From NCBI GenBank assembly GCA_947498155.1, contig CANMJD010000001.1, positions 248,001 to 312,000 of the forward strand: a stretch of DNA of 64,000 nucleotides, written 5' to 3'. Each line of letters starts with the position of its first letter. Position 1 is the first letter of the stretch. The translations under genes and the position numbers were made by a program. This DNA comes from an uncultured Pseudoruegeria sp. (GTDB taxonomy: Bacteria > Pseudomonadota > Alphaproteobacteria > Rhodobacterales > Rhodobacteraceae). Positions 1 through 64,000 of the stretch are shown in pieces. Under the pieces are notes generated by a model, which ran no database searches, was not told the DNA's origin, and worked only from the letters and a program-made list of their open reading frames with translations.

Positions 1-92
1 CGAATTGAAGCCGATTTAGAATCATTATAGACAGCCCATTAACGGGGCATCAGCCCTGGAAAAAAGCCGAAACAACAAGAGAGTAAATCGCT

Positions 93-641
93 ATGAAAGC
101 TGGAATTCGCCTGCCCGACGTTACTTTTCACACCCGTGTACGTGACGACTCTATCGAAGGTTCGAACCCGTTCCGTTGGGAAGATAAAACAACCCAGGAT
201 TACTTTGCCGGTAAACGCGTGGTACTGTTTGCCCTGCCCGGTGCGTTCACCCCGACATGCTCGACCTTCCAGCTTCCGGGTTTCGAGAACGGCTTTGCGG
301 ATTTTCAAGCCGAAGGCATCGACGGAATTTACTGCCTGTCAGTTAACGACAGCTTTGTAATGAACAAATGGGCCGAAGCGCAAAATCTGAAAAACGTTAG
401 CGTGATCCCCGATGGCTCTGCCGAGTTTACCCGCAAAATGGGCATGCTGGTGGCCAAGGAAAATCTCGGCTTCGGCGCACGCTCTTGGCGCTATGCCGCT
501 GTGGTCAACGATGGTGTGATCGAAGCCTGGTTCGAAGAGCCCGGTCTGTCCGACAACCACGGTGAAGACCCCTATGGTGTGTCCTCGCCAGAGACTGTGT
601 TGAACTGGCTGGTGGATGCCAATCAGGAAAAAGCAGCCTGA
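93..641 (+). CDS. peroxiredoxin (Prx5/AhpC-TSA type)
   Basis: ORF with the peroxidatic motif PGAFTPTCS and Prx5-like sequence throughout. Confidence 0.92.
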   Translation: MKAGIRLPDVTFHTRVRDDSIEGSNPFRWEDKTTQDYFAGKRVVLFALPGAFTPTCSTFQLPGFENGFADFQAEGIDGIYCLSVNDSFVMNKWAEAQNLKNVSVIPDGSAEFTRKMGMLVAKENLGFGARSWRYAAVVNDGVIEAWFEEPGLSDNHGEDPYGVSSPETVLNWLVDANQEKAA

Positions 642-664
642 ATCCAATGTGGAATTTAAGAATA

Positions 665-690
665 GGCCCGCGCATTTGGCGGGCCTTTTT
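665..690 (+). terminator. Rho-independent terminator after the peroxiredoxin gene
   Basis: GGCCCGC-gcatttg-GCGGGCC followed by TTTTT. Confidence 0.8.
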
Positions 691-692
691 AC

Positions 693-1775
693 CTATCCGA
701 TTAACGGCCCGTGGGGCCCGACCATATCGTCGTAATGGGCCCGCAGCCGTTGTAGGGCAATCCGCAAGACGATTTTACCGGATCGTGCTGACCAGCCCAT
801 GCGTTTCTCTGCGGCTTCCATGCCCTCCAGATAGCAACAGCAGCGCAAGACCACATCCCCCAGTCCCGGCCCCAGATCGCGCAGCGCTGATTGCACGCGT
901 GCCCGGGCAGCCGCAGGTGAAGACCCCTCATAATCAATACCTTGTCGCTCTGATCCTGCAGAGCAAGTTAGAAATCTGTCCCAGTCCTGTGTGACGCGCG
1001 GACCAAGCTGGGCCAATTCGAAATCTTCACGGAGCTGCTCTCCGGCGGTCACAAGTTCAACCGGCAGAAACGGAGCACCATTGCGGTCCTTTCGGCGGGA
1101 AAGGGCTGCCAACGGCGACTCCGCAATGGCCCCGCGCGTCGGGCGCACCATTTCTGCAGGCTGAAAGGCGCTGGCGGCTTCGGCAAACCCTGCCCCGTGC
1201 TGAACGCCGCCTTCCTGCGCGCGCAACCACGCCTTGCCAGCAGCGGTGATCTGGTATTGCCGTACCCGGCCATCCTGCTCACAGGTGATCCATTCACGCA
1301 GCGCCAGCGTTTGGGCGACATCCCGGTCCAACACGGCGGTACGGGCGGTTTCGCCATCCGGAAGGCTGCGCAGGATGATTGCATTGTCCATATCCGGCGC
1401 CACCGCCAGCCGCGCGCCGCTTTCGCACAGGCGCCGCAGCACCCGCAGGGCTTCTTGGGTAAAGCGGCCTGCATCGTCGTTTCTTGCGCAGGTTTTGGGG
1501 TATGTCATGGGCTTTTTCTCCTGAATGGCTTTGGGGGCGGCGGCGGCATAGTGACGATGCTCCAGCCGGATCAGCGCTTCATCCACGAGCGGATCTTCGC
1601 GTCGGGATTCATATTTTCGTATTTGTCGCAAAATGGTTGATGCGTGACATCCTGCACCGCGCGCCAACGAACGGATGGATGTCCCGGATGCGGTATGCGC
1701 CAGATAATGATGCGCTGCCAGAGGCAGATGGTGGGGGGGATCGTTTCGATGAGACTCTCTTTGGGGCCGACACAT
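693..1775 (-). CDS. DUF6456-type helix-turn-helix protein
   Basis: Long ORF; N-terminal HTH-like SIRSLARGAGCHASTILRQIRKYE; C-terminal LGDVVLRCCCYLEGMEAAEKRMGWSARSGKIVLRIALQRL resembles DUF6456 proteins of Rhodobacteraceae; start uncertain. Confidence 0.6.
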   Translation of the reverse strand: MCRPQRESHRNDPPHHLPLAAHHYLAHTASGTSIRSLARGAGCHASTILRQIRKYESRREDPLVDEALIRLEHRHYAAAAPKAIQEKKPMTYPKTCARNDDAGRFTQEALRVLRRLCESGARLAVAPDMDNAIILRSLPDGETARTAVLDRDVAQTLALREWITCEQDGRVRQYQITAAGKAWLRAQEGGVQHGAGFAEAASAFQPAEMVRPTRGAIAESPLAALSRRKDRNGAPFLPVELVTAGEQLREDFELAQLGPRVTQDWDRFLTCSAGSERQGIDYEGSSPAAARARVQSALRDLGPGLGDVVLRCCCYLEGMEAAEKRMGWSARSGKIVLRIALQRLRAHYDDMVGPHGPLIG

Positions 1776-2002
1776 GAGTTACCTCCACTACGTCGTGTAA
1801 GTGCTTTATTTAAATGCAAATCCGGCGATCAGTCTCAGAAGCCACTAGTTACATAATTATTAAAATTCGCCACAAATTTAAGAATAGTTTCCAAAGTATG
1901 AACAATTTTAATGTGCATCGAACGTTGGATTTCAATTCACGCAACACAGCCAAAGGTTGTGCCTAAATGCAATCATTGCTCATTTTCAGAGGATTAGTTG
2001 TT

Positions 2003-2290
2003 ATGCCAACACCGTTTGATACCCCTCAAATCCGCCGTCCAAGCCTTCTGGTGTCTGCCGCCCGTCACGGGTGTGAGCGGTACAACCGCAGTCGAGATCT
2101 GCCACGGGTTATTGGCATGGCCGTCGGCCGCGGTATCACTGCAAATGTCGAAGTCCTAACCGATGCCGAACAAGATATGGAAAACAAACGAAAAACGGGC
2201 GATGCCGGTTATAGCATCACCCGTCATATCGAACTTCTGATCGCGCTTCTGAGCGAGCTAAAACTGCAACGCGCCGATCCGATGACTTAG
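2003..2290 (+). CDS. small DUF6477-like protein
   Basis: ORF; internal ATG at 2003 gives MPTPFDTPQIRRPSLLVSAARHG, typical of this small family. Confidence 0.5.
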   Translation: MPTPFDTPQIRRPSLLVSAARHGCERYNRSRDLPRVIGMAVGRGITANVEVLTDAEQDMENKRKTGDAGYSITRHIELLIALLSELKLQRADPMT

Positions 2291-3828
2291 GTAAAAGCAT
2301 CCTCCACGGCGGCCTTCTTTTCGGCAACAAAGGCTTGCAAGGCCGCCAAAATGTCCGGATCCATCGGCGGTTGCTGGTAGGTATCCAGTAGCTTTTGCAC
2401 CCGGATCGTTGCCAGCGTACTGCTATCGCGCGCGCCCTCTTCGTCCCAGGTTTCAAAGGGCTTATAATCCAGAACCTCGGTCCGCCAAAACGCGGTTTTA
2501 AAATTGCGTTGGGTGTGATCGCAGCCCAGAAAATGCCCGCCGGGTCCGACTTCGCGCAGGGCGTCCATGGCCTGCGCGTTCTCATCCATCGCTACCCCTT
2601 TGGCCAGATGATGCAAAACCCCCAGTTGGTCTGCATCGAGCACGAATTTCTCGAAAGAGGCCACCAGACCGCCCTCAAGCCAACCACAGCCATGTAGCAT
2701 GAAGTTTACCCCGCCCAGCAAGGCAGCATTCAGCGTGTTTGCTGTTTCATAGGCGGCCTGTGCATCCGGCAGTTTAGAGCCGCAAAGCCCCCCGCCCGAA
2801 CGGAACGGCAGATTCATGCGCCGCGCCAACTGCCCCGCGCCATTCAGGATTTGCGTCGCTTCTGGCGTCCCAAAGGTCGGCGCGCCGGAATTCATATCGA
2901 TCGAGGTCACAAAAGCCCCGAAAATGACCGGTGCACCGGGGCGCACCAGCTGGCTATAGGCGATCCCTGCCATCGCTTCGGCTAATACTTGAGTCAATGT
3001 ACCAACGACCGATACAGGTGCCATCGCCCCGCCAACGATAAACGGCGATACAATGCAGGCCTGATTATGCGCGGCATAGACTTCAAGCGCGCCCATCATC
3101 ACGTCATCAAAGGTCAGCGGCGAGTTCACATTGATCAGAGAGGTCATCACGGTGTGATCCCGCACAAAATCCTTTCCGAACAGGATTTCGCACATCTCTA
3201 CCGAATCTTGGGCGCGGCTGGGGTCGGTGACCGATCCCATAAAGGGTTTGTCCGACAGGGTCATATGCGCCAGCAGCATATCCAAATGGCGTTTGTTCAC
3301 CGGTACATCGGTCGGCTCGCAGACGGTACCGCCGGAGTGATGCAGCCATTTCGACATGTAACCGAGTTTCACAAATTTCTGGAAATCAGCCATTGTCGCA
3401 TAGCGGCGACCGTTTTCGTCACGCACAAAGGGCGGGCCGTAAACCGGTGCTATCACAAGGTTATTACCGCCGATCACCACGTTCTTTTCGGGATTGCGGG
3501 CGTGTTGGGTAAATTGCGATGGGGCTGTGGCGCAGAGTTTACGCGCCAGCCCGCGCGGAATGCGCACGCGCTCGCCGTCAATCTCGGCACCGGCGTCTTT
3601 CCAGCGGGCCAATGCGGCCGGATTATCGGGGAAATTCACCCCGATTTCCGCCAGAACGGTTTCGGCGTTGGCTTCAATGATCTGCAGCGTTTCTTCGCTT
3701 AGGAGTTCCAGATTTGGAATCTTCCGCTCGATATATTTGGCGGTTTCAAAGGAAACAGCGGTGCGCTCCGCACGGCGTGCGGCACCGCCGCCTCCGCGGG
3801 CCCGACGGCGGGGTTCTGCTGCTGTCAT
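2287..3828 (-). CDS. trimethylamine methyltransferase family protein (MttB superfamily, non-Pyl)
   Basis: 513-aa ORF with MttB-family sequence (GVNFPDNPAALARWKDAGAEIDGERVRIPR...; GAPTFGTPEATQ); no in-frame amber codon. Confidence 0.9.
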   Translation of the reverse strand: MTAAEPRRRARGGGGAARRAERTAVSFETAKYIERKIPNLELLSEETLQIIEANAETVLAEIGVNFPDNPAALARWKDAGAEIDGERVRIPRGLARKLCATAPSQFTQHARNPEKNVVIGGNNLVIAPVYGPPFVRDENGRRYATMADFQKFVKLGYMSKWLHHSGGTVCEPTDVPVNKRHLDMLLAHMTLSDKPFMGSVTDPSRAQDSVEMCEILFGKDFVRDHTVMTSLINVNSPLTFDDVMMGALEVYAAHNQACIVSPFIVGGAMAPVSVVGTLTQVLAEAMAGIAYSQLVRPGAPVIFGAFVTSIDMNSGAPTFGTPEATQILNGAGQLARRMNLPFRSGGGLCGSKLPDAQAAYETANTLNAALLGGVNFMLHGCGWLEGGLVASFEKFVLDADQLGVLHHLAKGVAMDENAQAMDALREVGPGGHFLGCDHTQRNFKTAFWRTEVLDYKPFETWDEEGARDSSTLATIRVQKLLDTYQQPPMDPDILAALQAFVAEKKAAVEDAFT

Positions 3829-4031
3829 CTGTTCTCTCCTGCATTGACTTAGAGATGGGTCCTCTTGCTTATGGTTTTAGCCCAGCGACCCGCCTTGCCA
3901 CGGGAAAAATACGCCCTTTGCGACAAGGAAGCGACATTCGTGCCATTTGCGACCTCTCTCTGTGCTCGAAATGATGAAATATCCGACACAAGAACCTTGC
4001 ACAGCTTAGGCAATATAAGTATTGCGCGACC

Positions 4032-5591
4032 ATGAGCAGCACATCCCATGACCGCCTTTTGATTATCGACTTTGGTTCTCAGGTTACGCAGCTGATTGCG
4101 CGTCGCCTGCGGGAGCTGAACGTCTATTGCGAAATCCACCCTTATCAGAATGTCACAATGGACTTTGTGCGCGAAATGGCGCCCAAAGCGGTGATTTTCT
4201 CGGGGGGGCCTGACAGCGTCACCCGCGAAGGCAGCCCGCGCGTCCCCCAAGAGATCTTTGACTATGGCGTGCCGATCCTTGGGATTTGTTATGGCCAGCA
4301 GATGATGATGACGCAATTGGGCGGCAAGGTCGAAAGCGGCCATGGCACAGCCGAATTCGGCCGCGCCTATCTGACCCAACAGGGATCGCTGGATATATTT
4401 GAAGGCTGGTTTAAAGACGGCAAGGAACAGGTCTGGATGTCGCATGGCGACCACGTCAGCGCCCTCGCCCCCGGATTTGAGGTCTATGGCACCTCTCCGA
4501 ATGCGCCTTTTGGTGTCACTGCCGATACCGCGCGTCATTTCTATGCGGTGCAATTCCACCCCGAAGTGCACCACACCCCCAATGGCGCAAAACTCTACGA
4601 GAATTTTGTCAAACTAGCCGGATTCACCGGCGATTGGACAATGGGCGCATACCGCGAGCAAGCCATCGAAGAAATTCGGGCCAAGGTAGGCGACAAGCAG
4701 GTGATTTGCGGGCTGTCCGGCGGGGTTGATAGCTCTGTTGCGGCGATCCTGATCCATGAAGCCATCGGCGATCAGCTGACCTGTGTGTTTGTGGACCATG
4801 GTCTTCTGCGCAAAAACGAAGCCGAAGAAGTCGTGACCATGTTCCGCGACAACTATAACATCCGTCTGATCCACGCTGATGAGAGCGATCTGTTCCTTGG
4901 CGAATTGGACGGCGTTTCTGACCCTGAAACCAAGCGCAAGATCATCGGTAAACTATTTATCGACGTGTTCCAGAAACATGCCGATACCATTGATGGGGCA
5001 GAATTCCTTGCCCAAGGCACGCTTTATCCCGATGTGATTGAATCCGTGTCCTTTAGTGGCGGCCCTTCGGTGACAATCAAATCTCACCACAATGTCGGCG
5101 GTCTGCCCGAAAAAATGGGCTTAAAACTGGTTGAACCCCTGCGCGAGTTGTTCAAGGACGAGGTCCGCGCTTTGGGCCGTGAACTTGGCCTGCCGCAAAG
5201 CTTTATCGGACGGCACCCCTTCCCCGGTCCGGGTCTTGCGATCCGTTGCCCCGGTGAGATCACCCGCGAAAAGTTGGCGATCCTGCGCGAAGCCGATGCG
5301 GTCTATATCGACCAGATCCGTAAACATGGTCTTTATGATGAAATCTGGCAGGCCTTTGTCGCCATTCTGCCGGTGCGCACCGTCGGCGTTATGGGCGATG
5401 GTCGGACCTATGATTTTGCCTGTGCGCTGCGCGCGGTTACATCTGTGGATGGGATGACGGCGGATTATTATCCCTATACCCATGAATTCCTTGGCGAAAC
5501 CGCCACGCGGATTATCAACGAAGTCAAAGGCATTAACCGTGTGACCTATGACATCACCTCCAAACCTCCGGGCACCATCGAATGGGAATAA
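4032..5591 (+). CDS. guaA: GMP synthase (glutamine-hydrolysing)
   Basis: GATase motif GICYGQQ, PP-loop [11 protein letters not shown]-terminal [13 protein letters not shown]. Confidence 0.98.
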
Positions 5592-5622
5592 CCCGGCCTT
5601 TGGGCGCTGTCTGGGGGTGATC

Positions 5623-5979
5623 ATGCGTATCTTTTGTCTGATCTGCCTGACAGCCTTGGTGCCCACAATCGCCTTTGCGCGCCCCTTGCCGCCGCTGGCC
5701 TGTGAAAGCATCGACGGGGACAGGGTTTTGGGGATCTATGGCGCTGTCGCCCAACTGAGAACGCCCGAGGTTTCGGGTTTTTCGGTTTCTGATGCGGCGC
5801 GCGCCCATGGGGCCGAATGGCCTGCTTATCTGACGCTGGACAGGGGCGCAAAAACGCTTTCCCTGCGGCTGCAGGAAACCAACTGCAGGGCAGCTGGGGG
5901 CAGTTTTCCTCTACGCGCAGAATTATATGACCCCGCGCAGACAGCGGTCGAGATCTTTTGCTGTACGGTAGCCGAATGA
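5623..5979 (+). CDS. small putative secreted protein
   Basis: Internal ATG gives signal-peptide-like MRIFCLICLTALVPTIAFA; stop overlaps the next ATG (ATGA). Confidence 0.5.
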   Translation: MRIFCLICLTALVPTIAFARPLPPLACESIDGDRVLGIYGAVAQLRTPEVSGFSVSDAARAHGAEWPAYLTLDRGAKTLSLRLQETNCRAAGGSFPLRAELYDPAQTAVEIFCCTVAE

Positions 5980-6848
5980 CCCTGTCGCCGATCTTTCAGG
6001 CCGCGCTCTGGATGGCGGGGGCCATTGTCGGTTTTACCTCCATGGCTTTTGCCGGTCGGGTGGTCCTGCAAGAATTGGATACCTTCGAGCTGATGCTGTA
6101 TCGCAGCCTTGTCGGGATTGTTATTGTGTTTGGGGTCGGTGCGGTTGTCGGAACACTGCACCAGATATCAACACGCAACTTTAAGCTGCAAATCATCCGC
6201 AACCTCAGCCATTTCGCCGGTCAGAACTTTTGGTTCTACGCCATTACTGTGGCCCCCTTGGCGCAAGTCGTGGCCATTGAATTTACCTCACCGCTCTGGG
6301 TATTGATGCTGGCACCGCTGGTCCTGGCCGAAAAACTGACCAAAGCGCGCATGCTGACCGCGCTGGGAGGCTTTATCGGCATCCTGATCATCGCCCGCCC
6401 CGGTGTCACCGAGGTGAATTTCGGCGTGCTTTGTGCTGCCATTTCCGCCATCGGTTTTGCCGGCTCTGCGGTATTTACAAAACTTTTGACGCGCACGGAA
6501 TCCATCACCGGTATTCTGGCCTATCTTACCCTGACCCAAGCCGTTTTTGGGCTTGTTTGCGCAGGTTTGGACGGTGACATTACCCTACCGAGCCTTGCCT
6601 TGCTACCCTCGGTTGTGATTGTCGGGTGTGCTGGTCTTTTGGCGCATTTCTGCCTGACCAAAGCGCTCACATGTGCGCCTGCTGCGATCGTCATGCCGCT
6701 GGATTTTGCTCGTCTGCCCACCGTCGCTATATTGGCGATGCTGGTCTATGCCGAACCGCTGGATATCTGGGTCTTCGTCGGTGCCAGCGTGATTTTCGTC
6801 TGCAATTACTTTAATGTTTTAAGGGAATCGCGCGTTAAGCCCGTCTAG
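5976..6848 (+). CDS. DMT/EamA family transporter
   Basis: About 10 hydrophobic segments and an EamA-like repeat architecture. Confidence 0.9.
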   Translation: MTLSPIFQAALWMAGAIVGFTSMAFAGRVVLQELDTFELMLYRSLVGIVIVFGVGAVVGTLHQISTRNFKLQIIRNLSHFAGQNFWFYAITVAPLAQVVAIEFTSPLWVLMLAPLVLAEKLTKARMLTALGGFIGILIIARPGVTEVNFGVLCAAISAIGFAGSAVFTKLLTRTESITGILAYLTLTQAVFGLVCAGLDGDITLPSLALLPSVVIVGCAGLLAHFCLTKALTCAPAAIVMPLDFARLPTVAILAMLVYAEPLDIWVFVGASVIFVCNYFNVLRESRVKPV

Positions 6849-6905
6849 CTGTGTCATTCCTGCGACGTTCCGCCACGTCACTTTATATAAAAATTTTTTT
6901 ACGCG

Positions 6906-6922
6906 GCGTCACAAATTGACGC
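6906..6922. promoter_or_regulatory. inverted repeat upstream of the fadL-like gene
   Basis: GCGTCA-caaat-TGACGC, about 67 bp before the ATG. Confidence 0.35.
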
Positions 6923-6988
6923 ATTTTTATTACCTTTGCATAAATCATCCAGATAACCATTCAGATCACGGTAGGGAAGAGACTCAAA

Positions 6989-8089
6989 ATGAGACGTGTA
7001 TCACTCACAGCTGCAGCGTTGCTTGCAACCACATCCATCGCCACCGCGGGCGGCATTGACCGGTCTGGGCAAGGCGTCAACATCCTGTTCGAAGAAGGTG
7101 ATTACGCTCAATTCACTTTTAGCCGCGTCAACCCGAACGTTGATGGCACCGGTGTCGGGGCATTCGCGGGCCAGCCGTCCAACAACGTGCTTCCGGGATA
7201 TAATGCGCTGTCCTTCGGGTATAAGCACCAGCTGACTGACAATGTCGATCTGGCGATCATCATCGATCAACCTTTCGGGGCCCATGTCCGGTATACCGAT
7301 GGTCCGCTGTCCGCTGGCGGGGCTGCAGGCCTTCCGTACAACGGTGAAGCCGACATCGACAGCCGCGCCATTACCGGCCTTGTGCAATACCACTTTAATG
7401 AGAATTTCAGCGTTCACGGCGGTATCCGTGCCCAGAAAGTCGAAGGAATTATCCGTTCCGGTAAAGGGATTCTCGAGGCGGACAGCGATTACAATTTCGG
7501 TGGTGTCGTGGGTGTTGCCTATGAACGTCCGGACATCGCCCTGCGCGTTGCCTTGACCTATTCCTCCGGTATCGAAAACGAATTCAGCGGTAAAAACGCC
7601 GCCTTCCCTCCTGGCTTTGACGCCCGTAACTTTGACGTTAAATTTCCTGAAAGCGTGAACCTCGATTTCCAGACAGGTATCGCTAAAGACACCTTGCTGT
7701 TTGGTAACATTCGCTGGGTTGGCTGGGATGGCTTTAACCTGTCGACCGCTGAAGACGGCGAATGGGTCAGCTTTGATGACGACACCATCACCTACACTTT
7801 GGGTATCGGTCGCCGCATCAATGAGCAGCTGTCGCTAGCTGTCACCTTTGGCTACGAAAGTGCCGGTAGCGTGCCAACCACCTCTGCCCTGACCCCGACC
7901 AGCGGCTCCAAGAGCATTGGCTTTGGCGGCACCTATCAGGCAACCGAGGCCCTTTCGATCTCTGGCGGTATCACCTATGCGGTACCCGGCGATCAAACCT
8001 ATCAAGCCGGTCCAGCCGCTGATCTTGCGGACATCGACTTCTCCGGTGATGCATGGGGCGCAGGTATCCGCATCGGTTACCGCTTCTAA
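6989..8089 (+). CDS. outer membrane protein transport protein (OmpP1/FadL/TodX family)
   Basis: Signal peptide, beta-barrel-like pattern, C-terminal aromatic residue (IRIGYRF). Confidence 0.85.
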   Translation: MRRVSLTAAALLATTSIATAGGIDRSGQGVNILFEEGDYAQFTFSRVNPNVDGTGVGAFAGQPSNNVLPGYNALSFGYKHQLTDNVDLAIIIDQPFGAHVRYTDGPLSAGGAAGLPYNGEADIDSRAITGLVQYHFNENFSVHGGIRAQKVEGIIRSGKGILEADSDYNFGGVVGVAYERPDIALRVALTYSSGIENEFSGKNAAFPPGFDARNFDVKFPESVNLDFQTGIAKDTLLFGNIRWVGWDGFNLSTAEDGEWVSFDDDTITYTLGIGRRINEQLSLAVTFGYESAGSVPTTSALTPTSGSKSIGFGGTYQATEALSISGGITYAVPGDQTYQAGPAADLADIDFSGDAWGAGIRIGYRF

Positions 8090-8111
8090 AACGATCCCTC
8101 GTTTTTTCGGT

Positions 8112-8140
8112 AAAAACCCCGTCCATGTGACGGGGTTTTT
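8112..8140 (+). terminator. Rho-independent terminator after the fadL-like gene
   Basis: Perfect AAAAACCCCGTC-catgt-GACGGGGTTTTT. Confidence 0.88.
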
Positions 8141-8217
8141 CGTTTTGACCCCTAAAAGGTTTGACCCCTTTGCCCAGTCTGTCTAGGGAAGACCGAAGAG
8201 CGCGACACGAGGTGGAC

Positions 8218-9108
8218 ATGATCTATTCATCAGCACAGGAATGGCAGAATGCGCCGCGCAAGCGGGTATTGCTCTTTGGTATGTCCGGCCTTGGAAAAAC
8301 CCATATTTCCAATCTGCTACGGGCCTCTGGTGACTGGTTTCACTACTCCGTCGACTATCGCATCGGTACCCGCTACATGGGTGAACATATCGTTGATAAT
8401 TTCAAGGCCGAGGCCATGCGGAATCCGTTTCTGGCAGAGCTTTTGCGCAGCGATAGCATTTATATTGCCAGCAATATCACCTTTGAAAACCTCGCACCGC
8501 TATCGACGTTTCTGGGCAAACCCGGCGATCCGGCGCGCGGTGGACTAAGCCTTGACCAATACCGCCACCGGCAAGGCCTGCACCGCAGTGCCGAAATCAG
8601 CAGCCTGCTGGATACGCCGCATTTCATCGACCGCGCCAAAACGCTTTACGGCTATGATAATTTCATTTGTGACACCGGTGGCTCGATCTGCGAAGTTGTA
8701 GACCCCGAAGATGTGAGCGATCCGGTGCTGACCGCGCTGTCGCAAAATACGCTGATGGTCTGGATCAAAGGGTCCGAAAACCATACGGCCGAATTGATCA
8801 AACGCTTTGATCGTGCGCCGAAACCGATGTATTACCAACCGCAGTTTCTAACTCACGTCTGGGCGGAATATACCAGCGAAAACAATATTCAAGAGGCAGA
8901 CGTTAACCCGGATTCCTTCGTGCGCTATGCCTATGCCAAAGCTTTGGCCCATCGCCAACCGCTGTATCAGTCCATGGCTGAGAACTGGGGTGTCACGGTC
9001 ACAGCAGAAGACATTGCCGAAGTGCGCACCCCCGAGGATTTCAACGCGGTGATATCACGCGCCCTTGAGACCCGCTGTAAAGACCACTATCTCAACCCTC
9101 CATACTGA
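8218..9108 (+). CDS. uncharacterised P-loop ATPase/kinase-like protein
   Basis: Internal ATG MIYSSAQEWQNAPRKRVLLFGMSGLGKTHIS; Walker A GMSGLGKTH. Confidence 0.65.
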   Translation: MIYSSAQEWQNAPRKRVLLFGMSGLGKTHISNLLRASGDWFHYSVDYRIGTRYMGEHIVDNFKAEAMRNPFLAELLRSDSIYIASNITFENLAPLSTFLGKPGDPARGGLSLDQYRHRQGLHRSAEISSLLDTPHFIDRAKTLYGYDNFICDTGGSICEVVDPEDVSDPVLTALSQNTLMVWIKGSENHTAELIKRFDRAPKPMYYQPQFLTHVWAEYTSENNIQEADVNPDSFVRYAYAKALAHRQPLYQSMAENWGVTVTAEDIAEVRTPEDFNAVISRALETRCKDHYLNPPY

Positions 9109-9123
9109 AACCGGAGACAGACA

Positions 9124-10041
9124 ATGCCCATTAAAATCCCATCCAATCTGCCCGCCTTCGAGGTCCTCTCGCAGGAAGGTGTGATGGTAATGGGCGAAGG
9201 GCGTGCCGCGCATCAGGATATCCGGCCCCTTCAAATCGGGTTACTGAACCTGATGCCGAAGAAAATCCAGACCGAAACCCAATTTGCCCGTCTGATCGGT
9301 GCGACTCCGTTGCAGATCGAATTGACCCTGATCCGCATGTCTGAGCATGCGACAAAAAACACCGCTGCCGCCCATATGGAGGCGTTTTATCAGCCATTTT
9401 CGGAAGTCAAAAACCGCAAGTTTGACGGGCTGATTATCACTGGCGCCCCGATTGAGCATCTTGCTTTCGATAAAGTCACCTATTGGCAGGAACTGCGCGA
9501 GATTTTGGACTGGACCCAAAGCAATGTGCATTCCACCTTTGGGGTTTGCTGGGGTGGTATGGCGATGATCAACCATTTCCACGGCGTGCAAAAACACCTG
9601 TTGGATGCCAAGCTCTTTGGCTGTTTCCGCCACAACAACCTCTTGCCTACCTCGCCTTATTTGCGCGGATTTTCAGATGATTGCGTTATTCCGGTGTCAC
9701 GTTGGACCGAAATGAAGCAAGCCGAAATCGATGCGGCGACGGGGTTGACTACCCTATTGGGAAGCCCGGAAACCGGACCCTGTCTGGTTGAAGATCCGGA
9801 CCATCGCGCGCTCTATATCTTTAACCACTTCGAATATGATACCGACACGCTAAAGCAGGAATATGATCGCGATATCGCCAATGATACGCCGATTAATGTG
9901 CCGTTGAATTACTATCCGCAGGATGATCCCAGTAAACCACCGCTAAACCGCTGGAGATCGCACGCCCACCTTCTATATGGTAACTGGTTGAACGAAATTT
10001 ACCAGACGACGCATTATGACATGGACAGAATTGGCACTTAA
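9124..10041 (+). CDS. metA: homoserine O-acyltransferase MetA
   Basis: [45 protein letters not shown]; full-length MetA. Confidence 0.97.
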
Positions 10042-11008
10042 GATCCTGTTGCCCGCCGCTGTTTTGCTGGCGGGCTGTGGGGCCTATGTCGATCAACGCG
10101 CCGACACGCGGGAAATAGCCACTGAAAAGGCCTATCCGCCGATTGGCCAGATTCTGATGGTGGAGGGCACGCCGGTGCATGCCGTGGTTCAGGGGCACGG
10201 GCCGGATTTGATCCTGATCCATGGTGCCAGCGGCAATGCGCGGGATTTTACTTTTGATTTTGTCGATCGGTTAACCGACCGCTACCGCGTGATTGTCTTT
10301 GATCGCCCCGGTTTGGGTTATACAGGGCGCATTGATGCGGCGGTTAATGACCCCGATGGGGCACGGGCCGAAACCCCGTCTGAACAGGCCATCCTGCTAG
10401 AGGCTGCCGCCCGTCAACTGGGGGTCAAGCAAGCCATCATTCTGGGCCAAAGCTATGGCGGGGCGGTTGCGCTGGCCTGGGGGCTGGAGCGTCCGGACAC
10501 CGCCGCCGCTCTGGTTCTGGTTTCGTCTGTCAGCACGCCCTGGGAAACCGATCTGGGCGGGTGGTACGCGCTGATGGACAGCCCGCTTGGCCCAAATGTG
10601 GTGGCGCCGCTGGTCTCTGCCTTTGCGCCGGATCGCAGTGCGGATTCGGTCCTTGAGAATATCTTCGCCCCACAATCCGCGCCAACGGGCTATGCCGATT
10701 ATGTAGGCGTTGGGTTAACTGTGCGGCGTGAGACATTGATTTCAAACGCCAATCAAGTGAATTCATTGCTCGATTACATCACCCGCCTGCAACCCTATTA
10801 TCCAGATTACAGCCTTCCGATCGAAGCGGTGCATGGCGACGCGGATGAGATCGTACCCTATGCGCTCCATGGAGACGGGTTGGATCAGCGCCTGACCACG
10901 CTGAACATGACCAAACTGCCGGGCATCGGACATATGCCCCATCATGCCGCCCCCGATGCCGTGGTCAGCGCGATTGACCGCGCCGCTGCGCGCAGCGGAT
11001 TGCGTTAA
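10016..11008 (+). CDS. alpha/beta hydrolase, putative lipoprotein
   Basis: Lipobox-like [15 protein letters not shown]; nucleophile elbow GQSYGG; overlaps metA by 26 nt. Confidence 0.85.
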
Positions 11009-11056
11009 GCGGCGCAGGCAGGCATAGTCAGGGCAACAATAATTCGGAGATCGGGC

Positions 11057-11926
11057 ATGAAACTTCCGTTCGATGGGGCCATCACGGATTTCTATGAAAA
11101 CCACGCCCCCACACAGGTGCAAAACGCGGTACGGGATGCCAATAAAAAGGACATCCTGTCTGAAACCTATCCCTATCAAAAAATGCTGGAGCGTAAAGAA
11201 TACGAAAGGCAGATGGATCTTTTGCAGCGAGAGCTGGTCAAACTGCAAACCGATGTGCGCAAAACCGGTAAACGGGTTGTGGTGCTTTTTGAAGGGCGCG
11301 ATGCGGCCGGTAAAGGCGGTACGATTTCACGTTTCCGCCAGAACCTGAACCCGCGCCATGCCCGCGTTGTGGCCCTGCCAAAGCCCACGGACCGCGAACA
11401 AGGGGAATGGTATTTTCAGCGGTATATCAAACACCTACCCACCGAAGGTGAGATTATATTCTTTGACCGAAGCTGGTATAACCGCGCCGTAGTAGAGCAT
11501 GTTTTCAACTTCTGCACCCCGCCCCAGCGCGAGCATTTCTTTGCCCAACTTCCGGGGTTTGAGCAGGCCTTGGTGGGCGAAGGGCTACATTTTTCAAAAA
11601 TTTGGCTCAATGTTGGTCAAGCCGAACAGCTACGCCGGTTTCTGGATCGTGAACAAGACCCGTTAAAACAATGGAAACTCAGTGGTATTGACGTCAAAGG
11701 CCTGCATAAATGGGACGCCTATTCCGACGCCATCAAAGAGACCTTTGCCCGTAGCCATTCCGCCACAGCCCCTTGGACGATCATCCGCTCGGATGACAAA
11801 AAACGCGCCCGTATCGCAGCCATCCAATCTGTTCTGCGCGGCATTGATTACGAAAACAAAGACTCAGAAGCCCTTGGAAAAGCAGATAGAAACATCTGTG
11901 GCGGACCGGACATGTGGGATGCCTAA
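11057..11926 (+). CDS. ppk2: polyphosphate kinase 2
   Basis: [13 protein letters not shown] Walker [18 protein letters not shown]2 family. Confidence 0.94.
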
Positions 11927-12536
11927 ACGCGGCTATCACCACGGCAATCTGCGTGCCGCTCTAATGGATGCGGCGCTGATCCTGATTAAGGAGAAAGGCC
12001 CCAACGGCTTTACGCTGTCAGAGGCTGCCAAGAATGCCGGCGTCACCCCGGCGGCTGTCTATCGGCATTATCAGGGCCGCGAGGATTTGATCGCAGAGGC
12101 CGCCCTGCAGGGGTTTGAAATGTTCGCCGACCTGCTGGAATATGCCTATGAGACCGGCCAACCGTCTGATCTGGCATCTTTTGAAGCCACGGGCCGCGCC
12201 TATCTGGCCTTTGCCCGCCGCCATCCGGGCCACTATGTTGCGATGTTTGAATCCGGTATCTCGGTGAACCGCACACCTGAACTGGCCGCCGCGTCCAAAC
12301 GCGCTTTGGGGGTGTTGGAACGGGCGGCGCAAAAGCTGACCGCCCATATTCCCGCCAGTAAACGCCCGCCCGCAACCATGGTTGCCGCCCATATCTGGGC
12401 TATGAGCCATGGGGTGGTCGAGCTTTTTGCCCGTGGCGCGCCGGGCACCAAATCGCCCTACCCACCCGAGGATTTGCTGGAAGGCGGGATTGGGGTTTAC
12501 CTGCGCGGTCTTGGACTGATTACGGCTGACGAGTGA
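11919..12536 (+). CDS. TetR/AcrR family transcriptional regulator
   Basis: HTH region [34 protein letters not shown] at 11919 overlaps the ppk2 stop. Confidence 0.87.
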
Positions 12537-14506
12537 TGCACTACAGAAAAGAAATAGACGGGCTTCGGGCAATTGCCGTTGTGCCGGTGATTTTATTCCA
12601 CGCTGGCTTGGGCCCCTTTAGCGGCGGCTATGTCGGGGTCGATATCTTTTTTGTGATCAGCGGCTATCTGATCACCAGCATCCTGATCGAGGATCTGGAC
12701 AAGGGGCAGTTTTCCCTGCTGCAGTTTTACGAAAGGCGCGCACGCCGCATCCTGCCTGCGCTGTTCTTTGTTCTGGCCTTTTGCTGTGTTTTTGCCACCC
12801 TGTGGATTCCTCCCGAAGGCTATAAAGCTTTTGGTGAGGGTTTGGCCTCGGTCATCCTGTTTGCTTCAAACATCTTCTTCTGGAGCAAAACCGATTATTT
12901 CGCCCCTTCTTCAGAGGAAAACCCGCTGCTGCATACGTGGAGCCTCGCTGTAGAAGAGCAATATTATCTGATTTTCCCAATCCTGTTGTTTCTCATTTGG
13001 CGATTTGGACCCTCTCGCGTCATGGGCCTGTTCGTGGCGCTGTCGCTGATCAGCCTGACCGTGTCTATCTCTTGGGCGCAAAACCATGCCTCTGCCGGTT
13101 TTTTCCTTCTGCCCGCCCGCGCTTGGGAGCTGTTTGCAGGCTCAATATGCGCGCTTCTTTTGATCAAGAAAAAGATTCAGCCCAATGTGCTGTTCGCCTT
13201 TGTGGGACTGATTTGCATTCTGGCATCGGTGTTCCTGTTTGACGAAACCACACCGTTTCCTTCTTTTTATGCGATCTTGCCGGTTTTGGGGACGGCATTG
13301 ATCATTCTGTTTGCCCGCGAAGGCAACGTCGTGGCGCGCCTCTTGTCGCTAAAGGCATGTGTTGGCATCGGGCTGATCAGCTATTCGGCCTATCTCTGGC
13401 ATCATCCGCTGTTTGCTTTTGCCAGACTTCGCAGCCTGTCCGCACCCGAAGCCGAGGTTTTTCTCCTTTTGACCGTGCTGACCTTTTGCATGGCCTACCT
13501 CAGCTGGCGGTTTATCGAGCGCCCGTTTCGCGGAGCTGCGGGGGCCAAACGCTTTAGCCGCCGCGCTATATTCAAGCAGAGCACTGCCGGAATGGGTCTT
13601 TTTCTGGTTATTGGGGGGATTGCCGGGTTTACCGATGGTCTCAGAAACCGTTTTCCGGCGGAAATTGTCGACATCTTGGAAAGTGCCGACCGCATTCGCG
13701 ACCGCAGCCCCTGTTTTATCTCTCAGATCGCAGCGTTTGATACGCAGGTGTCCGAGTGTCTTTTGACCCTTGATCAACAGCAGCCTCTGACGGTCTTTTT
13801 CGGGGATTCCCATGCCACCGGCATCAGCAAAGACCTCAGGGCGGCCCTTGCCGCAGAAAATCAGGGTTTGATCACCTTTCAGCAAAACGGCTGTTTGCCA
13901 GTTGCAGGCATCCGGCGGGAAAGAAGACCCTATCCCAACCCCTGCACCGCATTTGTAGAGGCTGCCAATGCAGTGATCAAACAGCTGCACCCGAAGGCGG
14001 TGGTGTTAACGGGGCGGTGGGCGCTTGGCCTGGAAGGCACACGTTTTAACAATCAGGAAGGCGGTATCGAATATGGCGACAATAATATTGCCGTGCCGGC
14101 ACCGTCTTCTTTGGCCGCAACCGTTGAAGAACAGATCAACGCCAGCCTGACCGATTTGGCCACACATACCAGCAAACTGGTGATAATCTCGCAAATCCCC
14201 GAAGCCGGATGGTCTGTTCCAGACCGCTTTATCAAGCAATTGCTCTGGGGCGATGGCACGCCTTTGCTGACAACAAGCCACGATGTTTACCAACAGCGCA
14301 ACGCCGCGACGCAAGCACTTTGGCAGTCTTTTTCGAGCGTTGAAAACATTGCGATTGTCCCTGCGGATGCTGTCTTTTGCAATCAAGAGAAAATCGGCAG
14401 ATGCATTAATGCCGCCGGAACCACAGTGTATTACAGTGATGACGACCACGTCAGCCCCGCCGGTTCAAAGCGTATCGTTGATCATCTGATGACGGTTTTG
14501 CCCTAA
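12533..14506 (+). CDS. acyltransferase 3 (OafA/YrhL) with C-terminal SGNH domain
   Basis: YRKEIDGLRAIAVVPVILFHAG; multi-TM; SGNH-like FFGDSHATG. Confidence 0.93.
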   Translation: MMHYRKEIDGLRAIAVVPVILFHAGLGPFSGGYVGVDIFFVISGYLITSILIEDLDKGQFSLLQFYERRARRILPALFFVLAFCCVFATLWIPPEGYKAFGEGLASVILFASNIFFWSKTDYFAPSSEENPLLHTWSLAVEEQYYLIFPILLFLIWRFGPSRVMGLFVALSLISLTVSISWAQNHASAGFFLLPARAWELFAGSICALLLIKKKIQPNVLFAFVGLICILASVFLFDETTPFPSFYAILPVLGTALIILFAREGNVVARLLSLKACVGIGLISYSAYLWHHPLFAFARLRSLSAPEAEVFLLLTVLTFCMAYLSWRFIERPFRGAAGAKRFSRRAIFKQSTAGMGLFLVIGGIAGFTDGLRNRFPAEIVDILESADRIRDRSPCFISQIAAFDTQVSECLLTLDQQQPLTVFFGDSHATGISKDLRAALAAENQGLITFQQNGCLPVAGIRRERRPYPNPCTAFVEAANAVIKQLHPKAVVLTGRWALGLEGTRFNNQEGGIEYGDNNIAVPAPSSLAATVEEQINASLTDLATHTSKLVIISQIPEAGWSVPDRFIKQLLWGDGTPLLTTSHDVYQQRNAATQALWQSFSSVENIAIVPADAVFCNQEKIGRCINAAGTTVYYSDDDHVSPAGSKRIVDHLMTVLP

Positions 14507-14509
14507 ACA

Positions 14510-14537
14510 AAAAGGCCCGCCAAATGGCGAGCCTTTT
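14510..14537. terminator. bidirectional terminator between the acyltransferase gene and rpsI
   Basis: AAAAGGCcCGCC-aaat-GGCGaGCCTTTT between convergent genes. Confidence 0.8.
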
Positions 14538-14558
14538 GAAGTCTTATACGCGTAAAGA

Positions 14559-15041
14559 TTAACGCTTGGAGAACTGGAAGGAACGACGCGCTTTGCGCTT
14601 ACCGAACTTCTTACGTTCAACAACACGGCTGTCGCGTGTCAGGAAGCCAGCGGCTTTCAGAGCGCCCCGCAAGGAGGGTTCATAAAGCTGCAGCGCTTTA
14701 GAGATACCGTGACGTACCGCACCAGCTTGGCCGGACAGACCGCCGCCTTTGACTGTTGCAACAACGTCAAATTCGCCTTCGACACCGGCAACCTGAAACG
14801 GCTGGCGCAGGATCATCTGCAGAACCGGACGGGCAAAATAAACCGGCATGTCTTTGCCGTTTACGGAAACCTTACCGGAACCCGGTTTGATCCAGACGCG
14901 GGCAACCGCATCTTTCCGTTTGCCAGTCGCATAAGAGCGACCAAATTCGTCACGCACAGGCTCGCGCGGGGCTTCGATTTCTACAACGGCTTCGGAGACA
15001 GCGGCGTTGAGATCTTCAAGTGTGTTGATTTCATCAGCCAT
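14559..15041 (-). CDS. rpsI: 30S ribosomal protein S9
   Basis: [27 protein letters not shown] ... [16 protein letters not shown]. Confidence 0.98.
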
Positions 15042-15044
15042 GGA

Positions 15045-15506
15045 TTAGCTCCGGGTGTTTTTCTTGTTCATGGACTTCACGTCCAGAACTTCAGGGGACT
15101 GGGCTTCATGCGGGTGATCTGTACCAGCATATACGCGCAGATTGGTCATCAGCTGACGGGACAGGCGGTTGCCTGGCAGCATGCGCTGAACGGCTTTGGT
15201 CACAACGCGCTCGGGGTAAGCACCCTCAAGGATCTGACCTGCAGTACGCTCTTTCAAACCACCGGGGTGGCCTGTGTGGCGATAGTAGATTTTGTCAGTG
15301 CGTTTTTTGCCGGACAGTTGGATTTTGTCGGCGTTGATCACAATCACGTTGTCGCCTGTATCCATATGTGGAGTAAAGGAGGCTTTGTGCTTGCCGCGCA
15401 GACGCATGGCGATGATCGACGCAAGACGGCCCAGAACAACGCCTTCGGCGTCGATCAGGATCCATTTCTTGTCGATATCCGCCGGAGTAGCGGTAAATGT
15501 TTTCAT
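15045..15506 (-). CDS. rplM: 50S ribosomal protein L13
   Basis: [30 protein letters not shown]... Confidence 0.98.
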
Positions 15507-15674
15507 GGTTTTAACCCTAGGTTTTGGGTGTCACAACAGGCCCATGCCAGTGTGCAATCTCGATGGCGCGGTTCTAAAGGTTTTAGACGCGCAGTCAAGC
15601 GGCGTTTGTGTTAATTAATTAAGCAAAATCAGTGGGATAAAAATAAGGTATTATTATACCCCACATTTTCACCC

Positions 15675-17069
15675 CTAAACTTCGATACTATCAACGGGGT
15701 TTGACAGCAGATCGGCTAATTCGGTCAGACCTTGCTCAAATTGGGCCGGTGAAATCTGTCCGTTGATGGCAATACGGATCGCATGGGGGGCCTTGCCGTC
15801 GATCAGGGCAAAGTCATCAGCAGAGCGTACCCGTACCCCACGCCGTTCCGCTGCCCGACAAAAAGCCGACGCCCGCCAGCCCCGCGGCAGGCGCAGCCAG
15901 ATCAGTGGCACCCCCTGACGCCACGACAGATCAAAGCCGCCAAGGATATTCACGGCCCGTCGCACATAATCATCCACCCGCATCTGCACCGCCCGGGCCA
16001 CCTCTCGGGCGCTCGGGTCGTTCAGCATATGGGTCGCCAAGCGGGCCACTGGCACGGCCAAACCAAAACTGGAATGTTGCCGCGTACGTCGCAAATCCGC
16101 CGCCCAGCCTTTAGGCGCAACGGCATACCCCACGCGCAAAGAAGGTGTCAGCTCTTTTGAGAAGGACGAGATATACCAGGCACATTCCGGGATCAGCGCA
16201 CGATAGCCGGGCAGCCGGTTATCGCCCATGCGGTAACAATCATCCTCGATGACATGAAGCTTGTGCCGTGAAATAATCTCGGCCAGTTCACGCCGCCGCT
16301 CCAACGTGGTTTGCGCCACCGTCGGATTATGAATTTCCGGAGAGGTACAAAGCAGCTGCCCGCCATAGGTATGGATGGCCTCATGCAGAGCATCGGGCCG
16401 CAGCCCCGCGTCATCGCTGGCAATACTGACAATTTTCGCCCGCGACAGCCGAGCGGCATGGCGAAAACCGGCATAAGATAATTCTTCGGCAAAAACGACC
16501 GGTTCCTTGCCGCGCAATACCGTTTGGAAAATCAACGAAATGGCGTTCTGGCCACCATGTGTCAATACAATGTCATCCGGCGCAAAAGCACCTATGTCCT
16601 GATGGTTTAGCCACTGATGCACGGCTTCCCGTGCCGGTTGATCCGATTGTTCATTTGGATAACCGTTGCACAGGGATTCGATCGGCTCTTGCAGCATCGC
16701 ATCCAATGCGGATCGCAACAACTGCCCCTGCCCCATATCCGGCAAGCTCGGGCTCAGCAGGTTCACCTCAGAGGCCCACGGCAAGGTTTCCGGGTCCTCT
16801 GCTGGACCGGTTAAAGGGACGATCCTATCGGACACAAAGGTACCGCGCCCGACCTCGGCCCGCAGAACACCTTCATCTGTAAGGATTTTATAGGCCCGTG
16901 CCACGGTGCCCGGCGTCACTTGCAGCGACCACGCCAGCGTGCGCACCGGTGGGAGTTTCTCGCCTTGTTCAAGCTGCCCTTCGGATATGGCGCGCTTCAG
17001 CGCCTCCAGCAGCAGTTGATATTTCGGACCCGTGGCGGTGGATAGATCAGGATGCCAAATTGTATTCAT
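15675..17069 (-). CDS. MocR-type regulator (GntR HTH plus PLP aminotransferase-like domain)
   Basis: N-terminal LEQGEKLPPVRTLAWSLQVTPGTVARAY wHTH; aminotransferase fold with SSFSKELTPSLRVGY. Confidence 0.94.
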   Translation of the reverse strand: MNTIWHPDLSTATGPKYQLLLEALKRAISEGQLEQGEKLPPVRTLAWSLQVTPGTVARAYKILTDEGVLRAEVGRGTFVSDRIVPLTGPAEDPETLPWASEVNLLSPSLPDMGQGQLLRSALDAMLQEPIESLCNGYPNEQSDQPAREAVHQWLNHQDIGAFAPDDIVLTHGGQNAISLIFQTVLRGKEPVVFAEELSYAGFRHAARLSRAKIVSIASDDAGLRPDALHEAIHTYGGQLLCTSPEIHNPTVAQTTLERRRELAEIISRHKLHVIEDDCYRMGDNRLPGYRALIPECAWYISSFSKELTPSLRVGYAVAPKGWAADLRRTRQHSSFGLAVPVARLATHMLNDPSAREVARAVQMRVDDYVRRAVNILGGFDLSWRQGVPLIWLRLPRGWRASAFCRAAERRGVRVRSADDFALIDGKAPHAIRIAINGQISPAQFEQGLTELADLLSNPVDSIEV

Positions 17070-17149
17070 TACAATCTTTCATTGGACTGCATTGTATCGC
17101 GTGTGTATGAACAATTTGTAGCATATCGCTACCATTGTATCAATACAAT
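17059..17149. promoter_or_regulatory. ATTGTAT/ATACAAT operator cluster between the MocR and DUF1127 genes
   Basis: ATTGTATTCATTACAAT at 17059-17075; half-site ATTGTATCGC at 17091-17100; ATTGTAT-ca-ATACAAT at 17134-17149. Confidence 0.5.
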
Positions 17150-17168
17150 TATTCAAAGGAGAGTCCCA

Positions 17169-17402
17169 ATGGCACGCCCATTGTCCCAGCACAGCCGGAA
17201 CATCCAGTTCCTTGAAGCAAATCATCCCCTGCCCGCTCTTGGCGAAGCGGCGGTCGGTTTTGCGGTGCTGCTGACGAAGTGGCGCCTGCGCTCTCATACC
17301 CGAATGGTGCTTAAACAATTGACGGATTCCGAGTTGAAAGACATCGGATTGTCACGACGGCAAGCTAATACGGAGGCACGCCGTCTGTTCTGGCAGACCT
17401 GA
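17169..17402 (+). CDS. DUF1127 domain protein
   Basis: MVLKQLTDSELKDIGLSRRQANTEARRLFWQT matches the DUF1127 pattern. Confidence 0.85.
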   Translation: MARPLSQHSRNIQFLEANHPLPALGEAAVGFAVLLTKWRLRSHTRMVLKQLTDSELKDIGLSRRQANTEARRLFWQT

Positions 17403-17432
17403 CATCCCCGTCAGTCTGAAAGAACACTACTG

Positions 17433-17463
17433 GACCGGTGGTTTACCTCCCACCGGTCTTTTT
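17433..17463 (+). terminator. Rho-independent terminator after the DUF1127 gene
   Basis: GACCGGTGG-tttacctc-CCACCGGTC then TTTTT. Confidence 0.85.
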
Positions 17464-17467
17464 CCGT

Positions 17468-17884
17468 TCAATCTGTTTGTTTTGGCGGGATCGAATAGGT
17501 CATGCTGGCCCGCGCCACGGGATCATCCTGACCGACCGAATACAGCAGCACATCCCCAACCGCCAGAACCCGTCCAAGCTTCAGCAATCGGCATTTTGCG
17601 ATCACATCCGCGCCGTCTTTGGGTTTGCGCAGAAAATCAAGAGAGGCACTGGTGGTGACGGTCAAAGCCTTGGGCCCGATGCGCGATAGGATGGTCAGAT
17701 AGACCGCCACATCCGCCAAACCAAACATCGACGGCCCCGACACCGTGCCACCGGGGCGCAAATGCCGCTCTGCCACCCGCAGGCGCAGGGTTAGCCCTTC
17801 TTCTGAGACCTGATCCACGACGAAATCCTCAACGGCCTGCGGAAAACTCGTGTGCAAAAACGCCGTCAGCGCGGCTTCGTCCAT
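17468..17884 (-). CDS. PaaI-family thioesterase
   Basis: Hotdog-fold pattern LRPGGTVSGPSMFGLADVAVYLTIL. Confidence 0.78.
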   Translation of the reverse strand: MDEAALTAFLHTSFPQAVEDFVVDQVSEEGLTLRLRVAERHLRPGGTVSGPSMFGLADVAVYLTILSRIGPKALTVTTSASLDFLRKPKDGADVIAKCRLLKLGRVLAVGDVLLYSVGQDDPVARASMTYSIPPKQTD

Positions 17885-17908
17885 TATGATTCCGTGTTTG
17901 CCCATCCG

Positions 17909-19387
17909 CTATACCCCGTAAAGGGCGCTGAATTTCGCCTCCAGATAATCCAGCAACGGGCCCTCGTTGGGTTCAAAACCACACGCATGGGTGATGGTCT
18001 CTTTTGGTGTGCGCAGCCCGCCGTGCTGTTGCAGATTTTCGCGCAGCCACCCTGTCGCTGCCGTGGTATCGCCTTGGGCCAATTGCGCATCCAAATCCGG
18101 CAATGCCGCGCGCATCGCCTTATTCAGGCAACCGGCATAGACATTGCCTAAGGTATAGGTCGGGAAATAGCCAAACAGCCCCACGGACCAATGCACATCC
18201 TGAAGCACACCATTTGACGGTCTATCCACGGCGACGCCAAAATCGGCCTTAAATCGTTCGTTCCACGCGGATTGCAGATCGGCCACTTGCAGATCACCGG
18301 CAATGATTTTGCGCTCCAAATCAAACCGCAGAAGGACATGTAGATTGTAATGCACCTCATCTGCCTCGGTGCGAATGTAACCAGAGCCAACACGGTTCAC
18401 TGTACGATAGAAATCTCGGGCATTTGTAACGCCGAATTCGCCGAATTCAGTCTTCATCGCCTCATAAAGCCAGCCGGTAAAAGCTTCGCCCCGCCCCAAT
18501 TGGTTTTCATAGATACGGCTCTGGCTTTCATGCACCCCCATCGAAACCCCGCGCCCCAGTGGCGTCAGGTGGTAGGCGTCCGAAATCCCCTGCTCATAGC
18601 AGGCGTGGCCAACCTCATGGATAGTGGAATAGAAGCAATTGAACGGGTCCTGCGCGGCGGTGCGGGTGGTGATGCGCACATCTTGGCCTGAACCGGAAGA
18701 AAACGGGTGCACCGCTTTATCCAGCCGTCCGGTGTTGAAATCATAGCCAAAACGCTTGGCCAGTTCATGGGTCAGCGCCATTTGCTTATCTTCGTCAAAC
18801 GAGCCGGATAGCGCCGCCGGTTGATCCGGAGCCGCCAGTAGTTTTTCACGCAACGCCACAAGTCGTGGACGCAAGGCGCCAAACATCGCCTCAAGCTCGG
18901 CCCCCGTGGCCCCGGGTTCATAGTCGTTCAGCAAGGCGTCATATAAATCGCCGCCTTCAGCCAGCGCCGCTGCCTCTTCGCGGCGCAGATCGACCACTTT
19001 TGTCAACGTCGGCGCAAAAGCGTCGAAATCCTCATTGGCGCGGGCTTCAGCCCAGATGCCCTGTGCAACCGAGGTTTCACGCGCCAAGGCCGCAGCCAAG
19101 GCGGCGGGCACTTTGGTATTGCGGGTATAGGATTTTTGAACGTGGTCCAGATAGGACAGATCGGCCTGCGACAGCCCCTCTGTCGGGATCGCGGCCAGCC
19201 AGTCACCGATTTTCGGATCGGTGCGCCGGGCATGGAGCACGGTTTCCAGCGCGGCCATTTCTTCTCCGCGTTGGGCGGCCGCGCCGCGGGGCATCATGGT
19301 TTCCTGATCCCAACCCAAACGGCCAGAGATTTCACCAAGCGCAATCGTGTCACGCTGAAAGGCTTTCAGATCATCAAAGTCAGACAT
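17909..19387 (-). CDS. carboxypeptidase M32
   Basis: STIHEVGHACYEQGI (HExxH zone), MGVHESQSRIYEN. Confidence 0.95.
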   Translation of the reverse strand: MSDFDDLKAFQRDTIALGEISGRLGWDQETMMPRGAAAQRGEEMAALETVLHARRTDPKIGDWLAAIPTEGLSQADLSYLDHVQKSYTRNTKVPAALAAALARETSVAQGIWAEARANEDFDAFAPTLTKVVDLRREEAAALAEGGDLYDALLNDYEPGATGAELEAMFGALRPRLVALREKLLAAPDQPAALSGSFDEDKQMALTHELAKRFGYDFNTGRLDKAVHPFSSGSGQDVRITTRTAAQDPFNCFYSTIHEVGHACYEQGISDAYHLTPLGRGVSMGVHESQSRIYENQLGRGEAFTGWLYEAMKTEFGEFGVTNARDFYRTVNRVGSGYIRTEADEVHYNLHVLLRFDLERKIIAGDLQVADLQSAWNERFKADFGVAVDRPSNGVLQDVHWSVGLFGYFPTYTLGNVYAGCLNKAMRAALPDLDAQLAQGDTTAATGWLRENLQQHGGLRTPKETITHACGFEPNEGPLLDYLEAKFSALYGV

Positions 19388-20532
19388 CAACGTCTCCGGA
19401 TTTTTTGGGCAACAGGGTATTGAGCAGCAAAACGGGCGCGCAGGATCATCACCCAAAGCACAATGGCACCCCCTTGGTGCAGAATGGCAATATTCCACGG
19501 CGAGGCATGCATGACCGTAACGATGCCCAGAACGATCTGGCCAAACAGCATCACCGCCATCCAGTCAAAGGCGCGTTTGGTGGCATCATTTCCGCTCTGG
19601 CGGGACCGGCGCCAGACGATGATCCCAAAGATAAACAGCAGATAGCCCGCCATGCGGTGAATGAATTGCACCAGACCGGCGTTTTCAAAGAAATTGGTCC
19701 ACAGCGGGGTCAATGCAAACATGTCATCTGGCAGGAAGGACCCTGCCATCAACGGCCAGTCGATATACCCGCGTCCGGCATCAATGCCCGCTACCAAAGC
19801 GCCGATGAGAATTTGCAGGCCAGCGAAATGCATCAGGCCGGTGCTCATCGAAAACAGTTTGGGTTCGCGATTTCGGCGGGCTTGAAGTAATTCCCCCTCA
19901 GAGCGGGACAACTTGAGCATAAACCACGTAATCAAGCCGAGGATCACAAAGGCCAGCCCCAAATGGATCGCCAAGCGGTAGGAGGCCACCGAAATCATCC
20001 GCCCGGTCAGGCCAGATGACACCATCCACCAACCAATTGCGCCCTGAAGTCCGCCCAAAACACCCAATAAAAGTGTCGGCTTGGTCCAGCCGGTCGGCAT
20101 TTTGCGGAACGCCAGCAATCCAAAGAACCCGAGCGCCCAGACCAGTCCGACAAACCGGCCCAACTGTCTGTGTCCCCATTCCCACCAATAGATCGATTTA
20201 AATGCCTCCAGCGTCATGCCCTCATTGAGCAATTCATACTGCGGGATTTGCTTGTATTTCTCGAATTCCACCAGCCATGCGGCTTCATTCATCGGGGGAA
20301 CCGCGCCTTTTACAACATTCCATTCGGTGATCGACAAACCACTATCCGTCAGGCGGGTCATGCCACCGATCAGGATCATCGACGCCACAAGTATAAACAG
20401 CATCGCAAGCCAGATTTGAACTGCCCGCCTGCTGCCGGATTTTGCCCGATCAATCAATCCGGTTTGCGGTTTGCTTTCAGCCGGTTTGCTGTCGCTGTCA
20501 ACTTCTTCGAAAATGGAACGTTTCTGACTCAT
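19387..20532 (-). CDS. ctaA: heme A synthase (COX15/CtaA)
   Basis: MILIGGMTRLTDSGLSITEWNVVKGAVPP; multi-TM. Confidence 0.94.
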   Translation of the reverse strand: MSQKRSIFEEVDSDSKPAESKPQTGLIDRAKSGSRRAVQIWLAMLFILVASMILIGGMTRLTDSGLSITEWNVVKGAVPPMNEAAWLVEFEKYKQIPQYELLNEGMTLEAFKSIYWWEWGHRQLGRFVGLVWALGFFGLLAFRKMPTGWTKPTLLLGVLGGLQGAIGWWMVSSGLTGRMISVASYRLAIHLGLAFVILGLITWFMLKLSRSEGELLQARRNREPKLFSMSTGLMHFAGLQILIGALVAGIDAGRGYIDWPLMAGSFLPDDMFALTPLWTNFFENAGLVQFIHRMAGYLLFIFGIIVWRRSRQSGNDATKRAFDWMAVMLFGQIVLGIVTVMHASPWNIAILHQGGAIVLWVMILRARFAAQYPVAQKIRRR

Positions 20533-20612
20533 AAGGCCCTCTTTGGTATTGCGCCAAACGTAGGTCGCGCGCCCTGCAGGGGCAAGGGCTCTTGCGCGCC
20601 CGTCAAACAAGA

Positions 20613-21356
20613 CTAATCGCCGCGCTCTTTCCAGCGCACCATCTGGCGCAGTACCCCGTGCAGGGTTTGCACATCCGCCTTGGTCAGCCCCATGCGCGAC
20701 CACATATTGCGCAGGTTCAGTTTCATGCTGTCGGCCTTATGGTCGGGAAAGAAAAAGCCTGCCTCTTCAAGGCGTTCCTCAAAGTGATCGCCGAGTTTGG
20801 TGACTTCGATACCTTCGGCAAATTCGGTCTTGGCCATTTCCATGCGTTCGGCCACGACCTCTGCGGTCTGGCGCTGCCATTCATAGGACGTGAGCAGCAC
20901 ACATTGCGCCAGATTGAGCGAGGCAAATTCAGGATTGACCGGCACCGAGATGATCGCATTGGCGCGGGCGACATCGTCATTTTCAAGCCCTGCCCGTTCC
21001 GGCCCAAAAAGCACCGCCACCTTTTGGCCCTCGGCAATCATTTCGCGGGCCTTTTCCATGGCGCGTTCCGGACTGTAGACCGGTTTGGTCAAACCACGAT
21101 GGCGGGCCGTGGTGGCAAAAACATAGTTACAATCGGCGATTGCGGCGTCCAGATCATCGTGCAGCTGCGCTTCGTCCAACAACCGCCCCGCGCCTGAGGC
21201 CATGGCCACAGCCTTCTGGTTCGGCCAGCCGTCGCGCGGTGCAACGATGCGCATCCGGTCCAGCCCGAAGTTCCACATCGCTCGAGCGGCCCCGCCGATG
21301 TTTTCCCCCATCTGGGGGCGCACAAGGATCATGGCAGGCTGTTGTTTCGCGGTCAT
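20613..21356 (-). CDS. SPOUT tRNA/rRNA methyltransferase, TrmJ-like
   Basis: MILVRPQMGENIGGAARAMWNFGLDRMRIVAPRDGWPN; VLFGPERAGLENDDV. Confidence 0.87.
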   Translation of the reverse strand: MTAKQQPAMILVRPQMGENIGGAARAMWNFGLDRMRIVAPRDGWPNQKAVAMASGAGRLLDEAQLHDDLDAAIADCNYVFATTARHRGLTKPVYSPERAMEKAREMIAEGQKVAVLFGPERAGLENDDVARANAIISVPVNPEFASLNLAQCVLLTSYEWQRQTAEVVAERMEMAKTEFAEGIEVTKLGDHFEERLEEAGFFFPDHKADSMKLNLRNMWSRMGLTKADVQTLHGVLRQMVRWKERGD

Positions 21357-21430
21357 GGGGCACTCTCTGATTTCGAAAACGGGCAGCGGCGTGATACGCT
21401 GCCCCCCAAGCCAACGCAAGGAGACAAGTC

Positions 21431-21760
21431 ATGGCCTATGATGCAGGACAAGCCCAGATCATCCGCGATGCCTTGGGGGATCTGGATGGCATTACCGAAC
21501 GCAAGATGTTTGGCGGGCTGTGTTTTATGCTGCACGGGCATATGGTTTGCGGCGTGCATAAAGACGGTGGGATGTTTCGGGTCGGCAAGCCCCGTGAGGC
21601 CGAAGCGCTGTCCCTTTCCGGTGCCGCCCCTTTGTCGTTTACCGGTCGACCGATGGGCGGGATGATCGAGATCGAAGACGCGGGATTTAGTGACGAGGAA
21701 AATCTGGCAAAATGGATAGAATTATCCTTGCAGAACGCGCGATCTTTGCCTCCTAAGTAG
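21431..21760 (+). CDS. TfoX/Sxy N-terminal family protein
   Basis: ITERKMFGGLCFMLHGHMVCGV. Confidence 0.87.
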   Translation: MAYDAGQAQIIRDALGDLDGITERKMFGGLCFMLHGHMVCGVHKDGGMFRVGKPREAEALSLSGAAPLSFTGRPMGGMIEIEDAGFSDEENLAKWIELSLQNARSLPPK

Positions 21761-21817
21761 CCAATCGTTTCAAACCCCGTTATAGCAACGAAAACCATCA
21801 GAACAGGAGTTCGTCCC

Positions 21818-22438
21818 ATGGCCGATATCGAGCGCCCGCAGATTTACCTCATCACGCCACCGGACTTTGAATTATCCTCTTTTCCCATGAGTTTGGATGC
21901 GGTTCTTGCAGCAGAAGATATCGCCTGCGTGCGTCTGGCACTGGCCACCAAAGACGAAGATAAACTTGCTCGCGCCGCCGATGCGATCCGCGAGGTCTGC
22001 CACACACACGATGTTGCATTGGTTATCGAAAACCACGTCATGATGGTTGAACGTTTAGGGCTGGACGGGGTGCATTTGCTGGACGGGTCTCGTTCGGTGC
22101 GCAAAACCCGCAAGGAACTTGGCCCGGACTCGATTGTCGGGGCTTTCTGCCATGCCTCCAGCCATGATGGCATGGTCGCGGGCGAAGCCGGGGCGGATTA
22201 TGTGGCCTTTGGCCCGGTGGGCATCACGCCTTTGGGCGATGGCACCACAGCACCGCTGGATTTATTTCAATGGTGGAGCCAGATGATCGAAGTGCCTGTG
22301 GTTGCCGAGGGCGCGCTGACGGCAGAATCGATCCGTGCCCTGTCACCAATCACCGACTTTTTTGGCATTGGCGATGAAATCTGGAAAACCGACGATCCGG
22401 TGCAGACCTTAAAAGGTCTAATTGCAGAAATGGAATAA
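21818..22438 (+). CDS. thiamine-phosphate-synthase-like protein (ThiE family)
   Basis: TIM-barrel pattern; GVHLLDGSRSVRKTRKELG; GADYVAFGPV. Confidence 0.85.
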   Translation: MADIERPQIYLITPPDFELSSFPMSLDAVLAAEDIACVRLALATKDEDKLARAADAIREVCHTHDVALVIENHVMMVERLGLDGVHLLDGSRSVRKTRKELGPDSIVGAFCHASSHDGMVAGEAGADYVAFGPVGITPLGDGTTAPLDLFQWWSQMIEVPVVAEGALTAESIRALSPITDFFGIGDEIWKTDDPVQTLKGLIAEME

Positions 22439-22443
22439 CCGGC

Positions 22444-23271
22444 CTAGGTCAAATAGTCCTGCAGGCCCTGTTTGACCGCCTTTTCACAATAGGCCGACAG
22501 GGCTTTGCGGTTTTTAAAGGCGTTCACCTTTACAGGTGAATGATACACAACCTCAACCGCCCCTTGTTCTTTGGCGGCCAATGTCTGCAGTAGATGGCTG
22601 CCAAAATCCATATCTCCCCACCAGCCGTAGAATCGCGCATCAGCCCCCAACGGGGCGTGATAGACCACCGAAACCGGCTGCACCCAGAGCGTATCCTTCA
22701 GCGCCGCCGAAAAGAACGCCTGAAACAAGGTCGGTTTGAACGGCAGCACCTGCAGCCCGTCGGTCGAGGTGCCTTCGGGGAAAAACAGCAGCTTATGCCC
22801 CGCCATCAACCGCTCTTCAAAAACCTGTTGATGATGTTTGGCTTCTTTTGGATCGCGGTTGATAAAAACCGTGCCCGTCGCCCGCGCCAGCCAGCCAATA
22901 CCGGGCCAGTTTTGCACTTCGGCCTTTGAAACAAAATACACGCGGTTGCGGGCATTCAGTACAAAAATATCAAGCCAAGACGAATGATTAGCGACCACCG
23001 CCCCCTTATGGCGCATCTGTTGACCGACCGTGGCGCGATCAATGCCCAGGATGCCAAAAGCGGAACGGCATACAAACTGGGTGATATACGGGGTCCAAGG
23101 GCGGTGCACCCCGTAAAGCGGCCGTTCGATCAGTCGGACAAGCAACAGCAGGATCAGACAACCAAAAGTCAGCCCGCCCAACAGCGCCCCGCGCGACAGC
23201 ACGCGCATCCAATCCGCCGCCGTCAACGGGGCAGCCGTCGGAAGGTCCTCGGAATGCCATGTTGCGCTCAT
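22444..23271 (-). CDS. olsA: lysophospholipid/lyso-ornithine lipid acyltransferase (PlsC/OlsA type)
   Basis: NHSSWLD motif and FPEGTSTDG; directly downstream of olsB. Confidence 0.82.
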   Translation of the reverse strand: MSATWHSEDLPTAAPLTAADWMRVLSRGALLGGLTFGCLILLLLVRLIERPLYGVHRPWTPYITQFVCRSAFGILGIDRATVGQQMRHKGAVVANHSSWLDIFVLNARNRVYFVSKAEVQNWPGIGWLARATGTVFINRDPKEAKHHQQVFEERLMAGHKLLFFPEGTSTDGLQVLPFKPTLFQAFFSAALKDTLWVQPVSVVYHAPLGADARFYGWWGDMDFGSHLLQTLAAKEQGAVEVVYHSPVKVNAFKNRKALSAYCEKAVKQGLQDYLT

Positions 23272-24047
23272 GTTCGGGGCTCCCGGCTATAGATCGATCG
23301 CTGGCGGGCGTTCATTTGCTCTGTATCCATCACCAGACAAACATCGGTGGTATTAAAGGAATGGTCAACAAAAGCGCCTTCGCCGACAAATCCCCCCAGC
23401 CGCAAATAGGCTTTGATCAGGGCGGGTGTCGCCAGCATGGCGGCCTTGCGGTCGATTTGATCCTTGGGCAACAGGTCCATCGTCTGATAATGCGCGGGCA
23501 CGGCCCGAACGCGCAAGGGTTCTGGCGCCAGATGGCGCCGGTGCAGCAAGGACAGTGGCTGTTTCAGAGCTTCGATATCTGTGCCATGGAAACTGGCAAC
23601 GCCGAACAGAATTTCGATGTCATGCTGCGTCACGTAATCGGCCAGAGCGCTCCAGAGGTGCAGCATCGCCGATCCACCGCGATAATCCTTGTGCAGACAA
23701 GAGCGCCCCAATTCGAGCAAACGCCGCCCCGATGTCTTCAGAACCGTCAGGTCGTATTCGCTTTCGCTGTAAAACACATCCGTCGGCCCGAGCATCTCTT
23801 TGCGCAGCAACCGATAAACCCCAACGACCCCCATGTCGGTGTCAGTTACCCTCTGTCGGTCGATGAGCAGTAAATGATCATACAAGGGATCAAAGCGATC
23901 CCGCTCCAGCCGGTTTTCATGATCGACCAGCGGACCGTCCCCGCCCAGCTCTTCGACAAACACCGCATAGCGTAGTCGTTGCGCCGCCAGAAGCTCGGTA
24001 TCCTGACGCGCCAATCGGGTTTCAAAACGCTGCTCGGAGAGTATCAT
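23268..24047 (-). CDS. olsB: L-ornithine N-alpha-acyltransferase (OlsB-like GNAT)
   Basis: LLAAQRLRYAVFVEELGGDGPLVDHENRLERDRFDPLYDHLLLID. Confidence 0.87.
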   Translation of the reverse strand: MILSEQRFETRLARQDTELLAAQRLRYAVFVEELGGDGPLVDHENRLERDRFDPLYDHLLLIDRQRVTDTDMGVVGVYRLLRKEMLGPTDVFYSESEYDLTVLKTSGRRLLELGRSCLHKDYRGGSAMLHLWSALADYVTQHDIEILFGVASFHGTDIEALKQPLSLLHRRHLAPEPLRVRAVPAHYQTMDLLPKDQIDRKAAMLATPALIKAYLRLGGFVGEGAFVDHSFNTTDVCLVMDTEQMNARQRSIYSREPRT

Positions 24048-24202
24048 TAAGGTTCAGACAGTTGTTGCGGTCGCGAGGTTCTAGGGGCTGCTGTGCAAAA
24101 ATGCAACGCGACACCATGCCGTGCCACCTATGGTTGTTTTGTCAAAGCGGACGTGGTTCATTACGCATGTTGCGTTAAAGTTATTTTGTTTTTCAAGTAC
24201 TT

Positions 24203-24394
24203 CTAAACATCAAACACAGGGAGCAGAATGATATTGCGTCCATCTAAAACGACTTTACCCGCCTCCTCAAAATTGACCGTAATGCGATCTCCAATCCTAG
24301 ATTGCACCTGCCCCAACCCCCAGTCGGGCTGGTCGGGGTGCCGCACGAGCATGCCCGGTTCCAAAATGGCATTTAATCCGTTTTCTTCCGTCAT
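24203..24394 (-). CDS. DUF3553 domain protein
   Basis: LEPGMLVRHPDQPDWGLGQVQSRIGDRITVNFEEAGKVVL. Confidence 0.82.
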   Translation of the reverse strand: MTEENGLNAILEPGMLVRHPDQPDWGLGQVQSRIGDRITVNFEEAGKVVLDGRNIILLPVFDV

Positions 24395-24411
24395 TTCAGA
24401 AATTTCCGTCT

Positions 24412-25023
24412 ATGGATGAGCCGCAGCACGGCGAAATCGCCGCCCTCGTCAGCGCAAGAATTTGTCATGACTTGATAAACCCTTTAAGCGCGATTGGAAA
24501 TGGTATTGAACTGCTGGGGTTGACCAGTGCCGAGGGCTCTGCCGAGTTGGAATTGCTTCAGCGGTCGGTGCAATCGGCACAGGCCAGATTACAGTTTTTG
24601 CGGATCGCCTTCGGATCGGCAAAAGACGATACGGCGACTGTAGATGCCACCTATCTGTCGGACCTGATTGCCCGATTGACGAAAGGCCAGAGGCACCAGA
24701 TATTCTGGAAAATAAAGACCGAAACCCGCCGTTCAGACGCGCAGTTGATCTGTTTGATGTTGCTTTGTGCGATGGCGGCGATGCCACTTGGCGGGCGGCT
24801 GTGCATCACGCATTTACCCGACAGTTTTGCAATCAAGGCCGAGACAAATCGGGTGGACCTTGATCCACAGTTCTGGCAGGCAATCCTGCAGCGCATTGCT
24901 CCGCAAGAGATCAACGCGCGGACGATCCAGTTTCCGTTTCTGATCAATTTCCTGATCGAAACCGGCAAAAGGGCCGATGTCGCGGAATCCGAAGACGGTT
25001 TCGAATTCCGCGTCACGTCTTAA
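24412..25023 (+). CDS. chpT: ChpT-like histidine phosphotransferase
   Basis: H-box SARICHDLINPLSAIGNGIELL and ChpT-like length and layout. Confidence 0.82.
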   Translation: MDEPQHGEIAALVSARICHDLINPLSAIGNGIELLGLTSAEGSAELELLQRSVQSAQARLQFLRIAFGSAKDDTATVDATYLSDLIARLTKGQRHQIFWKIKTETRRSDAQLICLMLLCAMAAMPLGGRLCITHLPDSFAIKAETNRVDLDPQFWQAILQRIAPQEINARTIQFPFLINFLIETGKRADVAESEDGFEFRVTS

Positions 25024-26280
25024 TCAGGGACGCACGGTGCCATCGCCGACGACCAGATATTTAAAACTGGTCAATTGCTGGGCCCCCACCGGACCACGGG
25101 CATGCATTTTGCCCGTGGCGATACCGATCTCGGCCCCCATGCCGAATTCGCCGCCATCCGCAAATTGGGTCGAGGCGTTACGCATCAGGATCGCACTGTC
25201 CAGACGGGTAAAGAATCGATCAGCAACCGCGTCGTCTTCGGTCAGAATGCAATCTGTATGATCAGAGCCGTACTGGCGGATATGGGCAATCGCCCCATCC
25301 ACGTCATCGACGATTTTTGCCGCAATGATCATGTCCAGAAACTCTTTGCCAAAGTCGGCGTCCGTGGCGGGGAGCGATCCGGTCAGGCCATCAGCAGCAC
25401 GGACTTCAACGCCGGCCTCTTTCAACATATCGATCAAAGCCGCGCCAAGGCTGTCGGCAATATCGCGGTGGATCAGCAGGCATTCGGCGGACCCACAGAT
25501 GCCAGTGCGCCGGGTTTTAGCGTTGAGCACAACCGCCATGGCTTTTTCAGCATCGGCGGCCGCATCGACATAGATGTGGCAGATGCCTTCCAGATGGGCA
25601 AAAACCGGCACGCGGGCTTCGCGTTGCACCAATCCGACAAGCCCCTTACCACCGCGCGGCACGATTACATCGATAAAGTCGACCATTTTCAACATCTGCG
25701 CCACGGCTTCGCGGTCGCGTGTGGGCACCAGTTGTACCGCATCTTCAGGCAGACCGGCGGCGCGCAGGCCCTCTTGCAGGCAGGCATGGATCAGGCTGGC
25801 GGAATGAAAGCTTTCCGACCCACCGCGCAGGATAACCGCATTGCCCGCTTTCAGGCACAGCGCCCCGGCATCCGCCGTCACATTGGGGCGGCTTTCATAG
25901 ATAACACCGATTACGCCCAAAGGCGTGCGCACCCGCTTGATATGCAAGCCAGAGGCCATATCCCATTCGGTGATGGTTTCCCCAACCGGATCAGCCTGCC
26001 CTGCCACGGCGCGCAAACCGTCAACGATTCCCTGAATACGGTCCTCGTCCAGCATCAAACGGTCCATCATCGCCGGGCTTAGCCCCTTGTCGCGGCCAAA
26101 TGCCATGTCTTTGACATTGGCGGCAATGATCTCTGCCCGGCGTGCCCAAACCTCATCAGCGGCGGCCCGCAGAGCTTTTTCTTTGCTGTCAGCCGAGGCA
26201 AAGCCCAGTTCGGCGGCGGCGGATTTGGCCCGTGCGCCAATGTCGGCCATTAAGGAGTCGATATTTTCGATGTCATTCAT
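25024..26280 (-). CDS. proA: glutamate-5-semialdehyde dehydrogenase
   Basis: Full-length ProA ([39 protein letters not shown]). Confidence 0.97.
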
Positions 26281-26348
26281 CGTTCTTAGTCCTGTGTCTT
26301 TGGTGCGCGTCGGCATTTGGATATTTATATCAAAATGAAATGCGGATC

Positions 26349-28561
<2,213 letters not shown>

Positions 28562-28585
28562 TCAACGGCAAAGGCGGAGCATGCA

Positions 28586-29455
28586 GTGAATATCTCGATA
28601 CAGCCCCCGGTTTTACAAGAGGCGCAGCGCGATTTTATCCCGACAGGTCATGCCATTCGGGTCTTTGGCATGCGGCGTTCGGGCAATCACGGGATCATCA
28701 ACTGGATCAAACGCAACACCGATAGCGGTCAGACGATCTTTTTGAACAACTGCCGTTTTGGCGATCCGCTGCTGATGTTCCAATCTGTGGCCCATTCTAA
28801 AGGCACCGCCGAACGGCGCATCCTGAATGTTGAAAACCACCCGAAAATGCGCCGCGCGGTGGTGCAGTTTAATACCTCTGAAAACCATATCGTCTCTTAT
28901 GAAAATCTGACGTTGGGTGAAATTCAGGCCGATCCTACAACACCGGACGGGCGGTATGCACCAACGGTAGAATGGAAAAACGTGTTGATTTATCGGCGTT
29001 TTCTTAACTGGCTGGCCTCTTATCTGAAGCTCATGCACAAAAAGAAAAGCGCGCCCTATCGCCATACTTTTCGCGATGCGCTCTGGCGCTATAAGGCGGC
29101 CTTGCTAGAGGTTGACCGCCTGCAGGGGGATGACATCATCCCGATCCACTATGACAGATGGGCGGCTGATCCGGCCTATCGGGAAAACCGCCTGAGCAAG
29201 CTATCGCTGCCGATTCTGGACAACAGCCTGGGTGAAATTGCGCGCTATGGGGGGGGCTCATCCTTTGGTCAAGAGCCCCAAACAAGCGACACCGTCGTGC
29301 ACGCCGAACGCTGGGCCGAATTTGAAAACCAAAGCAAGTTTCGAAAAATTCTGAACGCGATGCTGGATGATCCCGAATTTCACGGGCTGGTCGAAAAGCA
29401 TTTCCCCGAAGACATCGCCATCGCGCAAAACCTTGTAACCCGTTCAAAGGGTTAG
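28586..29455 (+). CDS. sulfotransferase-like P-loop protein (GTG start)
   Basis: AIRVFGMRRSGNHGIINWIKRN resembles a 5'-phosphosulfate-binding loop; family call tentative. Confidence 0.55.
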   Translation: MNISIQPPVLQEAQRDFIPTGHAIRVFGMRRSGNHGIINWIKRNTDSGQTIFLNNCRFGDPLLMFQSVAHSKGTAERRILNVENHPKMRRAVVQFNTSENHIVSYENLTLGEIQADPTTPDGRYAPTVEWKNVLIYRRFLNWLASYLKLMHKKKSAPYRHTFRDALWRYKAALLEVDRLQGDDIIPIHYDRWAADPAYRENRLSKLSLPILDNSLGEIARYGGGSSFGQEPQTSDTVVHAERWAEFENQSKFRKILNAMLDDPEFHGLVEKHFPEDIAIAQNLVTRSKG

Positions 29456-29488
29456 GCCGCGGGGGCGCTGCCCCTTGGCTTTGCTATA

Positions 29489-30010
29489 TTATCGGAGACG
29501 GGCCTGCCAATCCGCCCGTGTCAGCTGCATCTTCTGCAGCAAAGCCTCTGTGTTGCGCGCGGCTGAAAACACGCGGGCGGGCGCTGTGGGTTGAAAGCCC
29601 AGCTTGCGCAGCACGTTGGCCGAGGCGGTGTTTTCGATAAAATACCCTGACTGGATCAGATCCACCTCTGGCAGCTGAAAAGCCGCGTTTAGGATCGCTT
29701 GCCCAGCCTCGGTGGCATAGCCCTTGCCCTGTGCAGCCGGACACAACCAATAGCCGAATTCCCACAGGGTGCCGATCACCCCGACAAAACCCGTCTCATC
29801 CAGAATGGCCCAGATCTTGCCGGCATTTTTCACATTTGCGCCAATAAACCAGCGCGCATCTGCTTCGGTATAGGGATGCGGTACTTTGGTGAGCCATTGG
29901 CTCACCGCATAAAGCCCTGCCCCCGCCGCGAGCGGCGCGGCCATTTCAAGACGCAAGGGGGTCAGCTGCAGTCGCGCCGTGGTGATCTGCGCACTGAGGG
30001 TAAAAGACAT
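29489..30010 (-). CDS. GNAT family N-acetyltransferase (RimJ type)
   Basis: ITTARLQLTPLRLEM ... GYWLCPAAQGKGYATEAG. Confidence 0.87.
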   Translation of the reverse strand: MSFTLSAQITTARLQLTPLRLEMAAPLAAGAGLYAVSQWLTKVPHPYTEADARWFIGANVKNAGKIWAILDETGFVGVIGTLWEFGYWLCPAAQGKGYATEAGQAILNAAFQLPEVDLIQSGYFIENTASANVLRKLGFQPTAPARVFSAARNTEALLQKMQLTRADWQARLR

Positions 30011-30014
30011 CCCG

Positions 30015-30554
30015 TTAACCGAGCCGTTTGATATAGGTCCAGGTGGCAACATTGGCGTCGCGGGCAACAGAATGGGATTCCGCATCGCCGATATATTCAA
30101 AACCGGTATTGGTCAGAACCCGTGCGCTGGCCGGATTGTCCTGAAAGACAGCCGCAAACACAGTTTTATTTTTCAACGGGTTTTCCGCCAGCAAAGCCGG
30201 AACCGCATCGGTGGCAATACCGGTATTCCAATAGATCGGCGCGACCCAATAGGCGATTTCGGATTGCTCGCGATCCAGCCGTTTCAGGCTGATCACGCCT
30301 TTGACTTCGCTTTCGCCGTGGGCTGAACCATCGATGACCCAAACGTCCTCGACGCGGTCCTCGGCGGCGGCGCGGGTAATAAAGTTATCTACAGCCCCAG
30401 GCGGTAACGGATGCGGGATCGAGCTTGTCGCCTGCGCAACACGTTGATCGCCCGCATACATTTGCAAAAGCCCAGAATCCGACCGCCGCACAGGGCGCAA
30501 AGTGGAGCGTGCCGTTTCGATCACGGGTTGATTTATAATCTGCTCTAGTTTCAT
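30015..30554 (-). CDS. GNAT family N-acetyltransferase
   Basis: IETARSTLRPVRRSDSG ... EIAYWVAPIYWNTGIATDA. Confidence 0.87.
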   Translation of the reverse strand: MKLEQIINQPVIETARSTLRPVRRSDSGLLQMYAGDQRVAQATSSIPHPLPPGAVDNFITRAAAEDRVEDVWVIDGSAHGESEVKGVISLKRLDREQSEIAYWVAPIYWNTGIATDAVPALLAENPLKNKTVFAAVFQDNPASARVLTNTGFEYIGDAESHSVARDANVATWTYIKRLG

Positions 30555-31156
30555 GCTCTTCCTCCTCCGAATAGCACGAAGAAAACACTCGCAACCGTAA
30601 GGGCTGCCAAGGTTCCCATCAAATACTTCTCTGCCGGCGTGCCTGCGAGCTGCCCTGCAATTTTTTCACCGCCCCAAGTCCAGATCGGATGTAAAACCAT
30701 CTGGCATGCTGCCAAACAAATGGCGATTGTCGCCGTCGCTTGCAAGGCCGGTGTATCTGGTGTCACGAAAGCCGTGAAACCGGTGGTGATCATCGCCCAG
30801 GCTTTCGGGTTCAACGGATGCACCATCAACCCCGCCCAAAACCCCGGCACCGATGCGGTGTCCTCTCCGGGGGTAAGACGCAGGTTTGCGACCCGCCATG
30901 CCAGCCAGCATATATAGGCCGCAGAGACCCATTTAAGAGTCTCAAACAGCCAAGGGGCTGTGTCTGAAAGCTGCATTAAACCAAAACCGACAGGCCAGAT
31001 GATCAATTGTTTGCCCAGAACCACACCCGCCACAAACGGCAATGCCGCCCGTAAGCCATAGCGCGCACCGGTGGTCAGCAGGGCCATATTGGCGGGCCCT
31101 GGCGTGCCCACCTGAGAGGCGGCAAACAATAAAAAGGATCCGACAGCCACGGACAT
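30551..31156 (-). CDS. LysE family translocator
   Basis: GTPGPANMALLTTGARYG; multi-TM. Confidence 0.9.
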   Translation of the reverse strand: MSVAVGSFLLFAASQVGTPGPANMALLTTGARYGLRAALPFVAGVVLGKQLIIWPVGFGLMQLSDTAPWLFETLKWVSAAYICWLAWRVANLRLTPGEDTASVPGFWAGLMVHPLNPKAWAMITTGFTAFVTPDTPALQATATIAICLAACQMVLHPIWTWGGEKIAGQLAGTPAEKYLMGTLAALTVASVFFVLFGGGRA

Positions 31157-31182
31157 GGTGAAACGACTTTCAAAACGAAAAA

Positions 31183-31206
31183 GGGACCGGCGATATCGCC
31201 GATCCC
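31183..31206 (-). terminator. terminator of rplU-rpmA
   Basis: GGGAcCGGCG-atat-CGCCGaTCCC, preceded on + by AAAAA (U-tract on the minus-strand transcript). Confidence 0.65.
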
Positions 31207-31234
31207 CTAATTTTTCAAACCTTGAGGCTTCGGC

Positions 31235-31504
31235 TTACTCAGCGGCCTCCGCCACTGGGAGAACCGAAATAAAGGTGCGGCCCTTGAGGCCTTTGTGGAA
31301 CGTCACGTTACCTTCGACTTTTGCGAAGATGGTGTGATCTTTGCCCATACCGACACCGGCACCGGGGTACATTTTTGTACCGCGCTGACGCATGATGATG
31401 TTACCTGGGATGACAGCTTCGCCGCCAAATTTTTTCACACCAAGACGGCGACCTGCGGAGTCGCGGCCGTTACGGGATGAACCACCTGCTTTTTTATGTG
31501 CCAT
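31235..31504 (-). CDS. rpmA: 50S ribosomal protein L27
   Basis: [28 protein letters not shown]. Confidence 0.98.
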
Positions 31505-31515
31505 GTGTTCTCTCC

Positions 31516-32166
31516 TTAGCCTTTAGCCAGTTCTTTGGCCTGTTCGATCCAGCCTTCACGCTCGATCCGACCTTTGAACGACAGTTTCTCATCAAATTCA
31601 GCGACATCAGCCTCTGTCCACGCAGCGATCTGCGCGAAAGTTGTAACGCCAGCATCTTGCAGCTTTTGCTGAATCAACGGACCTACGCCAGACAGCTTTT
31701 TCAGATTGTCTGCGCCTGCTTCAACAGCAGGTGCTGCTTTAGCTTTTGTCGCTGCTGGTTTTTTTGCGGCAGCTTTTTTCGGAGCCGGAGCAGCGGCAGC
31801 AACGGCTGCGCCAGAAACGGAACCGGAACCGATCGCGGCTTTAACACCGGATTTGTCAGCGCCAGCTTCCAGAATGTCGGTGACGCGGACCAGTGTCAGT
31901 TGCTGACGGTGGCCTTTGGTGCGCTGGGAGCCGTGCTTACGACGACGCTTAACGAAATGGATTACCTTTTCGCCTTTGATCTGGTCGATCACTTCGGCCT
32001 GAACCGCAGCGCCATCAACAGTTGGGGTACCAATCGTGGCGCCAACCATCAGAATTTCATTGAATTGTACTGTTTCGCCAGCATCTGCAGCCAGTTTTTC
32101 AACGCGCAGAACGTCGCCGCTCTGAACTTTGTACTGCTTGCCACCGGTCTTAAGAACCGCAAACAT
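31516..32166 (-). CDS. rplU: 50S ribosomal protein L21 with C-terminal helix-hairpin-helix extension
   Basis: [25 protein letters not shown] followed by Ala/Lys-rich linker and [20 protein letters not shown]. Confidence 0.95.
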
Positions 32167-32315
32167 GTGCATTTCCTTTGTTCCCGCGTTCTCTGGCCCC
32201 GAATTTAATCGGCGTTTATGTGCCTCGAACAGCGCGCCCTCTGGGCGTGATTCATCATAGCCTAAAGACACCTGCCCTTAGGAAGTCGCGCTTATCGGAG
32301 GGAAAAGGGGGTAAG

Positions 32316-33617
32316 TCAAGCCTTATCGCACGGTTTTGGCAAGATTTCAGCAATGGCCTGCCATGTGACGTCCAGCACCTGTTGCTGGGCCTTGATAACG
32401 CCCGAGGCAGCGGTGCTCAAGCGGTTGTTGTCAGCCGCATTCCAAGCCTGTTGCACCAGATCCGCCAGCCCCTCGGTGTGTTTGAGAAAAATAGCCCCCC
32501 CCGCCGCATCAAGACTGACATAGGTTTCGGCAAAATCCTCAATCTGTGGGCCATGCAGGATCGCTGATCCAAGGGCGGCGGCCTCAAAGGGGTTTTTCCC
32601 CTTGAGGCCCACATCCGGCAGGGCAAGCGAATGACCGACAAAGGAGACTTTCGCGAGCCGGTACCACAATCCCATTTCGCCCATCGTATCGGCAACATAA
32701 ACTGCCGTAGTGGCGTTGATCTCTTCTCCGGCACTGCGCAGGGCCGCAGGGATAGCAATATCTTGCGCCTGCCGTGCAATATCGGGGCCATCGGTGATGT
32801 TGCGCGGCGCGATGATCAACACCGCGTCAGGATGCATGGTCAGGATTTTCTGATGGGCCTGCAGCATCGCGGGGTGTTCTGCAGCGTGGGTGGCAGCGGC
32901 GAGCCAGACGGGGCGGCCTGAAAGTTCCGCAGTCAAGTGTTTCAGCTCTGCTTCATCACAGGGCAGCGCTTGCGCGGCCCCTTTTAAGGCCCCAGTCACC
33001 CGAATGCGCGCCGGATCAACGCCGAAGGCAGCAAATGATCGGGCAGAGCCTGCATCTTGCACCAGACAGATGCGAAACAGCCGCAGAATATCGCGATACA
33101 GCCCTTTGAGCTTACCGCGCGACTGCACGCTGTTTTCATAAAACCGGCTGTTGATCAAACCGAGTGGAATGCCCCGCTTATCCGCAGCGACCATAATCGC
33201 GGGCCAGAAATCCATTTCGCTAAAGATACCGGCCACAGGTTTCCAATGATCCAGAAAGCGGTTCACCGCCCCATGGGTATCAACGGGCAAATACTGATGC
33301 AGACAGTGCGGCGGCAACCCGACCTTGGCCAAAGCCTGCGCCGAGGTAAGCGTCGTCGTCGTCAGCACAAAGCTTAAATCGGGGTGCAGGTCCCCTGCCC
33401 GTTTGATCAACGGCAACAACGCAAGGCTTTCGCCAACGCTTAAGGCGTGGAACCAAAGCACCGCGCCTTCCGGGGCGGTTGGCAAATCACGTGCGAAACG
33501 TTCCTCTAGCCGTGCAGCATCCATTTTGCCCCGCGCCACCCGCTTTCTTAGCGCCTTGCGCCAAATCGGTTCCGACAGGTGGGAGAACGCCAGATAGGCT
33601 GAAAGCAGCGCCCCCAA
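32316..33617 (-). CDS. waaA: 3-deoxy-D-manno-octulosonic acid transferase
   Basis: VLWFHALSVGESLALLPLI; GIFSEMDFWPAIMVAADKRGIPLGLINSR. Confidence 0.93.
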   Translation of the reverse strand: MGALLSAYLAFSHLSEPIWRKALRKRVARGKMDAARLEERFARDLPTAPEGAVLWFHALSVGESLALLPLIKRAGDLHPDLSFVLTTTTLTSAQALAKVGLPPHCLHQYLPVDTHGAVNRFLDHWKPVAGIFSEMDFWPAIMVAADKRGIPLGLINSRFYENSVQSRGKLKGLYRDILRLFRICLVQDAGSARSFAAFGVDPARIRVTGALKGAAQALPCDEAELKHLTAELSGRPVWLAAATHAAEHPAMLQAHQKILTMHPDAVLIIAPRNITDGPDIARQAQDIAIPAALRSAGEEINATTAVYVADTMGEMGLWYRLAKVSFVGHSLALPDVGLKGKNPFEAAALGSAILHGPQIEDFAETYVSLDAAGGAIFLKHTEGLADLVQQAWNAADNNRLSTAASGVIKAQQQVLDVTWQAIAEILPKPCDKA

Positions 33618-33618
33618 A

Positions 33619-34611
33619 CTAGGCCGCCCCGATCCGCAGCAGTTGCAGCACCGTCACCAGCCCTAGTGCGGCGCCGTCTTTGACCACAAAGGCCGCCGAG
33701 ATTTTGCGGTCCTGCATCATATGCAATGCGCGGGCCGACAGGCGATCCGGTTCGATGGTGACGGGGTTTTCGGTCATGATATCTTTGGCAAAAACCTCTC
33801 GCATGGCGGTATCCATCGGAGTTTGCGACTGGCTTTCCAGATAGCGGCGGATGTCCCCATCGGTCACCACCCCAAGCAACGAACCGCCCTCACCCGTCAC
33901 TCCGACAATGCCAAAACCTTTTGCCGAGAGCATCGCGATAACATCAATCACCGGCTGTTCTGGCCCGACCAATGGCAAATCCGCACCCTGATACATGATC
34001 TCTGAAATACGCGTCAGCGACGCCCCGAGCTTGCCCCCCGGATGAAAGCCAAAGAAACTATGCTCTGTGAACCCTTTTTTCTGCAACAGGGCCACGGCAA
34101 TCGCATCACCCATGGCCAGTTGCATCAAGGTGGACGTTGTTGGCGCAAGGTTATGCGGACAGGCCTCTCGGGCTTTGGGCAGCCCCAAAACCACATCGCT
34201 GGCCTTGGCCAGAGAACTGTCGCCATTGCCGGTAATGATGATTTGCGACACACCAAAGCGCCGCGAATAGGCGGCAATATCGGAGAGCTCTTTGGTTTCA
34301 CCGCTCCACGTCAGCATCAGGATGACATCATCGCTCTGGATCATGCCCAGATCCCCATGGCTGGCCTCGGACGGGTGGACAAAAAACGCCGGTGTGCCGG
34401 TAGAGGCAAATGTCGCGGCCAATTTGGAACCGATATGCCCGCTTTTGCCCAGCCCGGTGACGATCAAGCGCCCCTTCATCGCAAAGATCAGATCAATGGC
34501 TTGCTGCACAGCATGACACAGACCATCGGTCTCCATCGCTTCGATCAGGCACTCTATGCCGTCGCGTTCCGTGGTAATAGCTGTTTTTACGGCAAGACTG
34601 TCTGAGTTCAT
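33619..34611 (-). CDS. kdsD: arabinose-5-phosphate isomerase (KpsF/GutQ; SIS plus CBS domains)
   Basis: GKSGHIGSKLAATFASTGTPAFFVHPSEASHGDLGMI; CBS pair. Confidence 0.95.
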   Translation of the reverse strand: MNSDSLAVKTAITTERDGIECLIEAMETDGLCHAVQQAIDLIFAMKGRLIVTGLGKSGHIGSKLAATFASTGTPAFFVHPSEASHGDLGMIQSDDVILMLTWSGETKELSDIAAYSRRFGVSQIIITGNGDSSLAKASDVVLGLPKAREACPHNLAPTTSTLMQLAMGDAIAVALLQKKGFTEHSFFGFHPGGKLGASLTRISEIMYQGADLPLVGPEQPVIDVIAMLSAKGFGIVGVTGEGGSLLGVVTDGDIRRYLESQSQTPMDTAMREVFAKDIMTENPVTIEPDRLSARALHMMQDRKISAAFVVKDGAALGLVTVLQLLRIGAA

Positions 34612-34680
34612 GGAACCTATCGCATCTTTCTTATTCAGGCTTTGGTAAGGGGCGCGGGGCGAAAAAAACGATCCGCCCGA

Positions 34681-35511
34681 CTAGCCCTTCATCAGCGCAT
34701 CGATCTCTTTCAGACGCTTTAACAACGCCGGCATATCCGCCAAAGCCACCATATTGGGGCCATCACTGGGGCTGCGGGCGGGCTCTTCGTGGGTTTCGAT
34801 GAAGACGCCCCCCACTCCGACCGCCACAGCCGCACGCGCCAGCGGCGGAACAAATTCCGACTGACCACCCGTCGCCCCCCCCAGACCGCCAGGCAGTTGC
34901 ACCGAATGGGTGGCATCAAACACCACCGGACAGCCGGTTTGCGCCATGATCGGCAGGCTACGCATATCGCTGACCAACATATTATAGCCAAAACTCGCGC
35001 CGCGCTCTGTCAGGATGATCTTGTCATTGCCGGTGGATTTCACCTTATCGACAATGTTCTGCACATCCCATGGGGCTAAAAACTGTCCCTTTTTGACATT
35101 GATCGCCGCACCGGTTTCACCGGCAGCCAGCAACAGATCAGTCTGGCGGCACAGAAAGGCAGGAATTTGCAAAATATCGACATACTGCGCGGCGCGGGCG
35201 CATTGCTCGGCCCCATGCACATCGGTCAAGACCGGACAGCCGAATTCATCCCGGATCGCCGCCAGAATATCCAGACCCTCTTCGATGCCGACCCCGCGCT
35301 TGCCCGACAGGCTGGTGCGGTTGGCTTTGTCAAAGCTGGCTTTGAACACAAAGGGCAGATCCAATGCGCTACAGCTTTGCAGCAGGTTTTGCGCCAGCAT
35401 ACGGGCATGATCCAGCGTTTCTAACTGGCACGGACCAGAGATCAGGGCAAAGGGCATATCATTGGAAAAGCTTACATTTCCAACGGTTACAGTGTTTTGT
35501 TGCGTGCTCAT
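34681..35511 (-). CDS. kdsA: 2-dehydro-3-deoxyphosphooctonate aldolase
   Basis: SGPCQLE ... FKASFDKANRTS; CPVVFDATHSVQLPGG. Confidence 0.97.
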   Translation of the reverse strand: MSTQQNTVTVGNVSFSNDMPFALISGPCQLETLDHARMLAQNLLQSCSALDLPFVFKASFDKANRTSLSGKRGVGIEEGLDILAAIRDEFGCPVLTDVHGAEQCARAAQYVDILQIPAFLCRQTDLLLAAGETGAAINVKKGQFLAPWDVQNIVDKVKSTGNDKIILTERGASFGYNMLVSDMRSLPIMAQTGCPVVFDATHSVQLPGGLGGATGGQSEFVPPLARAAVAVGVGGVFIETHEEPARSPSDGPNMVALADMPALLKRLKEIDALMKG

Positions 35512-36347
35512 TCCAGCCCCTCCCGGCGCATAATATCTTGAATTGTGTCAATATCGCTCGGGTTGTTCAGCTCCCAGAAATCGCGCCCCTTGGCGTCGAC
35601 CTCGACACAGCGCACCGCGATGTTGTTTTCCAGAAAGCGCAATTGCTCCAGCCCTTCCAGCTCTTCAGCCTGCCCCGGATCCATCGCCGCATATTGGCGC
35701 AGGGCTGCGGGGGTGTAGCCATAGACACCGACATGATGAAACACTGGGGTTTCGGCCTCATCAGCAAAATCTTTGGTGACAAAAGGCAGCACTTCTTTAG
35801 AAAAATACAACGCATTGCCGCCGCGGGCAAAAACGGCTGTGGTGCCACCGACGCGATCCTGTTTTCGGTCTTCTTTCAGACGCCGCAAATGCGCGCCGGA
35901 ACTGCGTAAAACCGGTGTCGCGCAGGCGATGTTGCGATCGGCCCGCATCGCCGCAATCAATGCTTCGACGAACCACGCCGGTGTCAGCGGCGCATCGCCT
36001 TGCAGATTCACGATAATATCCGCCGTATCAGGCAGTTGCGCCACCGCTTCCGCGCAGCGTTCGGTGCCATTGCGACAGGCCGAAGAGGTCATCAGAACCT
36101 GCGCGCCAAACCCTTCGGCTTCGGCTTTGATCCGCGCATCATCAGTGACCACAAAAACCGCATCGGCACCGGCGACGCCGCAGGCACATTCCCAGCTGCG
36201 CTGGATCAGAGATTTCGACACGCCGCTCGCCCCGACAAGATGGGCCAACGGCTTACCGGGATAACGGGTCGATGCATAGCGCGCAGGAATGAGGATAACA
36301 GTTTTCAAGGCAGGCAGCCCCTTTGTAAATGAACCGCGCCCAGACAT
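35508..36347 (-). CDS. kdsB: 3-deoxy-manno-octulosonate cytidylyltransferase
   Basis: LIPARYASTRYPGKPLAHL; NLQGDAPLTP; start may be an internal TTG near 36308. Confidence 0.95.
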   Translation of the reverse strand: MSGRGSFTKGLPALKTVILIPARYASTRYPGKPLAHLVGASGVSKSLIQRSWECACGVAGADAVFVVTDDARIKAEAEGFGAQVLMTSSACRNGTERCAEAVAQLPDTADIIVNLQGDAPLTPAWFVEALIAAMRADRNIACATPVLRSSGAHLRRLKEDRKQDRVGGTTAVFARGGNALYFSKEVLPFVTKDFADEAETPVFHHVGVYGYTPAALRQYAAMDPGQAEELEGLEQLRFLENNIAVRCVEVDAKGRDFWELNNPSDIDTIQDIMRREGLE

Positions 36348-36378
36348 AACCGCAATGCGGCAAACAGAAAACCGCTAT

Positions 36379-37203
36379 TTAGATGTCCTGACCGGCCATA
36401 TAACGTGCCGAGGCCAGACCAAGGGCGCGCGAGACATCAACAAGCATGGTGTCAAACCCCTCAAACAGCGCCTGATTCAGCGCTTTACCGGCTTCGGTGT
36501 AGGAAAAATCGATATAGGACTGCACCTCGGCATCCTCGAGCGGTTGATAGGCCAGCGCCAGATAGGCGAACAACCATTCCTCTGTATTGGCGCGGATTTC
36601 GGCTTCTTGGTTCCAGACATCCGCCAGAATTTCATCTTCCGTCAGATCAAAGGAAAACGCCCCGCCATCCACAAGGCCGATGTAGAACGCATAATTGGCG
36701 TTCATCGAGCCGACAACATTAGACTCCACCAGTTGATTGGCGTCCGAAAACGCGCGCAACAGATCAAGCCGTTCATCTTCGGCGGCAATCATCGCCTCCA
36801 GCGTTTCTATGCTGGCCTCCTCGATGGCCTCATCCATTTGAGCGACACGGGCCGAAATCTCTAGCCCGATGATTTTCTGGCCGGTTTCACTTTCAAAAAA
36901 GGCATTTGCCGCAGGGATATGCGCTTCGGGCATTTCCGCCTCAAAGGCGGCGCCAAAGCTGGCCACAAGACGGTCAATGTCATAAATCCGCTGCACATCC
37001 TGCTGCCAGCCCTGCCCGCCTTGGGTGGGAAACAGATCGGCTTCCAGATTGGTGGAATAGCGCATGCCCTCATCGCGCATCACCTGAAGGACCTCACGCA
37101 TTTTGAGCGTATCCATAAGCTGCGCAGTGGTTTGCGCTGTGGCGGGAAAGGCCGATAAAAGTGCTGCGGTAACTGTCGGGATTGATGCGTATTTCAGTAT
37201 CAT
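36379..37203 (-). CDS. DUF2059-like exported protein
   Basis: Signal peptide MILKYASIPTVTAALLSAFPATAQ. Confidence 0.6.
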   Translation of the reverse strand: MILKYASIPTVTAALLSAFPATAQTTAQLMDTLKMREVLQVMRDEGMRYSTNLEADLFPTQGGQGWQQDVQRIYDIDRLVASFGAAFEAEMPEAHIPAANAFFESETGQKIIGLEISARVAQMDEAIEEASIETLEAMIAAEDERLDLLRAFSDANQLVESNVVGSMNANYAFYIGLVDGGAFSFDLTEDEILADVWNQEAEIRANTEEWLFAYLALAYQPLEDAEVQSYIDFSYTEAGKALNQALFEGFDTMLVDVSRALGLASARYMAGQDI

Positions 37204-37371
37204 GGGACCTCTGGGATCATCGTTTGAAAAAAGCCTATCGCGCCACCGCGCGATTTCCAAGCAAGCAAGTGATGATATTGCCGTGATGGCGGGATGAATT
37301 TAGGTGGAACGCACCCAAAAAAGCGCTTGCAGCGACGCACACATCCGACTACATCGCATCCACCACTTCGC

Positions 37372-37461
37372 GGAGAGGTGCCGGAGTGGTCGAACGGGGC
37401 GGTCTCGAAAACCGTTGTACCTTCACGGGTACCCAGGGTTCGAATCCCTGTCTCTCCGCCA
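37372..37461 (+). tRNA. tRNA-Ser(CGA), CCA encoded
   Basis: GGAGAGG...TCTCTCC-G-CCA acceptor; loop CTCGAAA (anticodon 37406-37408); long variable arm; GGTTCGAATCC T-arm. Confidence 0.97.
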
Positions 37462-37616
37462 CTTATCCCCTGATGTCTTGAAATCGCGCATATGTGCGCT
37501 GTCCAATGGCTTTTGAACACGGGTATGGTGGGTTTTTGCACGTCAATCCCGCGCCATTGCACCTTGTCCGCCAGATCATATTTGGTGATTGACCCGATCA
37601 AGTGCTAGGTTTTCCC

Positions 37617-38705
37617 ATGATGACTCGAACCCCTTTGATCAGGTTGGTCTTTCGCAACATCGCCCCGGTGATTGGGCCTGTCTTTGCCTTTTCGGCGCTC
37701 TTGGGGGCGGGCCAAGCTGTTGCCTGCGCTTTTCACTACTATCTGCCCGAAAAAACCGCGGTGGATTATCTGGTTGACGGCTCTGACGTGGTTCTGGCGC
37801 GCACTGCACCGGACAATAAATTCGCCTATAAAACCGCCATTGTTTTGCGCGGCACCGGGCCGGATGCGCCCTTGCCGTTTCTGGTTGATCGGGTGACGCG
37901 CCTGAAAATGGCTAACAATCCGGATGATTACAGGCTTTTTGCACGCGAAAACGGGGATGCGTGGCAAAGTGTCAGCCATGTCACACCCGCCTATCACAAG
38001 CTGTTGGAGCAGGTTTTGACCAAAAGCAACACTTGGGAGGCAGGATATAGTGCCGAGCGGTTGGCCTTGTTTGCCCCGCTGTTAACCCACCCTGATCCTT
38101 TGGTGCAGAAACTGGCCCTGCGCGAGGTCGATAAAGCCCCCTATGCGTTGCTTCGTCAGGCCGACACGAATATCCCCGCTGACAGGCTCCTGTCCCAGCT
38201 CTGGACCCGCGAAGGCGTCGCGTTTCAATCCATTCGTGTTTTGCTTCTGGGGTTGAGTGACACCGCCCAAGCCCGCGCCGAGGTCTATGATTTTTTTGAC
38301 CGCACCCAATCCTGGCAATCCGCTAATAATCTGGGGGCCTTCGCCACCGCATTGATCGAGCTTGACGGGATCGATGGCGTCGCCCGATTGGAAGATAGGC
38401 TGCTTTCGGACCCCGCGCAGCCTTTGGCAAAGTTGGAACAGGCCCTAGAGGCAATGGCCATTCAGAATGCAGGTGCCGCACCCGACGTGCGGCGCGCCAT
38501 CACCAACGCCTTGATCGGTCTTATCGAGCGCAACCCGCAAATCGCACCGGTGATTTTGCGTCCGTTTGAGGCCCGCAATGACCTGTCACAAGGGGAGGTT
38601 CTGGCGCGGGTGATCCGCAATCCCGCCATCACCGATCGCGCTGATCAACTGGCGATCATGCGCTATGTCACCCGTTCAGAACGGGCCGCCGCTTTGGCGC
38701 AATGA
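37617..38705 (+). CDS. exported hypothetical protein (helical-repeat-like C-terminal region)
   Basis: Long ORF, hydrophobic N-terminus, Leu/Ala-rich helical pattern. Confidence 0.55.
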   Translation: MMTRTPLIRLVFRNIAPVIGPVFAFSALLGAGQAVACAFHYYLPEKTAVDYLVDGSDVVLARTAPDNKFAYKTAIVLRGTGPDAPLPFLVDRVTRLKMANNPDDYRLFARENGDAWQSVSHVTPAYHKLLEQVLTKSNTWEAGYSAERLALFAPLLTHPDPLVQKLALREVDKAPYALLRQADTNIPADRLLSQLWTREGVAFQSIRVLLLGLSDTAQARAEVYDFFDRTQSWQSANNLGAFATALIELDGIDGVARLEDRLLSDPAQPLAKLEQALEAMAIQNAGAAPDVRRAITNALIGLIERNPQIAPVILRPFEARNDLSQGEVLARVIRNPAITDRADQLAIMRYVTRSERAAALAQ

Positions 38706-38991
38706 TGCCTGTAACGGTGCTGATGTGGCCCACAACGGGGCGTGACTCGGATAGATCGATTGCGAAATCGCCCCCCGCCCGCGCGGTCATCAACAGCTTT
38801 TGCCGTGTTTCAGTCAGTCGGCACCCCAGCAACATCTGCCTCGGAGAGACCCCACGGATTTCAGCAAACGCATGATGCAGGCGGGTTTTAAACAAGCCTG
38901 CCGCACCGCAAAGATCGGTGATCGATGTCTTTGCCGCCCCATGGAGCCGCATGGCCGTCACGGCGACGGCGGGCGGTGTGCCCACAACCAA
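38668..38991 (-). pseudogene. remnant of an AraC-type regulator C-terminal domain
   Basis: SITDLCGAAGLFKTRLHHAFAEIRGVSPRQMLLGCRLTETRQKLL resembles AraC HTH; sequence around it degenerate and lacks a full gene. Confidence 0.5.
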
Positions 38992-39196
38992 GGTCAGGAT
39001 TGCCCAAAGAAGCCGGTTTCGATGCGCAAGTGGTCCTGATATTGCTGGCTCTTGCTTAAATCAATGTCCCGGAGATGCCCCGACAGAACCGCGGTTTCCC
39101 TTTCAAAGGTTGAGCAGCGGCGGCGTCGACGGTCAAAGCATCGCGTTCCTGCACAACCACATCGTAATCCGACCCGCCCTTAAGGCGATAAACCAT

Positions 39197-39440
39197 TGAT
39201 CCTCCCCCACTGAAGTGGCCCGCCCCTATAGTTAGGAAACGGAGGATCAAACATGGGAAACAAACGTCACAAGCCGGAAGAGATTGGTATAAAGTTACGG
39301 CAGGTTGAGGTGCTGTGTGGGCAGGGAATGCCGCGCGTCGATGCGATCAGGCAGGTACAGATAACGGCGCAGGCATTTTAGCGCTGGCGTAAGCAATATG
39401 GTGGGATGGGAACCGAGCAACTGAAGAAACTCAAACGACT
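39197..39440 (+). mobile_element. truncated IS3-like element: OrfA transposase start with in-frame TAG
   Basis: ATG at 39253: MGNKRHKPEEIGIKLRQVEVLCGQGMPRVDAIRQVQITAQAF*RWRKQYGGMGTEQLKKLKR; flanking TGATCCTCC/GGAGGATCA inverted repeat. Confidence 0.75.
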
Positions 39441-39555
39441 TCAAGATGCCCATGATCTGTGCGTCGCTATATCCTGCTGTCTTCATCGAAAATCTCCTCA
39501 GATATCTTGCCGAGAAAATTCTACTTTTGAACATCATTAATTTTAGGGGGGATTA
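39440..39555 (-). mobile_element. second truncated IS3-like element (5' end of a different OrfA)
   Basis: Minus-strand ATG at 39486: MKTAGYSDAQIMGILK, then abrupt loss of homology at the junction with the other remnant. Confidence 0.65.
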
Positions 39556-39680
39556 CCTTCCCACAGCCAGCAGAAGAAAATACGAAGAGCAGCGAAAATA
39601 CCGCATGGGGGGAAAATTGGTGGGATGAAAATCATCCGATCCAGATAGTCAATATATTACAGCGTGCTGACTGAATAATA

Positions 39681-39770
39681 TGGCGGACAGACAGGGATTC
39701 GAACCCTGGAGACGGTCTCCCGCCTACACACTTTCCAGGCGTGCGCCTTCGACCACTCGGCCACCTGTCC
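39681..39770 (-). tRNA. tRNA-Ser(GGA), CCA encoded
   Basis: Reverse complement GGACAGGTGGCCGAGTGGTCGAAGGCGCACGCCTGGAAAGTGTGTAGGCG...GGTTCGAATCCCTGTCTGTCCGCCA. Confidence 0.97.
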
Positions 39771-39863
39771 GTGAGGCGGGGTTTACCCTTAAGCGGCAGC
39801 GGGATGCAAGGGGGGAAAGTGCATTTTTTTGCATTGTTTTTTCTTGTCCCACCTTCGAGGAAT

Positions 39864-40583
39864 TCAAGCTTCAAGAAACAGGTTCACGCGCCTGTTCTGC
39901 TTGCCCTTCTTTTCGATCTTTCCGATGCGTACCGCCCCGATTTCACGGGTATTAGCAACATGGGTGCCACCACAGGGCTGCACATCGACCGGAACCGTTT
40001 CGGTGCCAATCCGCACCAGCCGCACCTTGCCCGACCCCGTCGGCGGTTTGACCGACATGGTTTTAACCAATTGCGGGTTAGCCATGAGATCCTCATCCGT
40101 GATCCAACGGTCGCTCACCGCTAGATCGCGGGCAATCAGGGTATTTAGTGCAGCTTGCAGGGCTTCTTTATCCTCGGGTGCCTCTGGCATGTCAAAATCC
40201 AGACGGCCCTTTTCCGCGCTGATCGCGCCGCCCGTCACCGGTAGCGGAATAACCACCGACAAAAGATGCAACGCGGTGTGAATTTTCATGTGGCGGTAGC
40301 GCCGTTCCCAATCCAGATGCTGCGTGACTTCGGTGCCCAAGCCAGGCAAGGCCTCCGGACCGGCGGGCACCAGAATGACCTGATCCTCATCGCCTTTGAT
40401 CGTTGTGGCGATGCTCAGGCCCTGCCCGTTCCACGCCAATTGACCGCTGTCTCCGGGCTGTCCCCCACCGGTGGGATAGAATATTGTGCGGTCCAGAATG
40501 ATCCCGCCCTCTGGCGTATGGGCCAGCACAGTACCGGTGATACCGTTGGCATAGGCGTCCTCACGAAAGACGGCTTGGGTCAT
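39864..40583 (-). CDS. alanyl-tRNA editing protein (AlaX-like)
   Basis: HTALHLLSVV (HxxxH-type) and DVQPCGGTHVANTREIG. Confidence 0.87.
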   Translation of the reverse strand: MTQAVFREDAYANGITGTVLAHTPEGGIILDRTIFYPTGGGQPGDSGQLAWNGQGLSIATTIKGDEDQVILVPAGPEALPGLGTEVTQHLDWERRYRHMKIHTALHLLSVVIPLPVTGGAISAEKGRLDFDMPEAPEDKEALQAALNTLIARDLAVSDRWITDEDLMANPQLVKTMSVKPPTGSGKVRLVRIGTETVPVDVQPCGGTHVANTREIGAVRIGKIEKKGKQNRRVNLFLEA

Positions 40584-42960
40584 CGTCGTTCTCCTTTGGG
40601 TCGGCGGTCTGCGGTGGTGTCGCCGCCGGTTGGTTGCCACCGGCCAGCGCCTCTGGATTGCGCAGCCAAAGATCGCGCTGGGCAAAGGGAATCTCGATCC
40701 CCGCCGCTTTGAATTTCTCGGCAATCTGGTGGTTCATGTCCGACTGCACCTGCAAAATCCAGTTCACATCCCGCAGAATGGCGCGGATTTCAAATTCCAG
40801 CGCATCGCCGCCGAAATTACGAAACAAGACATTGGGCGGCGGGACGGCCACGACCATCGGGTGATCATTGGCAACCTCGCGCAGGATTTTTTCGACCAGG
40901 GCCGTATCGGTGCCATAGGCAACGCCAACCGGCAGGATCAACCGGCCAATGGAGTTGCCCCGGGTCCAGTTGGTTACGACTCCCGACACAAGATCGCCAT
41001 TGGGAATAATCACATCGGTGCGGTCAAAGGTTTCAATACGCGTGGCGCGCACGGCGATGTCGCGCACATAGCCCATCTGCCCGTTGACCTCGATCCAGTC
41101 GCCTTCGGAAATCGGGCGCTCGACCAGCAGGATCAGGCCAGAGACGAAATTGGACACGATGGTTTGCAGACCAAAACCGATCCCCACAGACAAAGCCCCG
41201 GCAACAATCGCAAAGGCCGAGAGGTCAATTCCCGCCGCGGTGACCGCCACAAGGGCAGAGATCGCCAAGCCAACATAGCCCACCCCGACCACGGCGGCAT
41301 TCTGCCCACCGACATCCAGCTTGGTGCGCGGCAGCACGGTGCTGCGCAGAGTGGCTTGCACGGCTTTGGTGATTGTATAAGCGATGATAAAAACAATTAT
41401 GCCAAACAGAAAGCTCGTCGGAGAGAGCGTCACGTCCCCGATCTTAAACCCCTCTTTGAACCGCGCCCAGATTTCCGAAATATCGCTGCCCCGTGCGCCC
41501 CAGATCAACGCGAACAGCGGCAGGCTTAGCAGCACGATCACAATGTTCAGCAATATCGGCGTCAGGGCCTGACCGACTTTTTCCTTATCGCCGGTGGCCA
41601 GCACAAAGGTCTCCTGAACCAAGCGCAGCACCAAGGCCAGAAAGGCAATCAACCCCAGCGACGCCACAGTTGGAAAGGTGATGTCTATCGCCGCATGGAA
41701 ATAGCCCAGTAAGGCTAAGGCAGGCCCGATAAAGGCCGCCGCCATTGCCACCCGCGCCAGAACCATACCCAGATTATTATAGATCGAGGGGGAGCTTTCC
41801 TGATCCGCCTCCGCGGCGCGGGCATGGATCACCAGAAGCTGGCTCAGCCGGAACAGGAGGACAGCCGTCAGAACACCGGCCGGAAAATACAGGCCGGATT
41901 TGGCCGCATCTGATAGCGCGTTATATTGTAGAAGGCTCCCCAGCAGCGAATAGACACCATACATCAGCCCCAGTGCCGCCGCATACAGACGCCCTTCGGT
42001 GCATTGCGATGGTGTCAGGTTCAGAAACTGGTCTGATTGCTTGCCTTTGGGGAATATTTTTGACCCGAGCCAGCTGGCAATAAAGAAAGAAAGCCCAAGG
42101 CCCGCCAGCGACGACAGCGCCGCATCCAGATGCAGGCCGACCAATTGCGTAGCATAAGCCCCCAGCACCAAAAGCGCGATGCCGATAAAGGGCAAAAGCA
42201 CCTGCCCGAGCGAAACGACAAAAGCCGCGATCCAGCGGGCGGGCGATGGATCATCCCCCTGTACGCGCTGGGTCAGGCGATACATAAACCGACGTCCGCG
42301 CAACAGAAGCACAAAGCCAAGGCCCGAATAGATCAGCACCGGCACCAAATTGTTGCGCATCTCTTTGCGTTGAACATCATTGTTCCATGCCGAGACCAAC
42401 TCCGCGCGCATCGGCAGAAACAGCTTCACCAAGGCATCCCCGGCTGCGGTCCAGACCGATGGTTGCAACGGGCTTGGGCCCCGCGTCAGGAACCGATTGG
42501 TTTGACGGGCCCGAAAAGTCTGATCAATTTGGCCGATCAAACTATCAGCCAGCAGATATTGCTCTTCTGCATCAATTGCCGGGGTGCGCAGCTCGGCACG
42601 TTTATCTTCCAGACGTTGACGTCTGTCAGCCAGATCGCTGGCCTCTGTCACGCCGTCCGGCACGGTGCCCAAAGCGTCGATCTGACTGCTGATTGTTCTG
42701 ATGCGCGAGCGATTGGTCGACAGCGCGTCCTGAAACAGGACCCGCCATTCAACCAGTTCCGCCCGCAGATCTTCAAATGCGGCCTCAGAGACGTTTTCAT
42801 TGTCAAGGGCTTCATGGGCCCGCGTGGCTACCGCGTCCCATGCTTCATAATCAGGCAGCCCATCAACAAGGCTTTGGGCCTGCGCCTGTTCAAGAAATAC
42901 GCTCTGGACGGTAAAAACCGTTGCCAGCGCGCAAAACAGGACAAAGGCCAGATGTCGCAT
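40561..42960 (-). CDS. DUF3772 domain MscS-type mechanosensitive channel
   Basis: GIGFGLQTIVSNFVSGLILLVERPISEGDWIEVNGQMGYV; large multi-TM N-terminal part. Confidence 0.92.
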   Translation of the reverse strand: MRHLAFVLFCALATVFTVQSVFLEQAQAQSLVDGLPDYEAWDAVATRAHEALDNENVSEAAFEDLRAELVEWRVLFQDALSTNRSRIRTISSQIDALGTVPDGVTEASDLADRRQRLEDKRAELRTPAIDAEEQYLLADSLIGQIDQTFRARQTNRFLTRGPSPLQPSVWTAAGDALVKLFLPMRAELVSAWNNDVQRKEMRNNLVPVLIYSGLGFVLLLRGRRFMYRLTQRVQGDDPSPARWIAAFVVSLGQVLLPFIGIALLVLGAYATQLVGLHLDAALSSLAGLGLSFFIASWLGSKIFPKGKQSDQFLNLTPSQCTEGRLYAAALGLMYGVYSLLGSLLQYNALSDAAKSGLYFPAGVLTAVLLFRLSQLLVIHARAAEADQESSPSIYNNLGMVLARVAMAAAFIGPALALLGYFHAAIDITFPTVASLGLIAFLALVLRLVQETFVLATGDKEKVGQALTPILLNIVIVLLSLPLFALIWGARGSDISEIWARFKEGFKIGDVTLSPTSFLFGIIVFIIAYTITKAVQATLRSTVLPRTKLDVGGQNAAVVGVGYVGLAISALVAVTAAGIDLSAFAIVAGALSVGIGFGLQTIVSNFVSGLILLVERPISEGDWIEVNGQMGYVRDIAVRATRIETFDRTDVIIPNGDLVSGVVTNWTRGNSIGRLILPVGVAYGTDTALVEKILREVANDHPMVVAVPPPNVLFRNFGGDALEFEIRAILRDVNWILQVQSDMNHQIAEKFKAAGIEIPFAQRDLWLRNPEALAGGNQPAATPPQTADPKENDDDPSRLS

Positions 42961-44003
42961 TAATCGACAAACACGCCCGGGATGGATTTCGGTCCAGTGT
43001 CAAGCCACGCCGGAACCGGCAAGTCCTTGCTGCGCAAGAAATCCGGATTGAAAAGCTTGGACTGGTAACGCGTGCCGTAGTCACAGAGGATCGTCACAAT
43101 CGTATGACCCGGCCCCAAATCGCGTGCAAGGCGCATTGCACCGGCCACATTGATACCGGAAGAGCCGCCCAGACAGAGACCCTCGTGCTGCAAAAGATCA
43201 AAGACCACCGGCAAGGCTTCGGCGTCGGGGATGTTATAGGCATGATCAACGGTCAACCCTTCGAGGTTGGCGGTGATCCGCCCCTGCCCGATGCCTTCGG
43301 TGATTGAGGAGCCTTCGGATTTCAGCTCCCCCTCGGTATAGAAATTATAAAGCGCAGCCCCGTCTGGATCAGCCAACCCGATTTTTACATCTTTAGAGTG
43401 TTCGCGCAGCCCCTGCGCCACACCAGCCAGCGTACCGCCAGACCCGACAGCACAGATAAAGCCATCCACTTTGCCACCGGTTTGCTCCCAAATCTCGGGC
43501 GCGGTGGTTTCGTAATGGGCCGCACGGTTGGCGGTATTATCAAACTGGTTGGCCCAGATCGCACCATTGGGCTCAGATTTTGCCAGTTCACTGGCCAGAC
43601 GCTCGGAATAGCGCACATAGTTATTCGGATTGCGATAGGGCACCGCAGGCACCTGCACCAGTTCGGCACCGGCCAGACGCAGCATGTCTTTTTTCTCTTC
43701 GGATTGGGTTTCCGGAATGACGATCACGGTCTTAAACCCGAGTGCCGACCCAACCAGCGCCAGCCCAATACCGGTATTGCCTGCTGTGCCTTCGACAATA
43801 GTGCCGCCGGGTTTCAACAGCCCTTTGGCCACCGCATCCTGAATGATCTTGAGTGCCGGACGGTCTTTGACCGATTGTCCGGGGTTCATGAACTCGGCTT
43901 TGCCAAGAATCTCGCAGCCTGTGGCCTCACTCGGGCCTTTGAGACGGATCAGAGGGGTATTGCCGATCAAGTCCGGCAGATCTTTGCAGACGCGCATGGT
44001 CAT
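42960..44003 (-). CDS. cysK: cysteine synthase A
   Basis: LIGNTPLIRL; EGTAGNTGIGLA; GGSSGINV. Confidence 0.95.
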   Translation of the reverse strand: MTMRVCKDLPDLIGNTPLIRLKGPSEATGCEILGKAEFMNPGQSVKDRPALKIIQDAVAKGLLKPGGTIVEGTAGNTGIGLALVGSALGFKTVIVIPETQSEEKKDMLRLAGAELVQVPAVPYRNPNNYVRYSERLASELAKSEPNGAIWANQFDNTANRAAHYETTAPEIWEQTGGKVDGFICAVGSGGTLAGVAQGLREHSKDVKIGLADPDGAALYNFYTEGELKSEGSSITEGIGQGRITANLEGLTVDHAYNIPDAEALPVVFDLLQHEGLCLGGSSGINVAGAMRLARDLGPGHTIVTILCDYGTRYQSKLFNPDFLRSKDLPVPAWLDTGPKSIPGVFVD

Positions 44004-44054
44004 CAGTGCCTTTATATTATGTTGCCCTCTGTTTAGGCCCGCCAGAAGCGGAAC

Positions 44055-45248
44055 TCAAGCACTGGCACGTAATCTGTCGCGATGCCGCGCCAACCAGAGT
44101 GCCAGAACATAAAGTGGGCCAACCTGTGCAGCGTTTTGATCTACAAAATCCATGAGATCGTGAAAATCAAGGATATGGGTGCGGATGTCTTCATTTTCTT
44201 CCTCAAGCCCAGCAAGCCCGGTGCTTTCATCGGCGATATCTGCAATGCCCACAAAATTGTGATAGTATTCGCTCGTCGCACCGGGAGAAGGGTAATAACC
44301 CGCCGCCGCGTGCAGCTCTTTCAGCGCCAGCCCGGTTTCTTCAAGGGATTCACGTCGCGCCGCCTGTTCGGGGGATTCTGCCGGGTCAATCAACCCCGCC
44401 ACGGGCTCCAGCGTCCAGTTTTCGGGGGCCCCGCGCACAAATGTCCCAATGCGGACCTGTTCCACCAGCAAAACCCGATCCCGCACAGGATCATAGGGCA
44501 ACACGATAACCGCATCGGTCCCGACAAACACATAGCGCTGGATTTCGTCGCTCATCTCGCCGGAAAAGCGGCGAAACTTCAGCGACAGATCATCCATCGC
44601 AAAAAAGGTGCTATAGGGGCGATCGGCCTTAATGACGTCAAAGTCATCCCGCCCCATGCCAGAGCCTTTGCCCTGTTTCGGGGTCTCTGCCGCAAGGATC
44701 TGAGTCCAGGCGCGCATCTGGATGACGTTGAACCGCTGGGCAACCTCTGCCGCACTAAAACGCCCCTCATAGGACATAATTTCTTTGGCGGCCCGCTCAG
44801 CGATACCGCCGTAATAATCAACCCAATCGGCCAGAACCCATGGCTCTCCGGGCATGTGGTCGGGATTGTCTGAAAAAAAGACCTTGGCCTTCCCCCCATC
44901 CGAGAGCGTCATAACCCGCGTTTCATAGGCAAAACCGCCTTCGTAAAAATCTAGCCGCGCCAAATCCTGTTCGCTTAGGTTGGCCACCCGAACCCCAAGG
45001 GCCATTTGCCCCGGCGAGGCGACAATGATCGGAAACCCCTGCCCTTTCACCCAATAGACAGCGTGATCGGGCAAACTGGTTTCGCTGATGTCATTGCCCG
45101 AAAGTTGCCGCCCAAGGACGATTTCCAACAGCGGAAAATGGCATAAAGAGCCGTAGAAAAACAGATCGGTTCCGGTGTCAGGACCAGCGTTGTCCTGTCC
45201 AATGCGTAAGCCAGCCACAGAAAAGTCCACCCACAATAAGCGTTCCAA
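44055..45248 (-). CDS. trgB: TrgB-like protein: AIG2/GGCT-like N-terminus fused to NUDIX hydrolase
   Basis: DLFFYGSLCHFPLLEIVLGR (GGCT-like); EPVAGLIDPAESPEQAARRESLEETGL (Nudix box); between trgA-like and cysK; start uncertain. Confidence 0.78.
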   Translation of the reverse strand: MERLLWVDFSVAGLRIGQDNAGPDTGTDLFFYGSLCHFPLLEIVLGRQLSGNDISETSLPDHAVYWVKGQGFPIIVASPGQMALGVRVANLSEQDLARLDFYEGGFAYETRVMTLSDGGKAKVFFSDNPDHMPGEPWVLADWVDYYGGIAERAAKEIMSYEGRFSAAEVAQRFNVIQMRAWTQILAAETPKQGKGSGMGRDDFDVIKADRPYSTFFAMDDLSLKFRRFSGEMSDEIQRYVFVGTDAVIVLPYDPVRDRVLLVEQVRIGTFVRGAPENWTLEPVAGLIDPAESPEQAARRESLEETGLALKELHAAAGYYPSPGATSEYYHNFVGIADIADESTGLAGLEEENEDIRTHILDFHDLMDFVDQNAAQVGPLYVLALWLARHRDRLRASA

Positions 45249-45618
45249 GGATCGTCGGATCAGAGATTAATTGAATATGTTCGAAACAAATTTCAAAAAC
45301 GGCTGCTACAGCCTCTACCGGACCATCATAGGTTTTGCGAAGGGAAAGTTTGACCATTTCGATGGACGCATGAATAAAAATTGCGCTCAATGTCATCGCC
45401 ACTGTCGTGGTCAGGCCAATACCAAGCCCCGTCACAAGCCCTTCGCGCCCGCGCGGCCCCATGATTTTCCAACCACAGAACAACCCGATCAGCGCATTGC
45501 CCTCACTCAGCCATTTCGCCGGCGTGCCCTCGGGCAATAGCGGTTTCACCAGATCCGAGGTGTAATAGGCCAATGCAGCGAACAGAAGTGCTGCGACGAG
45601 TTTGGAGGCTGTAGGCAT
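45178..45618 (-). CDS. trgA: TrgA family membrane protein
   Basis: MPTASKLVAALLFAALAYYTSDLVKPLLPEGTPAKWLSEGNALIGLFCGWKIMGPR. Confidence 0.78.
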   Translation of the reverse strand: MPTASKLVAALLFAALAYYTSDLVKPLLPEGTPAKWLSEGNALIGLFCGWKIMGPRGREGLVTGLGIGLTTTVAMTLSAIFIHASIEMVKLSLRKTYDGPVEAVAAVFEICFEHIQLISDPTILGTLIVGGLFCGWLTHWTGQRWS

Positions 45619-45621
45619 GGG

Positions 45622-46833
45622 TTAGCTCGGCTTTTGTATTGTGATCTGTGTCACATCACAGTTTCCGCTATGAAATGTCGCCGCGCAAGAGGTGAGGTAG
45701 TAGTTCCACATTCTTTGAAAACGTGTGTCAAATCCGAGCGCACGGATTTGATCCCATCGGGCGTTAAAAACATCATGCCAGCGGCGCAGGGTGATGCTGT
45801 AGCTTTCGCCAAATTCGATAGAACCCGCAACCCGCATATCCGCCTTTGCCACTTCCTGACGTAACACGGACGGGCTTGGCAACATGCCACCTGGAAAGAT
45901 GTATTTTTGAATGAAATCAACGCTTTTCCGGTATCCGTTAAAGCGTTCATCCCGCACGGTTATGATTTGCAAGGTCGCTTGCGCACCGGGCTTCAGACAG
46001 TCGCGCACCTTGTTGAAATACACCGGCCAGTATTTTTCGCCCACCGCTTCGAACATTTCAATCGAGGCTATACCGTCATATTGGCCGGTTTCATCGCGGT
46101 AATCCTGCAACTTGATGTTGACCTGATCCTGCAATCCCAGCCGCGCCATTCGTGCAACCGCATAATCGTGCTGCTCTTGCGAGATCGTCAGAGCTGTGAC
46201 CTTCAGCCCCCGTGTGCCCGCTGCATATTCGGCAAACCCGCCCCAGCCACAGCCGATTTCAAGCACATGATCTCCGGGTTTCACCCCCATGGCATCGACC
46301 ATTTGTTCATATTTACGAAGCTGCGCCTTGGCCAGATCTTCCTGCCCCGTTTCATAGAGCGCCGAAGAATAGGTCATCGTATCATCCAGCCAAAGACCGT
46401 AGAATTCATTCCCCAAATCATAGTGATAAGAGATATTCTTGCGCGCTTGGGTTTTGGAATTGGATTGCAGCCAGAACCGCATACGCTCATAGGCGCGCAG
46501 CAAACCTATTCCCGGAAAAGACGCGAATAGGTCATCCCCCGCCAGATAGGCAAAATCCATGAAGGCCTGCAGGTCCGGTGAGCTCCAGTCGCCGTTCAGA
46601 TAGGCTTCGGAGAAGCCCAGATCGCCCTCGCGGATCATTGCGGTAAAGACATCGTTGTTATGTACGTTCACCACCGCAATCGGCCCAGCCTCGGCGCCTT
46701 GGGCGCGAAACATCCGACCGTCCGGCAGGATGATATCCAACCGCCCGCGTTCGGTGCGACAGGCAATGTCAAAGACCTGCCGGAAATAGCGTGGCAAGGC
46801 CTCTTCTTGATCAAGGTTCGTGCGGATCGTCAT
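45622..46833 (-). CDS. cfa: cyclopropane-fatty-acyl-phospholipid synthase family methyltransferase
   Basis: VLEIGCGWGGFAEYAA; SYHYDLGNEFYGLWLDDTMTYSSALYE. Confidence 0.93.
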   Translation of the reverse strand: MTIRTNLDQEEALPRYFRQVFDIACRTERGRLDIILPDGRMFRAQGAEAGPIAVVNVHNNDVFTAMIREGDLGFSEAYLNGDWSSPDLQAFMDFAYLAGDDLFASFPGIGLLRAYERMRFWLQSNSKTQARKNISYHYDLGNEFYGLWLDDTMTYSSALYETGQEDLAKAQLRKYEQMVDAMGVKPGDHVLEIGCGWGGFAEYAAGTRGLKVTALTISQEQHDYAVARMARLGLQDQVNIKLQDYRDETGQYDGIASIEMFEAVGEKYWPVYFNKVRDCLKPGAQATLQIITVRDERFNGYRKSVDFIQKYIFPGGMLPSPSVLRQEVAKADMRVAGSIEFGESYSITLRRWHDVFNARWDQIRALGFDTRFQRMWNYYLTSCAATFHSGNCDVTQITIQKPS

Positions 46834-46879
46834 AGAGTTCTCATACTCGTTCGAGCCGATTTCAGCAGATAATGCCCTG

Positions 46880-48319
46880 TCAAACAACGTTTTTCTCTCT
46901 TTTTTCTTTGTTGCGTTCATATGCGGCCAATGCTGTCGCGCGCCCTGCAGCGAGATCGACAACAGGGGATTTGCGGTAGCTTTGATGTGGGGAAAGGCCC
47001 CAGCTTTGCGGGACGGCCTCAAAGTAGGATAGAGCCTCCGCCCCCGGGGACGGGGCAATCTCGGCAAGCCAGCGGTAGACATAGCGGTTATCTGCATCGA
47101 ATTTGGCCTGTTGTGTCACCGGATTGAAGATGCGGAAAAACGGCGATGCATCCGGTCCCGAGCCCGCGACCCATTGCCAACCCATCGCATTGCTGGCGGC
47201 ATCCCAATCGATCAGACAATCGGCAAACCATGCCTGCCCCACGCGCCAGTCGACCATCAAGTGTTTCGTCAGATAAGAGGCAACAATCATCCGCGCCCGA
47301 TTATGCATCGTACCGGTGACGTACAGCTCGCGCATAGCGGCATCGACAAACGGCACGCCAGTGCGTCCCTGCTGCCATGCCAGCAGATGCGGAGAGTCCT
47401 TGCCCCAGCCAAAATTGTCCCAGCCTTCGCGCCAGTTATCGGTTTCGATGTGCGGCGTATGAAAGATCAGATGGGTAGCAAAATCGCGCCAGACCAATTC
47501 TTTCAGGAAATGCTCCGCCCCTGCGGCGCCGCGCTCTAAGGCCTCCCAACCGGCGGTCCAAATCTGTCGGGGTGAGATCTCGCCATAGGTTAGGGGTTCG
47601 GACAGACGCGATGTCGCCGCAATCGCCGGGAAATCACGCTCTGTTTTATAAGTCTCCACGGCCTCTGCCAGAAAATCCTGCAACCGGTTGTTTGCGGCTG
47701 CCTCTCCGACCGACACATGGGAGGCCAGAACCGCTGCACCACGATTCATCGGGCGCTCCAGCTGCCAGTCGGCCAGTCTTTCGGAAGGCGGGTACTGATC
47801 CGGCGCGGGGATGTTGCTGGGCGCATTCAGGGGATTGCCAATGTCACGATTGCGCACGGCGCGCCAGAACGGGCTATAAACTTTGAAAAACCCGCCCTGT
47901 TGGGTTTGCACTGTCCAAGGCTCAAACAGAACGTGACCGGCAAAGCTGTCACAGCGATGCCCTGCGTCGGTCAATGTGGCCTTTACCTCGGCATCAATGG
48001 CGCGACTGGTGGGGTCATACAGGCGGTTCCAGAACAGCCGGTTGGCGCCTGTCTCTTTGATCACCTGCTGTAAGGCGGGCAACGCATCTCCGGTGCGCAA
48101 AATCACCCGATGCCCCAGCGCATTGACGGTTTTGGCAAAGGCAGCAACAGCCAAGCCGTAGCGGTATTTCGCGGCTGCCCCCAGTGTTTGCAGCCGTTGA
48201 TCCCGCAGCACCACAAACAGTACCGGCAGACCTGTCTGAACCGCAGCTGTCAGGGCCGGATTATCGGAAAGGCGAAAATCCCTGCGCAGCCACATGATAA
48301 CCGGTTTTTCTGCTGTCAT
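46880..48319 (-). CDS. phr: deoxyribodipyrimidine photo-lyase
   Basis: MWLRRDFRLSDNPAL; NRARMIVASYLTKHLMVDWRVGQAWFADCLIDWDAASNAMGWQWVAGSGPDASPFFRIFNP. Confidence 0.96.
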   Translation of the reverse strand: MTAEKPVIMWLRRDFRLSDNPALTAAVQTGLPVLFVVLRDQRLQTLGAAAKYRYGLAVAAFAKTVNALGHRVILRTGDALPALQQVIKETGANRLFWNRLYDPTSRAIDAEVKATLTDAGHRCDSFAGHVLFEPWTVQTQQGGFFKVYSPFWRAVRNRDIGNPLNAPSNIPAPDQYPPSERLADWQLERPMNRGAAVLASHVSVGEAAANNRLQDFLAEAVETYKTERDFPAIAATSRLSEPLTYGEISPRQIWTAGWEALERGAAGAEHFLKELVWRDFATHLIFHTPHIETDNWREGWDNFGWGKDSPHLLAWQQGRTGVPFVDAAMRELYVTGTMHNRARMIVASYLTKHLMVDWRVGQAWFADCLIDWDAASNAMGWQWVAGSGPDASPFFRIFNPVTQQAKFDADNRYVYRWLAEIAPSPGAEALSYFEAVPQSWGLSPHQSYRKSPVVDLAAGRATALAAYERNKEKREKNVV

Positions 48320-48343
48320 GTCGGCCTATGTTCCTTTGGGTTA

Positions 48344-49570
48344 TCAAAGGACTGCGTCTAATCCCTCGATGAGTTTCTCGATTTCGCCTTGCGACGTGTA
48401 ATGTGTAAAACTCATACGGAGCACGCCGCGACTTGGATCAATATTCTGTCCCTCTAAAGCGCGTACCGCGTAAAAATCTCCGGCGGCGCACATGATACCC
48501 CTTTGTGCCAGATTGCGGGCCACAGCCTGTGCGTCCCCCTTTACAACAACGGCTACTGTTGGCGCGCGGTTTTCGGCGGTGGCCGGTCCCAATAGACGCA
48601 GCGTGTTTTTCGCCGATAAATAGGCCAACAAAGGCGTTAACCGCTCGGATTCAGCATCCCGCATCAACTCATGCACTTTGGCACAGCGTTCTGACGGGCT
48701 GGCCTGATCAAAACCGATGTGATGGGCATAAAGCGCATCGACATAATCAGCCATGCCCGCACAGGCCGCGACCTGTGCATGATCCGGTCCGGCGGGAATA
48801 AAACGTTTATACGGGCTTTCAGCGTTGAAATAATGCCCCTGATTGGGGAGCGTGGCGGCAAGATCGGGGCGGATCACCATGATCCCCTGATGCGGACCAT
48901 AGGTTTTATAGGCCGAAAACAGGTAGATATCCGCCCCCAGTTTCGAGATATCCGGAAAACCATGGGGCGCATAGCTCACACCATCCACACAGGTTAGAAC
49001 ACCTGCCGCCCGCGCCATGCTGGTAATTTCGGCAACCGGATTAATCTCCCCCACCACATTCGAACAATGGGGAAAACACAGCAGTTTGACCCGCTCATCC
49101 AACAATCCCTTTAGGGTATCGATATCCAGATGGCCGGTCTCGGGATCAATTTTCCATTCCAAGATCTTTATGCCGCGCTGGGCCAGACGCCGCCACGGGC
49201 CGGTATTGGCCTCATGATCCTGATTGGTCACAATAATTGCGTCGCCCTCGGATAGGTGGTCCGCAAAGGCCTGCGCCAGAACATAGGTGTTTTGCGTGGT
49301 CGAGGGCCCAAAGGACAGCGCCTCTGTCGGCACTCCCATCATCGCAGCCAAACGGTGCCGGGCTTCGTCCATCTCCTGCCCGCCAAGCTCTGAGGCGGCA
49401 TAGGGACCATAGGGCTGCACCTTTCGCTGATGGTAAAAGCGAAACAGACGGTCGATGACCGGCTTACAGGTATAGGACCCACCGGCGTTTTCAAAAAAAG
49501 CCTGCCCCTGCAAGGAAGGCTCTGCGAATGCGGGGAACTGCGCCCGAACGAAATCAATATCCAATGTCAT
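48344..49570 (-). CDS. cysteine desulfurase-like aminotransferase class V protein
   Basis: FFENAGGSY; FGPSTTQNTYVLAQA; YKTYGPHQG. Confidence 0.9.
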   Translation of the reverse strand: MTLDIDFVRAQFPAFAEPSLQGQAFFENAGGSYTCKPVIDRLFRFYHQRKVQPYGPYAASELGGQEMDEARHRLAAMMGVPTEALSFGPSTTQNTYVLAQAFADHLSEGDAIIVTNQDHEANTGPWRRLAQRGIKILEWKIDPETGHLDIDTLKGLLDERVKLLCFPHCSNVVGEINPVAEITSMARAAGVLTCVDGVSYAPHGFPDISKLGADIYLFSAYKTYGPHQGIMVIRPDLAATLPNQGHYFNAESPYKRFIPAGPDHAQVAACAGMADYVDALYAHHIGFDQASPSERCAKVHELMRDAESERLTPLLAYLSAKNTLRLLGPATAENRAPTVAVVVKGDAQAVARNLAQRGIMCAAGDFYAVRALEGQNIDPSRGVLRMSFTHYTSQGEIEKLIEGLDAVL

Positions 49571-49623
49571 AGCGGCACGGTTCCGCAAAAATCGCATTGG
49601 GTCAAGCGCTTAGGCCACATGAA

Positions 49624-49650
49624 AACGCCGCCCCATATCGGAGCGGCGTT
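49624..49650 (-). terminator. terminator after the vWA-Hint gene
   Basis: AACGCCGC-cccatatcgga-GCGGCGTT with A-tract on + (U-tract on minus transcript). Confidence 0.65.
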
Positions 49651-49677
49651 CAATGATCGTGTTTTAGGCGTGAAGCC

Positions 49678-51261
49678 TTAGGAAGACATCAGATGTCCGA
49701 CGCGCGCTTTCAACTGATCGCGCACAGTGTCGTACGGGCTATCCGGTTCATCCTGATCCAGAAGCTGCGGGAACAGGGTCAACAGTTCTTCGCGCATTTC
49801 CGGGGCCAAACCTTCGATGGTCTGACGGTTCGGATAGAAGCTTTCGGTTTCCACGCCTTCGGCGTAAATCACCTCGTGGTTATCAAAGGCTACGTGAAAA
49901 TAAACCACGCGCTTATCGCCCTCTTCGACCCGGATCGTGCTGTCGTTGCACAGGGTGAAGGCCGGCGTCAGAACCCCTTCGGGATCGCCAAACATCATTT
50001 CCGCCCGCCAGTCACGGACCAGGAAACGGTGCTGCCGCGATACACGCAGATCGCGTTCGGGCAGGTTCTTACCAAGGCTGCCTGCGGCAAAGCGGATGGG
50101 CTTCAACGTCGGTTTAAGCGCCATAATATTAGGCTCAACCGGCGAACTGCCGATCCACTTGATTTTCTGCGCGCCATGGTCGCGGGTAACAACGCGGTCG
50201 CCTTCGGCAAGGTCTTCGACATTGACCGGACCACTTGGTGTCAAAATTTGCGTGCCTTCAACAAAGCAGACAACCACCGCAATCGAGAGATCATTGGTGA
50301 TTGATTGCGTATTCGGATCTTCGCCAAAGATGGCAGTGACCTGCACGTCCAGTATTTCACCGGGCATCAGATTATATTCCGGATACTGGGTCAGATCGAG
50401 GCAGTCCAGCGCCCACCCCGCAGGCGTGAGGATAATACGGGCATCTGGAAGTTCGATATACTCGGCAAGCTGGCCTTCGATGTAAATTTCGAAACCCTGA
50501 AAATCGACTGGAACGAGTGGTTCAATAACAACGTCTAGCAATTGCTGACCAGACGTAATCAGAACCGCATCGCCCGTCGCAACCGTATCCAGAGCAGACT
50601 CCGAGGCATTGGCCCCCAAGGCCAAAGCAATGATGTTGGCGTTGAAATCGTCTTCCAAATCTCGCGCTGGCGTATCAAAGTCCTGTCCTGAGGGGTAAGG
50701 CACACCATCTGACATGAAAATGACCAGGTTGGAATCTGTATCTGCGACACCATCACCAGTCCAGGCGGTATCCACGGCCCCAAGCGCGGCTTCATAGTTC
50801 GTTTGTCCTTGCGGCCCTTCAATGTCCATCTGAACCAGTTCGGCGATAAAATCAGTGCCTTCGGAAAGATTATATGTGCCACGATCCGTCGCGGTGGTGC
50901 TGTAGTCAATAATCGTGATATTCACTTCATCGGCTGTATAGCCCGCATCAATCCACGCTTGAAACAGGTTCTCGGCGGCATAAAGCTGCGCTTGTAGGAT
51001 TGTTTCATTGGTGCCGTCGTTATCAAAATCGGTACCGGAGTCACCAGCCGTTGAACCGGATGTGTCAATAACCATCGCAATGTTGATCGTTTCCGATACA
51101 TCAGTGGCCGTCAGGTTGACACTCAACTCCGACGCGTCATCGGTTGAGGGATACCCTAGGGTAGATTCAAGTTGTACGTCAATATCGCCGTTCGGACCGC
51201 CATCGATCAGGCCAGTGTCCGTATCGGTGACATTGTTCGGGTTCGCTGGATTCGCTACCAC
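49678..51261 (-). CDS. vWA domain - Hint (Hedgehog/intein-like) domain protein
   Basis: MIDAS AMVIDTSGSTAGD; Hint start CFVEGTQILTPSGPVNVEDLAEGDRVVTRDHGAQKIKWIGSS; GTG start at 51261 preceded by GGAGG on the minus strand. Confidence 0.87.
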   Translation of the reverse strand: MVANPANPNNVTDTDTGLIDGGPNGDIDVQLESTLGYPSTDDASELSVNLTATDVSETINIAMVIDTSGSTAGDSGTDFDNDGTNETILQAQLYAAENLFQAWIDAGYTADEVNITIIDYSTTATDRGTYNLSEGTDFIAELVQMDIEGPQGQTNYEAALGAVDTAWTGDGVADTDSNLVIFMSDGVPYPSGQDFDTPARDLEDDFNANIIALALGANASESALDTVATGDAVLITSGQQLLDVVIEPLVPVDFQGFEIYIEGQLAEYIELPDARIILTPAGWALDCLDLTQYPEYNLMPGEILDVQVTAIFGEDPNTQSITNDLSIAVVVCFVEGTQILTPSGPVNVEDLAEGDRVVTRDHGAQKIKWIGSSPVEPNIMALKPTLKPIRFAAGSLGKNLPERDLRVSRQHRFLVRDWRAEMMFGDPEGVLTPAFTLCNDSTIRVEEGDKRVVYFHVAFDNHEVIYAEGVETESFYPNRQTIEGLAPEMREELLTLFPQLLDQDEPDSPYDTVRDQLKARVGHLMSS

Positions 51262-51639
51262 ATTTACCTCCAATCGCGGCGCTCTCTGCACAGGCGCGCC
51301 GCAAATACTACATTACTCGCTACAACGGATAGGTATCCGAAATCAGCAGACAAATTCGGTTTATTGATCAAAGTTATACATCAACTTGGAGCTAATTCCT
51401 ACGAAATACGGCAAAACAGTGGCACAGTTACAAGAGGAAAACCGCCCCATTGAAGTGGATGCGAAAACAATGATCACGTTTGCACATGATCGTTCCCATC
51501 CAAGAAATTCGCCGCCACAATTCAGTCATCATCCGAATTTCATTACAAAATGTGATTCGCCTTTCTTTTCTATCCATACCGTCCCGCTTTTTCACCAAGG
51601 ACAACCGAGACGGTATCCCCCCCTATCCGCTTGCATCCC

Positions 51640-51990
51640 CACCGCCCTGCGCCTATCTATGTTGTGTCGGTTCGCCGACTATGGACATAAACGCGCTCGT
51701 AATAAGCGGATCGGACCCGGGGGCGGTACCCGGCGTCTCCACCAAACATCCTTCGTTTGAGGATCACGGGGACGAAATAGGATCGACGGACGTCTAAAGG
51801 GGTTAGCTTTGTCTCGGTGAGATACCACCGTTATCGGTTCAATAAAGCTAGTTGCAAACGACAACAAAGCTCCGATGGCTCTGGCTGCTTAAGCAGTTCG
51901 AAACATCGAAATCTTAAGTCCTAGCGCTTTGCAGCCCTAGGCGGGGTCCGCAGGTACCTGGCAACAGAAACCTGCACTTTCCAACCCGAT
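51640..51990 (+). ncRNA. ssrA: circularly permuted two-piece tmRNA (ends approximate)
   Basis: Acceptor piece with GGACCCGGGGGCGGTACCCGGCGTCTCC-ACCA ending 51744; hairpin GTCGG-TTCG-CCGAC 51666-51679; spacer 51745-51767; coding piece from GGGGACGA (51768); tag ORF 51854-51892 = ANDNKAPMALAA*. Confidence 0.94.
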
Positions 51991-52030
51991 ATGATCTAAA
52001 CGATTGACGCGATAGTTGGGCCTAAATCAT

Positions 52031-52060
52031 TTGACATCCAGAAGGCTATTCCTGTTTATA
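52031..52060 (+). promoter_or_regulatory. candidate sigma70-type promoter of the rhodanese-ChrB/chrA operon
   Basis: TTGACA - 18 bp - TTTATA. Confidence 0.4.
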
Positions 52061-52137
52061 CGGGGCAAGGGGATCCGCGATTTCCCCGTGAGGCTCAGGC
52101 CGAAACATCGCATCCACTGACCTCTTTCTCAGAAAGG

Positions 52138-52962
52138 ATGCCCATGCCTGCGCCCAATGAAATTTCCCCCGCTCAACTGATGCGCCTTCTTGGCACGCCC
52201 AATGCCCCCGTGATCATCGATGTCTGTATCAATTCCGATTTTGATCAAGATCCCCGGGTCATTCCGACTGCCCGCCGCTGGGCTCATAAAGACATCCTCA
52301 ATCTGCCCGAAAACGTGAAGGACCGGCACATTGTTGTCCTGTGCCAAAAGGGCTTAAAGCTTAGTCAAGGCGCCGCGGCCCTCTTACGTTCCGAAGGGAT
52401 CAATGCAGAATATTTGGAAGGCGGGAACCATGGCTGGATAGCGGCAGGGTATCCAATGACTCCGGTCGAAAAACGTCCCGCGTTGTCTCAACATGGATCG
52501 CGATGGGTGACGCGCCATCGCCCCAAAATCGATCGGATCGCAGTGCCCTGGTTAATCCGGCGCTTTGTCGACCCTGAGGCATCGTTCCTCTTTGTCAGCC
52601 CTGCGACCGTAGAAGCCGTGGCAGAAAAATTCGATGCAATTGCGTTTGACATCGAAGGGGTAGCCTTTAGCCATCATGGTTCGGCATGTACTTTTGATGC
52701 GGTGCTGTCGGCGTTCTGCCTGCATACCGCTCCGCTTGCCAGAATGGCCACCGTCATACGGGCGGCTGATACCAATCGCCATGACCTTGCGCCCGAAGCT
52801 GCAGGCTTACTTGCACTGTCGGTGGGTCTTTCGCGGCAATACAAAGATGACCAACAGCAACTGCAGGCTGGTTTCGCTCTTTATGATGCACTGTATCGAT
52901 GGGCAAGAGACGGGCACACCGAAGGTCACGACTGGCCCACAGCAACCGGAGGTGCATCATGA
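52138..52962 (+). CDS. rhodanese domain fused to chromate-resistance (ChrB C-terminal) domain
   Basis: Rhodanese loop VVLCQKGLKLSQG; ChrB-like SRWVTRHRPKIDRIAVPWLIRRFVDPEASFLFV; start may be 52144. Confidence 0.85.
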   Translation: MPMPAPNEISPAQLMRLLGTPNAPVIIDVCINSDFDQDPRVIPTARRWAHKDILNLPENVKDRHIVVLCQKGLKLSQGAAALLRSEGINAEYLEGGNHGWIAAGYPMTPVEKRPALSQHGSRWVTRHRPKIDRIAVPWLIRRFVDPEASFLFVSPATVEAVAEKFDAIAFDIEGVAFSHHGSACTFDAVLSAFCLHTAPLARMATVIRAADTNRHDLAPEAAGLLALSVGLSRQYKDDQQQLQAGFALYDALYRWARDGHTEGHDWPTATGGAS

Positions 52963-54218
52963 CCACGCCATCTTTGCGCGACGCGCTTTTGATCTATGGC
53001 CGCATTGGCCTTTTGTCCTTTGGCGGACCGGCGGCGCAAATCGCAGTGATGCACCGCGAGCTGGTCGAAGAACGCCCATGGCTCACCGAGCAGCAATTCC
53101 TGAACGCCCTGTCCTTTTGCATGTTACTGCCCGGCCCCGAAGCCATGCAGCTTGCCACCTATGCCGGATGGCGCACCCATGGCACGCTCGGTGGCCTTTT
53201 GGCTGGGTTGTTGTTTGTGCTACCCGGTGCGGCGGTCGTTCTGACCCTGTCGATAATCTATGCCTACACCGGTCAGGTGCCGATGATGCAGGCGCTGTTT
53301 CTGGGGATTAAATCCACCGTTGTCATCATTGTGCTTCAGGCTTTGCTAAAGGTGTCGGGCAAGGCCCTGATCTCAACCTCGCATTGGGTCATCGCCGCGC
53401 TGGCCTTTGTGGCGATCTATGCGCTGCAATTGCCGTTTCCGTTGATTATCCTCTTGGCGGGCGGGTTTGGGTTTCTAAGCGCGCAGCAGACAGCCAGCCC
53501 GCCGCCGCCCGTGCACGGCAAGGCAAAGCTGCCGCAAACCCTTGCGATCTGGTTAACGCTGTGGTGGGCACCGATTGCCCTGCTTTGGGTTTCGGGCCAG
53601 ACTTTTCTGACCGAGCTTGCGCTGTTTTTCTCAAAACTGGCTGTTGTCACCTTTGGCGGCGCCTATGCGGTGCTGGCCTATATGACCCAAGCGGTTGTGG
53701 TCGAAAACGGCTGGCTTAGCACGGGTCAGATGATGGACGGGCTGGGACTGGCGGAAACCACGCCGGGGCCGCTGATCCTTGTGACCGAATTTGTCGGCTT
53801 TCAGGCCGGTTTTGCCGAACAGGGGCTCGGGATGGCCGTTGCGGCGGCCTGTGTCACGCTCTGGGTAACCTTTATCCCCTGTTTTCTATGGATTTTCGCC
53901 GGTGCCCCCTATCTGGAATGGATCACCGCGCGCCCCCGCCTGCGCGGCGCGCTTCAGGCGATTACCGCCGCTGTGGTCGGGGTGATCCTGAACCTGTCGC
54001 TCTGGTTTGCGCTGCATGTTTATTTTGACAGCCTGAGCCCCACGCCGTTTTTGGGACGCAGTCTCTTGTTGCCCGATCCGGCATCGCTGAACATCACCGC
54101 GATTGCGCTTTCGCTCCTTGCGGCTGCCCTGCTGCTGCGGTGGAAACTTGGATTGCTCAAGGTCATTGGGATCATGGCGATTGCCGGTGTGGCAACGGTG
54201 GGAATTGGCGGGCTTTAG
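52959..54218 (+). CDS. chrA: chromate efflux transporter ChrA
   Basis: IGLLSFGGPAAQIAVMHRELVEERPWL; duplicated CHR domain; ATGA overlap with preceding gene. Confidence 0.93.
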   Translation: MTTPSLRDALLIYGRIGLLSFGGPAAQIAVMHRELVEERPWLTEQQFLNALSFCMLLPGPEAMQLATYAGWRTHGTLGGLLAGLLFVLPGAAVVLTLSIIYAYTGQVPMMQALFLGIKSTVVIIVLQALLKVSGKALISTSHWVIAALAFVAIYALQLPFPLIILLAGGFGFLSAQQTASPPPPVHGKAKLPQTLAIWLTLWWAPIALLWVSGQTFLTELALFFSKLAVVTFGGAYAVLAYMTQAVVVENGWLSTGQMMDGLGLAETTPGPLILVTEFVGFQAGFAEQGLGMAVAAACVTLWVTFIPCFLWIFAGAPYLEWITARPRLRGALQAITAAVVGVILNLSLWFALHVYFDSLSPTPFLGRSLLLPDPASLNITAIALSLLAAALLLRWKLGLLKVIGIMAIAGVATVGIGGL

Positions 54219-54293
54219 GCGGCTTTTCGGCTTTTCAACCGCGCGGCGCGACCCTACACTGGCGACAAGAACCAACATAAAGGTAGTGGCAAA

Positions 54294-54770
54294 ATGACTC
54301 GGACGATTGAGTACGGTAACCTCATGCATGACGCGATGCGCGGCTTGATTAAACAGGTTCTGCAGGATGTCGCCGACCACGGATTGCCCGGCCAGCATCA
54401 TTTTTTCATTACCTTTGATACGCTGCATCCCGATGTAGAGCTGGCCGACTGGCTGTCAGACCGCTACCCCGGTGAAATGACCGTGGTCATGCAACATTGG
54501 TTCGATAATCTTGACGTCGGCAACGAAGGCTTTGGCGTCACGCTGAATTTCGGCGACCAACCCGAGCCGCTCTATATCCCCTATGATGCGATTGTGACCT
54601 TTGTCGATCCCTCGGTAGAATTCGGCCTGCGCTTTGAAACGCAGGGCGAGGACGAAGAAGATGATTTCGAAGAGATCATCGAAGAGGCCCCCATGGCGGA
54701 GTTTGACACGCCAGAGGTTGAAGAAAACAAAGAGGCCGAAGTGGTTAGCCTCGATAGCTTCCGCAAGTAA
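54294..54770 (+). CDS. sspB: ClpXP adaptor SspB (alpha-proteobacterial type)
   Basis: HHFFITFDTLHPDVELADWLSDRYPGEMTVVMQHWFDNL ... LYIPYDAIVTFVDPSVEFGLRF; acidic C-terminal tail. Confidence 0.92.
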   Translation: MTRTIEYGNLMHDAMRGLIKQVLQDVADHGLPGQHHFFITFDTLHPDVELADWLSDRYPGEMTVVMQHWFDNLDVGNEGFGVTLNFGDQPEPLYIPYDAIVTFVDPSVEFGLRFETQGEDEEDDFEEIIEEAPMAEFDTPEVEENKEAEVVSLDSFRK

Positions 54771-54902
54771 TCCAAGGGCTGTCGCATTGGACCGTTGATC
54801 TAAAAGGCATCACCAAAACGGCGCAGGTTTTTTACTTAATATCGACACACAACGCCTTGTAAAACAGCAATAAAACCAAATTGATCAGCAAAAAGCCGGT
54901 CT

Positions 54903-55991
54903 TCAACCCTTTGTGGTGAGGCGATACCGGAAAGCGCGTAAGCGGATCACCACAAAGCTCGCGATCAGGAAATAACCAACCGCCAGCAACAGCTGGAAAT
55001 AGCGGTCGATAAATTTGACGTCGACCTGTGCTGCTTCGACAAATGCGATGCCTGAAATCAGCACAATGAACGCATTGCAGGCCGAGGCGACAAATTTCGC
55101 GTAGCGAAAGCCCGACCAGATCAATCGGCCAGCCACGGCAACCACCCCCCCTACAACGAGTAAAAGCACCGCGGCATAGGGCCAGCTCTGTAACAGCAGA
55201 TAGGCCAATAACGCCACCGATCCACCCAGAAGGTTCGCAAAAATGAAATGGCGCGCACGGGCCAGAATTTCGCGGGAAACCTCGCCCGGCGCAGGTTTCA
55301 AAAGAGCCACGGCCGCGACCTGCTGCACCATCAACGCCACCAGCACCAGCGCAAACACCTGCGTGCCGTGGACATATTGCAGCCATGCGGAAATCGGCAG
55401 AACAACCGCCACCATGCACAGAATAATCGGCAGCAATTCGGCAACCGGCTCTGGCGTTTCCTTAGGTGTGTGTATTTGTTTTGGTGGCAGCAGCCAAAAG
55501 GCAAGCCAGGATGCCAAGAGCCCCAGCAGCATATAAAAAAGTAGTGCCCCTGCCAGCGCGACGGTCACCTTCACCGACATATGCGCCAGCGTCGGCATCA
55601 ACAAAAGCGACACCATCGCAATCAGCACCAAAAGGATATTATTCCCCCGTGCTTGAAAGTAAAAAACCAGCCCCAAACCGGCGGCCTGCGCCAGTAATGA
55701 CGCCCAAAGCCAGTTCTGCAGCGCGTCAAACAGCACCGCACAGGCAAAGAGCCAGCCCGCGCTATACAGCAACAAAAAGGCACCGGCACGAAACGGGATG
55801 GCAACCGGGCTTTGCATCAGGCTCACGGCCAAAACCGGCAGCACAAAACCCATCGGGGTTGGCAGAACCAGAGAGATCGCAAAACACAGCCAGACAGTTG
55901 CCGTAAACCGCAGTGCATTAACGTCTTTTACCATCCCCGCCCACGGCCTCTTTGCTGGTTTGCCTCGCGCTGGCTTTATCGTTAGCGCCAA
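54903..55991 (-). CDS. DUF2955-like multi-TM protein
   Basis: About 10 hydrophobic helices, FUSC-like organisation. Confidence 0.65.
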
Positions 55992-56099
55992 CGGTCAGAA
56001 AGAGAAGGAAAAACTGCCAAAAAGGCGCATCTTGCGCAATTGCCCTGCCCCGCCCAAGCCCTTATACGCTTGGGCAAGCAACCCCATGGAGATCCGGCA

Positions 56100-57493
<1,394 letters not shown>

Positions 57494-57494
<1 letters not shown>

Positions 57495-57691
57495 TGGCTG
57501 AAAGCCCGATAAATCTAAACCGCGCACGCAAATCTCGTGCGCGGTTGAAGAAACAGGCGCAAGCATCTGAAAATGTTGTCAAATTTGGACTAAACAAAGT
57601 CGAAAAAACCCGCCTGAAAAACGAACAGAAAAAATCGGAACAGCAGCTTTCTGCGCATTTGCGCCGGACAAATCCCGACGAGAACAGCTGA
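57494..57691 (+). CDS. DUF4169-like small basic protein
   Basis: NLNRARKSRARLKKQAQASENVVKFGLNKVEKTR. Confidence 0.75.
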
Positions 57692-57805
57692 CGCCGCGTC
57701 ACCGCCGACAATCTTACGAAATTCCCCGTTATCTTTTTTGACCACAGTTTTACCTACTGGTAAGGCAGCGTCCGGTATTCTGCCCGAAGTTGTTAAAGGG
57801 TGAAT

Positions 57806-58897
57806 ATGGCGCAGTTCTTGATATGGTCAGTTGCGGATTTCGGGGCATCCTCGCTCAGTGATCTGTTTGCGGGCACTACGACGATCACCGGCACGCCGAG
57901 TGTTCTGAATATGTCCGATGACGACAATAGTTTTGATGATTTCTTCGGCAACGGTGGGCAAACCCAAGACCCCGGCATGAACCAGATCCTGACTGCCGAT
58001 CTTGTAATTGACGGCACCACGGTAGGCAGCACGGGGGATGGGATTTATAATGCCGCCGAAGGCCTCATCACCAATAACTCCACCGGAGAGACGGGCCGCC
58101 TGATCTATGTCACGGTCAACGGCGGATCGATTGGCGAATTTGTCGGCGTGGCCACCACGATCCCGATCAATGTCGGGGATTCTGTCACCACCGCGCAACT
58201 CACCCCCTTTGCTGAAGAAGCCTATAGCAATCTTGTGGCCTGTTTTACCGCGGGCACATGCGTTGACACCCCGCAAGGGCCCGTTGCTGTTGAAACCCTT
58301 GCGATTGGCGATATCGTGCTGACCAAGGATAACGGACCGCAACCGGTACGCTGGATCGGGCGTCGTTTTATGTCTAATGGCCGGCTGGAACTGGCAGAAA
58401 ACCTGCAACCGATCTTCATCGAACGCGGGGCGTTAGGTCCCGATCACCCGAAGGCGGATCTGCTGTTTTCCCCGAACCATCGCATCCTTTTGGATCAACC
58501 CTCGCTGCAACTTTTGTTCGGCGCATCAGAGGTTTTGGTCTCTTGCAAAAGCTTGCTCGAAAACAAAGCGATCAAGCGGGTCGTGCCCGATGATGGGGTC
58601 GAATATATCCATCTGATGTTTGACCGTCACGAAATCCTGACCAGCCATGGCCTTGAAAGCGAAAGCTTTCATCCGCTGGTTCTGACCCAATATCCCGACG
58701 ATGATGACGTGCGCGATGAGTTGTTTACCCTGTTTCCGGAATTGCGCGATGATCCGAACAGCTATGGCCCCACCGCGCGGATGACGCTAAAACCCTATGA
58801 GGCCAAGTTGATCCGGTCGAATTGGAAAATCAATGACCCGAAGACCGCAAAAACATTCTCTGACCCTGAATGGTCATCGCACAAGCGTGTCTCTTGA
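57806..58897 (+). CDS. Hint-domain protein
   Basis: ACFTAGTCVDTPQGPVAVETLAIGDIVLTKDNGPQPVRWIGRRF ... FSPNHRILL ... FDRHEILTSHGLESESFHPL. Confidence 0.87.
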   Translation: MAQFLIWSVADFGASSLSDLFAGTTTITGTPSVLNMSDDDNSFDDFFGNGGQTQDPGMNQILTADLVIDGTTVGSTGDGIYNAAEGLITNNSTGETGRLIYVTVNGGSIGEFVGVATTIPINVGDSVTTAQLTPFAEEAYSNLVACFTAGTCVDTPQGPVAVETLAIGDIVLTKDNGPQPVRWIGRRFMSNGRLELAENLQPIFIERGALGPDHPKADLLFSPNHRILLDQPSLQLLFGASEVLVSCKSLLENKAIKRVVPDDGVEYIHLMFDRHEILTSHGLESESFHPLVLTQYPDDDDVRDELFTLFPELRDDPNSYGPTARMTLKPYEAKLIRSNWKINDPKTAKTFSDPEWSSHKRVS

Positions 58898-59066
58898 GGC
58901 GGGGTTTTGGCGGGCGTTTTGCGACATTGCGGATGAACGACAGATGCCGATCAATGCCTTGGCGGCGGAAATAGACGCCGCGCGCGGGCTCGAAAGCGGA
59001 TTGGCCTCGGCCATTCGCCTCTATATTCTTGAATATTATCAGAAAAAACTGGGTTTAACCGCCTAA
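58833..59066 (+). CDS. ribbon-helix-helix domain protein
   Basis: HSLTLNGHRTSVSLEAGFWRAFCDIADERQMPINALAAEID. Confidence 0.82.
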   Translation: MTRRPQKHSLTLNGHRTSVSLEAGFWRAFCDIADERQMPINALAAEIDAARGLESGLASAIRLYILEYYQKKLGLTA

Positions 59067-60430
59067 TTGCGCGGCGACACTTGCAGCCAGATGCCGTCTT
59101 TGGCCCGTACCGTCAAATGCGCCACCGGCACAGGCCTGCGCGCTGGATCGGCGTCAAACCGGTACTCCTGCAGCAACAGCGCCAGCAAAAGCGGTCCCTC
59201 TACCATAGCAAAACCCGCCCCCGTACAGACCCGCGATCCGGCTGAAAATGGCATATAGGCCGTGCGCAGGCAGTGCTTGCCATTTTCCGTCTGGTAGCGC
59301 TTAGGATCAAAACCGTCCGGATTGTCCCAAAGCCGTTGATGGCGGTGCAAATGCCAAGGCGACAGAACCACCTGCGCGCCCTTTTTAACCGGTCGATCCC
59401 GAAAACGCTCCGGGCAGCTTGCCTCGCGAACCATCATCGGCACCGGCGGATACAGCCGCAGAGCTTCACGGAAAACATCCCGCGTCAGCTTTAGTTTGGA
59501 TAGGGCCGAAAAGCTTACGCCTTGGGAAAAGGCCGCCTGCACTTCGGCGGCCATCTCATCCTGGATGTCCGGATGCGTGGCCAGCAGATACAGCGCCCAA
59601 CTCATCGCAGAGGCGCTGGTTTCATGTCCGGCCAAAAAGAAAATCGCCACCTGATCGACCATTTCCGCCACGCTGAATGTCTCTCCGGTGACCGGATCAA
59701 CCCTGGTCATGATCTTGGTCGCCAGATCATCCGGCGCGGTGCCGGCCTTGATCTCGGCCATGCGGGCGGTGGTCAATTGGGTGATCAAGGCGCGAATGGC
59801 CTTAGCGGTGTGACGGGTCTTTTTGCGGTGCGGACGTGGCATCCATCTGGGCAGCGGCACAAAAGCCGCGAGGTTCAGGATCGGTTGTGTACGTTGATAG
59901 TCGCGGAACTGGGTAAATACCTGCGCGGCAATATCGTGGGTGATCGGGATTGAAAACAACGTGCGAAAGATCACATCTGCCGCCGCATGGCTACATTCTT
60001 CCTCGATCTCCACCCAGTTTGCGCCCCGCTCAGACAAGCGCTTGGCGGCGGCCTCTCCGGCGGCTTGCATGGCGGGGAAGGTATCGCGCAACCGTCCGCC
60101 CTCAAAGGCCGGATCAATGATGCGCCTCTGACGCTTCCATGTTTCGCCATTGGTCAGGAAAACCGAATTTCCCAGCAAGGGCCGCAGCCCCTCGCCCACG
60201 CGATCCGATTTTGGAAAATCATCGGGACGCTGCTTGAGCACCAGATCAATCAGGGTCGGATCATTGGCCAGATAGGACCGAAAGAACGGTGTTTTGAATT
60301 CTGCCATCCAGGCGCGATAGAGCTTTTCCGGCTGTGCCGACAGGATATCCTTGCGAAACAGCCGCATATAGCGCCACAGCGAGACCCGATCCGGTCGCGA
60401 GGGTGGACGCGGAGGCATCCCCTTAACCAT
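59063..60430 (-). CDS. cytochrome P450
   Basis: FLAGHETSASAMSWALYLLATHP; EALRLYPPVP; heme loop FSAGSRVCTGAGFA. Confidence 0.96.
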   Translation of the reverse strand: MVKGMPPRPPSRPDRVSLWRYMRLFRKDILSAQPEKLYRAWMAEFKTPFFRSYLANDPTLIDLVLKQRPDDFPKSDRVGEGLRPLLGNSVFLTNGETWKRQRRIIDPAFEGGRLRDTFPAMQAAGEAAAKRLSERGANWVEIEEECSHAAADVIFRTLFSIPITHDIAAQVFTQFRDYQRTQPILNLAAFVPLPRWMPRPHRKKTRHTAKAIRALITQLTTARMAEIKAGTAPDDLATKIMTRVDPVTGETFSVAEMVDQVAIFFLAGHETSASAMSWALYLLATHPDIQDEMAAEVQAAFSQGVSFSALSKLKLTRDVFREALRLYPPVPMMVREASCPERFRDRPVKKGAQVVLSPWHLHRHQRLWDNPDGFDPKRYQTENGKHCLRTAYMPFSAGSRVCTGAGFAMVEGPLLLALLLQEYRFDADPARRPVPVAHLTVRAKDGIWLQVSPRN

Positions 60431-60431
60431 G

Positions 60432-61646
60432 TCAGGCCGCCATTTCGGTATAGGGGGATTTAGGGCTGGTTTTCATCGACTTGGACGAAGACCGCCCCTT
60501 ATAGCGCGCGCCCAAGGTCATCGGACCGGCGGTGATTTTGAAGTAATCGTAGTTCTTCGGACGATCAAAAGCGCAAAGATATTGAAAGTGCAGCTGGAAA
60601 AACTTCCAGCGCATTTCTTTCCAGCGTTCCGGGCTGAGGGTTTGTGTAAAGGCGGCTGAAAACACGAGGGGCCAGCGTTGATTTTCCGGCGCCACACCAC
60701 TGACCGCAACCGGATCACAAAGCGCAAACGCACAGCCATCCCCCGGGGCGGTCACATCGACCCATGTCACATCATCGCGCTGGCACAGGAAGTTCAAATC
60801 CGCCCGCAGACGCTTTGCCTCAGGCAAGAAGGACACCATCGGGATCACCTGCCCCAGCGACAAAAGCGCCAGTGCCGGACCGTTTGCCGGCACCCTGCCC
60901 TGACGGAACAGATCAGACAGAACCGATACGCCGATATGCGCGCCATAGGAATGCCCGACGATCAGCACCTCATCCACATCTGTTTGCAGAGCCTCGGCCA
61001 CGGTATCGGCAAATTCGGTCATCCGCGCCTCAAGATCGGGCGGATTGGCCCCCCGCGTGGCAGAGGAATAGGAATAATCATGCATCAGATAATAGGCATA
61101 AAACTTGTTATCGTGTTTCTTGAACCAGCGTAAAACACCGGCAATCACCGGCCAAGAAGCGATGAAACCCAAAATAGGATGGGTAAAAGCAGCAATGATA
61201 CTGCCCAGAAAATACCCTGCGGTCAGCGCGAGGATCAATTGCAGCAACAGCATACCAATCGGATAAAGCGCGGCGATCAACGGCCCTTTGCGCAGACGCA
61301 TCAACCGCCAGAGCGAGCCCGACCCGATGTAAATCCACGCGGTACGCATCAGCAGCCAATAGGCCTGCGGCACCGAAATATCCATTGATTTTCGGACGAT
61401 ATCAGACCAAAGCAACACATCAACATCGGCATGGACCTCTACGCCGTCAATCGTAGCATCGACATGCCAGCCATAGGGCCCGTCGCCGGTTTTTTTGGGG
61501 GACTGGGCGATTTCATAGCCCGAAATGCGCGCCTGCTCGGCACTTTCGCTGCGGTACAGCTCTCTGTAGCGCCGCGGATGAATCGGATCATAGCCCGGAA
61601 TATAGAAAACGCGGCGTTTCTTGACTGTTTGCAGCTCGGCGCTCAT
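60432..61646 (-). CDS. uncharacterised protein with hydrolase-like GHSYG motif and TM helices
   Basis: VLIVGHSYGAHIGVSVL nucleophile elbow; two or more TM segments. Confidence 0.6.
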   Translation of the reverse strand: MSAELQTVKKRRVFYIPGYDPIHPRRYRELYRSESAEQARISGYEIAQSPKKTGDGPYGWHVDATIDGVEVHADVDVLLWSDIVRKSMDISVPQAYWLLMRTAWIYIGSGSLWRLMRLRKGPLIAALYPIGMLLLQLILALTAGYFLGSIIAAFTHPILGFIASWPVIAGVLRWFKKHDNKFYAYYLMHDYSYSSATRGANPPDLEARMTEFADTVAEALQTDVDEVLIVGHSYGAHIGVSVLSDLFRQGRVPANGPALALLSLGQVIPMVSFLPEAKRLRADLNFLCQRDDVTWVDVTAPGDGCAFALCDPVAVSGVAPENQRWPLVFSAAFTQTLSPERWKEMRWKFFQLHFQYLCAFDRPKNYDYFKITAGPMTLGARYKGRSSSKSMKTSPKSPYTEMAA

Positions 61647-61720
61647 TCGGCGGCCCTCAATTGTTGGTTGCTGCAAACATACCCAAGGATGAGGACGAAA
61701 TTAAGGTCTTTCTGTGCCAG

Positions 61721-62470
61721 TCATCCGACCAGCGCCAGACCGGGAAATGTCTCAAGCAGCCACCATGAAAACCGGCTGAACGCGCCGGTGATCAGTGCCA
61801 AACCAACCAGAACCAGCAACAAGCCCATGCCTTTTTCGATCATCCCCATATAGGGTTTGATCCGGTTCATCACGCCAATCGCATTTTGGATAAACAGGGC
61901 GGCAAGCAAAAACGGAATGCCAAGCCCTGCCGCATAGACCGCCAACAAGATCGTGCCCCGCGCAACCGAAGCCTCTGAGGCGGCAATCGATAGGATCGCC
62001 CCCAATTGCGGACCGATGCAAGGTGTCCAGCCAAAAGCAAAAGCCAGACCAAGGATATAGGCCCCAAAAGCAGAGCCCCCCTGATCCCCCGCATCCAGAC
62101 GCGCCTCTCGGTTTAGGAAAGGAATACGTAAAATCCCCAGAAAATGCAGCCCGAACAGGACGACAACCACACCGGAAATCTGCGCGAACACATCCTGATT
62201 TTTTAGAAAAAACGCCCCGAACATCGAGGCTGTAAAACCAAGGAACAGAAACACCGTCGACAAGCCCATGACAAAAAACAGCGCCGGTATGATGGCGCTT
62301 TTCGGGGCCTCGCGATCGGTCATTTCTCCCATGGTCATCCCGCCCATATAGGCCAGATAGGGGGGAACAATCGGTAAAACACAGGGGCTTAGAAAGGACA
62401 GAATACCGGCCACAAGGGCGACGATCATCGCCGGAAGCAACGCCGCGTCTATGATTTCAATGCCAAACAT
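61721..62470 (-). CDS. ccdA: cytochrome c biogenesis protein CcdA
   Basis: GILSFLSPCVLPIVPPYLAYMGG; FAFGWTPCIGPQLGAIL. Confidence 0.94.
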   Translation of the reverse strand: MFGIEIIDAALLPAMIVALVAGILSFLSPCVLPIVPPYLAYMGGMTMGEMTDREAPKSAIIPALFFVMGLSTVFLFLGFTASMFGAFFLKNQDVFAQISGVVVVLFGLHFLGILRIPFLNREARLDAGDQGGSAFGAYILGLAFAFGWTPCIGPQLGAILSIAASEASVARGTILLAVYAAGLGIPFLLAALFIQNAIGVMNRIKPYMGMIEKGMGLLLVLVGLALITGAFSRFSWWLLETFPGLALVG

Positions 62471-62581
62471 GGCCGCTCCTTTGTTCTGATCCAATGCTTA
62501 GCGGACCTGCGCGGCAAGGTCACGTCAACAATGGCTCACAATCCCGTGGACAAGGCAATTTCTGCCCCCTACATCTGGATC

Positions 62582-62809
62582 ATGGATTTTGACCTTGAAA
62601 TTGATGCCATTGGCCTGCTGTGCCCGCTACCGGTTTTACGTCTGCGCAAACGGATGCAACAGTTGAATGCAGGACAGATTGCCCAGCTTCTGGCCGATGA
62701 TCCCGCCGCCATAATCGATGTACCGCATTTCTGCACGGAATCCGGGCATGTGTTTTTGGGCGTGACAGAGGCAGACACCCATCAGGTCTATCGCATTCGC
62801 AAAACCTAA
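62582..62809 (+). CDS. TusA-family sulfurtransferase
   Basis: DAIGLLCPLPVLRLRKRMQQLNAGQIAQLLADDP. Confidence 0.87.
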   Translation: MDFDLEIDAIGLLCPLPVLRLRKRMQQLNAGQIAQLLADDPAAIIDVPHFCTESGHVFLGVTEADTHQVYRIRKT

Positions 62810-62855
62810 AGGCCGGTTGCTTTATTCCGGGACTGTTTCAGACGTGCCGAAAACG

Positions 62856-62890
62856 AAAAACGCCGAGGCAATGCCCCGGCGTTTTGTTTT
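62856..62890. terminator. bidirectional terminator between the tusA-like gene and rne
   Basis: AAAAACGCCGaGGC-aat-GCCcCGGCGTTTTGTTTTTT between convergent genes. Confidence 0.83.
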
Positions 62891-64000
62891 TTAGCCCAGT
62901 GACCACCAGCCCTTGCGTTTGGGCTTGGGGGGCTCAGGATCTGCCATTTCAAGAACCGGTTCCGGTTCAGATGGCGCGGTGACCTCTTCGGCAACCGTTT
63001 CCGGTTCCAAAGCTGGCGCCACTTGCTCCGGTGCCGCGTCAGAGACCACTTCTAGCGACTCGGCAGGTGCCTCGGTTGGGGCTGCCGTAGCTTCTGGTTT
63101 GGCCTCTTCTAGCGAAACGTTGTCTTCCGTTTTGGGCTCTTCGGGCTTGGCCTCTTCAGGCTTTGCCTCTGTCGCTACAATCTCTTCCGCTTGTGGAGCG
63201 TCAGATGCCTTTTCAGCCACAACTTCCCCTTCAGCATCCGCAGACTCTGTCGGTGTTGCTTCGGTTTGTGGCTGCGCCTCTGCGACGTCGGCAACAGTGT
63301 CCAGTGTGGTTTCGGGCGCGGCGTCCGCTGCAGCTTCTACCGATGTTTCCGTAGCTGCCTCGGCAGTGGTATCGCTTTTCTTTTTGCGAGTCCGTGTACG
63401 GCGGCGTTTTGGCTTAGGTGCATCTTCCGCAGCGGCGGTCTCTGCCGTGTTCGTGGCTTCAGCAGGTTTTGCTTCGCCATCAGCTGCGGGTTTTACGGCA
63501 TCGCTGTCAGCTTTGGCCTCACCACCTTCGGCTTGAGACTGCGCCTCGCCCTCGGTGTTTTCACCAGTGCCATTCTCACCGTTGGACTCAGAATTCTGCC
63601 CACCCCGCCGACGCCGACGACGCCGACGGCGCTTTTTAGGTTGAGGCTCTTCGGTGGTGGTTTCAGGCGTTTCCTGCGCCTGTACCGGCGCTTCGCTCAC
63701 CGCTTCAGAGGCTTCCTCTTCGCGGTCCAGCTCTTCCATGATCTTTTGATCGGCGGACACAACCGGTGCAGAGGCCGGAGCCAAGACGCGGGTGGCGGTT
63801 TTGAACCGCTCCAGGGTGTAATCCGGGCTGACCAAATGCGGATCTGCTTCGATGCGCACCGACAGGCCGTAGCGTGATTCAATCTGGGCGATATGCTCGC
63901 GTTTCTGGTTCATCATGAAATTGGCGATGCCAACAGGTGCTTTGATCAGTACCTCACGAGAGCGGCGGCGCACGCCTTCTTCTTCCAACTGACGCAGGAT
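62891..64000 (-). CDS. rne: ribonuclease E/G C-terminal part (5' end outside window)
   Basis: APVGIANFMMNQKREHIAQIESRYGLSVRIEADPHLVSPDYTLERFKT followed by Glu/Ala/Pro-rich and Arg-rich tail; ORF reaches the window edge. Confidence 0.85.
   Translation of the reverse strand: MLRQLEEEGVRRRSREVLIKAPVGIANFMMNQKREHIAQIESRYGLSVRIEADPHLVSPDYTLERFKTATRVLAPASAPVVSADQKIMEELDREEEASEAVSEAPVQAQETPETTTEEPQPKKRRRRRRRRRGGQNSESNGENGTGENTEGEAQSQAEGGEAKADSDAVKPAADGEAKPAEATNTAETAAAEDAPKPKRRRTRTRKKKSDTTAEAATETSVEAAADAAPETTLDTVADVAEAQPQTEATPTESADAEGEVVAEKASDAPQAEEIVATEAKPEEAKPEEPKTEDNVSLEEAKPEATAAPTEAPAESLEVVSDAAPEQVAPALEPETVAEEVTAPSEPEPVLEMADPEPPKPKRKGWWSLG

Follow-up and report, generated by a model that had tools for sequence, protein, structure and literature searches.

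On the plus strand of the window (the whole 64,000-nt stretch of DNA that was analyzed), the Rfam model alpha_tmRNA (RF01849) matches positions 51627-51978 with a score of 317.6 bits against a gathering cutoff of 50 bits (cmscan, E = 7.4e-92), and the match spans model positions 1-355 of 355. ARAGORN independently called a permuted tmRNA (tmRNA*) at 51652-51983 with the tag ANDNKAPMALAA. The merged model tmRNA_permuted (RF04321; PMC11915505) also matches the locus end to end, at 152.8 bits (cmscan); RF01850 and RF01851 are not listed for the locus, in an output that retains only the best of related families. Upstream, a minus-strand gene (49678-51291) points away from ssrA; its product combines a von Willebrand A-like domain with Hint_2 at the C terminus (Pfam, 175 bits). 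Downstream of ssrA lie a chrB-a RNA (RF03078) at 52064-52146 (+; 63.5 bits, cmscan), a rhodanese-ChrB gene at 52138-52962, a chromate transporter at about 52956-54218, and sspB (SspB-alpha; Pfam SspB, 151 bits) at 54294-54770 (+). A first-pass annotation had proposed a permuted two-piece tmRNA gene at 51640-51990 and had named an alpha-tmRNA covariance search and ARAGORN as checks; both call the locus, as they routinely do for such a gene, and the identification and its placement were borne out. Only the start shifts: the conserved block begins at about 51627, and the transcript's own conserved 5' hairpin at about 51665.

The gene plan is permuted, with the acceptor piece upstream of the coding piece and a short spacer between them. 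Based on the Rfam alpha_tmRNA match and conservation, the acceptor piece occupies 51665-51744 (+; 5' end approximate) and comprises the 5' hairpin, the 3' half of the tRNA-like domain, the T arm, CGTCTCC, an A, and CCA at 51742-51744. The spacer (51745-51767, +) is defined by sequence, fold, and comparison across 97 loci; it is 23 nt long, its ATCCT/AGGAT hairpin folds at -4.6 kcal/mol, and it is the intervening sequence predicted to be removed in processing. The coding piece (51768-51978 by Rfam, to 51983 by ARAGORN; +) opens with GGGGACGA and carries the GGGGACG acceptor strand, the 5' half of the tRNA-like domain, the pseudoknot region, the tag frame, and a 3' hairpin. GGGGACG pairs with CGTCTCC in the 7-bp acceptor stem that joins the two pieces, including the pair G3-U70. 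The tag frame itself (GCA...TAA, 51854-51892, +), supported by ARAGORN, by translation, and by the same tag in other Rhodobacteraceae, translates to ANDNKAPMALAA. The landmarks given in the first-pass annotation had all been read correctly: a script check confirmed that CGTCTCC-A-CCA ends at 51744, and the hairpin-bearing spacer, the start of the coding piece complementary to the acceptor 3' end, and the tag codons lie where they had been placed. The full tmRNA fold was not recovered by two-strand cofolding of partial pieces; the thermodynamics of fragments ignore pseudoknots and the conserved core, which makes such folding uninformative, and structure was judged from the covariance model and from covariation.

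Covariation among relatives is clearest at the fifth pair of the acceptor stem, which is A-T, C-G, T-A, or G-C and complementary in every relative locus read (in named Rhodobacteraceae loci, C-G in 39, T-A in 15, and A-T in 12). The third pair, by contrast with this variable one, is G-T (G3-U70) in 66 of 66 named Rhodobacteraceae loci; a G3-U70 wobble marks an RNA for alanyl-tRNA synthetase. Spacers are mostly 21 to 26 nt long across the 97 loci, and in 99% of these they fold more stably than the mean of their own shuffles (mean, -6.0 versus -2.6 kcal/mol), so conservation extends to the hairpin of the spacer that processing would remove. When the CCA-spacer-GGGG junction was searched for as an exact DNA pattern, 3 of 21 distant relatives gave a match; a pattern this strict cannot serve to count the family. 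That the motifs were assembled by chance in an intergenic gap would fit the lack of a convincing open reading frame there and has no other support, whereas the E value of 7e-92 for the Rfam match and the compensatory changes in relatives speak against it. We consider such an origin of the tmRNA landmarks vanishingly improbable and excluded it on the covariance match, the single genomic copy, and the presence of the gene in relatives.

The tag frame is open and encodes 12 residues, with a hydrophobic -AA end and a TAA stop; the first Ala of the "(A)ANDN..." form is supplied by the charged tmRNA and not by tag codons. Of the 59 named Rhodobacteraceae loci in which ARAGORN made a call, 7 carry ANDNKAPMALAA, as do further loci, and the commonest tags in the family are ANDNRAPVALAA and variants. 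The tag had been described as a close variant of known tags, which was right about the relationship and understated it: the exact tag is common in Rhodobacteraceae, and ANDNKAPMALAA is an ordinary tag of that family.

The host genome (3.7 Mb in 17 contigs, 99.97% complete) yielded a single ssrA match in a whole-genome search; no second ssrA was found at this level of completeness, in agreement with the expectation that no rival copy exists elsewhere. One smpB is present (181 bits, G000:C5:121024-121449). Since alpha_tmRNA is present in 49 of 49 relatives' genomes of at least 90% completeness, ssrA of this type is a standard gene of the class. In principle the working gene could lie elsewhere and the locus be an ssrA copy that has decayed or fallen silent, or a remnant that a mobile element left behind, and in one relative's genome (G015) part of a second ssrA does lie 7 kb from an intact one. 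Here, however, the single copy in the genome is full length, its helices are intact, and its tag frame is open; a remnant with a working gene elsewhere is contradicted by this single intact copy, and we regard it as highly improbable. The sequence, structural conservation, copy number, and presence of smpB and sspB were observed directly. We are close to certain that the locus is a functional, single-copy, circularly permuted ssrA, the functional side of this reading drawing on its family.

In the 97-locus alignment, the otherwise unconserved upstream sequence holds two conserved blocks: CCCCTTG, which ends at about 51634, and CCTATAT, at about 51652-51659. A scan with the sigma-70 consensus, which fits alphaproteobacteria poorly, found no promoter. 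Judging from their conservation, the blocks are probably the -35 and -10 elements of the ssrA promoter (51629-51659, +), with a CTTG-type -35 at about 51630-51634 and a CTAT(A/C)T -10 at about 51652-51659. If so, both the Rfam match and the ARAGORN call take in promoter DNA at their 5' ends, and the transcript would begin near 51665.

tmRNA frees stuck ribosomes and tags unfinished proteins for destruction, and the permuted form of its gene, with a two-piece product, is textbook knowledge. The ssrA of Caulobacter crescentus, on which Keiler, Shapiro, and Williams worked in 2000, is reportedly the type example of two-piece tmRNA. The present locus shares with the alphaproteobacterial two-piece tmRNA (RF01849) the acceptor-spacer-coding order, all conserved elements, the ANDN...AA tag class, and the presence of SmpB; it shows no difference of kind from that class, and what is its own is a lineage-specific tag center (KAPMAL) and spacer sequence. 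Beta- and cyanobacterial permuted tmRNAs (RF01850 and RF01851) have the same permuted gene plan but belong to other lineages and differ in sequence detail. The locus is thus a canonical, intact alphaproteobacterial ssrA and an ordinary member of a thoroughly described family; genes of this kind have been described since 2000, and databases hold about 12,000 unique sequences. The result gives a correct annotation for the sole ribosome-rescue RNA of this genome.

By analogy with other members of the family, from which we infer its transcription, processing, charging, tagging, and the degradation that follows, transcription would yield a single precursor in which the acceptor half precedes the coding half, and the spacer between CCA (51744) and GGGG (51768) would be cut out to leave two RNAs. 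The 7-bp acceptor stem and other tRNA-like helices would hold these together, and alanyl-tRNA synthetase, recognizing the G3-U70 pair, would charge the CCA end. The RNA would then enter, with SmpB, ribosomes stalled on broken mRNA, where translation would move to the internal frame and append (A)ANDNKAPMALAA, a tag that SspB-alpha and ClpXP would be expected to recognize. RNase P and tRNase Z have been suggested as the processing enzymes in a summary of the Caulobacter work (PMC3985003).

The adaptor gene sspB, which is not part of the RNA and whose product presumably hands ssrA-tagged proteins over to ClpXP, lies on the same strand as ssrA, 2.3 kb downstream. Its product is related in sequence to PDB entries 2qas and 2qaz (deposited as "SspB Protein") and 2nys, a set that we take to include the Caulobacter SspB-alpha adaptor for ssrA-tagged proteins. 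In 48 alphaproteobacterial genomes, a single contig carries both ssrA and sspB; sspB follows downstream in the same orientation within 10 kb in 44 of these, within 5 kb in 41, within 500 nt in 22, and within 200 nt in 18. In 8 further genomes the two are on different contigs; since some of these genomes are fragmented drafts, each may be a real exception or may simply carry no information on the linkage. Starting from sspB, ARAGORN placed a tmRNA upstream on the same strand, and nowhere else in the locus, in 59 of 80 named Rhodobacteraceae loci; a sequence pattern adds an upstream ssrA in 8 more (about 67 of 80), and several of the remaining loci end early at contig ends. Two genes placed at random in a 3.7-Mb genome would show this order and orientation within 10 kb in far below 1% of cases, and we accordingly take the linkage to be real and old. 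A statement of it was not found in the literature searched, which lay outside the primary Caulobacter and SspB-alpha papers (e.g., Lessner, Venters, and Keiler 2007, J. Bacteriol.), and we make no claim of novelty for it.

In 54 of 66 named Rhodobacteraceae loci with ssrA upstream of sspB, the two genes are separated by a chromate transporter, with chrB as well in 23. In the window, the chrB-a RNA, the only one in the genome, overlaps the start codon of the rhodanese-ChrB gene and is a candidate leader that would regulate the chromate operon in cis. We tentatively suggest, as a possibility that we would not favor, that alphaproteobacterial ssrA and sspB form a conserved, co-oriented pair under selection, perhaps co-transcribed where gaps are 50 to 200 nt, with tag and adaptor co-evolving as a unit, and that a gene or operon for chromate transport has come to separate the two in Rhodobacteraceae. 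It is also conceivable, if rather doubtful, that the locus is a real permuted ssrA and at the same time part of one trans-translation and degradation cluster with sspB, with possible read-through at short gaps: the 44 of 48 genomes with a same-strand downstream sspB within 10 kb, 18 of them within 200 nt, and the upstream ssrA in some 67 of 80 named loci point that way, but inheritance alone can keep a linkage without function. Because chr genes with their own chrB-a leader intervene in this window, co-transcription of ssrA and sspB is unlikely here. The linkage might matter a little as a natural test of co-evolution between tag sequence and adaptor pocket.

The second ssrA piece in G015 (L032) is on the minus strand; the two matches are at 3195-3346 and 10235-10582, with a 7-kb segment parting the intact ssrA from the remnant. 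The remnant starts at the T loop, and its acceptor end and spacer are fused to the 3' end of a coding piece at a CTTTGGG repeat; it is 100% identical over 40 and 46 nt. Defense-gene models gave no match to four open reading frames of the insert, and among the part of its reading frames scanned against family libraries, an integrase was not identified and one AAA ATPase was. The arrangement looks like the outcome of an insertion into the T loop of a permuted ssrA, by an element that brought a replacement gene, with later shortening of the displaced copy.
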